The notes under the pieces: model-generated
Database searches by the model: none
Seen by the model: the letters and a program-made list of their open reading frames with translations, nothing else
What the model was told of the DNA's origin: nothing
Assembly (NCBI RefSeq): GCF_025836995.1
Contig: NZ_CP107546.1
Span: 3,162,001 to 3,226,000, forward strand
Source: Microbacterium sp. M28
Lineage (GTDB): Bacteria; Actinomycetota; Actinomycetes; Actinomycetales; Microbacteriaceae
DNA: 64,000 bases
Direction of reading: 5' to 3'
In this document: positions 1-64,000 of the stretch, piece after piece
Layout of the letters: every line of letters starts with the position of its first letter
Numbering within the stretch: the stretch's first letter is position 1
Program-made: the position numbers and the translations under genes

Positions 1-627
1 CCCGGCACCGCGGCGCAGCAGTTCACGGGCGCCGGCAACCGGGTCGGCGATCCCGGTGGCCTCGACGAGCTCGGCGCGATTCGGCTTGAGGACGGCGGCC
101 CCGGCATCCGCTGCGGCGAGCAGCCCGGGTCCAGACGTGTCGACGATCACGTCGATGCCCGCGCTGACGCCGATGAGTTCGGGAAGCAGCCCGGCCGGGG
201 CGCCTGGCGGCAGGCTGCCGGAGATCACAAGGACGGATGCCGCGGCCACCTCCTCGCGGCAGACGTCGACCACGCGGGCCCACTCCTGCGTCGACGGATT
301 CACGCCGCGTTCGTTGACGATCGTGGTGTCGCCGAGCGCACGGTCCACCCAGGCCGCGCTGCGGCGGGTCTCCCCCGCGACCGGGATCAGTCGATGCGGA
401 ACGCCGCTCGCCTCCAGGTCGGCACGGAGTTCGTCGCCCGTCGCACCGCCGGCGGTGGTCACCGCGCGGACCGGGACTCCCTCCGCGTGCGCGACCCTGG
501 CGACGTTGAGACCCTTGCCTCCGGCACGCACCGCTCCGGCCTCGGCGCGGTGCGTCCCGCCGATCTCGATGCGGTCGACGACCCACGTCAGATCGAGCGC
601 GGGGTTCGGCGTGACCGTGAGGATCAT
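1..627 (-). CDS. PfkB-family sugar-phosphate kinase (1-phosphofructokinase/LacC type), 3' end off window
   Basis: The N-terminal 209 codons are visible and the frame stays open to the window edge, so roughly the last 100 residues, including the expected GAGD catalytic motif, are missing. The start MILTVTPNPALDLT is the classic opening of the 1-phosphofructokinase/tagatose-6-phosphate kinase branch. A GGKGLNVARV glycine-rich motif near residue 37 and SGSLPPG near residue 139 support it. It would phosphorylate a ketose phosphate in the cytoplasm. Its ATG overlaps the stop of the ROK kinase gene by four bases, so it is the third gene of a SIS-ROK-PfkB operon. In that setting it most likely uses the fructose 6-phosphate or tagatose phosphate made by the SIS enzyme; the exact substrate is inferred. 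Confidence 0.88.
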   Translation of the reverse strand, partial: MILTVTPNPALDLTWVVDRIEIGGTHRAEAGAVRAGGKGLNVARVAHAEGVPVRAVTTAGGATGDELRADLEASGVPHRLIPVAGETRRSAAWVDRALGDTTIVNERGVNPSTQEWARVVDVCREEVAAASVLVISGSLPPGAPAGLLPELIGVSAGIDVIVDTSGPGLLAAADAGAAVLKPNRAELVEATGIADPVAGARELLRRGAG

Positions 628-1574
628 GCGAGTTCCCTCGCCCGCAGGGCCGCGCCGATCAGCCCCGCGTCGCCCTGCAGTTGCGCGGGGATCAATGCCG
701 GGATGCGGTGGAAGCTCAACCGTTCGGCGAGCCGTCCCCGGAGTTCGTCGAACAGTGCCCCGCCGGCGCGGGAGAGCCCGCCGCCGATCACGACCGCGTC
801 GGGTGCGATGACGGCCGTGAGCTGCGCGAGCGAGAGCGTGAGCGCCTCGAGCGCCTCCTCCCAGATGCGAGCGGCGACCGCGTCCCCCGCGCCGGCGCGG
901 GCGATCACGTCTCGAGCGCCGGCCGGACGGCTGCCGGTCTCCTCCGCGTACCGGCGGGCGATCGCTCCGGCCGAGGCGACCGCTTCAAGGCATCCGCGCG
1001 CTCCGCACGGGCACATCGGGCCGTCCACGACGGGCGAGTGCCCGATCTCGCCGGCATAGCCGCCGGCGGTGTAGGGGCGCCCGTCGACGAGGATCGCGCC
1101 GGCGATCCCCGTGCCGATGATGAGCACGACGACGTTCTCGTGGCCACGCGCTCCGCCGAGGCGATGCTCGGCCCAGCTGGCGGTGCGGACGTCGTGATCG
1201 AACGCCACCGGCACGTCGAAGCGATCCTGCGCGAGGGCGCGCAACGGGGCGTCGCGCCAGCCCAGATTGCTCGCGAAGACGCCGACGCCGGCATCCGCAT
1301 CGACGATGCCGGGGACGACGAAGCCGAGCGCCTGAGGCACGACGAGCGGATGCCGGGACCGCAGATCATCAGCCAGCACGCCGAGCTCATGGATCAGCGT
1401 GCCGGCCGGGTCCTCGCCGGAATGCGGGGTCGGCGTCCGGCGCAGGTCGAGGGCCGCGCCGTCCGCGTCGAACAGCGCCGACTTGATGTCGGTGCCACCG
1501 ACGTCGAATGCGAGCACGGGGGCGCCGGCCCCGATCGAGACGGGGCCGGTCGCGGGGATCGTGGACTTGTTCAC
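624..1574 (-). CDS. ROK-family sugar kinase
   Basis: Cytoplasmic ATP-dependent sugar kinase of 316 residues, the usual ROK length. Visible are the N-terminal phosphate-binding loop DVGGT (24-28), the catalytic region around Asp126-Asp128 (FDHDV), the second glycine loop GTGIAGA (154-160), and the ROK zinc signature with His179 and CxCGxxGC (Cys188, Cys190, Cys195). There is no N-terminal helix-turn-helix, so it is a kinase rather than a ROK repressor. The start is a GTG that overlaps the upstream SIS stop codon (GTGA). Placement between a GlmS-like SIS protein and a PfkB kinase suggests N-acetylglucosamine, N-acetylmannosamine or glucosamine as substrate. Glucokinase activity is the main alternative. 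Confidence 0.9.
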   Translation of the reverse strand: MNKSTIPATGPVSIGAGAPVLAFDVGGTDIKSALFDADGAALDLRRTPTPHSGEDPAGTLIHELGVLADDLRSRHPLVVPQALGFVVPGIVDADAGVGVFASNLGWRDAPLRALAQDRFDVPVAFDHDVRTASWAEHRLGGARGHENVVVLIIGTGIAGAILVDGRPYTAGGYAGEIGHSPVVDGPMCPCGARGCLEAVASAGAIARRYAEETGSRPAGARDVIARAGAGDAVAARIWEEALEALTLSLAQLTAVIAPDAVVIGGGLSRAGGALFDELRGRLAERLSFHRIPALIPAQLQGDAGLIGAALRARELA

Positions 1575-2467
1575 GCGCCCAGGATGACGGAACGCGTGAG
1601 GTTGCGGGGCTGGTCGGGGTCGAGCCCCTTGCCGACCGCACGTTCGAGCGCGACGTAGTGCAGGCGCGCGAGGTCCGCCATCGGGTCGACAGCGTGCTGG
1701 ACGAAGCGCCCGCCCGTCGCCTGCACCTGCTCGGCCAGCCCTTCGGGCGCCGCGCCGAACTGCCAGGTGATCCGCCCAGGGGCTGCGATCGCGATCGGGC
1801 CGTGGCGGTAGTCCATGGACGGGTACGCCTCGGTCCAGCTCTGCGAGGACTCGCGCAGCTTGAGCGCCGCCTCGTGGGCGAGCCCGATCGTCCAGCCACG
1901 GCCGAGGAAGGTGTACTGCTCCGCTGCGGTGAGTTCGGCATCCGGCTTCTCGCTCAGGACAGCCGCGGCATCCGCGACGGCCGAGCTGAGGTCCTCGCCG
2001 AGGGAGGCGCGCAGCAGCGCGAGGGCCGTCGTGGCGAAGCGGGTCTGCACGACCGACTGCTCATCGGCGAAGGGCAGCAGCACGGCGTCGTCGACGAGGT
2101 CGACCAGAGGGGAGGTCGGGTCTCCGATCACGCCGATGACGGGCACGCGGCCCTTGACCTTCTCGGTGAGCTCGAGCACCTCCGTCGTCGTGCCGGAGCG
2201 CGTGAGCGCGACGATGGCGTCGTAGCCGCGATCGACGAACGCCTCGGAAGCCGCGAACGCGTCGCTCTCGCCCTGGCCCGTGCTCTCGCGCAGAGCCGCG
2301 TACGACTGGGCGATGAACCAGCTGGTTCCGCAGCCGACGACGGCGATCCGGGCACCGCGCTGGGGCAGACGGGCCTGCTCCGCGCGCATCTCCGACGCAC
2401 GAGCCCACATCTCGGGCTGCGAGAGAAGCTCTTCGCGCATGTGCGCACGGGGCAGCGATTCGGTCAT
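1571..2467 (-). CDS. SIS-domain sugar-phosphate isomerase/deaminase, GlmS-like without glutaminase domain
   Basis: A 298-residue protein with two SIS domains like the isomerase half of GlmS. The first carries VVGCGTSW (43-50) and TRSGTT (89-94) for phosphate binding. The second carries FLGRGW (187-192), a Glu-rich helix HEAALKLRE (198-206) and YRHGP (220-224), matching the catalytic Glu and His region of GlmS. With no glutamine amidotransferase domain it fits the NagB-II/AgaS/FrlB type, which removes or exchanges the amino group of hexosamine 6-phosphates. It is first in the minus-strand operon, with AAGGAGTT seven bases before the ATG. The likely reaction, GlcN-6-P to Fru-6-P plus ammonia, is inferred from the family and neighbours. 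Confidence 0.88.
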   Translation of the reverse strand: MTESLPRAHMREELLSQPEMWARASEMRAEQARLPQRGARIAVVGCGTSWFIAQSYAALRESTGQGESDAFAASEAFVDRGYDAIVALTRSGTTTEVLELTEKVKGRVPVIGVIGDPTSPLVDLVDDAVLLPFADEQSVVQTRFATTALALLRASLGEDLSSAVADAAAVLSEKPDAELTAAEQYTFLGRGWTIGLAHEAALKLRESSQSWTEAYPSMDYRHGPIAIAAPGRITWQFGAAPEGLAEQVQATGGRFVQHAVDPMADLARLHYVALERAVGKGLDPDQPRNLTRSVILGA

Positions 2468-2570
2468 CGAAGAACTCCTTCAAAGAAAATGCGTAGTTGT
2501 GATTGTTTCTACTGAATTAGATCATAGAGTAGCGTCACGAGCTCAGAGAGGAGCGGCCATGCCTGAATCG
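2468..2570 (-). promoter_or_regulatory. Promoter gap ahead of the SIS-ROK-PfkB operon
   Basis: This 103-bp gap is much more AT-rich than the rest of the window. On the minus strand it holds a -10-like TATGAT (2521-2526) without a convincing -35, a long A/T-rich leader, and the strong ribosome-binding site AAGGAGTT before the SIS start. No perfect operator is visible, although GTGATTGTTTCTAC (2499-2512) loosely resembles half of the RpiR-linked palindrome at 3594-3610. Confidence 0.4.
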
Positions 2571-3560
2571 TCACCGTACTCGCGCGACCGTGTCGGCGAG
2601 CGCGTCGAGCACGTCCGTCGTGGCCGCGCCACCCCCGGCAGCCACCGCGAGCAGACCGGCCCCGACCGCGCCATCCGAAACCGCCCGCAGGTCCAGGCTG
2701 TCCGTCGCATCGCCCAGACGATGCAGGAAGGCGTCGCGCACCGCCCCAGGGCGGGACAGCACTCCCCCACCGAGGACGAGCGGACCGGGCGCGGTCAGCA
2801 CGGCGGACAGCGAGTCGGCGAGATGCTCGCCCGCTCGACGCAGGATGCCGGCCGCCACGGCATCCTCCGACGCATCGAACGCGAGTGGGGCGAACGACGC
2901 CAGCTCGATCGGCGGCAGACCGTACAGCACCGAGACGAGCTGCTCGAGCGCCTGCGGGCGACCTTCACCCCGGATCGCCGGGTCAGCGATTCCGAGACGA
3001 TTCAGCAGCGCGTGCGTGAGGGCCGTCGCGCGGCCGGCGCCGTCCAGGTCGCGAATGGCCGCCTTCGCGACGCGCTGGCCGATCCAGAACCCGCTGCCCC
3101 GATCGCCGAGCAGCCAGCCGAGCCCGTCGGCGGTCGCCTCGATCCGTCCGCCCGCGACACGGATGGCGCAGGCGCCCGTTCCCGACACCACCGCATAACC
3201 GAAGCCCGCCGCCGTCCCGCTGAAGTACGTCGCCAGCAGGTCGGACGCGAACACGACGACGCCATCGAAGCCCTCGGCGCGCAGGAGCGTCCGCAGCAGA
3301 TCGGCGCCTTCTCCGGAAGCGCGCTGACCGGCGAGCGCCGCGACGATCACGGACACCTCGCTCCATGCACGCCCCGACGATGCCATCGCGGTCCGGACGG
3401 CCGCCAGAACCGCTCCGGCGGCCGACTCGGCACCCGCCGAGATCGGGTTCCCGCGTCCGGCGACGCCGTAGCCGAGACACCGTCCGTCGAGCGTCGTGAG
3501 CACCGCCCTGGTGCCCGTGCCGCCGCCGTCCACCCCGACCGCCAGCATGTTGTGACCCAT
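2571..3560 (-). CDS. BadF/BadG-type ATPase, N-acetylglucosamine kinase-like
   Basis: A 329-residue actin-fold (ASKHA) protein. VGVDGGGTGTRAV (8-20) is the phosphate-1 loop, SGTGACAIR the phosphate-2 loop, and LLGDRGSGFWIG the motif typical of eukaryotic-type GlcNAc kinases in the BadF family. It probably phosphorylates an amino sugar taken up by the NgcEFG importer encoded nearby on the other strand. The ATG at 3560 has AGGA ten bases upstream; an internal ATG at 3548 is possible. It is transcribed divergently from the RpiR gene across an 86-bp region, which suggests shared control. The locus therefore holds two unrelated sugar kinases, and which one handles GlcNAc cannot be settled by eye. 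Confidence 0.85.
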   Translation of the reverse strand: MGHNMLAVGVDGGGTGTRAVLTTLDGRCLGYGVAGRGNPISAGAESAAGAVLAAVRTAMASSGRAWSEVSVIVAALAGQRASGEGADLLRTLLRAEGFDGVVVFASDLLATYFSGTAAGFGYAVVSGTGACAIRVAGGRIEATADGLGWLLGDRGSGFWIGQRVAKAAIRDLDGAGRATALTHALLNRLGIADPAIRGEGRPQALEQLVSVLYGLPPIELASFAPLAFDASEDAVAAGILRRAGEHLADSLSAVLTAPGPLVLGGGVLSRPGAVRDAFLHRLGDATDSLDLRAVSDGAVGAGLLAVAAGGGAATTDVLDALADTVARVR

Positions 3561-3577
3561 ATGTTATGCGTCCTAAC

Positions 3578-3610
3578 TTGACCTGGCTCGACAGTGAGAA
3601 TAGTTTTCAC
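3578..3610 (+). promoter_or_regulatory. RpiR operon promoter with overlapping palindromic operator
   Basis: A -35 TTGACC (3578-3583), a 17-bp spacer and a -10 TAGTTT (3601-3606) form a good housekeeping promoter 34 nt upstream of the RpiR ATG. The 17-bp imperfect palindrome GTGAGAATAGTTTTCAC (3594-3610) covers the -10 box, with GTGA/TCAC outer arms. Such a position would let a repressor block RNA polymerase. RpiR-family sites are often short dyads of this kind, so self-control by the adjacent RpiR protein is the natural inference. Confidence 0.6.
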
Positions 3611-3646
3611 CGCAACGGAAACTTCCTGCGGCGAGTTCTGGAGGCA

Positions 3647-4573
3647 ATGGTGCCACGCAGCCCGGACGCCGGCAACGGCGCCATCATCAGTCGTATCGAC
3701 GCGCGCCGCCGCGGCATGCCCGCCGCGATCTCCCGCATCGCGGATCTCGTCATCGCGCACCCGACGACGCCCGTGGAGCTCACGATCACCGAACTCGCCG
3801 AGCGCGCCGGCAGCTCGCCCGCCAGCGTCACACGGTTCTGCCGATCGCTCGGCTTCGACGGTTACACGCAGTTCCGCGTCGCGATCGCCACCGAGCTCGG
3901 CCGCGGCAGCGCCGAGCAGACCTGGCACACCGACATCGGCGCCGAGTTCGAACCGACCGACTCGCCGGAGAAGATCCTGCGCACCCTCCTGACCACCCAC
4001 GTGCGCGGTCTCGAGACGACGGCGGAGGGCATCGACCTGGATGCCGTCGGCCGAGCCGCGCAGGCGATCAGCGGCAGTCGGCACGTCGACATCTACGGCC
4101 TCGGCGGCAGCGCAGGCATCGCAGACGAGCTGCAGCGCCGACTGCACCGCATCGGGATCAGCTCGCACGCCTGGGCCGACGTCCACGACGGCCTGGCCAG
4201 CGCCGTCCTGCAGGATGAGAACTCCGTCGCGATCGGTGTCTCCAGCACAGGGCAGACCAACGAGACGGTCCAGATGCTCGCCCAGGCCGGAGCGGTCGGC
4301 GCCTTCGCCGTCGCGATCACGCATGACGACGAGAGCTGGATCGCCGACGTCGCCGACGTGTCGATCACGACGGCCGCCCCGGTCGGCTACCTGCGACCGG
4401 ACGACATGTCGGTCAAGCACGCGCAGCTGTTCGTGATCGACCTGCTGTACCTGTTCATCGCGCAGCAGATGTTCGACCCGGCCGCGAAGCGGCTCGCCGC
4501 CACCGCGATGGCGGTGTCGGCGCACCGTCGACCCCGGCCCCCGGTCACGCAGACGACGGAGGTGGGCGCATGA
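3647..4573 (+). CDS. RpiR-family transcriptional regulator (HTH plus SIS)
   Basis: A 308-residue regulator with the two-domain RpiR layout. The N-terminal HTH_6 contains ELAERAGSSPASVTRFCRSL (49-68), the canonical RpiR recognition helix region. The C-terminal SIS domain contains IYGLGGSAG near residue 148 and SSTGQTNET near residue 205 and would sense a sugar phosphate such as GlcNAc-6-P or GlcN-6-P. I chose ATG 3647 because GGAGG lies just upstream; a GTG three bases later has better spacing, and the frame is also open upstream into the promoter. The stop overlaps the next gene by ATGA. It most likely controls the divergent kinase gene and the importer genes downstream. Confidence 0.9.
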   Translation: MVPRSPDAGNGAIISRIDARRRGMPAAISRIADLVIAHPTTPVELTITELAERAGSSPASVTRFCRSLGFDGYTQFRVAIATELGRGSAEQTWHTDIGAEFEPTDSPEKILRTLLTTHVRGLETTAEGIDLDAVGRAAQAISGSRHVDIYGLGGSAGIADELQRRLHRIGISSHAWADVHDGLASAVLQDENSVAIGVSSTGQTNETVQMLAQAGAVGAFAVAITHDDESWIADVADVSITTAAPVGYLRPDDMSVKHAQLFVIDLLYLFIAQQMFDPAAKRLAATAMAVSAHRRPRPPVTQTTEVGA

Positions 4574-5322
4574 CCGCCCTGCCCGCCGACCTCCTCCGCG
4601 AGGCATCGGAGCGTTTGACCCGCCTCACGACGGATGCCGAAGCCGGCGCCTTCGATGCGGCGATCGACCTACTCACCGCGTGCATCGATGCGGGCGGCGT
4701 GATCCACGCCTTCGGCACCGGCCACTCCGAGGCGTTCGCGATGGAGATCTCCGGCCGCGCCGGTGGGCTGATCCCCACCAACCGCTTCGCCCTCCGCGAC
4801 CTGGTGATGCACGGCTCCCGCGACGTCGACGTCCTCAGCGCCGCGCTGGAACGCGAACCGTGGGTGGTCGACGAGCTCATGGCGACCGTGCCGGTCGGCG
4901 AGCACGACGTCTTCCTGATCGCCTCGAACTCCGGGGTGAACGGATCCATCGTCGGCGCAGCCCTGTGGGCGAAGGAGCGCGGCCACAGCGTGATCGCCGT
5001 CACCAGCCTGGAGCACACCGCACGCGTGCAGTCGAAGCATCCGTCCGGCAAGCGCCTGAGCGAGACCGCGGACGTCGTGATCGACAACCTCGCACCCTAC
5101 GGCGACACGACGCTCGAGCTGCCCGGCGGCATCGGCGCCGGGGCGATCTCGTCGATCACCGCAGCGTACATCGCCCAGCTGCTCACACTCGGAGTCGCCA
5201 GGACGATCACCGACCGCGGCGAGATTCCCCCGATGTACATATCCGCCAACATCCCCGGCGGCGACGAGCACAACTCCGTGCTCGAAGACCGCTACCGCGG
5301 ACGCATCCGACGCGGCGCCTGA
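4570..5322 (+). CDS. SIS-domain phosphosugar-binding protein (COG4821 type)
   Basis: A 250-residue cytoplasmic protein with a single SIS fold. FGTGHSEAFAMEISGRAGG (48-66) and IASNSGVNGSIVG (from about 117) are the phosphosugar-binding loops of the COG4821/UPF0309 group, whose reaction is not established. It lacks the helix-turn-helix of RpiR proteins and the second SIS domain of the gene at 1571-2467. It is translationally coupled to the RpiR gene by a four-base overlap and is followed 38 bp later by the importer genes. An isomerase or etherase acting on an imported amino-sugar phosphate is likely. A MurQ-like N-acetylmuramate 6-phosphate etherase is less likely because MurQ is longer. Confidence 0.82.
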   Translation: MTALPADLLREASERLTRLTTDAEAGAFDAAIDLLTACIDAGGVIHAFGTGHSEAFAMEISGRAGGLIPTNRFALRDLVMHGSRDVDVLSAALEREPWVVDELMATVPVGEHDVFLIASNSGVNGSIVGAALWAKERGHSVIAVTSLEHTARVQSKHPSGKRLSETADVVIDNLAPYGDTTLELPGGIGAGAISSITAAYIAQLLTLGVARTITDRGEIPPMYISANIPGGDEHNSVLEDRYRGRIRRGA

Positions 5323-5360
5323 CATCCACCCGACCAGCACCACCAACGAAAGGTAAGAAG

Positions 5361-6779
5361 ATGGAAATCACCGAATCCTCCATCAGCCGCCGCACTCTGC
5401 TGCGCGGCGCGGCAGCGACGGCGCTGCTGCTGCCGTTTGGCATGTCCCTCGCATCCTGCGCCGCACCCGGCGGCGGAGGCGGAGGCGCGGGCCCGGCCGG
5501 CGAGGTCACGGCCGACAACCCGTTCGGCGTCGCCGCGAACAGCACAGTCGACGCGGTCATCTTCGACGGCGGGTATGGCGTCGACTACGTCGAGAACGCC
5601 GGCGAGATCATGGCGGGCAACAAGGGGCTGGACGGCGTCACCGTGAAGGTCTCGGCCTCCACGAAGATCGCCCAGGAGCTCCAGCCGCGCTTCGTCGGCG
5701 GCAACCCGCCGGATCTGGTCGACAACTCCGGCGCCAACTCGATCGGCTGGAACACGATCCTCGACCAGCTCGAGGACCTCAGCGACGTTCTCGAGGCAGA
5801 CAACCTCGAGGGCGAGAAGATCGCCGACACCCTGTTCGAGGGCGTCAAGGCGCCGGGCACCTTCGGTGACAAGTTCGCGGCGCTCAACTACGTGCTCACC
5901 ACGTACGGGGTCTGGTACTCCGGCAGCCTGTTCGAGGAGAACGGCTGGGAGCCGCCGCAGACGTGGCAGGACCTCAAGGCCCTCGGCGAGGCGGCGAAGG
6001 CGAAGGGCAAGTACCTGTTCCTCTGGGGCAAGGAGGCAGCGACCTACTACCAGACGCTTGTGGTCGACTCCGCGGTCATCCAGTCCGGCGACGACGTTCG
6101 CCTGCCGCTGGAGAACCTGGAGGAGGGATGCTGGTCGCACCCGACTCTGCAGTCCATCCTGACGATCCTGCACGACCTGATCGCGTCCGGCTACGTCAAG
6201 CCGGGCGGTGGCGGTACGCAGTTCACCCAGGCGCAGTCGCAGTGGAGCCTCGACCAGGAGGCGCTGCTGTACCCGTCCGGGTCGTGGATCGAGAACGAGA
6301 TGAAGAAGACCACGGCGGAGAACTTCCAGATGAAGGGCGTGCGCGAGATGCCGCTCGACGGCAACGCCACCACGCCTGCCGGCTTCATGCGTGCGGAAGC
6401 CGGCGAGCCGTTCATCGTCCCGTCGAAGGCGAAGAACGTCGCCGGCGGCAAGGAGCTGCTGCGCACGATGCTCTCGAAGGAGGCGGCGACCGCGTTCTCG
6501 AAGGAGAAGCTCGCCCCGACCGTGGTCAAGGACACCGTGCCGGAGGACGGCTTCGGTTCGACGGCGCTCCTGTCGCAGGTCGAGATGATCGCGGCGGCCG
6601 GTAGCGGCACCTTCACGATCAAGTCGTTCAACCTGTACGGCATGAACTCCGACCAGCTGCCCATCTGGAACTCGTTCCTGGACGGCAAGATGTCGGTCGA
6701 GGAGATCACGTCGCAGCTGCAGGCGCTGACCGACAAGATCCGCGAGGACAGCTCGATCGAGAAGATCGAGATCAAATGA
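5361..6779 (+). CDS. ngcE: N-acetylglucosamine/diacetylchitobiose ABC transporter substrate-binding lipoprotein NgcE
   Basis: A 472-residue extracytoplasmic solute-binding lipoprotein. The N-terminus has a twin-arginine motif SRRTLLRG (9-16), a hydrophobic core and a lipobox LASC with Cys33, so export by Tat and lipid anchoring are expected. A glycine-rich linker is followed by NPFGVAAN (53-60), which I associate with the NgcE family of chitobiose/GlcNAc binding proteins of Streptomyces. The rest is a family-1 extracellular solute-binding fold. The start was set at ATG 5361 after AAAGG; the frame is open further upstream but overlaps the SIS gene. It overlaps ngcF by ATGA. Specificity for GlcNAc/chitobiose is inferred from the family and from the kinases and SIS enzymes around it. 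Confidence 0.88.
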   Translation: MEITESSISRRTLLRGAAATALLLPFGMSLASCAAPGGGGGGAGPAGEVTADNPFGVAANSTVDAVIFDGGYGVDYVENAGEIMAGNKGLDGVTVKVSASTKIAQELQPRFVGGNPPDLVDNSGANSIGWNTILDQLEDLSDVLEADNLEGEKIADTLFEGVKAPGTFGDKFAALNYVLTTYGVWYSGSLFEENGWEPPQTWQDLKALGEAAKAKGKYLFLWGKEAATYYQTLVVDSAVIQSGDDVRLPLENLEEGCWSHPTLQSILTILHDLIASGYVKPGGGGTQFTQAQSQWSLDQEALLYPSGSWIENEMKKTTAENFQMKGVREMPLDGNATTPAGFMRAEAGEPFIVPSKAKNVAGGKELLRTMLSKEAATAFSKEKLAPTVVKDTVPEDGFGSTALLSQVEMIAAAGSGTFTIKSFNLYGMNSDQLPIWNSFLDGKMSVEEITSQLQALTDKIREDSSIEKIEIK

Positions 6780-7801
6780 GCCTCAGCGCTCCCCCGCTCG
6801 ACGCGGCCCCGGACACCAGGGCCGTCGTCACCACCCGCACGGGGCGCCGCAAGGCGCCCCGTGCGGGGCTGCGCCGCAGGATGACGTTCGACTACGTCTC
6901 GTTCCTGCTGGTGTTCCTCGGACTGCCCGTGGCGATCTTCCTGATCTTCGTCATCTCGCCGTTCATCCAGGCCGTGTACTACGCGATGACGAACTGGACC
7001 GGCTTCTCGCCGAACATGGACTTCGTCGGCGTCGAGAACTTCGTGCGGCTGTTCCAGGACCCGACGTTCCTGCAGGCGATGGGCAACAACATGCTGCTCG
7101 CCGTCGTCGTCCCGCTGATCACGATCGTGATCGCACTGATCTTCGCGAGCATGATCACCATCGGCGGCCCGAGCCATGGCCAGGTGCGGGGCCTGCGCGG
7201 CTCGAGCTTCTACCGCGTGGTGTCCTTCTTCCCGTACGTCATCCCGGCGATCGTGATCGCGATCCTGTGGAACATGATCTACACGCCCAGCGGTCTGCTG
7301 AACGGCCTGCTCGGTGTGGTCGGCATCGACACCGACGGCTTCGCCTGGCTGGGTGACGAACGCACGGCGATGGCCGCGACGATCTTCGTCATCGTCTGGA
7401 GCATGGTCGGCTTCTACATGGTGCTGTTCATCGCCGCGATCAAGGGCATCCCCGGCGAGACGCTGGAGGCCGCGCGCATCGACGGCGCGGGCAGGTTCCG
7501 CACGCTCACGGCGATCCTGCTCCCCCAGATCCGCGACAACGTGCAGACGGCATACATCTACCTCGGCATCCTGGCCCTGGACGCCTTCGTCTACATGGCA
7601 GGACTCAACTCCACGGGCGGCCCGGGCAACAGCACGCTCGTGATGAGCCAGTACCTGTTCCGGACCGCATTCGAGAAGGGCCAGTTCGGTCTGGCCAGCG
7701 CCATGGGCGTCGTCCTCGCCGTGCTCACCCTGCTGTTCGCCGCGCTCGTGATCGGCATATTCCGCCTCGTCGGCGGCAGAGACGAAGGAGGACGCGCATG
7801 A
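6776..7801 (+). CDS. ngcF: Sugar ABC transporter permease NgcF
   Basis: A 341-residue inner-membrane permease of the MalF type with six predicted helices after a basic N-terminal tail. The cytoplasmic EAA loop that docks the ATPase is clear: EAARIDGAGRFRTLTAILLP. It overlaps ngcE by ATGA and ngcG by ATGA, so the three subunits are translationally coupled. No ATPase gene accompanies the operon, which is normal for NgcEFG/DasABC-type importers that share the multi-sugar ATPase MsiK encoded elsewhere. Confidence 0.88.
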   Translation: MSLSAPPLDAAPDTRAVVTTRTGRRKAPRAGLRRRMTFDYVSFLLVFLGLPVAIFLIFVISPFIQAVYYAMTNWTGFSPNMDFVGVENFVRLFQDPTFLQAMGNNMLLAVVVPLITIVIALIFASMITIGGPSHGQVRGLRGSSFYRVVSFFPYVIPAIVIAILWNMIYTPSGLLNGLLGVVGIDTDGFAWLGDERTAMAATIFVIVWSMVGFYMVLFIAAIKGIPGETLEAARIDGAGRFRTLTAILLPQIRDNVQTAYIYLGILALDAFVYMAGLNSTGGPGNSTLVMSQYLFRTAFEKGQFGLASAMGVVLAVLTLLFAALVIGIFRLVGGRDEGGRA

Positions 7802-8700
7802 GCGTCGACACACGTGCCGCTGTCACGGTCGACCCGACGTCGAAGACCCGGCCGACCACCACGAAGTCCACCGCGAGCGACAAGGCCGTCGGCGGTGCAT
7901 CCCACGTCATCCTCGCGCTGTGGTCGCTCGTCGTCATCCTGCCGATGCTGTGGACCTTCATCGGATCGTTCAAGACCACGAAGGAGATCTTCGCCTCGCC
8001 GTTCGGTCTGCCTGCGAGCTGGAACTTCGACAACTACATCAACGCATGGGTGGGCGAGAACTTCGGTGGCATGTTCATCAACACCATCATCGTCGTCGGC
8101 GTCTCGCTCGTCCTGGTGATGGTGCTGGGCGCGATGTGCGCCTACGTGCTGGCACGGTTCTCCGTCCCGGGGAGCAAGGTGATCTACTACCTGATGCTCG
8201 CCGGTCTCACCTTCCCGGTGTTCCTCGCGATCGTGCCGTTGTTCTTCATCCTGCAGGGGATGGGGCTGCTGAACACGCTGCCCGGTCTGATCATCACCTA
8301 CGTCGCGTTCGCGCTGCCTTTCACGGTCTTCTTCCTGTTCTCGTTCTTCAAGTCGCTGCCGTACGAGATCCAGGAAGCCGCGTACGTCGACGGGGCGAGC
8401 GAGTGGCGCACGTTCTTCCAGGTGATGCTGCCCATGGCAAGGCCCGGGATGGCCGCCGTGGCGATCATGAACTTCCTCGGGCTGTGGAACCAGTTCCTGC
8501 TGCCGATCTCGTTGAACACGGACCGGAGCAAGTACGTGCTCTCGCAGGGCATGGCGTCGTACGCCTCATCGGCCGGCTACGCGCTCGACTTCGGTGAGAT
8601 GTTCGCCGCCGTGATCATCACGATCGTGCCGGTCCTGATCGTCTACATCCTGTTCCAGCGCCAGCTGCAGGGCTCGGTGTCGCAGGGCACGTCGAAGTAG
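7798..8700 (+). CDS. ngcG: Sugar ABC transporter permease NgcG
   Basis: A 300-residue MalG-type permease with six predicted membrane helices. The EAA motif EAAYVDGASEWRTFFQVMLP lies in the expected cytoplasmic loop about 100 residues from the C-terminus. It forms the second half of the membrane channel with NgcF and is the last gene of the RpiR-SIS-NgcEFG operon. A strong hairpin follows eight bases after its TAG stop. Confidence 0.88.
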   Translation: MSVDTRAAVTVDPTSKTRPTTTKSTASDKAVGGASHVILALWSLVVILPMLWTFIGSFKTTKEIFASPFGLPASWNFDNYINAWVGENFGGMFINTIIVVGVSLVLVMVLGAMCAYVLARFSVPGSKVIYYLMLAGLTFPVFLAIVPLFFILQGMGLLNTLPGLIITYVAFALPFTVFFLFSFFKSLPYEIQEAAYVDGASEWRTFFQVMLPMARPGMAAVAIMNFLGLWNQFLLPISLNTDRSKYVLSQGMASYASSAGYALDFGEMFAAVIITIVPVLIVYILFQRQLQGSVSQGTSK

Positions 8701-8707
8701 TCCCGCG

Positions 8708-8749
8708 GAGAGGGGGCCCGGATGGCCGCGGCGATCCGGGCCCCCTCTC
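8708..8749. terminator. Bidirectional hairpin terminator between ngcG and the DHFR-like gene
   Basis: A perfect 16-bp stem: arm 8708-8723 (GAGAGGGGGCCCGGAT) pairs with 8734-8749 across a 10-nt loop. It sits between convergent genes and overlaps the last bases of the minus-strand DHFR-like gene. There is no long T tract, as is usual for high-GC actinobacterial terminators. Confidence 0.85.
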
Positions 8750-9317
8750 ATGTGGTCGGCTCGAGGCGATACGTCATCCCGACGTGTCCGCTCGGATGCG
8801 AGACCACGCGGACGAGGTCGACGCGACGCCGCCCCAGCGCGGCAGGGGAGAACGAGCGTCCCGCACCGATGAGCACCGGCACGACGCGAAGGCGCAGCTC
8901 GTCGACCAGACCCGCTTCGAACAGGGCGTCGGTGAGGCTGAGACTGCCCCACACGACGATCCGGTAGTAGCGCTGCGTGAGGTCGGCGACCGCGCTCGCA
9001 GCATCGCCCGAGAGGATCTCGATCGAGCCGTCGCCCCAGGGCGCCTCGGTCAGCGTATTCGAGAGCACGAACTTCGGCAGCCGGTCGATCGGCTCTGCGA
9101 CGGCTTCGACCTCGGGGTCGGCCGTCGGCCAGTACGCGGCGAACATCCGATACGTGTTCGCACCGAGCAGGATCGCGTCGACGCCCCGGAGGAACTCGAG
9201 CTGGTCGGCGTCGTTCGCGTTGCCGACGTCGGCGGCATCCATGAAGCCGATGCCGCCATCCGGCTCGGCTGCGTAGCCGTCGATGCTCACGATCTGCTCG
9301 ACGGTGAGGATGCCCAT
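8748..9317 (-). CDS. Dihydrofolate reductase-like (RibD C-terminal domain) protein
   Basis: A 189-residue cytoplasmic protein of the RibD_C/DHFR-fold group. The N-terminus ILTVEQIVSIDGY and the sequence ILLGANTYRMF match the substrate and NADPH-binding region. VVWGSLSLTDALFEAGLVDE near residue 125 corresponds to the cofactor-binding GS loop. Members reduce a pterin- or pyrimidine-like substrate with NADPH, but most are uncharacterised and true folate metabolism is unlikely. It is the last gene of an ArsR-SRPBCC-DHFR operon; its ATG shares one base with the SRPBCC stop (TGATG). Confidence 0.85.
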   Translation of the reverse strand: MGILTVEQIVSIDGYAAEPDGGIGFMDAADVGNANDADQLEFLRGVDAILLGANTYRMFAAYWPTADPEVEAVAEPIDRLPKFVLSNTLTEAPWGDGSIEILSGDAASAVADLTQRYYRIVVWGSLSLTDALFEAGLVDELRLRVVPVLIGAGRSFSPAALGRRRVDLVRVVSHPSGHVGMTYRLEPTT

Positions 9318-9808
9318 CAGAGCGCCCCCGGCTCGAAGTGCTCCTGCGCCTCGATGCGCTCATCGAGAATGTCGAAAGCCGAGTCCCAGCCGTCGTAGAC
9401 GTTCTCATCACCCCGTGCGCCGTCGATGCCCTGCAGATGGAACGTCATCCGGGTCTCGTCTGCGGCGTCGCCGTGCTCCACGAGGTCGACGGTGATGACC
9501 GCAGCGGCGTCGTCCGGATCCTCGGGCGAGCCCCACGTGAAGACGAGCCGCTCGGGCGGCGTGATCTCGCGGTACACCCCGGCGGTGGGATACTCCGTTC
9601 CGTCCGGCGCGATCATCGTGTAGCGGTATCGCCCACCCGGTCGAGCGTCGATCTCGATGCTCTCGCGGGGAGTGACGACGCCCCGCGGATGCCACCAGAA
9701 GACGACCTCGTCGGGATCGATCCAGGCGCGCCACACGAGTTCGCGGGGCGCGGCGAAGACGCGGGTGATGGTGAACTGCTTCCGGCTCGGCGCCGTCTGC
9801 TCAGGCAT
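9317..9808 (-). CDS. SRPBCC (AHSA1-like) domain protein
   Basis: A 163-residue helix-grip protein of the Activator of Hsp90 ATPase homologue 1-like group. FTITRVFAAPRELVWRAWID opens the fold and GRYRYTMIAPDG plus ERLVFTWGSPEDP follow in the usual order, with a C-terminal helix GWDSAFDILDERI. Such proteins bind small hydrophobic ligands. The eight-base overlap with the ArsR gene is the common ArsR-SRPBCC pairing, where the SRPBCC protein probably relates to the signal sensed by the repressor. Ligand unknown. Confidence 0.88.
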   Translation of the reverse strand: MPEQTAPSRKQFTITRVFAAPRELVWRAWIDPDEVVFWWHPRGVVTPRESIEIDARPGGRYRYTMIAPDGTEYPTAGVYREITPPERLVFTWGSPEDPDDAAAVITVDLVEHGDAADETRMTFHLQGIDGARGDENVYDGWDSAFDILDERIEAQEHFEPGAL

Positions 9809-10142
9809 CGGTCTGTCCTTTCAGCTGCCGGAGTCGCTCGTCGAGCATGTCGAAGCGCCCGTTCCACTCGTTGCGGTTCCGCTCGACCCAGGCCGCTGCC
9901 TCGTCGAGGGGTTCCGTGCGGAGCGTGCACCGGCGCCACTGGCCGTCGACCGTGCGTTCGATGAGGCCGGCGCGTTCGAGCACCTTCAGGTGCTGCGAGA
10001 TCGCGGGTCGGCTCATCGCGAACGGTGCGGCCAGCTCTCCGACGGTCGTCGAGCCGGTGCTGAGGCGCGAGATCATCGCGCGTCTGGTCGGGTCGGCGAG
10101 GGCCTGGAAAACGAGGCTGAGATCGTCGGCCGATGCAACCAA
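9801..10142 (-). CDS. ArsR-family transcriptional repressor
   Basis: A 113-residue winged-helix regulator. ALADPTRRAMISRLSTGST and AMSRPAISQHLKVLERAGLI form the ArsR DNA-binding domain, and the following basic wing is intact. No cysteine pair is present, so it is not a thiol metal sensor, and its partner genes suggest an organic signal. The apparent start is TTG at 10142, supported by AAGGAA nine bases upstream. That ribosome-binding site lies inside the palindrome next to the gene, so autorepression could act on both transcription and translation. Confidence 0.88.
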   Translation of the reverse strand: MVASADDLSLVFQALADPTRRAMISRLSTGSTTVGELAAPFAMSRPAISQHLKVLERAGLIERTVDGQWRRCTLRTEPLDEAAAWVERNRNEWNGRFDMLDERLRQLKGQTDA

Positions 10143-10143
10143 G

Positions 10144-10173
10144 TAAGCGATTCCTTAATTAGCGAATTGCTTA
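10144..10173. promoter_or_regulatory. Likely ArsR operator, 10-bp inverted repeat
   Basis: Arms TAAGCGATTC (10144-10153) and GAATTGCTTA (10164-10173) match at 9 of 10 positions around an AT-rich 10-bp centre. It touches the TTG start of the ArsR gene, and its centre contains the minus-strand ribosome-binding site. Size and AT content fit an ArsR-family binding site, so self-repression is the likely role. Confidence 0.65.
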
Positions 10174-10252
10174 ACTATGCGCGCACGAAGGGAGAACGTC
10201 AACCCCTGGCGTCGGGAATGCCGGTCGTCGCTCGATCGCGAGAGCCGGCTCG

Positions 10253-10549
10253 TCAGCGTCCCTCGGCCGCCTCGGTGTGGTGGCGGATGACCTCGGCGAC
10301 GACGAAGTTGAACCACTTCTCGGCGAACTCGGGGTCGAGGTGGGCCTCTTCGGCGAGCGCGCGCAGTCGGGACACCTGCTGCTCCTCGCGAGAGGGGTCG
10401 GATGCCGGCATGGCGTGCTGCGCCTTGAGCAGACCGACCTGCTGGGTGGCACGGAATCGCTCCGCGAGCATGAAGATGAGTGCGGCGTCGATGTTGTCGA
10501 TGCTGGCCCGCAGGCGCAGCAGTTCGTTCCGGGCGGCGTCGTCGGTCAT
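10253..10549 (-). CDS. Chorismate mutase (AroQ type)
   Basis: A 98-residue all-helical protein. LRLRASIDNIDAALIFMLAE (10-29) is the typical AroQ helix 1, with the substrate-binding arginine, and VGLLKAQHAMPASDPSREEQ contains the conserved Lys and the Asp-x-x-Arg-Glu turn. It converts chorismate to prephenate for phenylalanine and tyrosine synthesis, in the cytoplasm and probably as a dimer. It stands alone, divergent from the AI-2E family gene and 110 bp after the ArsR start. Monofunctional AroQ proteins of this size are common in actinobacteria. Confidence 0.88.
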   Translation of the reverse strand: MTDDAARNELLRLRASIDNIDAALIFMLAERFRATQQVGLLKAQHAMPASDPSREEQQVSRLRALAEEAHLDPEFAEKWFNFVVAEVIRHHTEAAEGR

Positions 10550-10572
10550 ATCCCCACGATATCGCCCTCCCC

Positions 10573-10578
10573 TAGAGT
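10573..10578 (+). promoter_or_regulatory. -10 box of a leaderless promoter for the AI-2E family gene
   Basis: TAGAGT ends six bases before the ATG at 10585, so transcription should begin at or next to the start codon. No ribosome-binding site is present. No good -35 is visible. Confidence 0.45.
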
Positions 10579-10584
10579 GAACGC

Positions 10585-11787
10585 ATGACGACCGACAACC
10601 CCGCGGGCGCGACCGAGGACGACAGTCCCATCGCCGAGAAGCCGCACACGCGCCGCCGCGCCGAACGACCCGCGCCGGAGCCGGAGCCTGAACTCACGAG
10701 GAGGCCGTACGTCGAGCCGACGCCGTCGTCGCGCTCGTTCTGGACGCGCATCGACCGGCCGTTCGCCTTCGGCTTCCTGGTGACGCTCGGCGGTCTCGCC
10801 GCGATCGCGCTCGGACTGGCCATCACGAACCTGTCGACGGTCCTGATCTACATCGCACTGGCGCTGTTCGCCGCGCTCGGCCTCGATCCGGCGGTTCGCT
10901 TCCTCGAGCGGCATCGGATGCCGCGGGCCTGGGCGCTCGTCACCGTGCTGGTGTCGCTGCTCGTGCTGCTCGGCCTCGTCATCTGGGCCGTCGTCCCGGT
11001 GGTCGTGCAGCAGATCGCGAGCTTCATCAAAGACGTCCCCGGCATGATCGCGGACTTCGAGGCGAGCGATCTGTACGCCACTCTCGAGGCGCAGTTCGGC
11101 GACAACTTCGAAGACCTCGTCGGCCAGGTCCAGGGCTTCCTCACCGACCCCGGCAACATCGCCGCGATCGGCGGCGGCGCGCTCCAGGTCGGCGCCTCGA
11201 TCGCCAGCGGCATCTCCGGCGCGATCATCGTGCTGGTGCTGATCATCTACTTCGTGGCGACGCTCTCCGGCATCAAGCAGGCCATGCTGCGTCTGATCCC
11301 CGCGCGCGACCGCGCGAACGCCGCGATCATCACCGAGCAGATCACCGATTCGGTCGGCGGCTACGTGATGGGCATGGTGACGCTGGCATTCATCAACTCG
11401 CTCGTCGTACTGCTGCTCTACTCGGTGCTCGGCCTGCCGTTCCCGCTGTTGCTGGCGGTGACCGCATTCATGATCACGCTGATCCCCCTCGTCGGATCCG
11501 TGCTGTTCTGGATGATCGGTTCGGTGATCGCGCTGTTCAGCGACCCGCTGCTCGCGCTGATCTTCGCCGCGATCTACCTCGTGTACATGCAGTTCGAGGC
11601 GTACTTCCTCACGCCGCGCGTGATGAGCAGGGCCGTCTCGGTGCCCGGTTCGCTCGTCGTCATCGGCGCCATGGTCGGCGGCACGCTGCTGGGCCTGCTG
11701 GGTGCGCTGGTCGCCGTCCCGGTCACGGCATCCATCCTCATCATCATCAAGAAGGTCTGGGTGCCGCGCCAGGACTCCCGCATCTAG
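10585..11787 (+). CDS. AI-2E family (TqsA/PerM-like) membrane transporter
   Basis: A 400-residue membrane protein. About 70 polar residues (PEPEPEP region) precede an initial pair of helices; an extracytoplasmic/amphipathic stretch around residues 145-200 follows; then comes a C-terminal bundle including PLLLAVTAFMITLIPLVGS and GTLLGLLGALVAVPVTA, the signature end of this family. Members range from autoinducer-2 exporters to Na+/H+ antiporters, so the family name does not prove quorum-sensing function. It appears to be a single-gene unit with a leaderless start and a GC-rich hairpin downstream. Confidence 0.87.
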   Translation: MTTDNPAGATEDDSPIAEKPHTRRRAERPAPEPEPELTRRPYVEPTPSSRSFWTRIDRPFAFGFLVTLGGLAAIALGLAITNLSTVLIYIALALFAALGLDPAVRFLERHRMPRAWALVTVLVSLLVLLGLVIWAVVPVVVQQIASFIKDVPGMIADFEASDLYATLEAQFGDNFEDLVGQVQGFLTDPGNIAAIGGGALQVGASIASGISGAIIVLVLIIYFVATLSGIKQAMLRLIPARDRANAAIITEQITDSVGGYVMGMVTLAFINSLVVLLLYSVLGLPFPLLLAVTAFMITLIPLVGSVLFWMIGSVIALFSDPLLALIFAAIYLVYMQFEAYFLTPRVMSRAVSVPGSLVVIGAMVGGTLLGLLGALVAVPVTASILIIIKKVWVPRQDSRI

Positions 11788-11815
11788 CCCGGTCCTCTCC
11801 GGGGCCGGGATGCCG

Positions 11816-11847
11816 CCGGCCGGCGGTTCTCGGGAGCCGCCGGCCGG
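11816..11847 (+). terminator. Hairpin after the AI-2E family gene
   Basis: Perfect 11-bp stem: CCGGCCGGCGG (11816-11826) with CCGCCGGCCGG (11837-11847) around a 10-nt loop, 28 bp after the TAG stop. There is no T tract. Confidence 0.65.
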
Positions 11848-11898
11848 TGCAGCGATCCGAAGCGGATGTCCGGACCGGGACGCCCGCCCCGCCCGCAT

Positions 11899-12011
11899 GT
11901 CCGGGTTCGTGCGGGTAAGAGCGCGCTGCTCCCACTACTTCCCGGACACACCCGGAGCGGACGTCCGGCTTCGCGCGGGTCCGAGCCGGCTCCACCCGCA
12001 ACAACCCGGAC
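11899..12011. repeat. Two copies of a palindromic unit built on GTCCGG...CCGGAC
   Basis: Unit A runs from GTCCGGG (11899-11905) to CCCGGAC (11941-11947). Unit B, 64 bp on, runs from GTCCGG (11963-11968) to CCGGAC (12006-12011) and has a second inner stem GCGGGT (11975-11980) with ACCCGC (11994-11999). The units share the pattern TTCG-GCGGGT-spacer-CCAC/CACCC-CCCGGACAC, so they are diverged copies of one element. Function unknown. Confidence 0.55.
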
Positions 12012-12098
12012 ACGCGGACCAGCGCAGCGACACGCGGAACAGCGCGGCCAGCGCAGCGCACGCACGCACGCACGCATGCACCTCGCCCCGAGCGCGAT

Positions 12099-12130
12099 GA
12101 TGCCCGGGAGCCGTGCGGCTCCCGGGCATC
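12099..12130 (-). terminator. Hairpin after the glycine-betaine transporter operon
   Basis: Perfect 14-bp stem GATGCCCGGGAGCC (12099-12112) and its complement (12117-12130) with a GTGC tetraloop, 18 bp beyond the minus-strand stop at 12148. No T tract. Confidence 0.75.
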
Positions 12131-12147
12131 GGCTGTTCCGGGGAGGG

Positions 12148-13065
12148 TCAGCTCAGGCCGGCCTCCTCGAGCCACTGCGCCGCGATGTCGTCGGGCGACA
12201 TCTGGTCCTCGGTGCTCTGCACGCCGAGGGCGACGAGGTCGTCAGCGCCGAGCTCCGCGCTGACGGCGTTGATGACGTCGGCGATCTCGTCTGCGACATC
12301 CGACGATGCGATCGGGACGACGTTCGACGCCAGGATCAGGTTCTCCGGATCCTCCAGCGCGACGATCTCCTCGGTCTGGAACGCGGGAGCCGCCGTGTAG
12401 ATGTCGGCGACCTGGATCTCGCCCGCCAGCAGCGATTCGAGCGTCGTCTCGCCCGTGGCCGAGAACTGCAGGTCGACGCCGTAGACCTCCTTGGCACCCG
12501 CGGGTCCGTACGGCCGCTGCTCCAGCTCGGGGGCGCCACCGAGCGTCACGGGCGTCGTGACCTTCGCGAGGTCGGCGATCGTGGTGAGGCCGTTCGTCTC
12601 GGCGAACTCCTTCGTGACCGTGTAGGTGTCCTGGTCGCTGGCCTCTGCGTAGTCGAGCGCGGTCAGCTCCTCCGGCAGCGCCTCCTGCAGCGCGGCGTAG
12701 ACGTCGTCCGGGCTCGTCGCGGTCGCCTCCGCGTCGTAGAACTCGAGCAGGTTGCCCGTGTACTCCGGGAAGAGGTCCACGGCGCCGGACTCGAGCTCGG
12801 GGATGTACGCGTCGCGCTGACCGATGTTGAACTTCCGCTCGACCGTGAACCCCTCGGCTTCGAGCGCCTGGGCATAGATCTCGGCGACGATCTCGTTCGA
12901 GTAGTAGGCCTGCGAGCCGACGACGATCGTGTCGCCGCCTCCGCCTGCGCCCTCCTCGGTCGGTTCTTCGAGCGGGTTGCTGTTCGAGCATCCGGCCAGG
13001 ACGAGCGACGCGGCGATCGCCGTCGCGCCGACGAGCGCGATGCGGGACTTTCGTGCGGTGAACAT
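12148..13065 (-). CDS. Glycine betaine/quaternary amine ABC transporter substrate-binding lipoprotein (OpuCC/ProX type)
   Basis: A 305-residue lipoprotein with a lipobox LAGC (Cys26) and an OpuAC/ProX-type binding domain: IVVGSQAYYSNEIVAEIYAQ near the mature N-terminus, and VDLFPEYTGNLLEFY, the conserved ligand region of this group. It would capture an osmoprotectant such as glycine betaine, choline or carnitine outside the membrane. The open frame extends further upstream, but ATG 13065 has AGAGGAA at good spacing and gives a proper signal peptide. It is the last gene of a four-gene operon with two permeases and an ATPase. Exact ligand not determined. Confidence 0.88.
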   Translation of the reverse strand: MFTARKSRIALVGATAIAASLVLAGCSNSNPLEEPTEEGAGGGGDTIVVGSQAYYSNEIVAEIYAQALEAEGFTVERKFNIGQRDAYIPELESGAVDLFPEYTGNLLEFYDAEATATSPDDVYAALQEALPEELTALDYAEASDQDTYTVTKEFAETNGLTTIADLAKVTTPVTLGGAPELEQRPYGPAGAKEVYGVDLQFSATGETTLESLLAGEIQVADIYTAAPAFQTEEIVALEDPENLILASNVVPIASSDVADEIADVINAVSAELGADDLVALGVQSTEDQMSPDDIAAQWLEEAGLS

Positions 13066-13091
13066 GGTGTTCCTCTCTTGGTGGTCTGGAT

Positions 13092-13814
13092 TCAGGCTGG
13101 TGCGGATGCCGTGGCGCGCGCCCGACGTCCGGTTCGGCTGGTCTGCTGGACGCGGATGCCGGTGGGCACCGCCGCATGCTGTGCGAGCGCCATCAGCAGA
13201 TCGGCGATGAGGGCGAGGAGGGCGACGAGGATCGCACCCCCGAGCACCTGGTCGAACCGCTGCAGCGGGATGCCCTGGATGATCGGCCACCCGAGCCCGC
13301 CGAGGTTGACGTATGCGGCGATCGTGACGGTGGCGATGACCTGCAGCAGCGCGGCGCGCACGCCGGCGATGAGCAGCGGAAGGCCGAGCGGAACCTCCAC
13401 CTTCCAGAACACCTGCCACGCGGTCATTCCCATGGCGCGTGCGGCGTCGATCGTCCGTCGATCGATCGCCTCGAGTCCGGTGTAGGCGCCGGCGAGCAGC
13501 GAGGGGATCGCGAGCACGACGAACGTGATGACCGCAGCCTCCGGCACGCGCAGGACCCCGAGCAGCAGGACGAGCAGGATCATCAGCCCGAACGATGGGA
13601 TCGCGCGCGCCGCACCCGAGATCGCGACGGCGATCTCGCGGCCGCGGCCGGTGTGGCCGATGAGCCAGCCGGCCGGCACCGCGATCGCGGCGGCGATGAG
13701 CACCGAGACGATCGTGTAGTACAGGTGCTGGCCGAGCAGGATCGGCAGCGCGTACGGGCCCTCCAGCCGCTCAGGGGAGAACAGCCAGGCCAGCGCCTCT
13801 GCGAACAGGTTCAT
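13092..13814 (-). CDS. Glycine betaine-type ABC transporter permease (second)
   Basis: A 240-residue permease of the OpuCB/ProW class with about five or six membrane helices. ARAIPSFGLMILLVLLLGV and DAARAMGMTAWQVFWKVEVP, the EAA-type loop, are characteristic. A basic tail rich in Arg/Thr ends the protein. The ATG was placed at 13814, inside a longer open frame, because it overlaps the first permease stop by ATGA. It should pair with the product of 13811-14485 to form the channel. Confidence 0.87.
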   Translation of the reverse strand: MNLFAEALAWLFSPERLEGPYALPILLGQHLYYTIVSVLIAAAIAVPAGWLIGHTGRGREIAVAISGAARAIPSFGLMILLVLLLGVLRVPEAAVITFVVLAIPSLLAGAYTGLEAIDRRTIDAARAMGMTAWQVFWKVEVPLGLPLLIAGVRAALLQVIATVTIAAYVNLGGLGWPIIQGIPLQRFDQVLGGAILVALLALIADLLMALAQHAAVPTGIRVQQTSRTGRRARATASAPA

Positions 13815-14485
13815 GCGGCGGACCTCATCGGCATCGCGACGCGGCGCGTCGTGGTGGCGCGCGTCCACGGCATCATCATCCGCCCGATCAGCACCAGGAG
13901 CAGATCGATGATCAGTGCGATCAGCACCACGGCCAGGATGCCGGCGAGCACCTCGGCGATGATGCGGCGCTGCAGCCCGTTCGTGAAGAGGTAGCCGAGG
14001 TTCTCGACGCCGATCAGGATGCCGACCGTCGCGAGCGAGATCGTGCTGACCGCGGTGACCCGGAGTCCGGCGAGGATGACGGGACCGGCGAGCGGGATGT
14101 CGACCGTCCAGAACCGCCGCATGCCTCCGAAGCCCACAGCCGTGGCCGACTGGCGTACGGCGGGGTCGACCGAGTCGAGGCCGTCCGCCACCGAGCGGAC
14201 GAGGATGGCGACGGCGTAGATCGTCAGCGCGATGATCAGGTTGGGCGGGCTGGTCGCGGAATATCCGAGGGACGCCGGCAGCAGGATCAGCAGCGCCAGC
14301 GACGGGATCGTGTAGAGCAGGCCGGTGAGCACGATGACAGGCCCTCGGACGAGCCGGTACCGCCACGCCACCCACCCCAGGGGCAACGACAGCACGAGGC
14401 CGAGCACGATCGGGATGATGCTCTGGCGCAGGTGCTCGACGCTCAGCGCGAGGATGAGGTCGAGGTTGTCGAGGACCCAGGTCAT
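13811..14485 (-). CDS. Glycine betaine-type ABC transporter permease (first)
   Basis: A 224-residue permease. LYTIPSLALLILLPASLGY and RQSATAVGFGGMRRFWTVDIPLA carry the OpuCB/OpuCD features, the latter being the ATPase-contacting EAA loop. Five to six hydrophobic helices are visible. Start and stop both overlap neighbouring genes by ATGA, so this is a tightly coupled ATPase-permease-permease-binding protein operon. Confidence 0.87.
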   Translation of the reverse strand: MTWVLDNLDLILALSVEHLRQSIIPIVLGLVLSLPLGWVAWRYRLVRGPVIVLTGLLYTIPSLALLILLPASLGYSATSPPNLIIALTIYAVAILVRSVADGLDSVDPAVRQSATAVGFGGMRRFWTVDIPLAGPVILAGLRVTAVSTISLATVGILIGVENLGYLFTNGLQRRIIAEVLAGILAVVLIALIIDLLLVLIGRMMMPWTRATTTRRVAMPMRSAA

Positions 14486-15303
14486 AGGCCGTCCTCGATC
14501 AGCGCGCCCTGCGTGCGCCCCTCCGAGTCGACCACGACGGTGCCGTGCGCCGTCTTCTTGAGGCGCAGCGCCCGCCGTCCGCGCTCGGCACCGATGAAGG
14601 CGGCGACGAAGTCGTCCGCCGGGTTCTCGATGATCTCGCTGGGGGTCCCGACCTGGACCATCCGCGCCCCCTTGTCGAGGATGACCACCTGGTCGCCGAG
14701 CAGGAAGGCCTCGTCGATGTCGTGCGTGACGAAGACGACGGTCTTGTCGAGCTCCTGCTGGAGCCGGATCAACTCCTGCTGCAGGTCGGCCCTGACGATC
14801 GGGTCGACCGCCCCGAACGGCTCGTCCATGAGCAGGATGTTGGGATCGGCGGCCAATCCCCTGGCGACGCCGACGCGCTGCTGCTGACCGCCCGAGAGCT
14901 GGCTCGGATAGCGGTCGGCGAGCGCACGGTCCAGCCCGACGGTGTCGAGCAGAGCGAGCGCGCGCTCACGTGCCTGCTTCTTGGCGACGCCGGTCAGCCG
15001 CAGCACTGTGGAGACGTTGTCGATCACGGTGAAGTGCGGCATCAGCCCGGAGTTCTGCATGACGTAGCCGATACGACGGCGCAGAGCCACCGGGTCGCCG
15101 TCGAGAACGCTGTCGCCGTCGATCTCGACATCCCCGGAGGTGGGTTCCACCATACGGTTGATCATGCGCAGCAGCGTCGTCTTGCCGCATCCGGAAGACC
15201 CGACGAAGACCGTGGTCTTGCGGGAGGGCAGTACGAGGCTGAAGTCCTCGACGGCGAGGGTGCCGTCGGGGAAGCGCTTGGACACGGATCGGAACTCGAT
15301 CAT
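14482..15303 (-). CDS. Glycine betaine-type ABC transporter ATP-binding protein (OpuCA-like, no full CBS pair)
   Basis: A 273-residue ATPase with Walker A GSSGCGKTT (35-43), signature LSGGQQQR (136-143), Walker B ILLMDEPF (156-163) and H-loop VTHD (192-195), all intact. It energises import through the two permeases. Many OpuCA/ProV proteins carry a C-terminal CBS pair that senses ionic strength. Here only about 40 residues follow the ATPase core, so that osmosensor is absent or reduced. It is the first gene of the operon. Confidence 0.9.
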   Translation of the reverse strand: MIEFRSVSKRFPDGTLAVEDFSLVLPSRKTTVFVGSSGCGKTTLLRMINRMVEPTSGDVEIDGDSVLDGDPVALRRRIGYVMQNSGLMPHFTVIDNVSTVLRLTGVAKKQARERALALLDTVGLDRALADRYPSQLSGGQQQRVGVARGLAADPNILLMDEPFGAVDPIVRADLQQELIRLQQELDKTVVFVTHDIDEAFLLGDQVVILDKGARMVQVGTPSEIIENPADDFVAAFIGAERGRRALRLKKTAHGTVVVDSEGRTQGALIEDGL

Positions 15304-15334
15304 GCGGTGATGTCTCCGGTCGTTCGGGAAGTGG

Positions 15335-15637
15335 TTACGGTACGACCTCGACGTCCGGGGCGAACGCGACGTAGCCGGAGAAATCCCGCCCGACCCGGTC
15401 GAACGCCGACGGGTAGGGATGCGGATACGCCCAGGCGCGGTCGACGTGGACGTCGTCGCCGATGCGCACCGAGTAGTACTGGCATTCGCCCTTCCAGGGG
15501 CAGGTGTACGGCGTCGGGCTCTCGACGAGGACGTCCGGCGCGACGGATGCCGGAGGGAAATACCAGTTGCCCTCGATGCGGATCAGGTCGTCCTCGTCCG
15601 CTTCGGCGATGGTGGTTCCTGCGAGTACAGCCTTCAT
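15335..15637 (-). CDS. DUF427 domain protein
   Basis: A 100-residue protein that is almost entirely one DUF427 domain. NWYFPPASVAPDVLVESPTP, TCPWKGECQYYSV and AWAYPHPYPSA are the family's conserved blocks, with a Cys pair (CPWKGEC). The fold is a small beta barrel of unknown biochemical role. A strong ribosome-binding site AAGGAGG precedes the ATG. A 31-36 codon reading frame directly upstream ends in TGA overlapping this ATG. Confidence 0.85.
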   Translation of the reverse strand: MKAVLAGTTIAEADEDDLIRIEGNWYFPPASVAPDVLVESPTPYTCPWKGECQYYSVRIGDDVHVDRAWAYPHPYPSAFDRVGRDFSGYVAFAPDVEVVP

Positions 15638-15744
15638 TTCTGTCCTCCTTGGATCAGGTTCTGAGCGTAGGGGACGCCACGGACACCGTGGGGTCCGGTT
15701 CTCGGCGCGTCATGAGCGGCTTCATCCATGGACGGTCCTTTCAT
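15634..15744 (-). CDS. Candidate small ORF coupled to the DUF427 gene
   Basis: A 36-codon frame from ATG 15744, or 31 codons from ATG 15729 which has AAAGGA six bases upstream. It ends in a TGA overlapping the DUF427 start (ATGA). The peptide has no membrane segment or recognisable motif. Overlap and ribosome-binding site favour translation; short length and lack of known relatives argue for caution. It could simply be a translated leader that improves DUF427 expression. Confidence 0.3.
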   Translation of the reverse strand: MKGPSMDEAAHDAPRTGPHGVRGVPYAQNLIQGGQK

Positions 15745-15798
15745 GCTCCTCTGTGCCTTCGGAGCGGGTGCGGAATCGGATGGGTCGCTGCGCGCGCC

Positions 15799-17220
15799 TC
15801 ACGCCGATCGGCGACCGTACTCCTCGAGCAGCCGGAGCCAGATCTCGCTGACGGTGGGATACGCGGGGACCGCGTGCCACAGCCGGGAGATCGGAACCTC
15901 GCCGGCGACCGCGATCGTGGCCGCATGCAGCAGCTCGGCGACATCCGGTCCCGTGAACGTGACGCCGAGGATCACGTCGCGCTCGGCATCCACCACCATC
16001 CGGGCCTGCCCTCGATAGCCGTCCTGGTACAGGCTCGCGCCGGCGACCCAGCCGAGGTCGTAGTCGACCACTTCGGTCTCGTGACCGGCCTCGCGCGCCT
16101 GTGCGGCGGTCAGGCCGACGGCTGCGACCTCCGGCTCGGAGAAGACGACCTGCGGCACCGCACGATGATCGGCCGTCGCTGCGTGGCGCTCCCAGGCGGC
16201 GTCCCGGACGTCCTCGCCCTGCGCGCGGGCGGCGATCACGTCACCGGCGGCACGCGCCTGGTACTTGCCCTGATGAGTGAGCAGCACGCGCCCGTTCACG
16301 TCGCCGACGGCGTACAGCCAATCGGAGTCGTGGACGCGCAATGTGTCGTCCACGTCGATGTACCGCCCCGGTTCGAGACCGACGTTCTCCAGGCCGATAT
16401 CGCCGCTGCGCGGGCGGCGCCCGGTGGCGACGAGCACTTCGGCTGCGGTGACCTGCTCGCCGTCGCCGAGTGTGATCGTGACACCGTTCGCGTCGCGCTC
16501 GACGCGGTCGGTCGCGGTGCCGGTTCGGACATCGACGCCGAGTTCGCGCAGCCCTGCGGTGACCTGCTCACCCGCGAACGGCTCGAGGGACCCGAGGATC
16601 TCGCCGCGCGCGATCACGGTCACCCGGGAGCCGAGCGATGCGTAGGCGGTCGCCATCTCGACGGCGACGACGCCGCCGCCGATGACCGCGAGGGATGCCG
16701 GGACCTCGTGGGCGCTGGTCGCCTCGCGGCTCGTCCACGGCTGCGCCTCCGCGAGGCCTGGGATGCCGGGGATCACGGCATCCGTTCCTGTACTGATGGC
16801 GACCGCGTGCCTGGCGCGGAGGACGCGCGTGCCGCCGTCGGCATCGGTCACGGTGACTTCGCGTTCGCCGGTGATCCGGCCGTGCCCTCGGGCGAGTGCG
16901 ATGCCTGCCTTGTCGAGCCAGGCGACCTGTCCCGCGTCCGACCAGTCGCTGGTGAACGAGTCCCGACGGGCGAGGACGGCCGCGGCATCCAGCGTCCCTG
17001 TGACGGCCTCGGCCGCGCCGGCGACGTGCTGCGCCGCGCGCAGCGCCTGGCCTGGGCGCAGCAGCGCCTTCGACGGCATGCAGGCCCAGTAGGAGCATTC
17101 ACCGCCGACGAGTTCGCTCTCCACGATGACCGCGGTGATTCCGCTTTGCACCGCCCTGTCCGCCACGTTCTCGCCCACGGGGCCCGCCCCGACGACGATG
17201 AGGTCGTACTCGTCTGTCAT
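15799..17220 (-). CDS. FAD-dependent pyridine nucleotide-disulfide oxidoreductase (lipoamide dehydrogenase/MerA-like)
   Basis: A 473-residue flavoenzyme. The FAD-binding GAGPVGE lies at 11-17, the redox-active disulfide motif GGECSYWACMPSK has Cys42 and Cys47 in CxxxxC spacing, a second NAD(P)H Rossmann motif IGGGVVAVEMA sits mid-protein, and the C-terminal dimerisation domain ends with HAVPAYPTVSE, the His/Glu active-site pair. It should reduce a disulfide or quinone-like substrate. No lipoyl-dehydrogenase complex genes are nearby and there is no metal-binding head as in MerA, so the partner is unknown. ATG 17220 was chosen for the GGAAGGTG ribosome-binding site. Confidence 0.88.
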   Translation of the reverse strand: MTDEYDLIVVGAGPVGENVADRAVQSGITAVIVESELVGGECSYWACMPSKALLRPGQALRAAQHVAGAAEAVTGTLDAAAVLARRDSFTSDWSDAGQVAWLDKAGIALARGHGRITGEREVTVTDADGGTRVLRARHAVAISTGTDAVIPGIPGLAEAQPWTSREATSAHEVPASLAVIGGGVVAVEMATAYASLGSRVTVIARGEILGSLEPFAGEQVTAGLRELGVDVRTGTATDRVERDANGVTITLGDGEQVTAAEVLVATGRRPRSGDIGLENVGLEPGRYIDVDDTLRVHDSDWLYAVGDVNGRVLLTHQGKYQARAAGDVIAARAQGEDVRDAAWERHAATADHRAVPQVVFSEPEVAAVGLTAAQAREAGHETEVVDYDLGWVAGASLYQDGYRGQARMVVDAERDVILGVTFTGPDVAELLHAATIAVAGEVPISRLWHAVPAYPTVSEIWLRLLEEYGRRSA

Positions 17221-17313
17221 CCGCTGCACCTTCCACAGTCTTGCCGATGTGCAACGTCGAGTCACGGGAATTGTTCCTGGCGTCTTCGAACCGTAAGGAT
17301 CATCGCCATCCGG

Positions 17314-18327
17314 CTACGGGACCAGCACGACCTTGCCGCGCTGTCGTCGCTGCTCGATCGCCGCATGCGCGGCGGCGGCCTCCGCGAGGGGATGCTCATC
17401 GACCGGCGGCACGGTGCGCCCCTCGGCGGTCGCGGCGATGGCCCGTGCCTCGAGCGCCCGCAGATCGGCGATCGGCCGCCCCAGCGGCACGGTCACCGTG
17501 AGGGAACGCGCCACGATGTCGTCGGTGTCGATGCGCACGACCTCACCGCTCGACCATCCGAAGATCACCACGCGCGCCCCGCGCGCGAGGGCCTCGATCG
17601 CTGCGCGCGCTGTCGCACCGCCGACGCCGTCGAGCAGGAGCGATGGCGCCTCACCATCGAGCGCGGCTGCCATGCGCGCCGGCCACGACTCGTCCGTCGC
17701 ATCCAGGGCCACCATGCGTCCTGGGTGCGATCCGTCGACGTGAGCGAGCTGCTCGATGACGGCGCGCTTGCCCTCGCCTCCGTAGAGTGCGACGGCCGTC
17801 GCGCCGCTCGACAGCGCCAGTTGCACGAGCTGGCTTCCGAGCCCTCCGGACGCTCCGGGGACGATGACCGTGTCCGCGGCCGTCAGCCCCGCGGCATCCA
17901 GCACCAGCTGCGCCGTCCGGCCCGTGCCGATGGACGCGACGGCCTGCGAGAACGTCACGCCGTCCGGGACGGCATGCAGCGCCGCGGCCGAGACCAGCGC
18001 GTACTCGGCGTAGCCCCCGCTTCGGAATCCGACGTGCGCCACGACGCTCGTGCCGAGAAGGGCTGCCTCGACCCCCGCTCCGACCGCGTCGACCGTTCCG
18101 GCGATCTCGCGACCTGGTGTCATGGGCAACTCGACCTCAGGCATCGAGGCCGGCCCCTCTCCCCGACGCAGGTCGATGTCGACCGCGTGCACACCGGCGG
18201 CCGCGACGCGCACGCGCACCTCACCGTCACCGGGCTCCGGCCGTGGGACGTGCTCGAGGACGAGCACGTCGGACGCGCCGAACTCGCGCTGCACGATCGC
18301 GCGCATGGTTTTCGCCTCCGCGCTCAT
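17314..18327 (-). CDS. NADPH:quinone reductase-like alcohol dehydrogenase superfamily protein
   Basis: A 337-residue MDR-superfamily enzyme. The N-terminal GroES-like domain includes VAAAGVHAVDIDLRRGEG and TPGREIAGTVDAVGAGV. The nucleotide-binding domain has VIVPGASGGLGSQLVQLAL. No catalytic or structural zinc ligands are seen, as expected for quinone oxidoreductases (QorA/zeta-crystallin type). It would reduce quinones or enones with NADPH. It is coupled by ATGA to the MFS gene, and both lie behind a SoxR-type promoter, which fits a response to redox-cycling compounds. The start follows GGAGGTGGC. Confidence 0.88.
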   Translation of the reverse strand: MSAEAKTMRAIVQREFGASDVLVLEHVPRPEPGDGEVRVRVAAAGVHAVDIDLRRGEGPASMPEVELPMTPGREIAGTVDAVGAGVEAALLGTSVVAHVGFRSGGYAEYALVSAAALHAVPDGVTFSQAVASIGTGRTAQLVLDAAGLTAADTVIVPGASGGLGSQLVQLALSSGATAVALYGGEGKRAVIEQLAHVDGSHPGRMVALDATDESWPARMAAALDGEAPSLLLDGVGGATARAAIEALARGARVVIFGWSSGEVVRIDTDDIVARSLTVTVPLGRPIADLRALEARAIAATAEGRTVPPVDEHPLAEAAAAHAAIEQRRQRGKVVLVP

Positions 18328-19727
18328 GCCGCCACCTCCTCGGATGCCGCGACTCCAGCCGTGTCGGGTCTCACCCGTGGCGCGAGCACCGCGGCGGCGA
18401 TCGCGAGCCCGCCGGCCAGCGCGAAGACCGCCGTGAACGGGTCGAACACGGCCGCGACGGACGTGAACAGGGTGCCCGTGATCGCGAGCGCCAGGGCGCT
18501 TCCGAACGAGTCGGCGACCGTCATGGCCGAGCTGTTGAAGCCCTGCGTCTTCGGCGTCGACATCGCCAGTGTCAGTGCGCTGGTCCGGGGGCTCATGAGC
18601 CCCATCCCGAGCCCTGCGACGACCCAGGCTGCAGCGATCACGATGGCATGCAGTCCGAGCGCCGCGGTCGCGAGCACGAGAGCGATGCCGATCAGCACGA
18701 AGATCGTGCCGGCGCGCACCGCCGTCACGCTCGACAGGCGCGCGCCCCAACGCCCCTGCACGGTGGCGGCAGCCGACCATGCCAGCGCGCCACCGGTGAG
18801 GGCGAGGCCGGCGAGGGTGGGGGTGAGCGCGTAGCGGTCGGTCAGCAGATAGGGCAGATAGACCTGCGCGCCGAAGAACGCGGCCGCGGCAATTCCTCGG
18901 ACGAGGATGACCGAGGGCAGGCCGCGGCGGGCCCGCAGCGTACCTCTCGGGACGAGCGGACGAACGGCGATCAGGGCGACGACGGTGGCGGCGAGGGCCA
19001 GCGCGGGACCCGCACCGGGGATGTCGCCGAGCAGGTTCAATGCCAGCACCGCGAGGGCGGCGAGCACCGACCAGCCGAGGCGGCCGATCGCCCACGGCGT
19101 CGTCCGGTCTCCCCCGCCCGACAGGCCTCGCAGCGCTGGGACCACCATCAGCAGCGCGGCGAGCACCAGGACTACGACGCCGAGGAAGACCCACTGCCAG
19201 CCCCAAAGTTCCGCGACGAGGCCCGCGATGGTCGGGCCGACCAGCGATGGGATCACCCAGGCTGCGGCGAATCCGGCGAAGATCGCGGGGTGGAGCTCCT
19301 GCGGGTAGACACGGGCGACGACCACGTAGAGCGCGACCATCAGACCGCCGCTGCCGAGTCCCTGTGCGAACCGGCCCGCGACGAGGATCTCCATGGTCGG
19401 TGCGAGACCTGCGATGAGCAGGCCGAGGACGAAGACGGTCACGGCGGTGTACAGCGGCGCCACGGGGCCCCGGCGATCCGACCAGTTGCCGACGACGACC
19501 ATGCCGATCACGCCCGTCGCGAGCGGTCCGGCGAACGCGAGGGCGTACAGCCGCTCCCCGTCGAGATCGGCGCTGACGGCGGGCATGACGGTCGTGACCG
19601 CCAGGGATTCGAACGCTCCGAGGAAGACCAGAGCGCAGGCGCCGATCGTGATCCACAGGTAGGTTCCGCTCAGGATGCCGGGCGAAGCGGCCGCAGTCGT
19701 CGGCGTCGCATCTGTTCTCGTTGTCAT
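18324..19727 (-). CDS. MFS drug efflux transporter
   Basis: A 467-residue major facilitator with about 14 hydrophobic segments. The cytoplasmic loop VGNWSDRRGPVAP after TM2 corresponds to MFS motif A, and RFAQGLGSGGLM with WVIPSLVGPTIAG matches the DHA2-like export signature. It probably exports redox-active or toxic small molecules. The ATG at 19727 lies only seven bases after the -10 box, so the mRNA is probably leaderless. It is first in an operon with the quinone reductase; the SoxR-type operator upstream gives a specific regulatory prediction. Confidence 0.88.
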   Translation of the reverse strand: MTTRTDATPTTAAASPGILSGTYLWITIGACALVFLGAFESLAVTTVMPAVSADLDGERLYALAFAGPLATGVIGMVVVGNWSDRRGPVAPLYTAVTVFVLGLLIAGLAPTMEILVAGRFAQGLGSGGLMVALYVVVARVYPQELHPAIFAGFAAAWVIPSLVGPTIAGLVAELWGWQWVFLGVVVLVLAALLMVVPALRGLSGGGDRTTPWAIGRLGWSVLAALAVLALNLLGDIPGAGPALALAATVVALIAVRPLVPRGTLRARRGLPSVILVRGIAAAAFFGAQVYLPYLLTDRYALTPTLAGLALTGGALAWSAAATVQGRWGARLSSVTAVRAGTIFVLIGIALVLATAALGLHAIVIAAAWVVAGLGMGLMSPRTSALTLAMSTPKTQGFNSSAMTVADSFGSALALAITGTLFTSVAAVFDPFTAVFALAGGLAIAAAVLAPRVRPDTAGVAASEEVAA

Positions 19728-19734
19728 GATGAGG

Positions 19735-19765
19735 ACGCTAGGACCTCAACATAACTTGAGGTCAA
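19735..19765 (-). promoter_or_regulatory. SoxR/MerR-type promoter driving MFS pump and quinone reductase
   Basis: On the minus strand a -35 TTGACC (19765-19760) and a -10 TAGCGT (19740-19735) are separated by 19 bp, the stretched spacer typical of MerR-family promoters. The spacer is filled by the 20-bp dyad ACCTCAAGTTATGTTGAGGT (19762-19743), which differs from the known SoxR box core CCTCAAGTTAACTTGAGG at two central positions. The -35 overlaps the TGA stop of the upstream cyclase-family gene. No merR/soxR gene is in the window. Confidence 0.8.
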
Positions 19766-20685
19766 GCGGCGGGAACTCTGGCGAACGCGCGGACCGGAAA
19801 CGTCCCGAAACTCTCGACCTTCGGCGGCACCACCGTGAGCGATGCCCCACTCGGCGGCAGCTCCCCGAGATTCGTCATGTGCTCGACGATGTGGATGCCG
19901 GATGCCAGGAACACCGAATGCGCCGGGCGTTCGCCTCCGGCATCCGCCGACATGTCGTCGATGTTCACCGAATCGATGCCGACGAGCGTCACCCCCTGAT
20001 CGGCGAGGTGGCGTACGCCGTCGGCGGTCAGGAAGGGCGCGTCGGTCGCATAGCCGTCCGTTCCGAAGAGGCGGTCGCGCCCGGTGTGCAGCAGGACGGC
20101 CTTGCCCCGCACGTCGCGGTCGAAGAAGACCGACGCGGGGATGCCGCGCGTCTGCGCATCGTCGAGGTGGAACACCTCGGTCGGCAGGTCGACGAGCGTC
20201 TCGAGTGCCAGGGCCGCGAGGTCGGCACCGCCTTCGTAGCGATGGAACGCCGTGTCGAGGTACGTGCCGGTGTTGCCCGGCAGCGAGATGGTGTCCATCA
20301 CGAACGTGGTGCCGGGGGCGTAGCGGCTCTCGGCATCCTTGCGCGTGACGAGCGGGCTGATCTCGGGGGCCGGGATGCCCGGTAGCGTCACAAGGCCTTG
20401 CCGGATCGTGTGGCTGAGGTCGACGAGGCGGAAGCCTGCGGGCGCGTCGGCGTCGCTCGGGGTCCGGATGCCGCGGCTGCCGCGGTGCTGCTCCTCGACG
20501 ATCTGCAACCCGTCCAGCCGCACCTCCCCGACGAGCGCGAGGCCGAGGTGCTGAACGAGCAGGCGCGCGACGTCCGACTCTGTGACGTCCGGGTCCGGGA
20601 GGTCGAGCCGGAAGCCCTCGGCGGTCAGGCCGCCGCCGTTGACGAAGGAGATCCGGGCGTCGAACACCGCGCGATAGTCGCTCAC
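19762..20685 (-). CDS. Cyclase/kynurenine formamidase-family hydrolase
   Basis: A 307-residue protein. From about residue 88, VDLSHTIRQGLVTLPG and GTYLDTAFHRYEGGADLAAL give the metal-binding and active-site features of the cyclase (PF04199)/KynB family, followed by VGIDSVNIDD and IHIVEHMTNL. Members are metal-dependent amidases or lactone/cyclase enzymes. The first 85 or so residues are extra compared with KynB (about 210 residues) and are not recognisable. Substrate not known. The stop codon is embedded in the downstream SoxR-type promoter, so read-through from this gene could also reach the MFS operon. Confidence 0.82.
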   Translation of the reverse strand: MSDYRAVFDARISFVNGGGLTAEGFRLDLPDPDVTESDVARLLVQHLGLALVGEVRLDGLQIVEEQHRGSRGIRTPSDADAPAGFRLVDLSHTIRQGLVTLPGIPAPEISPLVTRKDAESRYAPGTTFVMDTISLPGNTGTYLDTAFHRYEGGADLAALALETLVDLPTEVFHLDDAQTRGIPASVFFDRDVRGKAVLLHTGRDRLFGTDGYATDAPFLTADGVRHLADQGVTLVGIDSVNIDDMSADAGGERPAHSVFLASGIHIVEHMTNLGELPPSGASLTVVPPKVESFGTFPVRAFARVPAA

Positions 20686-20710
20686 GTCGACACGCTAGCA
20701 GCGCCTCGGA

Positions 20711-21766
20711 TCAGAACCCCACGGTGGTCAGGGTCGCCCGATGGTCACTCGCCCCGACAGGCAGCGTCGTCGATGAGAGGATGCTCAGCCCACGCTCGAA
20801 GGCGTGGTCGATCCGCACGAGGGGGAAGGCCGCGGGCCACGTCATTCCGAGGCTGCCGTCGGTCGGTCGCACCTGGTCGGCGACGTCTCGAAGATCCGCC
20901 AGAGCAGGATCCGTGCTCGCTGCGTTGAAGTCGCCGACGGCGATCACCCGCTCCGCCTGGTCGGCGCGGATCTCGTCGGCGATGCCGGTGAGCATCCTGT
21001 CGCGTGCCGATTGCTCGCCCGGACGCAGCGATGCCGCGTGCACGAGATAGACGCGCACGCCGCCCTGCGGGGTCTGGACGGTCGCGCGCAGTGCCCGCTT
21101 CCATCCGAGGCCGAGCTCCAGCGGTTCGGCGTCGACGATCGGGTACGCGCTCCAGAGGGAGACGGTGCCGACATGGTACGAATGCGGATACTGGGCGTCG
21201 AGCGCGGCTGCGGCCGCGTCACGACTCGCGGCTGCCAACTCGACGAGCGCGACGACGTCCGCCCCCGTCGCGGCGAGAGCAGCCGCCGAGTCGCCCGCGG
21301 CATCCGAATCCGCTCGGACGTTCTGGCTGGCGACGCTGAGGGATGCGCCTGCGGCCGATACCGGCATGGCGGGAAGAGCCGGCGCCATCGCCACCAGCCA
21401 GAGCACGAGGGCCGCGAGCGGCACAACCAGGGCCCGACGGGCGAGCACTGCGCTCGTGATCACGACGGCCACGATCGGAATCCCCACCCAGGGCAGCGAT
21501 GCGGCCACGAGCGCACCCGCCTGGCCGGGCATCCAACCCGCGGCGATCCATGCGGCCAGCAGCACGCTCGCCGCCACGAGGGCGCGGGCGCGGCGTACGG
21601 CTGCCGCGCGGGCGCGAGGAGGGCGTGGGTCATCTGATCTCGGTCGGGTCGGGCGAGGCGCTGTCGGGCGCTGTCGGGCGCTGTCGGGAAACGCTATCCG
21701 TGCTTCCTGGCGATCCGCCGCGACCGTTCGCGACTTTCGAATATTTCTTTCGAAGATCTCTTCCAT
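20711..21766 (-). CDS. Membrane-anchored endonuclease/exonuclease/phosphatase-family protein (start uncertain)
   Basis: Three hydrophobic helices precede an extracytoplasmic EEP domain. SVASQNVRADS, ADVVALVEL (metal-binding Glu), YLVHAASL, VIAVGDFNAASTDP and a C-terminal RIDHAFERG...GASDHRATL carry the Mg2+-dependent catalytic residues (Asn, Glu, Asp/Asn, Asp-His). Relatives hydrolyse phosphodiester or phosphoinositide-like bonds outside the membrane; substrate unknown. The start is unclear. ATG 21766 gives 351 residues but would run through the 10-bp tandem repeat at 21661-21690, while GTG 21577 lies right before the first helix but lacks a ribosome-binding site. Confidence 0.82.
   Translation of the reverse strand: MEEIFERNIRKSRTVAADRQEARIAFPDSARQRPTAPRPTRPRSDDPRPPRARAAAVRRARALVAASVLLAAWIAAGWMPGQAGALVAASLPWVGIPIVAVVITSAVLARRALVVPLAALVLWLVAMAPALPAMPVSAAGASLSVASQNVRADSDAAGDSAAALAATGADVVALVELAAASRDAAAAALDAQYPHSYHVGTVSLWSAYPIVDAEPLELGLGWKRALRATVQTPQGGVRVYLVHAASLRPGEQSARDRMLTGIADEIRADQAERVIAVGDFNAASTDPALADLRDVADQVRPTDGSLGMTWPAAFPLVRIDHAFERGLSILSSTTLPVGASDHRATLTTVGF
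21661..21690. repeat. 10-bp tandem repeat, three copies
   Basis: CTGTCGGGCG is repeated in tandem (third copy ends GGGAA), with a partial copy just before. It lies between the EEP gene and the HNH gene. A 10-bp unit would shift any reading frame if copy number changed, which argues that this stretch is not coding. Confidence 0.7.
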
Positions 21767-21789
21767 TCCTGTTGCGGGCGGAGTATTCT
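21735..21789 (+). promoter_or_regulatory. Promoter of the DUF222/HNH gene with paired TTTCGAA motifs
   Basis: Two TTTCGAA motifs (21735-21741, 21748-21754) sit 13 bp apart in an unusually AT-rich patch. A -10 TATTCT (21784-21789) ends six bases before the ATG, so the transcript is probably leaderless. The pair reads TCGAA-7 nt-TTCGA; the actinobacterial LexA box is TCGAAC-4 nt-GTTCGA, so this is one base longer than an SOS box. SOS control is a guess. Confidence 0.45.
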
Positions 21790-21795
21790 GGGGAC

Positions 21796-23148
21796 ATGTC
21801 GACGACGACGCATCTGGATGCTCTGCACGAGGCGGTCTCCCGCCTCGATGCGGTGTGGGCGGAGGCCGCGGATGCGACGGAGTTGGATCGGGCGGGTCTG
21901 GTCGCGGCGAATGCGGCGTTGGGCGCCCTGCATCGGCTGGTGGATGCGCTCGAGGCCGAAGTCGCCGCCGGAATCGCTCGGGAGTCGCGTGCCGATCTCG
22001 GGGCCGCTTCGCTCGCGAAGGAGCAGGGGTTCCGCACGGCGGCCCAGTTCGTCGCGACGGTGACCGGAAGGTCTTCCGGCGAGGCGTCGCGGCTGGTGAA
22101 GGTCGGTGAAGCGCCCGCCCCCCGCACGGACCTGCTCGGGGCACGGTTGCCGGCGAAGTACGCGGCCGTGCAGGGGGCTCTGGCGGCCGGTGCGATCGGT
22201 GCCCCGGCAGCGGGGTTGATCATCGGGTTGTTGGACCGGGTGCGGCTGAAGATCGACACCGACCGACTCGTCGAGGTGGAGGCCCTGCTGGCCGAGAAAG
22301 CGGCCGGGCTGTCGTTGGACGAAGTCCGAAAGCTCCTCACCCACGCGGAAGCACACCTCGACCCCGACGGGGTCCTGCCCCGCGAAGAAGCCGCACGCGC
22401 GCAGAACCGCATGGTCATCTACGAACGCGACGGGCGCCTGCACCTCGACGCCGACATCGACGTCGCCACCGCCGCCCCCATCAAGACCGCACTCGAGGGA
22501 TACGTCACCGCCGTGTTCCACGCACGCGCCAAGGCACTGGACCCCGACGCCCCCGACGCCGACCGGCGCACCGTCGCGCAGATCCAGGCCGACGGGCTCG
22601 CCGACCTCTGCGCCCACGCCCTCGGCTGCGACAACGACGCGCCCCTGCTGGCCGGGGCGACCGTGATCGTCCGGGTCGGACTGCACGACCTCACCACCGG
22701 CACCGGATACGCCACCATCGACGGCATCGACCAGCCCGTCAGCATCGGAGCGGCCCGCCGCATGGCCGCGGGCGGCGGCATCATCCCCGCCGTTCTCGGC
22801 ACCGACAGCGAGATCCTCGACTGGGGACGCGAGAAACGCCTCTTCACCCGAGCGCAAAGACTCGCCCTCGCCGAACGCGACGGCGGATGCGCAGGATGCA
22901 CCCTGCCCCCATCCATGACGCGCGCCCACCACATCGACTGGTGGCAACGCGACAACGGACGCACCGACATCGACCGTGGCGTCCTGCTGTGCGAGAGCTG
23001 CCACCACCGCATCCACGACAACGGCTGGGACATCCGCATCGACGGTACCGGTCTGGCCGCCCGCGTCTGGTTCATCCCACCCCCACACATCGACCCCACC
23101 CGCACCCCACGCCTCGGGGGCACCGCCCGCTACAACCTCGCCGCCTGA
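21796..23148 (+). CDS. DUF222 and HNH endonuclease domain protein
   Basis: A 450-residue protein. Residues 1 to about 300 are DUF222 (ARLPAKYAAVQGALAAGAIG and LDADIDVATAAPIKTALEGY are typical). The C-terminal HNH domain reads CAGCTLPPSMTRAHHIDWW then LLCESCHHRIHDNGW, with the two CxxC zinc motifs and the H-N/H-H catalytic positions intact. These families are present in many copies in Microbacteriaceae and resemble degenerate mobile nucleases, but no intein, intron or prophage context is seen here. The role, possibly DNA cleavage or repair, is unproved. The longer upstream frame was rejected because its 5' part runs against the EEP gene. Confidence 0.9.
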   Translation: MSTTTHLDALHEAVSRLDAVWAEAADATELDRAGLVAANAALGALHRLVDALEAEVAAGIARESRADLGAASLAKEQGFRTAAQFVATVTGRSSGEASRLVKVGEAPAPRTDLLGARLPAKYAAVQGALAAGAIGAPAAGLIIGLLDRVRLKIDTDRLVEVEALLAEKAAGLSLDEVRKLLTHAEAHLDPDGVLPREEAARAQNRMVIYERDGRLHLDADIDVATAAPIKTALEGYVTAVFHARAKALDPDAPDADRRTVAQIQADGLADLCAHALGCDNDAPLLAGATVIVRVGLHDLTTGTGYATIDGIDQPVSIGAARRMAAGGGIIPAVLGTDSEILDWGREKRLFTRAQRLALAERDGGCAGCTLPPSMTRAHHIDWWQRDNGRTDIDRGVLLCESCHHRIHDNGWDIRIDGTGLAARVWFIPPPHIDPTRTPRLGGTARYNLAA

Positions 23149-23631
23149 CAAACCCGCCAGCGCAACCCAGGCGATGACCGACGGCGCCCACACGACGCCC
23201 GCGGCCCACTGATGCCGGCGGCCCGCTGACCCACCGACTCACCGACCCGGTGACCCGGTGACCCGGTGACCCGGTGCGATCATGCGAGCGTTCGGACTAC
23301 GATGCGTCACCAGGCGTCCCACCGGACGGCGAAGCTGATCAGCGACTCCGCACGGAGAGCACCTCAGCCAGTGAGCCCTCCGCAGCCCACAAGCCGACAT
23401 GTCGCACTGCTCCGATCCGACGCGCACACGCCCCGTGCGCCCGGTCAACGCACCGGACTGGTCACCGAGCCGATGCCCGACGCCCCCGCACACTGCGCGA
23501 CCGGACCACAGCACCAGCCGGGCGGCCAGGCGATGCCGGACGTCGCCACCATGCGCCCAGGCCGTTTCGGAAGCTCGCCCCTCAGCGTCCCCCAGGGCGA
23601 ATCGTGCCGGCGCCCTCCCGAGAAGACGCGC
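23149..23631. other. 483-bp stretch without a credible gene
   Basis: It lies between the convergent HNH and lactonase genes. I see four tandem copies of GACCCGGT at 23244-23275 and no clear hairpin terminator. Several frames are open only because of base composition and have no ribosome-binding site or recognisable protein. Confidence 0.6.
23244..23275. repeat. 8-bp tandem repeat, four copies
   Basis: GACCCGGT is repeated four times exactly, beginning after CCGACTCACC. It is a short simple repeat whose copy number may vary between strains. Confidence 0.8.
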
Positions 23632-24741
23632 TCAGCGCACCGGCAGGAAGTGAGTCGGGGTCGGAGCCTGCGTCGTGTGCCGGATACCGACCGGCACGCC
23701 GGTGCGCTCGTCGAGGTCGAGCAGCGCGACCGTGTCGGAGCGCTGACCGGCGACGAGCAGCTTGCCTTCGAACACGAGATGGTGACGCGGCCAGTCCACG
23801 CCGGAATCGGCCAGCGCGATCGATTCCAGCCGATCGCCCGAGCCGTGCACCCGCAGAGCCGCAATCGTATTGCTGCCGCGCAACGCCGTGTACAACACGT
23901 GACCGTCGTGACTGCGCGCGAGCTCGGCAGGGAAGTCGACGCCGACCTCGGCGATCGGGCTCGCAAGGGTCGCGGATACGACGGCCCAGGTGCCGTCCGG
24001 GCCCGCCGCGAGCGTGAAGACCTCGCACGAATACTCGGTCACCACATGAAGGTGACCGCTCGGGTGCACGACCATGTGGCGCGGACCGGTTCCACGAGGC
24101 AGCACGACCTCGTGATCGAGGGCGAGCCCGGTCGCCGTCGGACGCCAGAACCGCACGAGATCGAACCCGAGATCCGTCGTCACGATACGCCCGTCCGGTA
24201 GGAACGCCGCCGCGTGCGCATGCGAGACCCTCGGCTCGGTGCCGACCGGGGTGTCGTACGGGTCGGATGCCGCCGCGCCCACGCCCGCCCGGGGGGCGGC
24301 TCCGGAATCCGGATCCTCGCCGAACAGCGCGGCGCGCAGCGCCGCCGCCTTGTCCACGGCATCCGGAACCGGGCGGCCGTCGGCATCGAGACCGATGCGC
24401 ACGACCTTGCCGTCGCCGTAGCAGGACGCGACGAGGTACTGCCCGCTCGGCGCGACGGCCAGATGGCACACCGACTCGCCCACGGGCACGCGCTCACCGA
24501 GGGGTGCGAGCTTCGACTCGCCCGTGCGGACGAACGCCTGCACCGCGGCATCCCCTTCCAGCGCCGCGTAGACGACGTCGAGCCGAGAATGCCGAGCCAG
24601 CCACGACGGCGACGGCGCCTCGGCGACCGCGCCGCGGTAGGCGAGCGCGGTGGCCGACTGCGCGTCTCCGGCAAGCAGACCGATGCCGTCGGCCGAACCG
24701 TCCATGCCGGCGCCGTAGCCGCCGAGCCAGAACCGGGTCAT
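23632..24741 (-). CDS. Lactonase-family seven-bladed beta-propeller (6-phosphogluconolactonase-like)
   Basis: A 369-residue protein of the COG2706/Pgl propeller family. Repeated blade motifs such as HLAVAPSGQYLVASCYGDG, HAHAAAFLPDGRIVTTDLG and HMVVHPSGHLHVVTEYS carry the conserved His/Glu/Arg pocket residues. Members hydrolyse 6-phosphogluconolactone or other lactones. Here it is coupled to purA by a shared base (TGATG), which does not suggest a pathway link. Start ATG 24741 gives a full propeller; the longer frame upstream is a shadow of purA. Confidence 0.85.
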   Translation of the reverse strand: MTRFWLGGYGAGMDGSADGIGLLAGDAQSATALAYRGAVAEAPSPSWLARHSRLDVVYAALEGDAAVQAFVRTGESKLAPLGERVPVGESVCHLAVAPSGQYLVASCYGDGKVVRIGLDADGRPVPDAVDKAAALRAALFGEDPDSGAAPRAGVGAAASDPYDTPVGTEPRVSHAHAAAFLPDGRIVTTDLGFDLVRFWRPTATGLALDHEVVLPRGTGPRHMVVHPSGHLHVVTEYSCEVFTLAAGPDGTWAVVSATLASPIAEVGVDFPAELARSHDGHVLYTALRGSNTIAALRVHGSGDRLESIALADSGVDWPRHHLVFEGKLLVAGQRSDTVALLDLDERTGVPVGIRHTTQAPTPTHFLPVR

Positions 24742-26027
24742 CAGTCGAGCAGGTCGTGGCGCACGATGACCTGGTCGCGCTCCGGGCCGACGCCGATCAC
24801 CGAGATGCGGGTTCTGCTCATCTTCTCGAGCGCGAGCACGTAGTCCTGCGCGTTCTGCGGCAGATCCTCGAAGCTGCGCGCCTTCGAGATGTCCTCGCTC
24901 CAACCGGGGAAGTACTCCAGGATCGGCTTCGCGTGGTGGAAGTCGGTCTGATTCACCGGCACGTCGTCGAAGCGCACGCCGTCGACGTCGTACGCGACGC
25001 ACACCGGGATCCGCTCGAGCCCGGTGAGGATGTCGAGCTTGGTGAGGACGAGGTCCGTGATGCCGTTGATGCGCGTCGCATAGCGGGTGATCGGAGCGTC
25101 GTACCAGCCCACCCGGCGCGGACGACCCGTGGTCGTACCGAACTCGAAGCCCTGCTTGCGCAGCCACTCGCCCTGCTCGTCGAACAGCTCGGTCGGGAAC
25201 GGACCCGAGCCGACGCGCGTCGTGTACGCCTTGACGATGCCGACGATGCGATCGAGCGCACCGGGGCCGACACCGGACCCGGTCGATGCCCCACCGGCCG
25301 TCGCAGACGACGACGTGACGAACGGGTAGGTGCCGTGGTCGACATCGAGCATGGTGGCCTGACCGCCCTCGAACACGACGACCTCGCCGCGGCCGAGCGC
25401 CTCGTCGATGAGGTGACCGGTGTCGGCGACCATCGGGCGCAGCCGCTCGGCGTAGGAGAGCAGGTCATCGACGATCTCATCGGCGGTGATCGCGCGACGG
25501 TTGAAGATCTTCACCAGCAGGTGGTTCTTCTGATCGAGCGCCCCCTCGACCTTCTGCCGCAGGATGTTCTCGTCGAACAGGTCCTGCACCCGGATGCCGA
25601 CGCGGTTGATCTTGTCGGCGTACGCCGGACCGATCCCGCGGCCCGTGGTGCCGATCTGACGCTTGCCGAGGAAGCGCTCCGTGACCTTGTCGAGCGTGCG
25701 GTGGTACTGCGTGATGATGTGCGCGTTCGCGCTGACGCGCAGACGCGACACGTCGATGCCGCGCGCCGACAGCGCCTCGAGCTCGCTGAAGAGCACCTCG
25801 AGATCGATCACGACGCCGTTGCCGATCACCGGGTTCACTCCGGGCGAGAGGATGCCGGAGGGCAGCAGGTGCAGCGCGTACTTCTCGTCGCCGACGACGA
25901 CCGTGTGCCCGGCGTTGTTGCCGCCGTTGAACTTCACGACCCAGTCGGTGCGCTCACCGAGCAGATCGGTGGCCTTCCCCTTGCCCTCATCGCCCCACTG
26001 GACGCCGACGATAACGATTCCTGGCAT
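24741..26027 (-). CDS. purA: Adenylosuccinate synthetase
   Basis: A 428-residue enzyme, the usual length, converting IMP, aspartate and GTP to adenylosuccinate in AMP synthesis. WGDEGKGK (11-18) contains the catalytic Asp13 and phosphate loop. NAGHTVVV contains catalytic His41. [10 protein letters not shown] and [13 protein letters not shown] bind IMP and aspartate, and TKLDIL binds guanine. The ATG at 26027 has AAGGGGG upstream; earlier in-frame starts are less likely. It is a housekeeping gene, followed directly by the lactonase gene. Confidence 0.97.
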
Positions 26028-26130
26028 GGGTGAACCCCCTTGCTTTCGCCGGGTTTGCACCGGCCGATGAGCTGGCCCGCTTCGGGCGGCTCCATCCTAT
26101 CGAAGGGGGATGGACACGCCCCCCGACGTG

Positions 26131-27561
26131 TCACGCCTTCGTCAGTCCCGCACGCTCGAGCGCCTTCGCGATCTGCCCGCGGCGGGCCTCGATCATCTCG
26201 CCGAACTCAGCGGCGATGGCCGGGCGCTGATTGATCAGCTCGTCGAGCACCGCGACCGGCACCCACATCAGCGTGGTCACCCCCGGCGCGAGGCACGTCA
26301 CGAGCTGGGCCTGGCGGACGAGCGCGGTCGACGCGATGTACTCGCCCGCCTCGGCGATGCCGACCTCGACCCGACCGGCCTCCTCCGTCTCCAGCACCAT
26401 CTGCACGGCGCCGTCGACGATGAACCCGACCCTGTCGAGCACGTCGCCCCTGTGGATGATCGTCTCCCCCATGCCGTAGCGCTCGAGGTCCGCCGCGGCA
26501 TCCACGGCAGCGCGCTGCGCATCGCCGAACTGCACGGCATTCTCGACGACGGCGAGCGCACGCGCCCGGATCTCCGGCTCCTGCAGCGGGTCCGTGGTGT
26601 CGCCGTTGAACCCGAGTCCGCGACGACGGGCCGCGTACCAGAGCCAGGTCAGGAAGAGGCTGGTCGCCCGCCCCTCGTCGGCCGACGTCTCGAGCGGCAG
26701 CGACACCGAATAGGAGCCCGCCCCGTGGTAGGAGCCGCGCGGATGCGCGTCGGTAGCCAGCATCGGTAGGGATGCCGCAGTGGACGCGAGCAACTCGATG
26801 ACCTCGTGGGGCGGGTCGTCCGTGGTGAATTCGACATCGACCGAAGCGTTGTAGATGCCTCCCGACCGGCTCTTGTTGAGGATGACTCCGTCGGCGAGCG
26901 CGGCATTGGGGACGATCTGCAGCCCGTTCGCGGTCTGCACGTGCACGGAGCGCCAGTTGATGTCGACGACACGTCCCGAGGCGCCGCCGCCCTCGATCGA
27001 GTCCCCGATCTTGAAGGGCGACTCGAACAGCAGCAGGAGCCCGGAGAAGATGCCGCCCGCCGCCTTCTGCAGCGCGAGGCCGAGCACGATCGATCCGAAT
27101 CCGAGACCGGTCCAGATCGCGCCGACATCCGCGCCCCAGACGAACTGGAGCAGGATCGCGACACCGATGACGACCAGGATCAGCCGCACCAGCTCGAAGA
27201 AGATGTTCGGAACGCGTCCCCGCCACGAGGCGGCGTTTCCCGCCCCGCGGCGCAGGTTCATGCCCACGTTGAACGCGGACAGCACGAGGAGGATCACGAA
27301 CGTGCCGAAGAGCGTCGCGACGATCCGCAGCCACACCTGGTCGGCCGGGGACTGCAGCGCGAACGCGAGGAGAACGAACAGGGCGGCGAACGGCAGCACC
27401 CAGTTGCGCAGGAATCGCACCGGCTTCGCCGCCGGCGACCCTCGTCGGGTGAGCTCGTGCAGCACCTCGCTCGTCACGACCAGCAGCAGCGGCAGCCCGA
27501 CGGCGAGCGCGAGCGCCCACCACCCCCAGCCCTCATCGAAGGGGTTGACGACGCCGCTCAC
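26131..27561 (-). CDS. MscS-family channel with C-terminal cyclic nucleotide-binding domain
   Basis: About 476 residues. Four hydrophobic segments lead into the MscS pore and beta domain (GLGFGSIVLGLALQKAAGG, then FESPFKIGDSIEGGGASGRV and INWRSVHVQTANG). The last 130 residues form a CNMP/Crp-like domain (ETIIHRGDVLDRVGFIVDGA and GEYIASTALV). This matches the bacterial cyclic nucleotide-gated (bCNG) branch of MscS channels. The GTG at 27561 overlaps the cyclase-like gene stop by GTGA; another GTG lies at 27576. The basic residue that binds the cyclic phosphate is not obvious (GEYIASTALV has no Arg where Crp has one), so ligand binding needs testing. Confidence 0.88.
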   Translation of the reverse strand: MSGVVNPFDEGWGWWALALAVGLPLLLVVTSEVLHELTRRGSPAAKPVRFLRNWVLPFAALFVLLAFALQSPADQVWLRIVATLFGTFVILLVLSAFNVGMNLRRGAGNAASWRGRVPNIFFELVRLILVVIGVAILLQFVWGADVGAIWTGLGFGSIVLGLALQKAAGGIFSGLLLLFESPFKIGDSIEGGGASGRVVDINWRSVHVQTANGLQIVPNAALADGVILNKSRSGGIYNASVDVEFTTDDPPHEVIELLASTAASLPMLATDAHPRGSYHGAGSYSVSLPLETSADEGRATSLFLTWLWYAARRRGLGFNGDTTDPLQEPEIRARALAVVENAVQFGDAQRAAVDAAADLERYGMGETIIHRGDVLDRVGFIVDGAVQMVLETEEAGRVEVGIAEAGEYIASTALVRQAQLVTCLAPGVTTLMWVPVAVLDELINQRPAIAAEFGEMIEARRGQIAKALERAGLTKA

Positions 27562-29708
27562 CCGATCACCCGCCACACGGTCTGCTCCGACCCGTCGACC
27601 TCGAGCGTTCCGGCCTCCTCGAAGCCGACCGTCTCCTGCAGGCGGCCGCGCACGGTGTCACTGACGTACACGCCGGGCTCCGAGGTGACGGTTCGGACGC
27701 GCTGCGAGAGGTTCACAGCATCACCCCACAGGTCGTACGCGAGGCTGGAGCGCGACACGACGCCGCTGGTCACCATTCCGGAGTCGACGCCGGCGCGCAC
27801 GTCGATGCTCGAACCGTGCTGCGCATTGAAGCGCCCCACAGCGGCCCGCATCTCGATGGCGAACTGCACGGCTCGGCGCACGGCATCCACCCGGGGCGAC
27901 ATGAGCCCGCACGAGGCGAGGTAGCCGCCCCGCAGTGTCCGCACGCTCTCGACGCCGGTCTTCTTGGCGGCCTCGTCGAACAGGCGCATGAGCTCGTTGA
28001 GCGCGGTGATCTCCTCCTGCTCGCTCAGATCGCGTGCGAAAGCGTCGAAGTCGGTGAGCTCGGCGAACACGACAGAGACGTTCTTGTGCGCCTGCGCGAT
28101 CGCCTCCTCACCGGCGCGGTAGCGCTCCGCCACCTCCGGCGGCATGAGGGTGCTCATGATGCGGTCGTTCTCGGCGCGCTCCTCGTCGAGGAGCTGCTGC
28201 TTGAGCTGCAGGCTCTCGGCCATGTCATTGAAGGCGTTGCCGAGCTCGCCGACCTCGTCCCTGCCGGTCACCGGAGCCCGAACACTGTAATCGCCGGCCG
28301 CCACCTCGCGCACCGCGCCGGCGAGCTTGCGGATCGGACGCGAGAACGTCTGCGCGAGGGCGAGAGCGGCGAAGCTCACCAGCAGTAGCAGGGCGAGAGC
28401 GGACAGGATCAGATTCCGCGTGAAGTCGTTGACAGCAGCGTACGCCTCGCTCGTGTCCGCCCGGGCGACGATGACCCAGTCCAGGTCGCCGATCTGCAAC
28501 GGCTGATATGCCGAAACGCTCTCGCCGCCCAGGTAGTCCCGGTTGACGATCACCCCCGAGTCGCCTCGTTGCGCCGCTTCGACGGCCGCCGACACGATCG
28601 GCTGCTGCAGGATGCTCCCGCCGTGCCGCAGCATCGTGTCCACCGTCGCCTGCGCCGTTCCGCCGGCGCGCGAGCGCTGCGCGAATGCCTCGGGATCCTC
28701 CACGAGCAGGCGCGAGTTGCTGCGCATCAGGTCGTCGGCACCGACCACGTACACCTCACCGGTGTTCCCGAAGCCCTGCTCGACCCAATCCCCGTTCGCC
28801 GTCGTGAGGTCGTTGATGGTCGACATCGGAACCTGCACGATCAAAGCGCCGTACACGCCTTCGTCGTCGGCGATGGAGGACACCACCCACATGTTGGGTC
28901 GATTCTCCGACGGCTGCCAGCGCTCGAAGTCCGTCGTGACGACCGCCGAAGCGGAGCCGGACGTCATCACGCGCTCGAACGCCTCCGTCAGCAGAGAATT
29001 CGCGTACGCGCCCTCGTGCAGGCTCAGGCCGAGGTCCTCCCCCTTGTAGGCGGAGTAGACGATCTCACCGTGCTCGTTCGCCACGAGCAGGTCCTGGTAA
29101 CCGAGATCCTCGATGGCCGTCCGGTAGATGTGGTGGTAGCGCTCGTTCAGCGCGGAGTACGTGCTGCCGTCGCCCGGGTCGAGGATCTCGAGCCGATCCG
29201 CCGATTCGGGCGTCGAGGCGGTGTACACCGACTGCAGGTACTTGCCGGCATCCGTCTGCGGAAGCAGCGTCACTTTGTCGAAGTCCAACCCGGAGCGCTC
29301 CTCGAGAGCGGGGACGAAGACATCGTCGTAGAAGACGTCGAGCGCCTCCTCGCGTGCCGGGTCGAGGGGCTGATCCTCGAGTTCGTGCCACGCCGCGTCG
29401 AACGCCTTCGTGGACTCGATGACCGATTCCCGGGAGGACAGCGCCACCACGTACTTCTGCAATGCGGTGAGCGACTGCTCGATCTCGTGCGCGCGCATCT
29501 CCCGGATCGAGGTCATGTGCGCCTGGGCCGCCTGCAGCAGCGATTGCCGACCGTTGACGACGCCGATGATCCCGACGACGAGAGCCGTGACGAGCGCCGT
29601 CGCGAGCAGCATGAGCAGGAGCTTCGATTGGATGCTGATCCCGAAGCGCCGCGTCTTGCGCAGTCGCCTCGCCCGCTTCTCCTCGACCGTCGCCGCTATC
29701 TCCGACAT
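27558..29708 (-). CDS. Membrane receptor with degenerate class III adenylate/guanylate cyclase domain
   Basis: A 716-residue protein: TM1 at 29-51, a Cache-like sensor domain to about 430, TM2 at 433-453, HAMP at 454-508, then a class III cyclase domain at 540-690. The cyclase domain keeps Asp659 (YDLWGD) and the transition-state pair Asn666/Arg670. The first metal Asp of the FAD(I) motif is Glu550 (FAEL) and the second, in KTIGD, is Gly594 (RTLRGGY); the Lys is Arg590. It should not bind two Mg2+ normally, so as a homodimer it is probably a pseudo-cyclase. It is coupled to a channel with a cyclic-nucleotide domain. The start follows GAGGGGA. Confidence 0.87.
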   Translation of the reverse strand: MSEIAATVEEKRARRLRKTRRFGISIQSKLLLMLLATALVTALVVGIIGVVNGRQSLLQAAQAHMTSIREMRAHEIEQSLTALQKYVVALSSRESVIESTKAFDAAWHELEDQPLDPAREEALDVFYDDVFVPALEERSGLDFDKVTLLPQTDAGKYLQSVYTASTPESADRLEILDPGDGSTYSALNERYHHIYRTAIEDLGYQDLLVANEHGEIVYSAYKGEDLGLSLHEGAYANSLLTEAFERVMTSGSASAVVTTDFERWQPSENRPNMWVVSSIADDEGVYGALIVQVPMSTINDLTTANGDWVEQGFGNTGEVYVVGADDLMRSNSRLLVEDPEAFAQRSRAGGTAQATVDTMLRHGGSILQQPIVSAAVEAAQRGDSGVIVNRDYLGGESVSAYQPLQIGDLDWVIVARADTSEAYAAVNDFTRNLILSALALLLLVSFAALALAQTFSRPIRKLAGAVREVAAGDYSVRAPVTGRDEVGELGNAFNDMAESLQLKQQLLDEERAENDRIMSTLMPPEVAERYRAGEEAIAQAHKNVSVVFAELTDFDAFARDLSEQEEITALNELMRLFDEAAKKTGVESVRTLRGGYLASCGLMSPRVDAVRRAVQFAIEMRAAVGRFNAQHGSSIDVRAGVDSGMVTSGVVSRSSLAYDLWGDAVNLSQRVRTVTSEPGVYVSDTVRGRLQETVGFEEAGTLEVDGSEQTVWRVIG

Positions 29709-29849
29709 CGCATCCCCTCGTCCGGTCCGGGGCCGACGCGACGTTCGCCGTCGCCGCCACGCCACGGACGCCCCTCTCCGGGCACGACTCTAGCGATATA
29801 CCGCCCGGCCGCGGAAGCCCTTCGATCGACGGATTCGCGTCGGTATCAG

Positions 29850-30506
29850 TCAGTCCCCCCAGGGCCGTAGGGGGCGGCGCAGCAGGGATTCGGCGGCATC
29901 CGCATCCCGCGCGAGCATCGCCTCGCGCATCTGCCGATAGGTCTCCGAGCGCGGGCTCGTGTCGAAGCGCACCCGGCGCAGGTTGCGTTCGAGCAGCGGC
30001 GCGGCTTCGAGCATGACGCGTGCGAGCACGGCGTTGCCGGAGTGCCGCGCGAGGTATCCGATGAACACCCGCGCCGCGCCCACCAGAGCCCGGGAGTCAT
30101 CCTGGTCGGCGGCCTCGATCATGCGGTCGAGATACGAGACGGCCTCGGCGAGCTCCGCCTCGTCCATCCGCTGCACGGCGAGCTGCATGGCCAGCCCCGC
30201 CTGCAGAACGGTGTACTCGAGTGATCCGGCCGCCAGCTCGTCGGACACCTCGGTCACGCGGGTGTACCGACTCGGCGAGACCTCCACCAGCCCGATCCAG
30301 GTCAACCGCTGCAGCGCCTCGCGCACCGGCGTGCGCGAGATGCCGAGCACCTCGGCGATCTCCTTGTCGCTCAGCCGCTCTCCCGGCTCCAGCTGCTCCG
30401 CCACGATCGCGTCCCGAAGGACGTCGTCGACCCGGTCGCCGAGCGAGACGGCGCCGTTCTCGTGCAGCCGCAGTCGTTCATCCAGTTTCGCGTCTGCTAT
30501 CCCCAT
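29850..30506 (-). CDS. GntR-family transcriptional regulator (FadR/FCD subfamily)
   Basis: A 218-residue regulator. The N-terminal winged helix LSDKEIAEVLGISRTPVREA (recognition helix TPVREALQRL) is the GntR hallmark, followed by an all-helical FCD-like ligand domain. ATG 30506 has AAAGG nine bases upstream; the frame is open a little further. It is divergent from the Pr6Pr gene across 157 bp, but which genes it regulates is unclear. FCD proteins usually sense organic acids. Confidence 0.86.
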   Translation of the reverse strand: MGIADAKLDERLRLHENGAVSLGDRVDDVLRDAIVAEQLEPGERLSDKEIAEVLGISRTPVREALQRLTWIGLVEVSPSRYTRVTEVSDELAAGSLEYTVLQAGLAMQLAVQRMDEAELAEAVSYLDRMIEAADQDDSRALVGAARVFIGYLARHSGNAVLARVMLEAAPLLERNLRRVRFDTSPRSETYRQMREAMLARDADAAESLLRRPLRPWGD

Positions 30507-30606
30507 GTTCTCGGCCTTTCTGTTGCCGCGAACCCCCCAGTTCCCACCCACCCTAAGCACGTCCGGGCTCGATCGAGCGCTCCGTCACCCCGAATCGGCG
30601 ATATGC

Positions 30607-30634
30607 GTGCGCGATATATCCCTCCGTGCGCGAT
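30607..30634. repeat. Direct repeat GTGCGCGAT in the GntR/Pr6Pr intergenic region
   Basis: Two exact copies (30607-30615 and 30626-30634), 19 bp apart, sit just before a -10-like TACGCT and the GGAGGAA ribosome-binding site of the Pr6Pr gene. They could be a regulator site, but no factor can be named. Confidence 0.35.
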
Positions 30635-30663
30635 GCCCGCTACGCTGACGCCCGGAGGAACAC

Positions 30664-31350
30664 ATGACCTGGTGGCCGTACGTCAGACTCGCTGCAGCCG
30701 TGCTCGGTGCAGCCGCGATCACGCGGCAGGCCTGGCTCGCGATCAGCAACGCGTTCGCTTCCGACACGGAATGGGGATCGCACGTTCCGACGGTCGTGAC
30801 GAACTTCTTCAGCTACTTCACGATCCTGTCGAACCTCATCGCGGTCGTCGCGCTGATCATCGGCGGCATCTGGCTGCTGCGCCACCGGCGAGACACGGAT
30901 GCCGAGCCCGCCTGGCTCGCGACGCTGTTCGTCTGCGCGAGCTCGTACATGATCGTCACCGGCATCGTCTACAACATCCTGCTGCGCAACATCCCGCTGG
31001 CAGGGCTCTCGGATGTGTGGACCAACGAGACGCTGCATGTGGTGATGCCGCTGGTGATGCTGCTCGACGTGCTGTTCGCTCCGCGCCGCCGCGGCCTGTC
31101 GTGGTCGGCGCTCTGGATCGTCGCGGCGTTCCCGATCGTGTGGGCGGTGTACACGCTGCTGCGCGCCGAGCACATCACCTCGCCGCTCTACGGTCGCCCG
31201 TGGTGGTACCCCTACCCGTTCCTCGACCCGCACCAGGTGCCGGGCGGGTACATCGGCGTCGCGGGCTATGTCGTCGGCATCGCCGCCGTCATCGTGCTGG
31301 TCGGCGCGTTCGTGGTGTGGATCGGCCGGCGCCGCGGCATCCGCGCCTGA
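30664..31350 (+). CDS. Pr6Pr-family integral membrane protein
   Basis: A 228-residue protein with six hydrophobic segments. VTNFFSYFTILSNLIAVVAL, YNILLRN...TNETLHVVMPL and the C-terminal PYPFLDPHQVPGGYIGVAGY match the conserved blocks of the Pr6Pr/FAR-17a (AIG1)-like family. Function in bacteria is unknown. GGAGGAACAC precedes the ATG. It converges on the response regulator gene, 10 bp away. Confidence 0.82.
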   Translation: MTWWPYVRLAAAVLGAAAITRQAWLAISNAFASDTEWGSHVPTVVTNFFSYFTILSNLIAVVALIIGGIWLLRHRRDTDAEPAWLATLFVCASSYMIVTGIVYNILLRNIPLAGLSDVWTNETLHVVMPLVMLLDVLFAPRRRGLSWSALWIVAAFPIVWAVYTLLRAEHITSPLYGRPWWYPYPFLDPHQVPGGYIGVAGYVVGIAAVIVLVGAFVVWIGRRRGIRA

Positions 31351-31360
31351 CGGACCGGCA

Positions 31361-32017
31361 TCACGGCATCCGGTAGCCCATGCCGCGGACGGTCTCGATG
31401 CGCTCGGCTCCGAGCTTTCCGCGCAGGTGCCCGATGTAGACGTCGACGACGTTGGACCCCGGGTCGAAGTCGTACCCCCAGATGCGGCTGAGCAGGACCT
31501 CGCGACTGAGCACCTGCCCCGGATGCCGCACGAACTCCTCCGCCAGGGCGAACTCACGCGCGGTGAGGTCGATCTCCACGCCGTCGACTCGCGCCCTTCG
31601 AGCGGACAGGTCGATCACGAGATCACCGTGGACGAGCTCGTTGATCGTGGGCGTCCTGGACTGCCTCATGCGCAGGCGGATGCGGGCGAGCAGTTCCTCG
31701 AACCGGAACGGCTTGGCGATGTAGTCGTCCGCGCCGCCTTCGAGACCCGCGACGGTGTCGCGCAACTCGATGCGCACCGTGAGCATGATGATGGGCAGTT
31801 GCGAGCCAGTACCGCGGAGCTGCTCGAGCACCTCGAACCCGGTCATCTCCGGCATGTTGACGTCGAGCACGAGCAGGTCGAACTCGTCGGTGAGGGCGAG
31901 CTCGAGCGCCTGACGCCCGTTGTTCGCGACCCGGGTGGCGAACCCGGCGGCCCGCAGACCCTTCTCGAGGAAACCGGCGATGCGCGGTTCGTCATCGGCG
32001 ATGAGGATCGAGGGCAT
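31361..32017 (-). CDS. OmpR/PhoB-family response regulator
   Basis: A 218-residue regulator. The receiver has the acidic pair Asp8/Asp9, phosphorylation site Asp52 (LLVLDVNMPE), and a conserved Lys in IAKPF. The C-terminal winged helix contains LTAREFALAEEFVRHPGQVL and NVVDVYIGHLRGKL. It is one base downstream of the histidine kinase gene, so the two form a cognate pair. The secreted protein gene divergent to the kinase is a plausible target. Confidence 0.92.
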   Translation of the reverse strand: MPSILIADDEPRIAGFLEKGLRAAGFATRVANNGRQALELALTDEFDLLVLDVNMPEMTGFEVLEQLRGTGSQLPIIMLTVRIELRDTVAGLEGGADDYIAKPFRFEELLARIRLRMRQSRTPTINELVHGDLVIDLSARRARVDGVEIDLTAREFALAEEFVRHPGQVLSREVLLSRIWGYDFDPGSNVVDVYIGHLRGKLGAERIETVRGMGYRMP

Positions 32018-32018
32018 C

Positions 32019-33581
32019 TCACTCGCCTCCCGTCGGTCGCGCCTGCGGTTCCAGCGTATCCGCGTCGTCGGCTTCGGATGCCGCGTCGGGCGAGATCGGG
32101 ATGCTCAGCGTGAACAGTGCACCGCCGCCCTCGGCATCCTCGACGAGAGCCTCGCCGCCGTGCTGTTCGGCGATCAACTGGACGATGCTGAGCCCGAGGC
32201 CGCTGCCATCGGGGCCGCGGCCGCCGTCCTGGAGTCGTTGGAAGCGCTCGAAGATGCGCTGCTTGTCCTCATCAGGGATGCCGGGGCCGTGGTCCCTGAC
32301 GCGCAGCAGGAGTCGAGAGCCGATGATCGCGGAGGAGAGCTCGACCGCGCCCCCGCCGTGCGTCGTCGCGTTCTGGATGAGCTGCAGCATGGCCTGAGTG
32401 ATGCGCGCAGCGTCGATCTCGGCATCCGCTTCGGCGATCTCGCCGAGGACGACCTCCGAGTCCGCGATCATCGTCGCCTTCTGCGCGATCGTTCGCAGCA
32501 GCGTCCCGGCCGGAACGTGCGCGCGACGCAGGCCCTCATCGTCGAGCAGCACCGCCACGTCCACGAGGTCGCCGACCAGGCGCCCCATCCGCTCGATCTC
32601 GTCGACGGCAAGACGCCGGGTGTGCTCGACGTCGATCGGATCCTTCGCGTCCATGACGTCGAGGTAGCCGTGCACGATCGTCAGCGGCGTCTTCAACTCA
32701 TGACCCACGTCTCCCAGCAGCCGCCGCTGCGCGGCCATCGCCTCGTCGAGGCGGTCGAGCATCCCGTTCATCGTGCGGGCGAGGCTCGAGACGTCGTCCC
32801 GTCCGAGCTGGGGCAGGCGCTCGTCGAGCGACTGCGCCGAGACGCGCTCCGCCATCTCCCGCATGTCGCGCAACGGCCGCAGAAGTCGCGTCGATACGAA
32901 CCATGACACCGCCGCGATCAGCGCGACAGCGACGGCCGCGGCGATCAGGTAGGCGCGGGCCGACAGCTCGAGCCCGCCGTACTCCAGGTCGAGGTCATAG
33001 ACCGTGACGAACACCGCTGCGGTGTCCTGGTCGGACGACACCTCGATGGGTGCTGCGAGGTAGGCCCAGTTCCGCCCGTTCTCCCGATACGTGCCGGCCA
33101 CCACCTCTCCACCGGCGGTCTCGTCGACCACGAGCGCAACGAAGTCCTCGTCCGCGCTGGGGTCGACGCTTCGTCCGATGCCGGGGACGAGCGCGACCTC
33201 GCCGTCGATCACTCCCATCGTGCCGCCGGTCACGCCGGGCACGATCACGCGCATCACGCTGGTGAGCGCTTCCGTGGCGTCGGCCCACCCGCCATCCGGG
33301 GGCGTCCCGACGATGAGACGCACCGACTCCAGATCCGCCCGGAGCTGATCCTGCACGCTCTCGGTGATCCGATGCCGTTCGACCGCGTACACGGCCAGGC
33401 CGACGGCCAGCATCCCGAGCGCCGCGACCAGCGTGATGACGATCGTCAGCCGCGCCCGCACCGAGAACCCGGCAGCGTCGGAACGCGCGTCGGGTGCGTT
33501 CGGCTCGCGCACTGGCATGGGAACCATTGTCGGGGATGCGGATGCCGGAACCCATGCCTTCGGATCTAAAAGAGCTTTCAT
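32019..33581 (-). CDS. Sensor histidine kinase
   Basis: A 520-residue kinase: TM1 about 45-66, a periplasmic sensor region to about 208, TM2 about 210-229, HAMP, then H-box VGHELKTP with His294, N-box LIQNATTHGGG, and G-boxes DHGPGIPDED and GSGLGLSIV. It resembles MprB-like actinobacterial kinases. The ATG at 33581 lies close to AAAGGAAG; ATG 33527 or 33518 are alternatives without that site. The ribosome-binding site and first codons fall in the loop of a 9-bp inverted repeat. The ligand or stress sensed is unknown. Confidence 0.92.
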   Translation of the reverse strand: MKALLDPKAWVPASASPTMVPMPVREPNAPDARSDAAGFSVRARLTIVITLVAALGMLAVGLAVYAVERHRITESVQDQLRADLESVRLIVGTPPDGGWADATEALTSVMRVIVPGVTGGTMGVIDGEVALVPGIGRSVDPSADEDFVALVVDETAGGEVVAGTYRENGRNWAYLAAPIEVSSDQDTAAVFVTVYDLDLEYGGLELSARAYLIAAAVAVALIAAVSWFVSTRLLRPLRDMREMAERVSAQSLDERLPQLGRDDVSSLARTMNGMLDRLDEAMAAQRRLLGDVGHELKTPLTIVHGYLDVMDAKDPIDVEHTRRLAVDEIERMGRLVGDLVDVAVLLDDEGLRRAHVPAGTLLRTIAQKATMIADSEVVLGEIAEADAEIDAARITQAMLQLIQNATTHGGGAVELSSAIIGSRLLLRVRDHGPGIPDEDKQRIFERFQRLQDGGRGPDGSGLGLSIVQLIAEQHGGEALVEDAEGGGALFTLSIPISPDAASEADDADTLEPQARPTGGE

Positions 33582-33608
33582 CTTCCTTTACCCGGGCCGT
33601 TAGATCCG
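33561..33608 (-). promoter_or_regulatory. Inverted repeat enclosing the kinase ribosome-binding site and start
   Basis: CGGATCTAA (33561-33569) and TTAGATCCG (33600-33608) are perfect 9-bp arms around 30 nt that contain AAAGGAAG and the ATG at 33581. In the kinase mRNA this can form a hairpin with the start signals in the loop. As DNA it could also be a binding site. Just beyond it, GATATAC/GTATATC near 33620 can serve as a -10 on either strand. Confidence 0.4.
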
Positions 33609-33665
33609 TCCGTCATCCTGATATACGGGACACAGCGCTTTCGCGCGGTCTGGGGAGAGGACCCG

Positions 33666-34232
33666 ATGAACAGGAAGACCCTGGTGACGGCTGCCGTCGC
33701 CGGCGCGCTCGGCCTCGTCGTGGTGACCGCTCCTGCCGTGGCATCCGGATTCGGCGCAGCCGAGCCGGAGTCGACCAGCGTCGTCATCCCCGGCGGCGTC
33801 GTGACGGACGTCGTCATGACGGACGAGGTGATCCTCGACCGCAACGAAACGATCCGGACGCCGACCCCGGCTCCGCCCGCCGCATCCGCCGTTCCCGTCC
33901 CGGCCCCTGTCGTCCCGGCGCCTGCGCCGGTCGACGACGGTGACAGCGATGGCGAAGGTGACGGCGGCTCCACCGTCGCCCCGGCACCCGTCTCCCCCAC
34001 GACGCCCGGCGGCAACGGCGGACGCGACGGTCGCGACCGGCATGACCGAGGCGATCGTGACGACCGCGACGAGCCGGTCCGTGTGAATCCCGAACCGCGC
34101 AGCCCGTCCGATGACGCCGACTTCCGCAAGGACGATGACCGTCATCGCGGTGATGACCGTCACCGCGATGACGACCGCGGCCATCGCGGCGGCGACGACG
34201 ACCGTCGCGACAAAGACGGACGGAGCCGCTGA
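33666..34232 (+). CDS. Secreted protein with proline-rich middle and Asp/Arg/His-rich tail
   Basis: A 188-residue protein with a clear signal peptide (cleavage probably after AVASG near residue 28). A Pro/Ala/Val-rich stretch (75-110) follows, then a 70-residue tail dominated by repeats such as DRHRGDDRHRDDD. No known domain. The tail is a charged, probably disordered polyampholyte that might bind metals or polyanions. GGGGAGAGGA precedes the ATG. It is divergent from the two-component genes, which may regulate it. Confidence 0.75.
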   Translation: MNRKTLVTAAVAGALGLVVVTAPAVASGFGAAEPESTSVVIPGGVVTDVVMTDEVILDRNETIRTPTPAPPAASAVPVPAPVVPAPAPVDDGDSDGEGDGGSTVAPAPVSPTTPGGNGGRDGRDRHDRGDRDDRDEPVRVNPEPRSPSDDADFRKDDDRHRGDDRHRDDDRGHRGGDDDRRDKDGRSR

Positions 34233-34251
34233 CCCGGTTCCCCACAAGCTC

Positions 34252-34313
34252 GGCGGCCGACGTTCCCCCCTCCCCAATGCGCGAATCCCCCGTTCGCGTG
34301 AACGTCGGCCGCC
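34252..34313 (+). terminator. Long-loop hairpin after the secreted protein gene
   Basis: Perfect 14-bp stem GGCGGCCGACGTTC (34252-34265) with 34300-34313; the 34-nt loop contains a second small stem GCGAA/TTCGC (34281-34285, 34293-34297). It lies 20 bp after the TGA. Confidence 0.7.
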
Positions 34314-34422
34314 GGATCTCTTCGACGGCGCTCGAAGGCCGACCCGCATTCCGCCCGCGGGTTACGCTGTTCCCCGGGGGACGGCATCGACGTGTCTCCC
34401 GGGTGCGAGCGAGGAGACCGAG

Positions 34423-35544
<1,122 letters not shown>

Positions 35545-35547
35545 CGC

Positions 35548-36435
35548 ATGACCAGCCTGATCACCAGGGTGAGGGCGAAGCTCTTCATCCACTCGTCGCA
35601 GAAGTCGATGCACGCGCTCGACGGCGCGTACGCCTCGCTCATGCGCGGGCGCAGCCACGACTTCGAGGACCTGCGCGCCTACGAGTACGGCGATCAGGTG
35701 CGCGACATCGACTGGCGCGCCACGGCGAAACAGGGCACGCCACTGGTCAAGCGCCACAGGGCCCTCCGGATGCACACCGTGATGTTCGTCGTCGACACCG
35801 GCCGCGGCATGACCGCCCTGGCGCACGACGAGCGTCCGAAGAAGGAGCTCGCGATCCTCGCCACAGGGGCTCTCGGCATCCTGTCGCTGCGCCACGGCGA
35901 CGACTTCACCGTGGTGCACGGCGACGCCTCGGGCATCCGGCGGATGGCCCCGGCGCGCAGCGAGGGCGCCCTCGAGCACGCCCTCCGACGCATCGACCAC
36001 GCCGTCGACACCAGCACGGCCCCGAGCGACCGGGACGGACTCCTCGGTTACGTCGCGCGCACCATCTCGCGGCGCATGATCCTCGTGGTCGTCACCGACG
36101 AGGCCCCGGTGACCCAGGAGACCGAGCGGCTGCTGCGCCGGTTGCGCGTGCAGCACGACGTGCTCTGGATCGCCCTGCGCGACGCCGACCCGGTGCTCGA
36201 CCACACCACCGGTCGCGTGCGCGCCGACGTGTACAGCCGATGGCAGGTACCCGACTTCGTCCAGGGCGACGAGGCGATCGTGCGGGAGCTGACGGCTCTC
36301 GCGTCCGCCGACGCCGCCCGCCGAGACGAGCTGCTCGACCGGCTCGAGATCAGCCGGGTCGACCTGGACACGCAGGACGGCGCGGTCACGGCACTCCTGC
36401 GCATGCTGAACCGGAGGGCGAATGTCCGGTTCTGA
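35548..36435 (+). CDS. DUF58 domain protein
   Basis: A 295-residue protein with the DUF58 hallmark FEDLRAYEYGDQVRDIDWRA near residue 39 and a following VWA-like fold (VMFVVDTGRGMT; Asp but no full DxSxS). These proteins always travel with MoxR ATPases and are thought to be their substrate or adaptor. It is three bases downstream of the MoxR stop and overlaps the next gene by 14 bp. Confidence 0.9.
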   Translation: MTSLITRVRAKLFIHSSQKSMHALDGAYASLMRGRSHDFEDLRAYEYGDQVRDIDWRATAKQGTPLVKRHRALRMHTVMFVVDTGRGMTALAHDERPKKELAILATGALGILSLRHGDDFTVVHGDASGIRRMAPARSEGALEHALRRIDHAVDTSTAPSDRDGLLGYVARTISRRMILVVVTDEAPVTQETERLLRRLRVQHDVLWIALRDADPVLDHTTGRVRADVYSRWQVPDFVQGDEAIVRELTALASADAARRDELLDRLEISRVDLDTQDGAVTALLRMLNRRANVRF

Positions 36436-36913
36436 TGAGCTCTACCCGCCGGCCCAGTACGGCTGGGGCTGGATGCTGCTCGCGCTCGGCATCCTGGCCG
36501 TCCTGATCCTGGCCGCCTGGATCGTCGTCGTCCTGACCAGGCCGAAGCGTCGGCTGGAGCTCGCCGGCGTCGCACCGCTGGGCCCGACGCGCATCGACGA
36601 GGTGCTCGCGGTCCTCCGGGCCGAGTACCTGCAGCAGATCGATCGCATCGAGGCGGCCTACGGCTCCGGCGAGATCGACGCCAAGCGCGCCAACCTCGAG
36701 CTCAGCCGCACGGTGCGCGCGTTCGTCAACGAGTACAGCGGCGTCGAGGCTCCGGTGCTCGCGCTCGACGACCTCATCGCGCTCGGGGTCCACCCCGCGC
36801 TCATCGACGCGCTTCACCGGCACTACTACCCGAGTGTCTTCCGCCGCGGACCCGCCATCGACCCTGCGGCGGGAATCGCCGCCGCCAGAACGGTGGTGAC
36901 GGCATGGAACTAG
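36422..36913 (+). CDS. Small membrane protein of the MoxR/VWA operon (DUF4381-like)
   Basis: A 163-residue protein with one N-terminal membrane helix (GWMLLALGILAVLILAAWIVVV) and a cytoplasmic helical domain with LRAEYLQQIDRIEAAYGSGEI. Position between DUF58 and VWA genes and the size fit DUF4381/BatC-like components, but sequence support is modest. Overlaps both neighbours (14 and 10 bp). Confidence 0.75.
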   Translation: MSGSDELYPPAQYGWGWMLLALGILAVLILAAWIVVVLTRPKRRLELAGVAPLGPTRIDEVLAVLRAEYLQQIDRIEAAYGSGEIDAKRANLELSRTVRAFVNEYSGVEAPVLALDDLIALGVHPALIDALHRHYYPSVFRRGPAIDPAAGIAAARTVVTAWN

Positions 36914-37890
36914 CGAACATCTGGATGCTCGTCGGCGCCGTCCTCGCCGTGCTGATCGCGGTGGGCATCGGCCTGCTGGCCGGGTTCCGCCGTCGCAGAG
37001 CGGATGCCGCGGTCGACGCCGCCCCGATCGCCCGCGCCGAGCGGCTGCGCATCCTGCCGTCGTTCCGCCAGGCGATCCACCGACGCGCTCTCGCGCTGAC
37101 CGGCCTGCTGGCTCTCGCGGCCGTCACCGTGCTGATCGCAGGCGTCGTGGCCGCCCGCCCGATGTCGTCGCAGACCATCCAGCCCGTGAACACGAGCCGC
37201 GACATCATGCTGTGTTTGGATGTCTCCGGCTCCATGACCGATGTCGACATCGAAGTGCTGACCGTCTTCGACGAACTGCTGGACGGCTTCGAAGGCGAGC
37301 GCATCGGGCTGGTCATCTTCAACAGCTCGGCCGTGCAGATCTTCCCCCTGACCGACGACTACGACTTCGTCCGCGAGCACCTGCAGCGCATCAGCGAGAG
37401 CTTCGAGTACGCGGAGGAGATCCCGGAGCACTGGGTCGGCACCCTGAACGGTCCTGGTGCGTCGCTCATCGGCGACGGACTCGCCTCCTGCGCCATGGGC
37501 TTCGATCACGAGGGCGACGAGCGCAGCCGATCGATCATCCTGGCCACCGACAACGAGGTCAACGGCGCCTCCATCGTGACCCTGGAGGAAGCCGCGGCGT
37601 ACGCGGCATCCAAGGCGATCCGCGTGTTCGCGCTCAACCCCGTAGAGGGCAAGGACGCCGGCCCCAGCGAGGAGCTCATCGCGGCGGCGGAGGCCACCGG
37701 CGGCGCGGCCTTCGGTCTGCGCGAGACGACGACCGTCGGCGACATCGTCACGCAGGTGCAGGAGGAGGAGGCCACCGAGCTCCGTGGGCAGGCACAGGTC
37801 GTCTGGAGCGACCACCCGAACCTGTGGATCGTCCTTCTCGTGCTCCCCGTGCTCGGTCTCATCGTGGTGCTGTGGAGGGTGCGACTGTGA
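36904..37890 (+). CDS. VWA-domain membrane protein (BatA-like)
   Basis: A 328-residue protein: N-terminal helix (7-27), second helix (66-83), extracytoplasmic VWA domain with intact MIDAS LDVSGSMTD (Asp106, Ser108, Ser110), and a C-terminal helix (LWIVLLVLPVLGLIVVLW). BatA/BatB-type topology. It likely binds a divalent metal and a partner at the cell surface under MoxR control. Overlaps the next gene start by GTGA. Confidence 0.88.
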   Translation: MELANIWMLVGAVLAVLIAVGIGLLAGFRRRRADAAVDAAPIARAERLRILPSFRQAIHRRALALTGLLALAAVTVLIAGVVAARPMSSQTIQPVNTSRDIMLCLDVSGSMTDVDIEVLTVFDELLDGFEGERIGLVIFNSSAVQIFPLTDDYDFVREHLQRISESFEYAEEIPEHWVGTLNGPGASLIGDGLASCAMGFDHEGDERSRSIILATDNEVNGASIVTLEEAAAYAASKAIRVFALNPVEGKDAGPSEELIAAAEATGGAAFGLRETTTVGDIVTQVQEEEATELRGQAQVVWSDHPNLWIVLLVLPVLGLIVVLWRVRL

Positions 37891-38879
37891 TCTTCCAGCC
37901 CGTGCTGAACCCCTGGCTCATCGCTGCGATCGGCCTGCCGCTCGTCGCGCTGACGGTGTACTGCCTGGTCAAGGCTCCCGCTGCTCGCGGACGGATGCTG
38001 TGGGCTCTCCGTCTCGTGCTCGTCCTGGCATGCTGCGCGCTGCTGCTGCGCCCCGGCATCCCGGGGGGAACGAGCCAGACACTGGCGACCGACACCGACA
38101 TCGTGCTGGTCGTCGACACGACCGCGAGCATCGTCGCGGAGGACTGGGCCGGTGATCAGCCGCGCCTGGACGGCGTCCGCGCGGACGTGCAGTCCATCAT
38201 CGACGAGTACCCAGGGGCCCGCTTCGCGCTGGTCACGTTCGACGCCGATGCGGAACTGCGGATGCCGTTGACCACCGACACGACGGCTCTCGCCTCGGCG
38301 ATGGAGGTGCTCCGCCCCGAGGTCACCGCGCAGTCGCAGGGGTCGTCGGTCGGCATCGCGAGCGCGCTCGTGTCGGAGACGCTGCAGAGTGCGGCCGAGA
38401 CTTCGCCGGATCGGTCCCGGATGGTGTTCTACTTCGGCGACGGCGAGCAGACGGCTGCCACGGAGCCGGAGTCGTTCGCCGCGAGCGCGGAGTACACCGA
38501 CGGCGGGTCCGTGCTGGGTTACGGCACGGCCGAGGGCGGCCCCATGAAGGACACCTCCCTCGGAGACTCCGGCGGGTCGTACATCCAGTACCAGGGCGCT
38601 GACGCCCTGTCGGTGATCGACGAGGCGACCCTGCAGACGATCGCCGATGAGCTCGGCATCCCGTACCAGCATCGGACGGCGGATGCCGCGATCGATCTGC
38701 CCGAGGCGCCGACGACGACCACGAACTACGCCGAATCCGGCGAGGTGGGCAACGTGATCGAGCTGTACTGGATCGCCGCGGCGCTCATGATGCTGCTGCT
38801 GGCCGTGGAGCTCGCGGTGGCGACTGCGCGTGTCGCACGGCTGCGCGGACTCACCGTGCGGGCAGGGGGTGACGTATGA
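37887..38879 (+). CDS. Second VWA-domain membrane protein (BatB-like)
   Basis: A 330-residue paralogue of the preceding gene with two N-terminal helices, a VWA domain whose MIDAS reads DTTAS (Asp-x-Thr-x-Ser, a conservative change from DxSxS), and a C-terminal helix. The GTG start at 37887 overlaps the previous stop; the longer open frame upstream is a shadow. Two VWA proteins side by side is the typical Bat arrangement. Confidence 0.87.
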   Translation: MIFQPVLNPWLIAAIGLPLVALTVYCLVKAPAARGRMLWALRLVLVLACCALLLRPGIPGGTSQTLATDTDIVLVVDTTASIVAEDWAGDQPRLDGVRADVQSIIDEYPGARFALVTFDADAELRMPLTTDTTALASAMEVLRPEVTAQSQGSSVGIASALVSETLQSAAETSPDRSRMVFYFGDGEQTAATEPESFAASAEYTDGGSVLGYGTAEGGPMKDTSLGDSGGSYIQYQGADALSVIDEATLQTIADELGIPYQHRTADAAIDLPEAPTTTTNYAESGEVGNVIELYWIAAALMMLLLAVELAVATARVARLRGLTVRAGGDV

Positions 38880-39634
38880 CCGCGCCCGCTCCCACGCCGA
38901 CGGACGCCGCGGCCGCACTGCTCGCCGCGAACCGGCGCCGCCGCAGCATCCGGAAATGGATCGTGATCGGCACGCTCCCGCTGACGATCGCCGCGCTGCT
39001 GCTCACCGGCAAGCTCCTCAGCATGTACGCGTTCGCGCATCAGTCGATCACCTCCTATGTCGTCGGCGATTACGAGGGGACGATCCGCGCCGCCCACGGG
39101 CAGGAGCTCCTGAACTGGTTCGAGCCGTACAAGGCGCCCTTCAACGTCGGCACAGGGCTCGCCGCCTCGCTGCAGCTCCCCGAGGCGCGCGCGAAGTTCG
39201 AGGAGGCGCTGCCTCTGGCGCACGGCCTCGAGGTCTGCGGCGTCCGCGTCAACCTCGCGCTCGTGATCGAGCAGATGGGCGACGCGGCGCGCGATGAGGG
39301 TGACGGACCAGGCGCCACCGCGCTGTACGCCGAGGCGCTCACCGTCACGCTGGAGACTCCCGCAGAATGCGGGGAACCCGAGGCCGACGAGCAGTCCTCC
39401 GACCCCGAACGCAGCATGGGCGAGACGATCGACGAGCTCGAGGAGCGGCTCAAGCAGAAACAGCAGGAGCAGCAGGAGCAACCTGAGCAGCCCCAGGAGC
39501 CGCAGGAGGAGCAGGAGCAGCCGTCCGAGGACCAGCTCGAGAACCTCGAGGACCGGCTGGACCAGGGCCGCGAGGAGCGGCAGGAGAACGACGAGGGCGA
39601 CGGCTCGGGCTCCGGGACGGACAAGCCATGGTAG
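38876..39634 (+). CDS. BatE/TPR-like membrane protein with Glu/Gln-rich tail
   Basis: A 252-residue protein with a signal-anchor helix (25-45), a helical region resembling TPR repeats (ARAKFEEALPLAHGLEVCGV, then a second helix pair), and a 70-residue low-complexity C-terminus rich in Glu, Gln and Pro (KQQEQQEQPEQPQEPQ). Coupled to the VWA gene by ATGA. In Bat clusters a TPR protein at this position is common. Confidence 0.75.
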   Translation: MTAPAPTPTDAAAALLAANRRRRSIRKWIVIGTLPLTIAALLLTGKLLSMYAFAHQSITSYVVGDYEGTIRAAHGQELLNWFEPYKAPFNVGTGLAASLQLPEARAKFEEALPLAHGLEVCGVRVNLALVIEQMGDAARDEGDGPGATALYAEALTVTLETPAECGEPEADEQSSDPERSMGETIDELEERLKQKQQEQQEQPEQPQEPQEEQEQPSEDQLENLEDRLDQGREERQENDEGDGSGSGTDKPW

Positions 39635-40722
39635 ATCCCGAACAGCAGCGGTCCCGCTACGTCACGAACTCCGACGGCGCTCCGCCCCTGCCGCCTCCCG
39701 GCGGCTACCGGGGTGCGCGCCGGACGCCGGATCCCGCTGCGATCGCGGTGCAGAACGCCGTCGCGACGATCGAGGAGCCGAAGCGGCCGGCGAACGCCAT
39801 CGGGTGGATCGCGCTGGTCTCCGGCATCCTGTTCGCCGTGATCCTGCTCGGCACGTTCCTCGCCGGCGGAACGGACACGATCTACGGCGTCACGATGCTC
39901 GCCCTGCAGCTCGTCGTCGTCGGCATCGCGATCGCCGCGCTGCTCACGCGGCGCGGTCGTCGGCTCGGAGCCGTGGCGCTGTCCATCGCCCTGCTGTTCA
40001 ACACCGCGACCGTCGGCGCGATGGGAGCGGTGCAGACGTCGGCATCCGGCAGCTACGAGGGCCGCAAGACGGCCGAGCAGAAGCACGAGGAGGCCTACCC
40101 CGGGATCAAGGGGACCTCGAACGCGGACATCCTCGCGCAGCCGTCGCTCGAGGAGATCCGCGCATCCTCGGATGCCGCGCTCGCGGACATGCGGGACCGC
40201 CTCAGCGCCGAGTTCGGCTACACCTGGACCCAGGCGGGCGACGAGGACCTGCGCCCGGAGCGCAACGGCTACGGGGGCGAGTCCATGCTCGTGCAGTACA
40301 CGTCGGCCAAGTGGGGCACGAACGAGCCGATCCACGACCACGATCGCAAGCTCGCGGTCATGGACGTGATCGACGAGGTGCTGACCGAGCACGGGATGTG
40401 GGGGATCATCTCGCTGAACGACGAGACATCGGGGCTCGACGAGTCCATGCGCGAGAAGCTCTACGGATCGGCTGATCCGCGCACGCAGGACACCTGGGAG
40501 TGGTACAGCGACGATTACCCCGACCCGCGCCGGTTCTACGCCACGATCTACGACACCTCGCACGACGAGACGGGCGAGTTCACGGCATCCCGCGAGGCGC
40601 AGTCCGCGCGCACCGGCGAACCGGTCGAAGGACTGCAGATCATGTTCCTCGCGCCCGAGCTGCTCAGCGAAGCCGACCGAGCCGAGTTCGAGCAGAAGCT
40701 CGAGGAGTACCCGGGGTACTGA
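39628..40722 (+). CDS. Uncharacterised membrane protein ending the MoxR/VWA operon
   Basis: A 364-residue protein. A proline-rich cytoplasmic N-terminus precedes three hydrophobic segments between residues 58 and 140, then comes a 220-residue soluble acidic domain with many Trp/Tyr/Asp (GYTWTQAGDEDLRP, MWGIISLNDETSGLD, WEWYSDDYPDPRRF). I do not recognise the soluble domain. The 7-bp overlap with the preceding gene ties it to the MoxR/VWA system, so it may be the effector or scaffold specific to this lineage. Confidence 0.7.
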   Translation: MVDPEQQRSRYVTNSDGAPPLPPPGGYRGARRTPDPAAIAVQNAVATIEEPKRPANAIGWIALVSGILFAVILLGTFLAGGTDTIYGVTMLALQLVVVGIAIAALLTRRGRRLGAVALSIALLFNTATVGAMGAVQTSASGSYEGRKTAEQKHEEAYPGIKGTSNADILAQPSLEEIRASSDAALADMRDRLSAEFGYTWTQAGDEDLRPERNGYGGESMLVQYTSAKWGTNEPIHDHDRKLAVMDVIDEVLTEHGMWGIISLNDETSGLDESMREKLYGSADPRTQDTWEWYSDDYPDPRRFYATIYDTSHDETGEFTASREAQSARTGEPVEGLQIMFLAPELLSEADRAEFEQKLEEYPGY

Positions 40723-40735
40723 GCGTCGGGCTCAG
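40719..40735. terminator. Small hairpin between convergent genes, built from both stop codons
   Basis: CTGAGC (40719-40724) pairs with GCTCAG (40730-40735) around GTCGG. It contains the TGA of the plus-strand gene and the TGA of the minus-strand ZIP-like gene. Only 6 bp of stem, so weak. Confidence 0.4.
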
Positions 40736-41433
40736 CCCGCCAACGACAGCCCGGCGGCGACGGCGAATCCGAGGACCGTGGCGAGGCCGGTGAGGTCCTT
40801 CGCCTTGGACTGCGCGTCCGGCACCATCGAGTCCACGAGCATGACCAGCAGCGCGCCGGCCGCGTACCCGCTGGCAGCGGCGCGGAACTCGGGGGTCACG
40901 GCGTCCGCGAGAGCGAAGCCCGCGACGGTCGCCAGCGCGCACACGACGGCGACGCCCGCCCACAGGCCGAGCACGCGGGTGCGCTTCATCCCGCCTTCGA
41001 GCAGGTCGGATGCCGAGCCGATCGACTCCGGCAGGTTGGAGACCAGGATCGCGATCACGAGAGCGACGCTCACCCCTTCGCCGGAGGCAAGCCCTATGCC
41101 GAGCACGAGTTGCTCGGGGATGCCGTCCAGCAGCGCGCCGACGGCGAGCGGAGCGCCCTGACCCGCGGACGAGGTCGCCCGCCTCTCGACGATGCGGTCG
41201 GCGATGAAATAGCAGATCGCTCCGGCGGCGACCCCGATCGTCAACGGCAGCGCACCGGCGAGCTCGAGCCCCTCCTCCCAGAGCTCGAACGCGATCGACG
41301 CCATCAGCGCGCCGGCGCCGAAACCCAGCACGATGCCCAGCCATCTCGGCGGCCACGCCCTGAGCGTGGCGAGAACGGCACCGACGATGAGCGGCGCCGC
41401 GGCCACCGAACCCCACAGGATCGCCTCGACCAT
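40732..41433 (-). CDS. ZIP-family transporter homologue lacking histidines
   Basis: A 233-residue, seven- to eight-helix protein. LGFGAGALMASIAFELWEEG, LLDGIPEQLVLGIGL and SNLPESIGSASDL align in order with the ZIP family metal-binding helices, but the usual His residues of TM4 (HxxxD/E) and TM5 (HExxH) are replaced, and the whole protein contains no histidine. It probably no longer has the canonical binuclear zinc site and may move another ion or act as a regulator. GGAGG precedes the ATG. Confidence 0.8.
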   Translation of the reverse strand: MVEAILWGSVAAAPLIVGAVLATLRAWPPRWLGIVLGFGAGALMASIAFELWEEGLELAGALPLTIGVAAGAICYFIADRIVERRATSSAGQGAPLAVGALLDGIPEQLVLGIGLASGEGVSVALVIAILVSNLPESIGSASDLLEGGMKRTRVLGLWAGVAVVCALATVAGFALADAVTPEFRAAASGYAAGALLVMLVDSMVPDAQSKAKDLTGLATVLGFAVAAGLSLAG

Positions 41434-41504
41434 GTCGCACCTCCGAGCATCACTCTGGTGCGAAAATCCCCGGACGGGTCGAGCGCCCTGCGGCGTGTCC
41501 CGCG

Positions 41505-42029
41505 TCAGCGCGTGGGGCAGGTGTCCGTGCCGCCGACCTGATTGCCGTCGCCGTCAGCGGGGACAGCCTCGCAGGTCAGGTCGCCGGACACCGTGTTCTG
41601 GACGAGCATGGCGTGCTGGGCATCCGCGATGCTCACGGAACCGGCGACCTGCGAGAGCTTGATGACGACGCCGTCGACGCCGGAGACGGACAGGTCGGCG
41701 CCGAACCGCGCGTTCGTCACGACGAGCTCGCGCACGCCGTCGACCGTGACAGTGCCATCGAACGTCGTGTCGATGAGTTTGACGACCTCGTATCCGGAGA
41801 ACGCGAGATCACCGGGTACCGTGCCGCCCCTGATCACGCAGGCCTGGCCCCCGCCGTCGCCCGCCGCGCAGAGATCGGTGGCGGCCGCACCGGCATCCGC
41901 TTCCGGAGCCTCGGATGGGGCCGAAGCCTGCGTCGTCGGGACGTCCGGCGCGGCATCCGGTGACGTGCAGGCCGTCAGGCCGATGGCGAGCAGGCCGGCG
42001 GCGAGCAGGGTTCCGAGGGTGCGGGGCAT
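41505..42029 (-). CDS. Lipoprotein with beta-helix-like repeats
   Basis: A 174-residue lipoprotein (lipobox LTAC, Cys21) with a Pro/Ala/Ser/Glu linker. After a Cys-flanked GGGQACVIRGG turn, four repeats of about 20 residues follow: VVKLIDTTFDGTVTVDG, LVVTNARFGADLSVSG, VVIKLSQVAGSVSIAD, AMLVQNTVSGDLTCE. Alternating hydrophobics and Gly/Asp turns suggest a short right-handed beta-helix. Function unknown. SD GGAGA is well placed. It stands alone between the ZIP-like and Asp23 genes. Confidence 0.72.
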   Translation of the reverse strand: MPRTLGTLLAAGLLAIGLTACTSPDAAPDVPTTQASAPSEAPEADAGAAATDLCAAGDGGGQACVIRGGTVPGDLAFSGYEVVKLIDTTFDGTVTVDGVRELVVTNARFGADLSVSGVDGVVIKLSQVAGSVSIADAQHAMLVQNTVSGDLTCEAVPADGDGNQVGGTDTCPTR

Positions 42030-42084
42030 GGTTCTCCAGAAGCGCAGGAGCCTTCAGGCTATCCCGCGCACCTGTGCGGCCTGC

Positions 42085-42411
42085 TCACACCGGCTCCACC
42101 CGCACGACGGTCAGCACGACGTCGGCCGGGGGCAGCGAATGCTCTGCCACGGTCCTCACGATCGCATCACGCGCGGCCGCGATCGTGGCCGACGCCGCCT
42201 TCGAATCCCCGACGGCGATCGCCGCTTCCACGCGCGTGCGTTCGGCGCCCGAGGAGGCGCGCAACCGCGCACCCCCGTCGCGGAGCCCGACCGCCTCGGT
42301 CGCGGCTCCGAGCGCGTTGCCCAGCAGCGAGCCGGACCGCAACACGCCCACGACTCCCGGTACACCGGTGACGGCGGTCTCCAGCACCGTGGCGAGTTCC
42401 TCGTCGGTCAT
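42085..42411 (-). CDS. Small protein at the end of the Asp23 operon
   Basis: A 108-residue protein without membrane segments. The C-terminal TVAEHSLPPADVVLTVVRVE resembles the last strand-helix unit of Asp23 proteins. GGGGAG precedes the ATG, which is three bases after the previous stop, so it belongs to the same operon. I regard it as a diverged Asp23-like protein; function unknown. Confidence 0.65.
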   Translation of the reverse strand: MTDEELATVLETAVTGVPGVVGVLRSGSLLGNALGAATEAVGLRDGGARLRASSGAERTRVEAAIAVGDSKAASATIAAARDAIVRTVAEHSLPPADVVLTVVRVEPV

Positions 42412-42414
42412 CGC

Positions 42415-42999
42415 TCACTCCCCTCTCTGGGCGACAGGCAGCAGGTGGACGTCATGGACGCGGATGTCGACGCCGACGATCACGAGATCGGTGTGACGTC
42501 GCAGGTTGCGCAAGATCTCGGCCCGGAGGGCTTCTGACACGTCGCGTACGCGGTGCCCGTACAGCACGCTCACGTCGACGTCGACCCGTATCGGCGCACC
42601 CACCTGCGTCACGTCGCCGTCGAACCGGCATCGTCCGACGAATGCGCCGGGCACCCGGTTCTCCGCAGCTCGCACCAGCCCGCGCACCGCCCCCTCGGTG
42701 ATCGCCAGGTCGCCGTCCTCGCTGGTGAACGGGATCCGCCTTCCCGCGCGTGCGTCCAGGGCGATGCCGGCCATCACCGCATCCACCCACGTGTCATCGA
42801 CACGTGCGACGTCCTCCTCGTCGGCCTGCAGCAGCTCGGGTGCCATGCCATGCAGCCGCTCGAGGGCATCCAGCGCGAGCTGACATCCGGGCGAGTCGTC
42901 GATGGACGGATCGGGCGGCTCGCGCCCGGCGTCGAGATAAGCGCTCAGCTCCTGGATGGTGTGTCCATCGAGGTGTTCATGGTCGAAGTCTGGGGTCAT
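42415..42999 (-). CDS. Asp23/Gls24-family protein with anti-sigma-like N-terminus
   Basis: A 194-residue protein. The first 50 residues (LDGHTIQELSAYLDAGREPP and SPGCQLALDALERLHGM) look like the helical N-terminus of zinc-type anti-sigma factors, but with one Cys only. The rest is an Asp23 domain (ITEGAVRGLVRAAENRVPG, VDVDVSVLYGHRVRDVSEAL, VDIRVHDVHLL). It directly follows and overlaps the ECF sigma gene, the usual place for an anti-sigma factor. ATG 42999 is preferred for GGAG eight bases upstream. Whether it restrains the sigma factor is inferred. Confidence 0.8.
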   Translation of the reverse strand: MTPDFDHEHLDGHTIQELSAYLDAGREPPDPSIDDSPGCQLALDALERLHGMAPELLQADEEDVARVDDTWVDAVMAGIALDARAGRRIPFTSEDGDLAITEGAVRGLVRAAENRVPGAFVGRCRFDGDVTQVGAPIRVDVDVSVLYGHRVRDVSEALRAEILRNLRRHTDLVIVGVDIRVHDVHLLPVAQRGE

Positions 43000-43558
43000 C
43001 GCCATTGCTCCATCCTCACGATGATGTACTTGCGGGCACGGGCCAGCAGGCCCCGAACAGTGGATGCCGGAACGGCGAGCTCGTCGGCGATCTCCTCGTA
43101 CGACTGCCCGCCGAGCTCGCGCAGGATCCAGCATTGCCGCTGCGCCTCCGGAAGCTCCGCCAGAACCGCGTCGAGCGCAGCGGCGCGCGCTCTCGCCTCG
43201 ACGATCCGGGGAGGCGCGGTCTCCGCCGGCGCCGCGTGGTCGAGATCGTCGACATCGAGATGCGGTCGTGTCGCGCGAAGGCGGTCCATGGCGCGACGGC
43301 TGACGATGCGCATCAGCCACGACCGCACCGCAGCGGGGTCGTCGAGCTCGTCCAGACGCTGCCACGCGACGACGAACGTGTCCTGGACGATGTCGTCGAC
43401 GTCGGCGCTCCCCCGAGCAGCCGACGCGTATGAGCCCGCATCATCGGCCCGTAACGGCGTACGAGGACCGCGAACGCGGCAGTGTCCCCATCCACTGCAC
43501 GCGTCACGATCAACGCGTCGTCGACGTCCTCCAGACGTGTCACCGTCATCCGCGTCAC
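42996..43558 (-). pseudogene. ECF sigma factor split by a one-base frameshift
   Basis: Sigma region 2 begins in one frame (GTG 43558: DDALIVTRAVDGDTAAFAVL, YGPMMRAHTRRLLG) and continues in another (SADVDDIVQDTFVVAWQRLD, then region 4 LPEAQRQCWILRELGGQSYE). The switch falls on a run of five G (plus-strand C 43410-43414); one extra G restores a normal factor of about 187 residues. A sequencing error, a true mutation, phase variation or -1 slippage are all possible. Start and stop overlap the neighbouring genes by four bases, so the gene is fully embedded in the operon. Confidence 0.85.
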
Positions 43559-44169
43559 CGTACCCGTGTCGTGGATCGGAGTCGGTCCACCACGCGGAGC
43601 TCACTGAGATGCAGGAGCACCGGCATCCGCGTTCCGCGCAACACCGCCCACTCGTCGATCGCCGCGGCCACGGACGCGACCACGCCGACCAGATCCGCGC
43701 CGCGACGCGGACGCACCCGCACTCGCACCACGGGCTCGCCACGGACGATGTGGACGTCGGTGTGCCCGGCGATCACGTCCGAGCGGCGGCCGATGGCGTC
43801 GTCGACGATCGCGCGGACGATGTTCGCGTCGGCCGATGTGACGCCGCCGGCTTCGCGGGCCGACAGCACGGTGGAGGAGCGTCCGCCACCTCGTGTCGCG
43901 ATGAAGATCACCGCGAGCGCCACCAGGATCAGGCCCGCACCGGCCACGAGGAGCGCTGCCACGGGGATGCGGCGGTCGTCGGCCACGGCGACCGAAGCGC
44001 CCCCGAGCAGGTCACTCGCCCCGGCGACGGCCGCATCGACCCCGTCGCGCACTGGTTCCGCCCACGCCCACCCCGCGCCGTACAGGAGGAGCGCGGCGCC
44101 CCCGGCGCCCAGCACGAGGGCGGCCGCCACCAGGACGACGCGATTGACGACGCGGTTGGTCGCGTTCAT
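43555..44169 (-). CDS. AmaP-like alkaline-shock membrane anchor protein
   Basis: A 204-residue protein with two membrane helices (9-30 and about 70-92) and a C-terminal cytoplasmic domain (GGVTSADANIVRAIVDDAIG, VVRVRVRPRRGADL) similar to AmaP, which tethers Asp23 to the membrane. Overlaps upstream by ATGA and downstream by GTGA. Confidence 0.78.
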   Translation of the reverse strand: MNATNRVVNRVVLVAAALVLGAGGAALLLYGAGWAWAEPVRDGVDAAVAGASDLLGGASVAVADDRRIPVAALLVAGAGLILVALAVIFIATRGGGRSSTVLSAREAGGVTSADANIVRAIVDDAIGRRSDVIAGHTDVHIVRGEPVVRVRVRPRRGADLVGVVASVAAAIDEWAVLRGTRMPVLLHLSELRVVDRLRSTTRVR

Positions 44170-44714
44170 GCGACGACCCCGCGCTGCGCCACCACGACCG
44201 TGGGATCCACGACGAATCCGAGTTCATCGAACACCCGCACGGCGGCCTGCCGTGCGGACTCCTCGTCGACCACGACGCCGCTGGTCGGCACCACCTCGAC
44301 GCGCACGGAGCGTCGCCCCACGACGACGCTGACCTGCGAGCGCGCGATCCCACATCGCGCCGCGACGGCGTCTGCGGTGGCATCCGCGAGCACACCGTCA
44401 TCCACGAGAAGTGCATGCTCATCGTCCGTTCGGGCCCGGCGAGCGCGACGGCCCGGCAGCAGCGCCGCGGCCAGGAAGAACCCGGCCAGGAGAATGCCGA
44501 TGCATCCGACGGCGACGAAGATCCCCATCCCCGCCCTCGCCGGATACGTCGACACCTGGTGCGCGATCCCCACATCGAGCACCGACCATGCCATCACGCC
44601 GAAGCCGGCGACGATGAGCACGATCAGCACAGCCGCCGCCACGACCGCCGGCGTCGTGCGCGAAGCGTGCGTCTCCCTGCGCAGCACACGGCGGTACACG
44701 CGCGCCTTGTCCAT
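44166..44714 (-). CDS. DUF6286-type membrane protein
   Basis: A 182-residue protein: basic N-terminus, two helices (VVAAAVLIVLIVAGFGVMAW; GIFVAVGCIGILLAGFFLAA), then a cytoplasmic Asp23-like domain (ADAVAARCGIARSQVSVVVG, VEVVPTSGVVVDE). This is the layout of DUF6286 proteins that accompany Asp23 clusters in actinobacteria. ATG 44714 shares one base with the upstream stop (TGATG). Confidence 0.78.
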   Translation of the reverse strand: MDKARVYRRVLRRETHASRTTPAVVAAAVLIVLIVAGFGVMAWSVLDVGIAHQVSTYPARAGMGIFVAVGCIGILLAGFFLAAALLPGRRARRARTDDEHALLVDDGVLADATADAVAARCGIARSQVSVVVGRRSVRVEVVPTSGVVVDEESARQAAVRVFDELGFVVDPTVVVAQRGVVA

Positions 44715-45027
44715 CACTGCACTCTCCTGTCTGTGCGTTCGATCCCCGAGAACCGGACGTCGACTGCCGAGGCACGGCGCCCGGCGAGGTCCTCCAGCGA
44801 CGAGATCACCCTCCTGCGGATTCCCGATCCCCTCTGCACGAGGTCGTCGGAGCGGCCGAGCAGAACCGGCACCGTGACCGAGACCCGAAGCGAGCCGCGC
44901 TGGTCCTCCAGTTCGACGCGCACCCGATCGATGCGCACCCCGGCGGCGTCGGAGAAGACCCCGATCGCAAGCCGGTGCAGCGCCCGCGCGGTGATCGTCG
45001 TCCGACCGCCGAACGGTCCGTTCATCG

Positions 45028-45031
<4 letters not shown>
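44714..45031 (-). CDS. Short Asp23-like protein
   Basis: A 105-residue protein without membrane segments. TTITARALHRLAIGVFSDAA and LRVSVTVPVLLGRSDDLVQR correspond to the alpha-beta unit of Asp23 domains. It starts at ATG 45031 overlapping the DUF2273 stop (ATGA). Probably a structural partner of the Asp23 layer; not otherwise characterised. Confidence 0.7.
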
Positions 45032-47279
<2,248 letters not shown>

Positions 47280-47300
47280 CGCCCGCCGTCGACTCCGTTC

Positions 47301-47367
47301 GGGGGCCGACACGCCATCTGTCCGACCGTTCCCACGGTTCGGTCCGACATCCGGCGTGTCGGCCCCC
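47301..47367 (+). terminator. Terminator after argG
   Basis: A perfect 15-bp outer stem GGGGGCCGACACGCC (47301-47315) with 47353-47367, plus an inner stem GTCCGACCG/CGGTCCGAC (one mismatch), followed by GTTTCTGTG. Long, stable and 22 bp after the stop. Confidence 0.9.
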
Positions 47368-47408
47368 GTTTCTGTGCGCGGCAGAGCGGATGCTGTGAGT
47401 CGACTGGA

Positions 47409-47437
47409 TTAACTTGCACACGGTTGTGCATGATAGT
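47409..47437 (+). promoter_or_regulatory. TetR promoter with operator in the spacer
   Basis: -35 TTAACT (47409-47414) and -10 GATAGT (47432-47437) are 17 bp apart, and the spacer is occupied by the perfect palindrome TGCACACGGTTGTGCA (47415-47430). This is the classic place for TetR self-repression. Confidence 0.65.
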
Positions 47438-47449
47438 TACCCTGGAGGC

Positions 47450-48070
47450 ATGACCTCCCGTGCACTCCGCCGCGACGCCGTCGAGAACCGCGCCGGCATC
47501 CTGGACGCGGCCCGCCAGACCCTGGCGAACCACCCCCACGCCTCGGTCGACGTGATCGCCCGCAGCGCCGGCCTCTCCCGCCGCACCCTGTACGGCCACT
47601 TCGAGGACCGCGACGCGCTGATCCGCGAGCTGATCGCGAACGGCGCCCAGCGCTTCAACGAGATCGCCGCCTCGGTCGACGACGCCGATGCCCGCATCGC
47701 CCTCGCCCGCCTCGCATCGCGGCTGTGGCAGGAGGCCGCGCACGTGCAGGTCGCCGCCGCCCTGGCGCTGGACGAAGCCCACGTCGCCGACACGGCCGAG
47801 GCGCTCGCCCCGCTGCGCCGCACCGTGGCGGCGCTCGTGCGCCGCGGCCAGGAGGACGGCAGCTTCCGCACCGACCTCGCCGCCCCCACCGTGGGTCGCC
47901 TGATCGAGGAGATGGCGCGCACCGTGGTCTCCCGCACGGATGCCGCGAGCACCGGCGCCGAGAACCTGGCCGTGCGGTCGGTGCTGAGCATTGCCGGACT
48001 CTCCTGGCGCGAGGCCGATGAGCTGCTCGCCGCTCATCCCGAGATCGCACGCCCGGAGGCGCAGGAATGA
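47450..48070 (+). CDS. TetR-family transcriptional repressor
   Basis: A 206-residue regulator. The N-terminal HTH contains DVIARSAGLSRRTLYGHFED, the usual TetR recognition helix ending in Tyr-Gly-His-Phe; the C-terminal ligand domain is all-helical. ATG 47450 follows GGAGG closely; an upstream in-frame start overlaps the operator and was rejected. It overlaps the next gene by ATGA, so it probably controls the YhgE-type exporter operon and itself. Confidence 0.9.
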   Translation: MTSRALRRDAVENRAGILDAARQTLANHPHASVDVIARSAGLSRRTLYGHFEDRDALIRELIANGAQRFNEIAASVDDADARIALARLASRLWQEAAHVQVAAALALDEAHVADTAEALAPLRRTVAALVRRGQEDGSFRTDLAAPTVGRLIEEMARTVVSRTDAASTGAENLAVRSVLSIAGLSWREADELLAAHPEIARPEAQE

Positions 48071-48741
48071 GAGTCGCACTGCACGAGGTGAGCAAGGGCC
48101 GCGCCCTGCCGACGACCAGCCTCGAGTTCCACAGCGGCGCGGTCCGCTACGCCCTCGCCGAGACCGAGCAGCGCCCCACCGTCCTCGGGCTGATCGCGAG
48201 CGGCCGGATGAAGCCCGAGACAGGGCACGTGAGCATCGACGGCGCCACCGATGCGAAGGCGCTGCGCAGAACGGTCGCGCTCGTCGACGCCCCGGACGTC
48301 AGCGATCCGCACCCGGACATCACCCTGGCCGGGGTCGTCGGCGAGGAGCTCATGTTCGCGGGCAGGCCGGCGACGCCGTTGCACGCGCGGCGTTGGCTCA
48401 CCGGGCTCGGATACGACGACATCGCCGCAGCCCCCATCGGCACCGTGGACCCCGCCGCGCGCGTGCGGATCCTGTGCGAACTCGCCGTGCTGCGCGAGGG
48501 CGTCGAAGCGATCGTGCTGGTCTCCCCCGACCGGCATGGCGGGAGGCCCGACGGGTGGTGGCGCATCGCCGGCGAGTTCGCCGACCGCGGGATCGCGATG
48601 CTCGTGATCCTCGGCGGCTCGGCCGCTGTGGCACTGGAACGGATGCAGGAGCTGGGTGCCATCAACGCCTCGGGACCCATCGAGCCGCTCGCGCTGCCGC
48701 AGGAGGACGTGGAAGACGCAGCAGAGGAGGACGTGCGATGA
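48067..48741 (+). CDS. ABC-ATPase-like protein lacking Walker A
   Basis: A 224-residue protein that follows the ABC ATPase layout (a DISL-like start VALHEVSKGRAL, then GRMKPETGHVSIDG and a Walker-B-like EAIVLVSPDRHGG), but the P-loop GxxGxGKS is absent (the region reads AETEQRPTVLGLIASG) and no LSGGQ signature is visible. It cannot be a normal ATPase. It lies between a TetR gene and a YhgE/Pip exporter gene, both coupled by ATGA, so it is likely a non-catalytic partner of the exporter. Confidence 0.75.
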   Translation: MRVALHEVSKGRALPTTSLEFHSGAVRYALAETEQRPTVLGLIASGRMKPETGHVSIDGATDAKALRRTVALVDAPDVSDPHPDITLAGVVGEELMFAGRPATPLHARRWLTGLGYDDIAAAPIGTVDPAARVRILCELAVLREGVEAIVLVSPDRHGGRPDGWWRIAGEFADRGIAMLVILGGSAAVALERMQELGAINASGPIEPLALPQEDVEDAAEEDVR

Positions 48742-50591
48742 AGGTGCCGGCCATGATCGCCGCGGAGCTGCGCCGGCTGACCGCCAGCAGGATGGGCGTC
48801 GTCGCGCTGCTCGCGCTGATGTGCGTGCCGATCCTCTACGGCGGCCTGTACCTGTGGGCCAATCAGGACCCGTACGGCAAGTTCTCCGAGGTCCCGGTCG
48901 CCCTGGTCGTCGAGGACACCGGATCCGGCACCGCCGACGACCCCGCGAACTACGGCGAAGACGTCGCCGAGAACCTCATCGAGGGGAACGCGTTCGACTG
49001 GCAGGAGATGACCGCCGAACAGGCCGCACAGGCCCTCCACGACGGCGACATCGACTTCTCCGTCACGATCCCGGCCGACTTCTCCGAGGCGCTCACCTCG
49101 GCATCCGGAACCGACCCGCACCAGGCGCGGATCGAACTCGAGACCAACGACGCCAACAACTACCTCGCCTCCTCGATGGGCACCCAGGCGGTGGAGAAGA
49201 TCCGCAGCTCGGTGGCCGAGATGGTCGGCAGCGAGGCGGCCGAGAAGCTCCTCACGGGGCTCAGCGACGTCCGCGACGGCATGGTCACGGCGACGGACGG
49301 CGCGACGCAGCTCGTCGACGGCTCGGCATCCGCGGCATCCGGCAGCTCGGAACTCGCCGACGGCACCGCGCAGCTCGCCGACGGCACGGCCCAGCTCGCC
49401 ACGGGCGCCCGCACGCTGTCCGACGGAGCGGCGACACTCGCGAGCGGAGCGCAGCAGGTCAGCGACGGCAATCGGCAGCTCGCCGACACCGCCGATCGCG
49501 CCGGCTCCGCGGTGCAGCAGGCCGCGGACACCCTCCCGCAGGTGCGCACCGACATCCAGACCCTGTTGACCGACCAGGGTCTCACCGCGGAGCAGATCGA
49601 CCAGGTACTGGCCCGCCTCGATCCCCTCGGCCAGCGGCTCCAGGACGGGAACAGCAACGTGCAGGCCGCGGTCGACAAGGTCGATCAGCTCGCCGCCGGG
49701 TCGGCGTCGGTCGCGGCGGGCGCCTCGACCCTCGCCGACGGCGCCTCGACGCTCGCGACCGGCGCAGGTACCGCCGCCACCGGAGCGGCGGCGGCGAACG
49801 ACGGCGCCGCCCGGCTGCGCGACGGGCTGTCGACGCTCGCGGACGGAACCGTCCAGCTCCGCGACGGCCTTCAGGGCGGCGTCGATCGGATCCCGGCCTC
49901 CACCCCCGAGCTGCGCACGAGCCAGGCCGATACGATCGCCGACCCCGTGGCCGTGTCCAGCGACAAGGTCGCCTCCGCCGAGGACTACGGCGCGGGACTC
50001 GCGCCGTTCTTCGCCGCGCTGGCCGCCTGGATCGGCATCTACGCGCTGTTCCTCATCGTCAAGCCGATCTCGCGTCGCGCGGTCACCGCGCTGCACTCGC
50101 CGATCAGGGTCACTCTGGCGGGCTGGCTCACACCCGCCGCGCTCGGCGCGCTGCAGATGGTCGGGCTGATGGGCGTCCTGTCGATCACGCTCGGGTTCCG
50201 GTTCGACAACCTGATCGGGACGCTCGGCGTGCTGATGCTCGCCTCGGCGACGTTCGCCGCGATCATCCTCGCGCTCAACGTCTGGCTGGGTTCGGTCGGG
50301 CAGTTCCTCGGTCTCGTCCTGATGGTGCTGCAGCTGGTCACCGCCGGTGGGACGTTCCCGTGGCAGACGCTGCCGGCGCCGCTGGCCGCGCTGCATCACG
50401 TGCTGCCGCTCGGGTACGTCGTCGACGCCATGCGCCAGCTGATGTACGGCGGGAACCTCGCCCGCGCCGGATGGGATCTCGCCGTGCTCGCGATCTGGCT
50501 CGTCGCAGCGCTCCTGCTCGCGATGGTCGGAGTCACCCGCATGACGCACCGCCGCACGCTGCGCGACCTGCAGCCGAGCCTGATCGGGTGA
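48738..50591 (+). CDS. YhgE/Pip-domain ABC-2-type membrane protein
   Basis: A 617-residue protein: N-terminal helix (about 18-40), a large extracytoplasmic domain with heptad-like repeats LADGTAQLADGTAQLATGA typical of YhgE/Pip coiled coils, then five C-terminal helices of the ABC-2 fold (LYALFLIV, LGALQMVGLMGVLSITLGF, GTFPWQTLPAPLAALHHVLP). Members include phage infection protein and secretion-linked exporters. It is the last gene of the TetR operon. Substrate unknown. Confidence 0.88.
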   Translation: MKVPAMIAAELRRLTASRMGVVALLALMCVPILYGGLYLWANQDPYGKFSEVPVALVVEDTGSGTADDPANYGEDVAENLIEGNAFDWQEMTAEQAAQALHDGDIDFSVTIPADFSEALTSASGTDPHQARIELETNDANNYLASSMGTQAVEKIRSSVAEMVGSEAAEKLLTGLSDVRDGMVTATDGATQLVDGSASAASGSSELADGTAQLADGTAQLATGARTLSDGAATLASGAQQVSDGNRQLADTADRAGSAVQQAADTLPQVRTDIQTLLTDQGLTAEQIDQVLARLDPLGQRLQDGNSNVQAAVDKVDQLAAGSASVAAGASTLADGASTLATGAGTAATGAAAANDGAARLRDGLSTLADGTVQLRDGLQGGVDRIPASTPELRTSQADTIADPVAVSSDKVASAEDYGAGLAPFFAALAAWIGIYALFLIVKPISRRAVTALHSPIRVTLAGWLTPAALGALQMVGLMGVLSITLGFRFDNLIGTLGVLMLASATFAAIILALNVWLGSVGQFLGLVLMVLQLVTAGGTFPWQTLPAPLAALHHVLPLGYVVDAMRQLMYGGNLARAGWDLAVLAIWLVAALLLAMVGVTRMTHRRTLRDLQPSLIG

Positions 50592-50625
50592 CGGCGCCGA
50601 CTCCGTGGGAGGGCTCCCGCCGGGT

Positions 50626-50631
50626 TAGGAT
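50626..50631 (+). promoter_or_regulatory. -10 box upstream of the penicillin acylase-family gene
   Basis: TAGGAT ends six bases before an in-frame GTG at 50638 and 81 bases before the ATG at 50713. The spacing matches other leaderless starts in this window, so translation from GTG 50638 is possible. Confidence 0.4.
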
Positions 50632-50712
50632 GCCGAGGTGCGCGTGGCCCGACACGCGGACCCCGACCCGGTGGAACCCGGTCTCACAGCTCCACCCGAA
50701 AGAAGCCTGACG

Positions 50713-53370
50713 ATGACGACAGACGAGCCCACCTCCGCGGCCCCGCACCGATCGATCGGCCGACGCGTCCGCACGGTTCTGCTCGCCGTGATCGCCGGCC
50801 TGGTCGTGATCGCCGTGATCGCCGGCTTCTTCCTCGCCTGGACCGTCGGGCGCTCGTTCCCGCAGACGACCGGCGAGGCGGACCTGGACGGGCTCCAGGC
50901 TCAGGTCACCGTGCAGCGCGACGCGTCCGGCATCCCCACCATCACCGCCGACAGCTCGAGTGATCTCTTCCACGCTCAGGGGTTCGTGCACGCCCAGGAC
51001 CGGTTCTTCGAGATGGACTTCCGTCGGCACGTGACCAGCGGCCGGGTCGCCGAGATGTTCGGCGAGTCCCAGGTCGCGACCGACATGTTCCTGCGCACCC
51101 TCGGCTGGCGCGACGTCGCCGAGGATGAGGTCGCGGCGATGGACGAGACCACGCTCGGCTACTACCAGGCGTATGCGGACGGCGTGAACGCGTATCTGGC
51201 GACGCGCAGCGGCGCCGATCTCAGCCTGGAGTACGCCGTGCTCGGCATCCAGAATCCGGAGTACGAGGTCGAGCCGTGGGAGCCGGCTGACTCGGTCGCA
51301 TGGCTCAAGGCGATGGCCTGGGATCTGCGCACGAACATCGAGGACGAGACCGAGCGCGCGATCCTCGCGTCGCAGCTCGGGGCGGACGGCTCGGACGCCG
51401 CCGAGACCCAGGCCATGCTCGAGCAGCTCTACCCGGAGTACCCGTTCGAGCGGAACCCCGTGATCGTCCCGAAGATCTCCTCCGTGCCGGCGCTCGGGTC
51501 GGAGACCACGGCGGAGCCGGCCGCCTACTCGGCACCGACGGAGGACGAGGCCGACGCGCAGGCCGCCCTCACGACGGTCGACTGGCAGGAGGCCGACTCC
51601 GTCATCGAGGCCGCGAGCCTGCTGATCGGCGACGTCGGCGAGGGCATCGGGTCTAACTCGTGGGTCGTCTCCGGCGACCTCACCGAGACCGGGATGCCGT
51701 TGCTCTCGAACGATCCGCACCTCGGCGCCTCCCTGCCGAGCGTCTGGTACCAGGTGCAGCTGAAGTGCTCCGAGGTCACCGAGGAGTGCCCGTTCGACGT
51801 GGGCGGCTTCTCGTTCTCAGGCCTGCCAGGAATCGTGATCGGACACAACGCCCAGGTCGCGTGGGGCTTCACCAACCTCACCACGGACGTCACGGACCTG
51901 TATGTCGAGCGCGTGGACGGCGACTCGTACTGGCGCGACGGCCAGTTGGTCCCGCTCGAGATCCGCGAGGAGACCATCAAGGTCGCCGGCGGCGAGGACA
52001 TTCCGCTCACGGTCCGCGAGACCGCGCACGGTCCGATCATCTCGGGCCTGACGGACGACTTCACAGCCGTCGGCGACGACCCGGTGGTCGGCACGGGAGG
52101 CACCGTCCTGCCTCTGGCCGGAGCGCCGGAGGTCCCCGACGGCGAGTACGCGGTCAGTCTGCGCTGGACAGCGCTGGATGCCGGGACCACGTCGACCGCG
52201 ATCTTCGCGCTGTCCACCGCTCAGGACTTCGACGACTTCCGCTACGCCGCGTCGCTGTTCGACGTGCCGGCGCAGAACCTCATCTACGCGGACGTCGAGG
52301 GCAACATCGGCTACCAGACTCCGGGTCGCCTGCCCACGCGGGGCGCCGGCGACGGCTGGCTGCCGCAGCCCGGGTGGGACAGCGCCTACGACTGGACCGG
52401 GTACATCCCGTTCGAGGAGCTGCCCGTGGCGTACAACCCGGCATCCGGGTACATCGTGACGGCGAACAATGCGATCGTGACGGACGACTACGAGCACTTC
52501 CTCTCCCGCGACTGGGACTACGGGTACCGCGCGGGGCGCATCGCCCACCTGATCGAGCGTCGGGCGGCCGCGGCGCCGCTGACCGCGCACGACATGCGGG
52601 CGATCCAGATGGACGACGAGATGTGGATCGGCAAGCAGCTGGCCACGGCCATGGGCGAGGTGGAGCTCGAGGGCGAGGGGCCGCAGGAGGCGGTCGAGCT
52701 CCTGCGCACCTGGGATGCCCAGAACGCCGCCTCATCGGCGGGGGCGGCGTACGCGAACGTGCTGTGGTCGAATCTGGCGCAGAACATCTTCGCGAACCGC
52801 GAGACCCCGCTGCCGCTCGGGAGCCAGAGCCGCCTGTTCACGGTCGTCGGCGCCATGCTCGACGACCCGGAGGACCCGCTGTGGGTCAACGAGGCGATCG
52901 ATGTGGACGGCATGGACGCCATGCTGACGCTGTCGGCCGAGCAGGCCTACGACGAGCTGGCGGGGCTGCAGGGCGAGACGCCGTCGCGCTGGAGCTGGGG
53001 CGACCTGCACGCGCTCACCCTCGTCAGCGACACGCTCGGCTCATCCGGGATCGCGCCGATCGAGTGGCTGTTCAACCGTGGCCCCTACAAGGTGGGCGGC
53101 GGCGCCTCGATCGTGAACGCGACGGGGTGGGAGCTCGGGACGTCCTATGCGACGACGACCGTGCCCTCCATGCGGATGGTCGTGGACCTGTCCGACTTCG
53201 ACGCGTCCAGCTGGATCCACCTCACCGGAGCATCCGGCCATGCGTTCGACGACCACTACACGGATCAGACCGCGGACTGGGCGGCGGGAGTACAGCGCGG
53301 ATGGGCGTACACGGCGAAGGCGGTGGACGCCGCGACCGTCGAGACGCTCGTGCTGCGGCCGGCGGGCTGA
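50713..53370 (+). CDS. Penicillin acylase-family Ntn hydrolase
   Basis: An 885-residue precursor with an N-terminal membrane anchor (about 25-47). GFVHAQDRFFEMDFRRHVTS is the alpha-chain signature. IGSNSWVVSG contains the nucleophile Ser314, which becomes the N-terminus of the beta chain after autoproteolysis, and LLSNDPHLGASLPSVWYQ follows as in the family. Members cleave amides such as N-acyl-homoserine lactones, cephalosporin or other acyl amides, so quorum quenching is one option. An alternative GTG start at 50638 would add 25 residues. It ends at a palindrome shared with the heparinase-like gene. Confidence 0.9.
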   Translation: MTTDEPTSAAPHRSIGRRVRTVLLAVIAGLVVIAVIAGFFLAWTVGRSFPQTTGEADLDGLQAQVTVQRDASGIPTITADSSSDLFHAQGFVHAQDRFFEMDFRRHVTSGRVAEMFGESQVATDMFLRTLGWRDVAEDEVAAMDETTLGYYQAYADGVNAYLATRSGADLSLEYAVLGIQNPEYEVEPWEPADSVAWLKAMAWDLRTNIEDETERAILASQLGADGSDAAETQAMLEQLYPEYPFERNPVIVPKISSVPALGSETTAEPAAYSAPTEDEADAQAALTTVDWQEADSVIEAASLLIGDVGEGIGSNSWVVSGDLTETGMPLLSNDPHLGASLPSVWYQVQLKCSEVTEECPFDVGGFSFSGLPGIVIGHNAQVAWGFTNLTTDVTDLYVERVDGDSYWRDGQLVPLEIREETIKVAGGEDIPLTVRETAHGPIISGLTDDFTAVGDDPVVGTGGTVLPLAGAPEVPDGEYAVSLRWTALDAGTTSTAIFALSTAQDFDDFRYAASLFDVPAQNLIYADVEGNIGYQTPGRLPTRGAGDGWLPQPGWDSAYDWTGYIPFEELPVAYNPASGYIVTANNAIVTDDYEHFLSRDWDYGYRAGRIAHLIERRAAAAPLTAHDMRAIQMDDEMWIGKQLATAMGEVELEGEGPQEAVELLRTWDAQNAASSAGAAYANVLWSNLAQNIFANRETPLPLGSQSRLFTVVGAMLDDPEDPLWVNEAIDVDGMDAMLTLSAEQAYDELAGLQGETPSRWSWGDLHALTLVSDTLGSSGIAPIEWLFNRGPYKVGGGASIVNATGWELGTSYATTTVPSMRMVVDLSDFDASSWIHLTGASGHAFDDHYTDQTADWAAGVQRGWAYTAKAVDAATVETLVLRPAG

Positions 53371-53378
53371 TCGGGGCC

Positions 53379-53440
53379 CGTTCGAATCGCGTTGTTTGCT
53401 CGGAATCAGCCGATTTCGAGCAAACAGAGCGATTCGAACG
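53379..53440. terminator. Large palindrome between convergent genes
   Basis: Arms 53379-53402 (CGTTCGAATCGC...GTTTGCTCG) and 53417-53440 match at 22 of 24 positions around a 14-nt loop. AT content is higher than in the flanks. It can end transcription from both sides; it may also be a dispersed repeat element. Confidence 0.75.
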
Positions 53441-53452
53441 CGGGGCAGGTAA

Positions 53453-55204
53453 TCAGACGACCGAAACGGTGATCGTGCACCGCGTGTTCGACGCCGTGCG
53501 CACCAGATCCAGGAAGTGCGCGGTGGAGGGGTCGCCGTCGTGCGTGCGGAACGGCGCCTCGTCGAGCCTGGGCTCCCAGCCGTCCGACCACGTCAGCCGA
53601 ACAGCGCCGCGGTCGCCGCGGATCACCGCCGCCTCCCCCGCGAGGGCGATCGGGAACAGCGATACGATCCGGTCGACGATCTCCACGGCGTCCGTGAGCG
53701 CGAACTCATCCGAGATCGTGAGCGTCCCGTCCGCGAACGCGAGCGTGCGGCGCGCCCTGCGGAGATCGGGGTGATCGTAGGCCGAGGTCAGATCGAGCAC
53801 GAGGTGGCCGTCGCCCGCCGAGACCTCCTCGACGATCGCCGCGGCATCCCGGCCCTGACGCTGACGCACGCCGCCGATGGTCGGCACGCTGTGGCCCTGC
53901 GATCCGGCCGAGATGCTGTCGTACCGCGTACCGGGCTGGAAGTAGGCGGCGTCGTAGAACCCCATGCCGAGCTCGCTCAGCAGCGGTTCCCCGTTCACTG
54001 CGAGCACGAACGACCCGAGGTCGTTGTGATTGTGCGGCTCGTCGTTGTGGCCGGCCTTGGCGGCGAATCCCAGCTCGTTCGCGCCCGCAGACGCACGGAT
54101 GACCAGCCACTGCGCGTCGGCGAACCAGGTGGCGGATGCCGGGGCGTCGGCCACCTCGTCGGCCAGGTCGCGCGCCCACACGAACTGACGGATCACCGGC
54201 CCCCAGTTGTGCGCCCAGCCGGACGTCGACCACAGCTCGCGCGAGACCGCCGAGGACGGGTCGAGAGTCTCGGTGATGCCGGCCAGCGCGGAGGCGACCA
54301 TGCCGTACGGTTCGGCATCGGAGAACGCGGCGACCGCGCGCCCGCCGAGCGAGACGCCACGGGGGTAGCGGACGATAGCGGCGAGCCTGTCCTGATGCGG
54401 ACCGTGCCAGAGGTCGATGCCGGTGCGCTGGCGCAGCGCCTCGGCGTAGAACGCGAAATGTCCGAACCCGTAGTTCCAGTAGTTCAGTCCCTCGACGCAG
54501 ATGCCGTCGTTCCCGTACCCGGCGAGGAAGACGTCCATGGCGGCGGTGCAGCGATCCAGGATGCTCTCCAGGCCGTCGGCCTCGAGGTGCATGGCGGCGA
54601 TGCCGATGCTCGCCGCGCACACCGCGGACCAGTTGGTCTCCGAGGTCTCCCACGGCCAGGATCGCTCGCGGAACGGCGTCAGGACGCGACGCTCCACCTC
54701 TCGCCGGACGCGGGCGACGACCAGCGGATGCAGCCGTCGTCCCAGCAGCGCGACGATCTCGGCGAGCGCGAAGGCCGTCTCGGCGGCGAACAGGTCGATG
54801 CTCTCGTCGTGCGGGACCTCGGGATGCGGTGACGACAGCTGCGCGATGTGCGCGGGCAGCGCCCACGCGTACTCGTCGCAGATGGCCCACATCACGTCCT
54901 CGGTCGCCGAGATCGGGACGTCATCGCTGAACAAGGCGCCGATGGCCGCGGCGAACAGGCGGCGCCGGCGGTCGAAGTACAGATCCTCGAACTGCTGCCG
55001 GTCCCCGTTCACGTCGAACCGGACGTAGTCGGCGAATCCCCACCACGGGATCGGCGTCCCCGCCTCGACGAGCGCCCGGTCGAGGAACTGCTGCGCGCGC
55101 TCGGCGATCCGACGATTGCGGATCGGCTCGCGCCACACCCCTGGGAAGCGTGCTTCGGCGAAGACGGCCTCAGCCGTACCGCCGTCGAGGGGTGTGTGCA
55201 TCAT
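53453..55204 (-). CDS. Heparinase II/III-family protein
   Basis: A 583-residue protein with an alpha/alpha-toroid N-terminal part (WGFADYVRFDVNGDRQQFED, ETNWSAVCAASIGIAAMHLE, EGLNYWNYGFGHFAFYAEAL) and a C-terminal beta-sandwich containing HNDEPHNHNDLGSFVL, the conserved metal/active-site stretch of heparinase II/III-like lyases. Likely a polysaccharide lyase or hydrolase. No signal peptide is visible, so it may act on imported oligosaccharides. ATG 55204 has GGAG six bases upstream. It is followed upstream by an MFS gene in the same direction. Confidence 0.88.
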   Translation of the reverse strand: MMHTPLDGGTAEAVFAEARFPGVWREPIRNRRIAERAQQFLDRALVEAGTPIPWWGFADYVRFDVNGDRQQFEDLYFDRRRRLFAAAIGALFSDDVPISATEDVMWAICDEYAWALPAHIAQLSSPHPEVPHDESIDLFAAETAFALAEIVALLGRRLHPLVVARVRREVERRVLTPFRERSWPWETSETNWSAVCAASIGIAAMHLEADGLESILDRCTAAMDVFLAGYGNDGICVEGLNYWNYGFGHFAFYAEALRQRTGIDLWHGPHQDRLAAIVRYPRGVSLGGRAVAAFSDAEPYGMVASALAGITETLDPSSAVSRELWSTSGWAHNWGPVIRQFVWARDLADEVADAPASATWFADAQWLVIRASAGANELGFAAKAGHNDEPHNHNDLGSFVLAVNGEPLLSELGMGFYDAAYFQPGTRYDSISAGSQGHSVPTIGGVRQRQGRDAAAIVEEVSAGDGHLVLDLTSAYDHPDLRRARRTLAFADGTLTISDEFALTDAVEIVDRIVSLFPIALAGEAAVIRGDRGAVRLTWSDGWEPRLDEAPFRTHDGDPSTAHFLDLVRTASNTRCTITVSVV

Positions 55205-55315
55205 CACGGTCTCCGATCCGTCTCGGCAACCGTATTCCGGTCCGGGCCGACGGGCGTCTGCGCCATCCCGATGGGCAGGATGTCATCGGCGCAGGCGTTC
55301 CCCTGTGGTGCGCGT

Positions 55316-56680
55316 CTAGCTCGCGTCGGCCGCCTCGGCCGCATCGGATGCTCGCAGGACCGGCTGCTCAGCCGCCCGGCGAGCGATCAGCCAGATGCCA
55401 GCGGCGGACGCGAGGAAGAGCGCCGCGAGCACCACCCAGCCGACCAGCCCGTACGTGATCGCGGTGGCGTTGACGAGAATCGGGGCCGCGAGCGCGCCGA
55501 CCGAGAACCCCATGCCGAACACGCCCTGATAGGCGCCCGCCCGTACCGAGTCGGCGAGTTCGAAGCTCAATCCCCATGCCCCGGCCTGCGACAGGATCTC
55601 GGCGAACGTGTGCAGCACCGCCGCCGAGAGCAGCACGGCGATCGCGACCCAGGTCGGCAGACCGGCGGCGAGCGCGTAGACGATGCACGCTGCGGCCATC
55701 AGCCACCCGGCGATCAGTGTGACACGTCCCGCGGTGCGCACGTCGTGCGTGCCGCGGGACGCGCGGACCTGGAACAGCACCACGAGGGCCGTGTTGAGGA
55801 TCAGGATGACGGCGACCACGACCTCCGGCGCCGTGGTGCGCGTCGTGATCCAGAGCGGGACGCCGAGCTCGGCGACGCCGAACTGCATCCCGAAGACCGC
55901 CGAGAGCAGTGTGAGCAGCAGATATCGGCGGTCGCGCCAGGGTGAGCGGCGACGCCAGTCCGCTCGGGCCGCGCGCACGGCATCCGCCGTCGTGAGCGTA
56001 TCGATGGAGCCGGTCTCGGTCCGCACCGGTTCGACGCTGCGGGTCGGCGCGTCGACCGACTCCGGCAGGCGAAGCAGCGGCAGAGTCCCGAGGATGCCGA
56101 TGACACCGGCACCGACGATGACCGCCCGGTAGGCCTCCGGCGTGCCGAGCGCGAGAGCGATCGCCGCGATGCCGGAGCCGATGGCGATCGAGAGGTTCGT
56201 CACCGTCCGCAGCACGGCACGCGCGTGCACCCGCTTGTCCGGGGCGAAGCCGCGGGCGATGATCGCCGACCGGGACGAATGCGCGATCGTGTCGAAGAAC
56301 CCGGCGAGGGTGGCGATCACCAGCGCGGCGACGAACGTGTTGGCGAACGCGTACGTCGCCAACAGCACCGCCCCGACCGCTTCGAAGACGAACGTCATCC
56401 GACGCGCGCTCCACCGATCGGCGAGCCATCCCCCGAGGAATGACGCGAGGACGCCGAACGCGCTCGAGACGGCGAGGACCACCGCCGCCTCACCGGCTGA
56501 CAAGCCGATGATGAGCGTGAAGTACAGGACCGTGACCGAGAGGAAGACGCCGCGGCCGATCCGTGAGACGGCCGTGGACGCGACCAGCGCCCGCAGCAGG
56601 GGATCCGACAACGACTGGGCGATGCGTGTACGCAGACTCGGCTTCAACGCGATCGGGTGGGGAGCATCCTGCAAGGTCAC
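55316..56680 (-). CDS. MFS transporter
   Basis: A 454-residue, 12-helix major facilitator. Motif A appears as GGWLADRWSARRMTF in the first half, and the long central loop and TFAEILSQAGAWGLSFEL in the second half are typical of the YfcJ/tetracycline-like MFS subset. Starts at GTG 56680 with no ribosome-binding site; GAGACT seven bases upstream could be a leaderless -10. Substrate unknown. It is divergent from the hydrolase gene by 51 bp and lies upstream of the heparinase-like gene, so sugar transport is conceivable. Confidence 0.85.
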   Translation of the reverse strand: MTLQDAPHPIALKPSLRTRIAQSLSDPLLRALVASTAVSRIGRGVFLSVTVLYFTLIIGLSAGEAAVVLAVSSAFGVLASFLGGWLADRWSARRMTFVFEAVGAVLLATYAFANTFVAALVIATLAGFFDTIAHSSRSAIIARGFAPDKRVHARAVLRTVTNLSIAIGSGIAAIALALGTPEAYRAVIVGAGVIGILGTLPLLRLPESVDAPTRSVEPVRTETGSIDTLTTADAVRAARADWRRRSPWRDRRYLLLTLLSAVFGMQFGVAELGVPLWITTRTTAPEVVVAVILILNTALVVLFQVRASRGTHDVRTAGRVTLIAGWLMAAACIVYALAAGLPTWVAIAVLLSAAVLHTFAEILSQAGAWGLSFELADSVRAGAYQGVFGMGFSVGALAAPILVNATAITYGLVGWVVLAALFLASAAGIWLIARRAAEQPVLRASDAAEAADAS

Positions 56681-56731
56681 ACGCCAGTCTCACACGGCCG
56701 ACGGACATCGCCGTTCGGATATCGTCCTCAT

Positions 56732-57490
56732 ATGCCGTCCCGCCTGCTCGCCCCCGAGGGCATCCCCGCCAGCATCCAGGAGTTCGAACACGGCGGCGCA
56801 ACGCTCGTCGTCGAGAGATTCGGCCAAGGGCGTCCGTTCGTCGTGCTGCACGGCATCGGCATGGGCCGCAGTGTGTTCCTCGATCTGACCGGCCGGCTGC
56901 GCGGCGAGGTCGTCGCCGTTGACCTCCCCGGCTTCGGCGAGGCGCCCGAACCGGTGCGCACGCTGACGATGGAACGCCACGCCGATCTCGTCGCCGCCTA
57001 CCTGCGCTCCGTCGACCTCAACGGTGTCGTCGTGATCGGCCACTCGATGGGGAGCCAGGTCGCCGCCGAGCTCGCCGCGCGGCATCCCGAGCTCGTGGCC
57101 GGAGCCGTGCTCGCCGGTCCGAGCGTGAACAGCGCGGCGCGCACGATCGGCGCCCAGGCCGGTTACCTGCTGTGGGATCTTCTGGGCGAGTCCCCTGTCG
57201 TGCTGTGGCGCGGCGCCAGAGAGTACCTGCGCGGTGGGCCGCATCTGATCCGCAAGATGCGCGCGATGATCGTGCACCGGCCGGAGGACGCGTTCCCCCG
57301 CATCGACTGTCCCGTGCTGGTGCTGCGCGGCGAGTCCGACCCGCTCGCGCCGATGAGCTGGTGCGAGGAGATCCTCGACCTGGTCCCTGACGCCGAACTC
57401 GAGGTGATCCGCGGCCACGGCCACGAGACGCTCATCAGCGACGCGAGTCCGGCCGCCGAATTGATCCAGGCCTTCGCCGACCGGCTCTGA
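56732..57490 (+). CDS. Alpha/beta hydrolase
   Basis: A 252-residue serine hydrolase. VLHGIGMGRSVF provides the oxyanion hole, VVIGHSMGSQVAAEL the nucleophile elbow (Ser), LVLRGESDPLAP the acidic residue, and GHGHETLIS the catalytic His. A typical cytoplasmic esterase/lipase-like enzyme of unknown substrate. TATCGT six bases before the ATG suggests a leaderless start. It ends six bases before the palindromic element at 57494. Confidence 0.9.
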   Translation: MPSRLLAPEGIPASIQEFEHGGATLVVERFGQGRPFVVLHGIGMGRSVFLDLTGRLRGEVVAVDLPGFGEAPEPVRTLTMERHADLVAAYLRSVDLNGVVVIGHSMGSQVAAELAARHPELVAGAVLAGPSVNSAARTIGAQAGYLLWDLLGESPVVLWRGAREYLRGGPHLIRKMRAMIVHRPEDAFPRIDCPVLVLRGESDPLAPMSWCEEILDLVPDAELEVIRGHGHETLISDASPAAELIQAFADRL

Positions 57491-57493
57491 CTC

Positions 57494-57593
57494 CGTTCAC
57501 AACTCCTCATGGAGCGCGGATGAGCGGCGGCCGGCCGGCGCCGTTCCGGCGTTCGCCCCGGAGCGGACCGGGATCGATGAGGAGTTATGAGCG
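57494..57593. repeat. Palindromic element, left copy flanking the DUF559 gene
   Basis: Inverted arms ACAACTCCTCAT (57499-57510) and ATGAGGAGTTATGAGCG (57577-57593) enclose about 66 bp. The outer bases CGTTCACAACTCCTCAT match the motif at 58559 and 58625 (inverted). The left arm supplies the last codons and the stop of the DUF559 gene (His-Glu-Glu-Leu-stop). Confidence 0.75.
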
Positions 57594-58453
57594 CCAAGTC
57601 GGGCCGCGAACGCGTCGATCACCTCGGCCAGCTGCCGCCGGACGGTGTCCGAACCGTCCAGGATGTCCGTCGCCAGAGGACGGACGGTGACGTAGCCTGC
57701 GCGCGCCGCGGCGATGTCACGACGGCGGTCGTCGACCTGCTTGTCCCACCCCTCATGGAAGGCCCTGCTGTCGCACTCGACGATCAGCCAGCCCTCGACG
57801 AGAAAGTCGACCCGGCCGATCCCCGGGATCGTCACCTGCGTCTCGAAGCGCACCCCCAGGCTCCGCAGCACGAGCCGCACGAACGTCTCCGGCCCGGACT
57901 CGGCCGAGGCATCCACGAGCCCGATCAGCGGTCGGAAACGGGCAGGCAGGCCTTCGAAGATCTCCCGCAACTCCTCCGCCGACAGCAGTCCATGGTGCAG
58001 GACACTGTCGAGAGTGGCGATCGCCGCGCGCGGTGGCTGGCACCTTATCGACAGACGCACCGCGTCACGAAGCGACCCGACGTGCAGCGGCGCACGGTCG
58101 TCGGTGACGGCATCCCAGTGCACGCGGGTCGTCGACGCTCTCGGCGCTCGCACGCGCGACGTGCCGGGCACGACGTGCACATGCAGCGCCGTGCACGTCA
58201 GCACGAACACACCGATCATCCGCAGCAGCGATAGGCAGGACAGTCGTCCGCCGATGCGGACCGCCTCTGCTATGTCCGCGGTGACGGGTCGCACGGCGTA
58301 TCGATCGCGCCGCAACCGCACGATCGTTCCCGCTCTCACGGAAGCCGTGATGTCCCGTCCCGTCATGCCGGCCAGACGGAGGTCGGATCGAGTCACGATG
58401 ACTCGCGCGAAAGCCTGGGCGGTGCGCTGCGGGACGGTCTGCTCGCTCTTCAT
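57497..58453 (-). CDS. AbiEi-like winged-helix plus DUF559 endonuclease-like protein
   Basis: A 318-residue protein. Residues 1-75 resemble the AbiEi type IV antitoxin winged helix (VIVTRSDLRLAGMTGRDITA, VRLRRDRYAV). The C-terminal half is DUF559, a Vsr-like PD-(D/E)XK fold: IPGIGRVDFLVEGWLIVECD, then FHEGWDKQVDDRRRDIAAAR and VTVRPLATDIL. The D...ECD core is intact. ATG 58453 follows GAAGGT; the longer frame upstream enters the right palindrome. The last 33 codons lie in the left palindrome and are probably not part of the fold. No neighbouring toxin gene is present. Confidence 0.82.
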   Translation of the reverse strand: MKSEQTVPQRTAQAFARVIVTRSDLRLAGMTGRDITASVRAGTIVRLRRDRYAVRPVTADIAEAVRIGGRLSCLSLLRMIGVFVLTCTALHVHVVPGTSRVRAPRASTTRVHWDAVTDDRAPLHVGSLRDAVRLSIRCQPPRAAIATLDSVLHHGLLSAEELREIFEGLPARFRPLIGLVDASAESGPETFVRLVLRSLGVRFETQVTIPGIGRVDFLVEGWLIVECDSRAFHEGWDKQVDDRRRDIAAARAGYVTVRPLATDILDGSDTVRRQLAEVIDAFAARLGAHNSSSIPVRSGANAGTAPAGRRSSALHEEL

Positions 58454-58555
58454 CACGGTACCTTCGGCCATCCGGCGGGTCCCGTGGGGCGCGAACGCGC
58501 GGATGAGAAGAACCTGCAGCGACTCCGTCGCGGTGCAGGGCGGGTGGGGAGCCGG

Positions 58556-58643
58556 CGCACAACTCCTCATCGATTGCGCGGAAACCACGGTCACCGCGAT
58601 GGAATCCGCATCTTCCCGCGATCAATGAGGAGTTGTGAACGCG
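58556..58643. repeat. Palindromic element, right copy flanking the DUF559 gene
   Basis: Arms ACAACTCCTCATCGATTGCG (from 58559) and CGCGATCAATGAGGAGTTGT (58617-58636) pair with few mismatches around about 38 bp; TGAACGCG follows. The left arm is in the same orientation as the left arm of the element at 57494. It lies 103 bp upstream of the nuclease start and 40 bp from the mrpG stop. Confidence 0.75.
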
Positions 58644-58682
58644 AAACGCGCCGGACCGCCGGACTGCGCCAGCCCGCCCGGC

Positions 58683-59072
58683 TCACCCGGCGGCGGGCGG
58701 CGTCTGCTTCGAATCGGCGAGGTCGTCCACGACGAGGTGCCGCTGATCGGTGGTGCCGTTGCGGTACGCCTGCCGTCCGACCATGTGCGCCGACAGCGGT
58801 GCCGTGGCGAACTGCATGAGGACCACGGGGGCGACCAGCGCCGCGCCGAGGAGGATGCCGCCGATCGACCGCTGCGACAACGCGATCGCGATGCAGATCA
58901 GCAGCAGACCGAGCACCTGCGGCTTCGTCGCCGCGTGCAGGCGCGATGGCACGTCGTGGAAGTGCAGCAGCCCGACCGCGGCCGACAGGCACAGCAGCGC
59001 TCCGCACAGGATCAGGATGAGCACGATCCAGTCGATGACGGCGCCGGGGATCTCGAGACCGAGAAGGTTCAT
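58683..59072 (-). CDS. mrpG: Mrp/Mnh antiporter subunit G
   Basis: A 129-residue membrane protein with three helices. LSAAVGLLHFHDVPSRLHAATKPQ is the diagnostic MnhG/MrpG/PhaG block, followed by APVVLMQFATAPLSAHMVG. Last gene of the operon; a 30-residue polar tail extends it a little. Coupled to mrpF by ATGA. Confidence 0.9.
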   Translation of the reverse strand: MNLLGLEIPGAVIDWIVLILILCGALLCLSAAVGLLHFHDVPSRLHAATKPQVLGLLLICIAIALSQRSIGGILLGAALVAPVVLMQFATAPLSAHMVGRQAYRNGTTDQRHLVVDDLADSKQTPPAAG

Positions 59073-59338
59073 GGTGTGGTGTTGTCCCTTCTCGCCACGT
59101 ACCGCGCGACCGAGATGGAGCCGAAGACCCCGACGGCCGCGATGATCAGCAGCACCGGGATGCTGCGGGAGTGCCCGTTGATCGCCATCTCGGCACCCAG
59201 CACGCACATCACCTCGGTGAGCAGCACGTCGGAGGCGACGGCTCGGTCGAGGATCGACGGGCCTCGTACGATCCGGATCAGCGTCAGGATCGCCGCGACG
59301 CCGAAGACCACCATGATCGCCATCAGCAGGATGTTCAT
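59069..59338 (-). CDS. mrpF: Mrp/Mnh antiporter subunit F
   Basis: An 89-residue, three-helix protein. VRGPSILDRAVASDVLLTEV is the conserved MrpF signature with the functional Asp. Overlaps mrpE and mrpG by ATGA. Confidence 0.92.
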   Translation of the reverse strand: MNILLMAIMVVFGVAAILTLIRIVRGPSILDRAVASDVLLTEVMCVLGAEMAINGHSRSIPVLLIIAAVGVFGSISVARYVARRDNTTP

Positions 59339-59928
59339 CGCAGGCCTCCCGCTCGTCCGCCAGCGGCGAGCGCGCGCTCGTCGTCCCTGAGAGCACGGTA
59401 CTGCGCCGGGCTGCCCAGCGCCCGCACGATGCGCTGCTCCCAGCGCAGCACCTGTTCGCGCTGACGGTCGACATCCGCGACGGTCCGCACTCCGATCACG
59501 TGCAGGTACAGGATGCGTCGGTCCCGGTCGGTCTCGACGATGAGCGATCCAGGGATGAGGGATGCCGTCACGGCGACGTGCGTCATCACCAGATCATCCG
59601 CGTACTTGAGCGGGACGGCCATGATCGCGGCCCCCGGCTGGTGTCGGAAGTCGAACACCTGCACGGTGACGCCCAGCGCGCCGCGCAGCACGGCGAAGAG
59701 GAACTGCACCAGGAAGAGGGCTCCGTACCAGAGATTGATCCGACCGCTGAGCTCGATCGTCGGCAGGCGGAACACCCGCGTGACGAAGATCGCGACCACC
59801 AGTCCGGTCACGAACGCGAGCACGGTGAACTGCCCCCACAGCAGCATCCAGAGCACGACCAGCCAGGCGAGGAAGGGCAGCTGCAGCAGGACGGCCTGGA
59901 ACAGACCGGGGCGGGCGTCGGGGGTCAC
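59335..59928 (-). CDS. mrpE: Mrp/Mnh antiporter subunit E
   Basis: A 197-residue membrane protein with three hydrophobic segments (LQLPFLAWLVVLWMLLWGQF, VLAFVTGLVVAIFVTRVF, NLWYGALFLVQFLFAVLRG) and the conserved MrpE tail TASLIPGSLIVETDRDRRIL and HVIGV. Stabilises the Mrp complex. Confidence 0.92.
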   Translation of the reverse strand: MTPDARPGLFQAVLLQLPFLAWLVVLWMLLWGQFTVLAFVTGLVVAIFVTRVFRLPTIELSGRINLWYGALFLVQFLFAVLRGALGVTVQVFDFRHQPGAAIMAVPLKYADDLVMTHVAVTASLIPGSLIVETDRDRRILYLHVIGVRTVADVDRQREQVLRWEQRIVRALGSPAQYRALRDDERALAAGGRAGGLR

Positions 59929-61478
59929 GGCTGCACCTCCTCTTCCAGCTGCACCAGGCTCACCGGTTCGAGCAGGGCGTCACCGATGCGATCGCACAGC
60001 GCGTACAGCGGACCGGCGAACACGGTCAGCGCGAGCGTCACGGTCACCATGCCGCCCGTGGCGATCGTCATGATCTTCGGGATGCGGCGGCGCTCCTGCT
60101 GCTCATCCGCGGCCGGCGCGTTGCCCAGGTAGGAGATGCGCCCCTCGGTCTCGGCGGAGTCCTCCTCCTCGCGCCAGAAGGCCAGGTTCCAGGCACGCAT
60201 CAGTGCGTAGAGCGTCAGCAGCGACGTGACGATGCCGCCGAAGATGAGGACCATCATGATCGGCGTCCCGACGGATGCCGCGGCCTCGAACAGTGCGAAC
60301 TTGCCGATGAACCCCGAGAACGGCGGCAGTCCGCCCAGGTTGATCGCCGGCACGAAGTACAGCACGGCCAGGATCGGCGCGGCCTTCATGAGGCCCTTCA
60401 CCCGCAGGATGCTGGTGCTGCCCGCTCTTCGTTCGATGAGGCCCACCGCGAGGAACAGGGTCGTCTGCACGACGATGTGGTGGACGATGTAGTACACGGT
60501 CGCCCCGATGGCCGCCGGTGTCGCGATCGCGAGACCGAAGATCATGTAGCCCACGTGACTGACGAGCGTGAACGAGAGGATCCTCTTCAGCTCGGCCTGC
60601 GCCACGGCGCCGAGCACGCCGACGATCATGGTCGCGAAGGCGACGATCAGCAGGATCGTGTCGATGCTGTTCTCGGCGAACAGTTGGGTCTCGGTGCGGA
60701 TCAGCGCGTAGACGCCGACCTTGGTCAGCAAACCGGCGAACACCGCCGTGACCGGCGCAGGGGCGGTCGGATACGAGTCCGGCAACCAGAACGACACCGG
60801 GAAGATCGCGGCCTTGATGCCGAACGCGACGACGAGCATCAGGTGCAGGACGAGCTGCGTCTCCTGGGGCAGTTCGGTCATCCGCTCGGCGATCTGCGCC
60901 ATGTTCACGGTCCCCAGCGCCCCGTAGATCATGGCGATCGACGCGAGGAAGAGGATCGAGGACACCAGCGACACGACGATGTAGACGGCGCCGGTGCGGA
61001 TGCGGGACTCCGTGCTGCCCAGCGTGATGAGCACATACGAGGCGACCAGCAGGATCTCGAATCCGACGTACAGGTTGAACAGGTCGCCCGCGATGAACGC
61101 GTTGAAGATGCCGGCGGCCAGGATCAGGTACGACGGGTTGAAGATCGAGATCGGCGTCTCGTCCGTCCCGTCGGCGGCGCCCTGCCCGATCGAGAACAGC
61201 AGGACCGCGACGAGCACGATGCTCGACACGAGCACGAGCAGAGCGGCGAGGCGGTCGACGTAGAGGATGATCCCGAACGGCACCGGCCAGCCGCCGACCG
61301 AGACGGCCAGCGGGGTTCCGCCGTCGACCACGACGAGGAGGACGGCGGCGATGACCGCCACGGCTCCCAGAGTCGCCGCTGTGACGACGATCTGCAGACG
61401 AGGGCTGCGTCCGAAGACGAGCGTGACGGCGGCGCCGAGCAGGGGAAGGGCGACGAGGAGGGGGACGAGCGCGCTCAT
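59925..61478 (-). CDS. mrpD: Mrp/Mnh antiporter subunit D
   Basis: A 517-residue, 14-helix protein of the Complex I NuoM/N/L-like (proton_antipo_M) family. The conserved GDLFNLYVGFEILLVASYVL (with Glu), FGIKAAIFPVSFWLPDSYPT (with Lys) and KRILSFTLVSHVGYMIFGLA are present. It carries one proton path of the Na+/H+ exchanger. A polar cytoplasmic loop (EEEDSAETEGRISYL) precedes the last helix. Confidence 0.94.
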   Translation of the reverse strand: MSALVPLLVALPLLGAAVTLVFGRSPRLQIVVTAATLGAVAVIAAVLLVVVDGGTPLAVSVGGWPVPFGIILYVDRLAALLVLVSSIVLVAVLLFSIGQGAADGTDETPISIFNPSYLILAAGIFNAFIAGDLFNLYVGFEILLVASYVLITLGSTESRIRTGAVYIVVSLVSSILFLASIAMIYGALGTVNMAQIAERMTELPQETQLVLHLMLVVAFGIKAAIFPVSFWLPDSYPTAPAPVTAVFAGLLTKVGVYALIRTETQLFAENSIDTILLIVAFATMIVGVLGAVAQAELKRILSFTLVSHVGYMIFGLAIATPAAIGATVYYIVHHIVVQTTLFLAVGLIERRAGSTSILRVKGLMKAAPILAVLYFVPAINLGGLPPFSGFIGKFALFEAAASVGTPIMMVLIFGGIVTSLLTLYALMRAWNLAFWREEEDSAETEGRISYLGNAPAADEQQERRRIPKIMTIATGGMVTVTLALTVFAGPLYALCDRIGDALLEPVSLVQLEEEVQP

Positions 61479-62011
61479 GGGCGGTCCTCCTCTTGGTCGG
61501 ATGCACGCGGCGCGTAGGGCGAATCCACCGGCGCGTCGTCCTGGATCGAGGGGTGGTCCCGCGCGTGCAGGACTGTGATGGGCGCGGTCTGCACACCCAC
61601 GAAGTCGGTCGTCGCCTCTTCGTCCTCCATGTCGCCCTCGTCGTCGAGGACGTCCTCATCCGCATCCGTGCGCTCGCGCAGGGCGATGTCGGCTTCGTCG
61701 TCCTCGACGGTGTCGGCCTGACCGAGCTGCCAGGAGCGGTAGATGAGGGCGAGCAGGAACGCCGACACGGCGAACGTGATGACGATGGCCGTGAGCGTCA
61801 GCGCCTGCGGCAGCGGGTCGCTGACGTCGGTCTCGCCGTAGAACGGCGCGTTGCCGGGGACGCCCATCACGATCAGCAGCAGCAGATTGGTCGCGTTGCC
61901 CAGCAGGAGGAAGCCGATCAGCACGCGGGTGAGGCTGCGCTCGAGCATCGCGTACACGCCGCAGGCGAAGAGCACCGCCATCACGAAGACGAGGGTCAGG
62001 GAGATGTCCAT
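61475..62011 (-). CDS. mrpC: Mrp/Mnh antiporter subunit C with acidic C-terminal extension
   Basis: A 178-residue protein. The first 112 residues are a NuoK-like MrpC with three helices (ACGVYAMLERSLTRVLIGFL, NATNLLLLIVMGVPGNAPF, LTLTAIVITFAVSAFLLALI). A further 65 residues are highly acidic (VEDDEADIALRERTDADEDV) and are not part of standard MrpC, which is about 115 long. ATG 62011 shares a base with the mrpA stop (TGATG). Confidence 0.92.
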   Translation of the reverse strand: MDISLTLVFVMAVLFACGVYAMLERSLTRVLIGFLLLGNATNLLLLIVMGVPGNAPFYGETDVSDPLPQALTLTAIVITFAVSAFLLALIYRSWQLGQADTVEDDEADIALRERTDADEDVLDDEGDMEDEEATTDFVGVQTAPITVLHARDHPSIQDDAPVDSPYAPRASDQEEDRP

Positions 62012-64000
62012 CAGACGTTCACCCCCCGCGCGCGCATCTCGAGGGCCTGCTTGTCGACCTCGGCACCGAGGCTGCGCAGCACGTCGAGCACCAGCCCGAT
62101 GACCACGAGGTACACCCCGATGTCGAAGATCGTCGAGGTGACGAACTCGACGTGACCGATGAGCGGGATCTCCCACTCCCAGAACGTGCTGGTCAGCGGC
62201 GAGAGCCCGAAGAACAGCGGCACGACGGCGGTGCCGACGGCGACGATGAGTCCGGCGCCCAGCAGGCGCCCGGCATCCGTCGGGGCGGCGGCACCCAGTT
62301 CCCAGCGTCCGCCGGCGATGTAGCGCATCACGAGCGCCATGCCGGCGACCAGGCCGCCGGCGAACCCGCCGCCGGGGCTGTTGTGCCCGGCGAACAGCAG
62401 ATAGATCGACACGACGATGATCGTGTGGAAGAGGATGCGGACGATCACCTCGAGCAGGATCGACCGGTTCTCCGGCTTCATCTTCTGCCCGCCGATGAGC
62501 CAAGCCCGCGGCGCGCTGCGGTTCTCGGCGGTCTGGAATCGGACGCCGTCCGTCGTCTCCACGAGCGGGTTGAGCCGGGCCTTGCGCCGGGTGGAGCGCG
62601 GCAGCGTGCGGGTGGCGGCGAGCAGATCGGCGCGGTGCGTGACGAACACGAGGGACGCCACGCCCGTCGCGGCGAGCACGAGCACCGAGAGCTCGCCCAT
62701 CGTGTCCCACCCTCGGAGGTCGACGAGTGCGACGTTGACGACGTTCTTGCCGTGTCCGATGTCGTAGGCGAGGTCGGGGAAGATGATCGAGATCGGATCG
62801 GCGACCCGCGACTGCGTCGCCACGATCGCGACGAGCGCCATGGTGACACCGACCGCGATCGCGAGGATCGCCCGCGGCACCCGTCCGACGGACGCATTGT
62901 GCTCGCCCATCCGCGACGGCAGGCGACGCAGCACGAGAGCGAACGTGACCAGCGTCACCGTCTCGACCAGGATCTGGGTGAGCGCGAGATCGGGCGCCCC
63001 GCTGGTGGCGAACAGCACCACCATGCCCAAGCCCGTCACGGACACGAGCACGACGCCGGTGTAGCGCTTGCGCGCACGGACCGCGACGATGGCGGCGGCC
63101 GCCATGATGGGTGCGACGACCAGCTGGGTCGGCGTGTGCCATGCGGACAGCTGGAGCCGATCGACATCGGCGGCGAGCAGGGCAGTGATCTCGGCGACGA
63201 CGAGCACGATGAAGATCGTTCCGACGTACACCGGGAGCGAACCGCGCTGGGTCAGCGAGGTCGTGAAGACCGACAGCCGGTCGACGCTGCGGGTGATCAG
63301 GTAGTACACGTCGGATGCCGTGAAGGGCAGGATCCTCGGCTTGCGATCCCACCCCGTCGCCCTCGCCAGCAGGAAGACACCGAAACCGAGCAGGATCGAC
63401 AGGATCGAGATGGCGAGAGCCGGCTCGAGCCCGTGCCAGAGCGCCAGGTGCCCTGGGCCCTCGCCGCCGAGTCCCTCGGCGGCGGTGACCGCGTACCCCT
63501 GCAGAGCGACGTCGACCGCCGGTGCGCCGATGCCGGCCGCGAGCGTGACTCCGGCGAGGATGATCGGCGCGGACAGGAAGCCCACCGGCGGATCGGGCCA
63601 CGGGGTGTCCGGCATCCGATCGCCCTGCGCGTCGTGCTTGGTCCAGAAGGCCCCCCACAGGAATCGGATGCCGTAGGCCGCCGTGAGCACCGCGCCGAGC
63701 GAGACGCCGATGATCGCGACGACGCCCCAGGGGGAACCGGCGAGCGCGTCATCCAGCAGGGCGGTCAGCGCGGATTCCTTCGCGACGAACCCGATCGTCG
63801 GCGCGACGCCGGCCATGGATGCGATCGAGATGAACGCGGCGGTCGCCATCACGGGCGCCTGCCGTCCGACGCCGGAGAGTTCGGTGATGTCACGCGTGGA
63901 CAGCTGCCGGTCGATCACGCCGACGATAAGGAACAGCGCCGACTTGAACAGCGCGTGGGCGATCACGAGGGCAAGGCCGGAGAGGGCTGCGGCCTGCGTG
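62011..64000 (-). CDS. mrpA: Mrp/Mnh antiporter subunit A (MrpA with fused MrpB domain), 5' part off window
   Basis: Partial: the reading frame is open past the window edge, and about 660 residues of the C-terminal part are present. It includes LVIAHALFKSALFLIVGVID (the NuoL-like H/K-containing helix), the later MrpA helices (GAPDLALTQILVETVTLVTF), and a MrpB-like domain (FAGHNSPGGGFAGGLVAGMA). Total size is likely over 900 residues. MrpA conducts cations and protons with MrpD and the small subunits, for Na+ and pH homeostasis. Confidence 0.93.
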   Translation of the reverse strand, partial: TQAAALSGLALVIAHALFKSALFLIVGVIDRQLSTRDITELSGVGRQAPVMATAAFISIASMAGVAPTIGFVAKESALTALLDDALAGSPWGVVAIIGVSLGAVLTAAYGIRFLWGAFWTKHDAQGDRMPDTPWPDPPVGFLSAPIILAGVTLAAGIGAPAVDVALQGYAVTAAEGLGGEGPGHLALWHGLEPALAISILSILLGFGVFLLARATGWDRKPRILPFTASDVYYLITRSVDRLSVFTTSLTQRGSLPVYVGTIFIVLVVAEITALLAADVDRLQLSAWHTPTQLVVAPIMAAAAIVAVRARKRYTGVVLVSVTGLGMVVLFATSGAPDLALTQILVETVTLVTFALVLRRLPSRMGEHNASVGRVPRAILAIAVGVTMALVAIVATQSRVADPISIIFPDLAYDIGHGKNVVNVALVDLRGWDTMGELSVLVLAATGVASLVFVTHRADLLAATRTLPRSTRRKARLNPLVETTDGVRFQTAENRSAPRAWLIGGQKMKPENRSILLEVIVRILFHTIIVVSIYLLFAGHNSPGGGFAGGLVAGMALVMRYIAGGRWELGAAAPTDAGRLLGAGLIVAVGTAVVPLFFGLSPLTSTFWEWEIPLIGHVEFVTSTIFDIGVYLVVIGLVLDVLRSLGAEVDKQALEMRARGVNV

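Follow-up and report, generated by a model that had tools for sequence, protein, structure and literature searches.

REP-RAYT is the best-known system in which a chromosomal gene keeps its own palindromes, and REPs often number hundreds. In the parts consulted of two reports, RAYT genes are described as flanked by their own short palindromes, often arranged as inverted doublets, with dispersed copies; syntenic orthologous RAYT genes are flanked by different repeat classes, and REP repeats are over-represented where the cognate RAYT gene is absent (PMC3686654, PMC3733652). Among DNA-binding proteins of another kind, AbiEi and Rv2827c bind inverted repeats of 23 bp with intervening gaps of 3 and 13 bp, according to the part consulted of a third report (PMC7319586), which provides a precedent both for the size of the arms considered below and for spacings differing by about one helical turn. 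A Vsr-type domain bearing the name MTES_1575 is described in the consulted part of a fourth report (PMC3710099).

The locus analyzed here lies in a window of 64,000 nucleotides (the whole stretch of DNA that was analyzed) of Microbacterium sp. M28, contig NZ_CP107546.1, positions 3,162,001 to 3,226,000. A preliminary description of this DNA proposed that a nuclease gene is embedded in its own repeats in the manner of REP-RAYT. The proposal is supported by the recurrence of the arrangement in many orthologues and paralogues of Microbacterium, of other genera of the Microbacteriaceae, and of other families in the order. We attribute a probability of about 0.6 to the reading of the locus as one unit of a gene-repeat system working like REP-RAYT from unrelated parts, the protein recognizing a private bipartite palindrome. 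The locus comprises the following features.

57494..57593, no strand: 3' bipartite element, arms 57494-57519 and 57568-57593.
57497..58453, minus strand: gene for a predicted AbiEi-fold plus Vsr/EDxHD nuclease protein, 318 aa from the ATG at 58453.
57914..58408, minus strand: AbiEi-antitoxin-like part (residues 16-180; predicted winged helix plus second domain), the proposed arm-binding module.
57596..57910, minus strand: predicted Vsr/EDxHD-type nuclease domain (residues 182-286), with invariant residues and a fold match.
58555..58641, no strand: 5' bipartite element, arms 58558-58578 and 58617-58637.
56657..57490, plus strand: alpha/beta hydrolase gene (Abhydrolase_6, 1.4e-22), the conserved left neighbor, which marks the orthologous site.
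58686..59069, minus strand: Na+/H+ antiporter subunit gene (PhaG_MnhG_YufB, 7.6e-19), the conserved right neighbor, which marks the orthologous site.

The four copies of a shared motif reported around the gene were all recovered: ACAACTCCTCAT is present at 57499 (+), 58559 (+), and 58625 (-), and the copy at 57577 (-) reads ATAACTCCTCAT, with one mismatch. The reported extension of the motif, CGATCGCGG, holds only as an approximation and differs in every copy. A fifth match, with two mismatches, is located at 2489; shuffled windows searched with up to two mismatches contained 1.54 matches on average and 5 at most, a number reached by 1 of the 100 shuffles. The four copies are more adequately described as two bipartite elements, each consisting of inverted arms of about 20 bp and a mostly free interior. 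The arms of the 3' element (26 nt) are 81% complementary and those of the 5' element (21 nt) 90%. The 3' element spans 90 bp between its outer ACAACT/AGTTAT edges, or 98 bp if the outer GTTCAC-type edges are considered; the corresponding values for the 5' element are 78 bp (ACAACT/AGTTGT) and 86 bp. The 3' element begins 3 bp past the stop codon of the hydrolase gene and, as the preliminary description had it, contains the stop codon of the nuclease gene. The longest open reading frame of the latter (57497-58594, minus strand) has its first GTG (58594) within the 5' element. Close homologues mostly align from well within this frame, and since several of the closest align only from about residue 46-52, the ATG at 58453 is the probable start codon; the 5' element lies approximately 100 bp upstream from it. 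A search of Rfam over positions 57000-59000 returned nothing at the gathering score and one sub-threshold match.

The AlphaFold2 model of the protein, obtained with 59 homologues, had a mean pLDDT of 91.3. Residues 16-180 of this predicted model matched AbiEi (6y8q_A), which was ranked first by Foldseek (E 6.5e-5) and gave a middling VIA Z of 7.5 over 163 residues (4.4 Å). For residues 182-286, the best structural match was the homing endonuclease I-Bth0305I (3r3p_A; Z 14.4, 2.1 Å, 96 residues), followed among other Vsr-like structures by 3hrl (Z 13.9) and 1cw0_A (Z 12.6). Residues E189, D216, E226, D228, H233, R245, and D246 were invariant in the 59 aligned homologues, and we take E189, D216, H233, and D246 to be catalytic. 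The alignment initially contained 67 rows (A1, from which L153 and L154 had been omitted beforehand) and was reduced to 59 rows (A2) by dropping eight wrong-frame rows (L157, L159, L160, L163, L165, L172, L191, and L193). Pfam searches over the 59 homologues detected MTES_1575 in all 59, DUF559 in 43, and AbiEi_4 in 38; in the window protein itself, MTES_1575 and DUF559 fell below the cut-offs. There was no transposase family among the seven Pfam families matched by the 59 homologues. NCBIfam provided no match for the protein, and PADLOC reported AbiEi alone (E 0.044). The preliminary assignment of the gene as AbiEi-like agrees with the top Foldseek match and with the frequency of AbiEi_4, and its assignment of DUF559 to a Vsr-like nuclease fold is borne out, on the predicted model, by the structural matches and the invariant residues.

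The predicted enzyme is therefore unlike the Y1/HUH tyrosine transposase of REP/BIME (REPIN)-RAYT (TnpA-REP) systems, since it combines an AbiEi fold with a Vsr/EDxHD nuclease and no transposase family was matched. It shares the winged helix and second domain with AbiEi of type IV AbiE systems and Rv2827c, as judged from the 6y8q match of the predicted model, but carries in addition a nuclease domain, and its gene is adjacent to the hydrolase gene and the MnhG-type antiporter subunit gene rather than to a DUF1814 toxin gene. The nuclease fold and the invariant acidic and histidine residues are those of Vsr and of EDxHD homing endonucleases such as I-Bth0305I. In contrast to the latter enzymes, the window protein is encoded by a free-standing gene with its own dispersed palindromes, and neither of the two adjacent genes is a methylase or mismatch-repair gene.

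Homologues of the window protein were detected at E ≤ 1e-30 in 210 of 295 genomes of the genus and, when the protein was searched against loci containing elements, matches abutted the elements in several loci. The association was analyzed in 69 loci, corresponding to ranks 1-70 of the homologue list minus one locus at a contig end, with a 16-mer inverted-repeat scan blind to arm sequence. The scan found 103 pairs in the 58.7 kb beside the gene versus 33 in the 318 kb elsewhere. A pair was present on the 5' side in 45 loci, on the 3' side in 48, on both sides in 37, and on at least one side in 56, so that the nuclease gene is flanked by its own repeat class as RAYT genes are. Counting against the association, no qualifying pair was found on either side of the gene in 13 of the 69 loci. 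In 61 of these loci, the zone beside the gene contained 93 pairs, which corresponds to 1.66 per kb if the entire zone is counted and to 3.28 per kb if only its intergenic part is. The remaining intergenic DNA (52.8 kb, based on rough gene calls) had 8 pairs (0.15 per kb) and coding DNA (238.7 kb) had 24. Relative to this remaining intergenic DNA, pairs are accordingly 11- or 22-fold denser beside the gene, depending on the zone considered. A detector based on a RAYTCM core, applied to 70 loci, found 70 pairs, of which 69 were no farther than about 400 bp from the gene and the last was at 1.8 kb; a control with the reversed core gave 11 pairs in 377 kb of the same loci.

These data bear on the possibility that the elements are ordinary intergenic palindromes, such as terminators or structural repeats, which gather by chance beside a poorly constrained gene. 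The elements are mostly extragenic and some interiors contain hairpins that resemble terminators by eye, as this explanation would have it. In addition to the excess in density, the 5' and 3' elements of 22 of the 37 two-sided loci were identical in 14 or more of 16 letters, versus 3.6% of comparisons between loci, although the remaining 15 two-sided loci missed the arm match; the elements also fall into separate spacing classes. We consider ordinary palindromes very improbable. The chance double terminator envisaged in the preliminary description is likewise at odds with a density and an arm matching that do not equal those of other intergenic DNA and of other loci.

The arm CACAACTCCTCAT had 24 matches in the 3.37-Mb genome of the window (up to one mismatch), versus a single match for the reversed pattern. 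Together with weaker arms, and with pairing only between arms 40-140 bp apart, these matches formed 13 bipartite elements, two at the nuclease gene and 11 elsewhere, with lengths of 86-87, 96-98, or 108 bp and no others. Exact pairs of the arm (N50-80 between arms) were present in 18 of the 295 genomes of the genus, and pairs of the shorter core ACAACTCC (N60-90) in 85, with no match for the control in either case. In a scan of 84,980 genomes (GTDB species collection, contigs of at least 3 kb), which may omit records of the genome of the window or of very near relatives, the exact pair was found in 46 stretches, all from Microbacterium records. These stretches contained 56 arm pairs at 24-400 bp: 46 were 79-81 bp long, three 91-92 bp, and one 102 bp, the remaining six sharing an arm with a shorter pair. 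A looser detector used near homologous genes revealed lengths of 67-68 bp (13 elements), 77-78 bp (51), 89-92 bp (5), and 100 bp (1). The length modes are separated (67-69, 77-80, 89-92, and 100-102 bp); patterns and detectors with a set spacing (N50-80, N60-90, and a total of 64-104 in the RAYTCM-core detector) bound the lengths that could be found, whereas the single-arm searches of the own genome, in both families described here, were free of such bounds. We relied on the separated modes since a vector-length measure of periodicity was uninformative, most lengths being 77-79. The interior is mostly unconserved, with some conservation at the center of the 90-bp class (7 sequences). Steps of about one helical turn across a mostly unconserved interior suggest two protein sites located on one face of the DNA.

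This architecture differs from a GTAG/GGAG-tagged REP hairpin in that it consists of two spaced inverted sites of about 20 bp and a mostly free interior. Arms such as CACAATTCAGCA or GCACGACCCGGGAAC do not have a GTAG/GGAG tag, and TCA arms contain GGAG internally. As in REP-RAYT, copies of the same class are dispersed in the genome, but their numbers are low (13 elements in the own genome and a maximum of 16 exact pairs of a single type). In the AbiEi family, binding of inverted-repeat pairs in the own promoter is likewise documented, according to the part consulted of the report (PMC7319586). Here, the arms are farther apart than 3 and 13 bp (whole elements of at least 67 bp in the arm family of the window), a second element is present at the 3' end of the gene, and further copies are dispersed. 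An RNA element was also considered and rejected, as steps of 10-11 bp at fixed total length suit helical phasing of DNA better than growth of a stem; the interiors folded only slightly better than shuffled sequences (mean z -0.55; 8% below -2; n = 83). The interiors of the family of the window are mostly unrelated, since only 7 of 78 pairwise comparisons of elements from the own genome exceeded the 99.9% limit of the null, and copy-and-paste of whole elements is therefore not visible in this family. No target-site duplication was recognized by eye at the elements of the own genome. For comparison, a classical MITE or insertion sequence has terminal inverted repeats, a target-site duplication, and a homologous interior; the interiors of a second family, described below, are homologous. 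At 1032-1569 of locus L120 (G056:C11 near 45863), a 69-bp palindrome whose stem is longer (ACAACTCCTCAAGTCTCCGAC...) occurs three times; it is apparently another repeat, sharing the core by chance or descent.

The gene of the window type is located between antiporter subunit genes and the hydrolase gene. Both neighbors were present in 24 of 61 loci and one of them in two more, and we therefore treated the corresponding genes as orthologues. Their elements carry TCA, CCGGAG, CAGCA, or CAGGAG arms; the types that differ from that of the window gene include the CTCCGGAG and AATTCAGCA classes. The preliminary description asked whether the motif clusters beside DUF559 genes and whether orthologous genes lack it. 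Taken literally, the answer is mixed: 11 of the 13 copies in the own genome are away from the gene, and many orthologues do not have the exact motif. However, such orthologues often keep the architecture with another arm, and pairs of this kind are rare away from these genes (0.15 per kb of other intergenic DNA). The idea that the exact motif is specific for DUF559 genes was rejected, as orthologues carry different arm types.

At a single locus, orthologues can have different arms, and arm type tracks the dispersed copies, with exceptions. In the following comparisons, arm classes were assigned by eye, the TCA class includes genome G237 (truncated gene), pair counts include pairs at the gene, and genomes G143, G185, G208, and G116 (CAGGA-type genes), as well as genomes without an element, were placed in neither arm class. 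Exact AATTCAG pairs were present in 19 of the 295 genomes of the genus, with a maximum of 16 in G227, the highest number for one type. Of the 10 genomes with CAGC-type gene arms, 9 had such pairs; the corresponding numbers were 1 of 16 for genomes in which the gene has TCA or GGAG arms (p = 3e-5) and 10 of 285 for the remainder of the genus (p = 2e-11). All nine of these genomes had at least one AATTCAG pair at least 8 kb from the gene or on a different contig. Exact TCA pairs were found in 4 of 5 genomes of the TCA class (one with a truncated gene), 1 of 10 of the CAGC class, and 4 of 11 of the GGAG class. Exceptions include G142, which harbors 13 exact TCA pairs and a locus gene with GGAG arms, no gene for these copies having been identified among the loci fetched; G116, with 7 exact TCA pairs and a CAGGAC-arm gene; some genomes with CAGC-type genes that also hold ACAACTCC pairs (e.g. 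G001); and G087, where no homologue reached E ≤ 1e-30 and 8 AATTCAG pairs are present. A cognate gene was not found at the locus in G014 and G278. We read the mismatches between gene and dispersed arms as copies left over after an arm switch, although other, unseen genes could own them; left-over repeats following a class switch are described for REPs in the part consulted of one report (PMC3686654). Both the association of syntenic orthologues with different repeat types and the presence of repeats where a cognate gene was not found are shared with REP-RAYT.

Protein columns that track arm class were compared in 27 of the 59 alignment rows, with classes assigned by eye and shared ancestry uncorrected; the comparison provides weak evidence for co-variation of protein and arm. 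Of the top 25 columns, 22 are located in residues 1-180, which contain 159 of the 240 columns compared, and two in the nuclease domain, which contains 81; many are at positions 93-109 and 126-134. The element at 1500-1578 of locus L122 is chimeric: it pairs a TCA arm with a GGA arm and may represent an intermediate in arm switching. Two elements of differing arm type, about 15-30 bp apart, occupy one spacer in L089, L092, L108, and L082.

The site of the gene was read in 20 loci chosen for the absence of a strong homologue. In eleven, the gap was short (60-220 bp) and devoid of this element, although a lone arm was present in one of these gaps and other palindromes in two; seven had longer gaps with other sequence. 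Genome G087 had a solo AATTCAG element, and G237 a gene that kept its AbiEi part and lost the nuclease: at about 262-867 of the corresponding locus (L297), the 5' element is kept, the nuclease region is lost, and the 3' element is missing one arm. The latter genome still has 7 exact TCA pairs, which had been taken for gene-less elements until the truncated, TCA-flanked gene was found at the locus. Filled, empty, solo-element, and truncated-gene sites are all observed at this locus.

The coexistence of these four states at one locus, together with the structural similarity to I-Bth0305I, might point to a selfish gene of the homing type. The EDxHD nuclease would cut alleles devoid of the unit, and repair would copy the unit together with the elements on its flanks; solo elements would be what is left of lost genes. 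We regard this scenario as improbable: the gene of the window type occupies one and the same site in 24-26 of the 61 loci and thus looks vertically inherited, and the 11 elements of the own genome that are away from the gene are mostly unrelated inside, unlike remnants of a single unit. The mobile unit considered in the preliminary description has to be amended: the gene of the window type occupies one conserved locus, and it is the element that disperses.

The spacer of one dispersed element was also followed across the genus. Both neighbors were recovered in 27 of 30 fetched loci; four of these spacers contain an element (own genome included), 16 are bare (12-62 bp), and seven contain other sequence, a pattern of presence and absence that looks like insertion or loss. 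The four elements are of the TCA type in the own genome, CTCAGCAT in G125, CTCAGGAC in G116, and the TCA+GGAG type in G142; those of G125 and G116, recognized by eye and unflagged by the scan, have the arm type of the gene at their own locus. More generally, orthologous elements of different species keep arms and length with a diverged interior (e.g. L067/L072 and L055/L061), and some have switched arms (L100/L083/L122). In the same orthologous spacer, L324 (G113) contains an unrelated palindrome (CGAGTGGTCAGTTTCGGC...GCCGAAACTGACCACTCG), which suggests that this spacer attracts palindromes of several families, and L305 (G021) contains direct repeats of about 13 bp (CTGATCCGACACT).

Elements that hold arms and spacing while their interior diverges could also be operators. 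The protein would then be a pure regulator, an AbiEi-like repressor of its own gene and of a regulon, with a nuclease that is incidental or serves another role such as phage defense. This explanation accounts for the persistence of dispersed elements where the gene was not found (G087) and for the presence of a pair on the 5' side in 45 of the 56 loci where at least one was found, and AbiEi-family antitoxins autoregulate via inverted-repeat pairs in their own promoters, according to the part consulted of the report (PMC7319586). However, among 73 dispersed elements, 35 are located in tandem spacers, 24 in convergent spacers, and only five in divergent promoter regions, with three inside open reading frames and six undetermined (rough gene calls; 10 of 83 unique elements, from loci holding the gene, omitted and the three L120 copies kept). 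The preponderance of tandem and convergent spacers argues against a plain regulon, although tandem spacers can hold promoters. A pure regulator also leaves the second element at the 3' end of the gene without a role, and the orthologous spacers described above resemble sites of insertion or loss. We consider it unlikely, if less so than homing.

The genome of the window contains a second gene of this kind (G000:C1:962841-963698; DUF559 6.8e-7, AbiEi_4 0.0019). It is bracketed by two copies of an 85-bp palindrome, 98% identical to each other and unrelated to the element of the window, with GCACGACCCGGGAAC arms. Six further copies are dispersed, which gives eight including the two at the gene, and arm matches amount to 36 (up to two mismatches) versus 5 for the reversed pattern. 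All eight copies align over their length with a mean column identity of 81%, a doubtful 78-bp arm pair (L335) having been omitted from the alignment. Copying of whole elements is therefore visible in this second family. A third homologue in the same genome (L025/L340, G000:C1:2207602-2208405) has one 66-bp element (GAACTCCTGCAGAATC), found on the 3' side only. Among 20 further MTES_1575 loci scanned in four other genomes, four (L216, L221, L224, and L226) had matched elements on both sides, with still other arms, four (L214, L215, L225, and L228) had no elements, and the other 12 were one-sided or doubtful.

Beyond the genus, the gene was detected in 134 of 199 sampled genomes of the family, representing 63 of 85 genera (E ≤ 1e-20), and in 68 of 159 sampled genomes of the order (E ≤ 1e-15). 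In 29 loci of the family (27 from other genera and two from this genus), a pair was present on at least one side in 21 and on both sides in 13, with densities of 1.54 per kb near the gene versus 0.14 far from it. In 21 loci of other families, with pairs down to 40 bp allowed, the corresponding numbers were 17 and 9, with 1.61 versus 0.14 per kb. The arm match in these loci outside the family was close in L346, L358, L360, L366, and L368, fair in L363 and L365, and absent in L357 and L359.

The data show the architecture, the association of elements with the gene, the co-variation of arm type with the gene, and presence or absence at orthologous sites, whereas the domain folds are predictions. 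Our preferred reading, that of a gene-repeat system, can be formulated as follows. An AbiEi-type DNA-binding protein with a C-terminal Vsr/EDxHD endonuclease would recognize its own bipartite palindrome, two protomers binding the two inverted arms of about 20 bp on the same face of the DNA thanks to the helical-turn spacing. Based on the predicted fold and on the precedent of AbiEi, we infer that the AbiEi part may bind the arms and that the 5' element, on the promoter side, may serve autoregulation by the bound protein. The nuclease would nick or cut at or near the element, and repair or recombination would then copy or correct the element elsewhere, further copies scattering mostly into DNA behind genes. 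This second part, in which the nuclease may spread or maintain the elements, is suggested by their dispersal and by the concerted change of arms in the sequences compared. Cutting followed by copying through repair would explain the dispersal, the switching of arms in concert with the gene, and the matched arms on both sides.

As far as tested, no part of this system is homologous to REP-RAYT, and the organization is analogous. We see an even chance that the proposal extends to AbiEi-Vsr fusion nucleases of the actinobacterial order of the window in general, each owning private, co-evolving, helically phased palindromes that it would spread, convert, and maintain by cutting and repair, with at least two such pairs in one genome, as an independent and non-homologous REP-RAYT-like invention. 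No description linking such nucleases to repeats was found in the open-access literature among the matches listed (titles and starts of abstracts), nor was DUF559 found there together with 'inverted repeats', and an undetected prior description is possible. If the proposal is true, it would provide a second case of a gene that keeps its own palindromes, built from an unrelated enzyme and unrelated repeats, and would allow the question of which features of such systems are general to be addressed. The large and uncharacterized DUF559 and MTES_1575 families would gain a concrete candidate substrate, with arms that can often be read from the flanks of the gene. Since orthologues differ in arm sequence, they would also form a natural resource for working out how AbiEi-type proteins recognize DNA.
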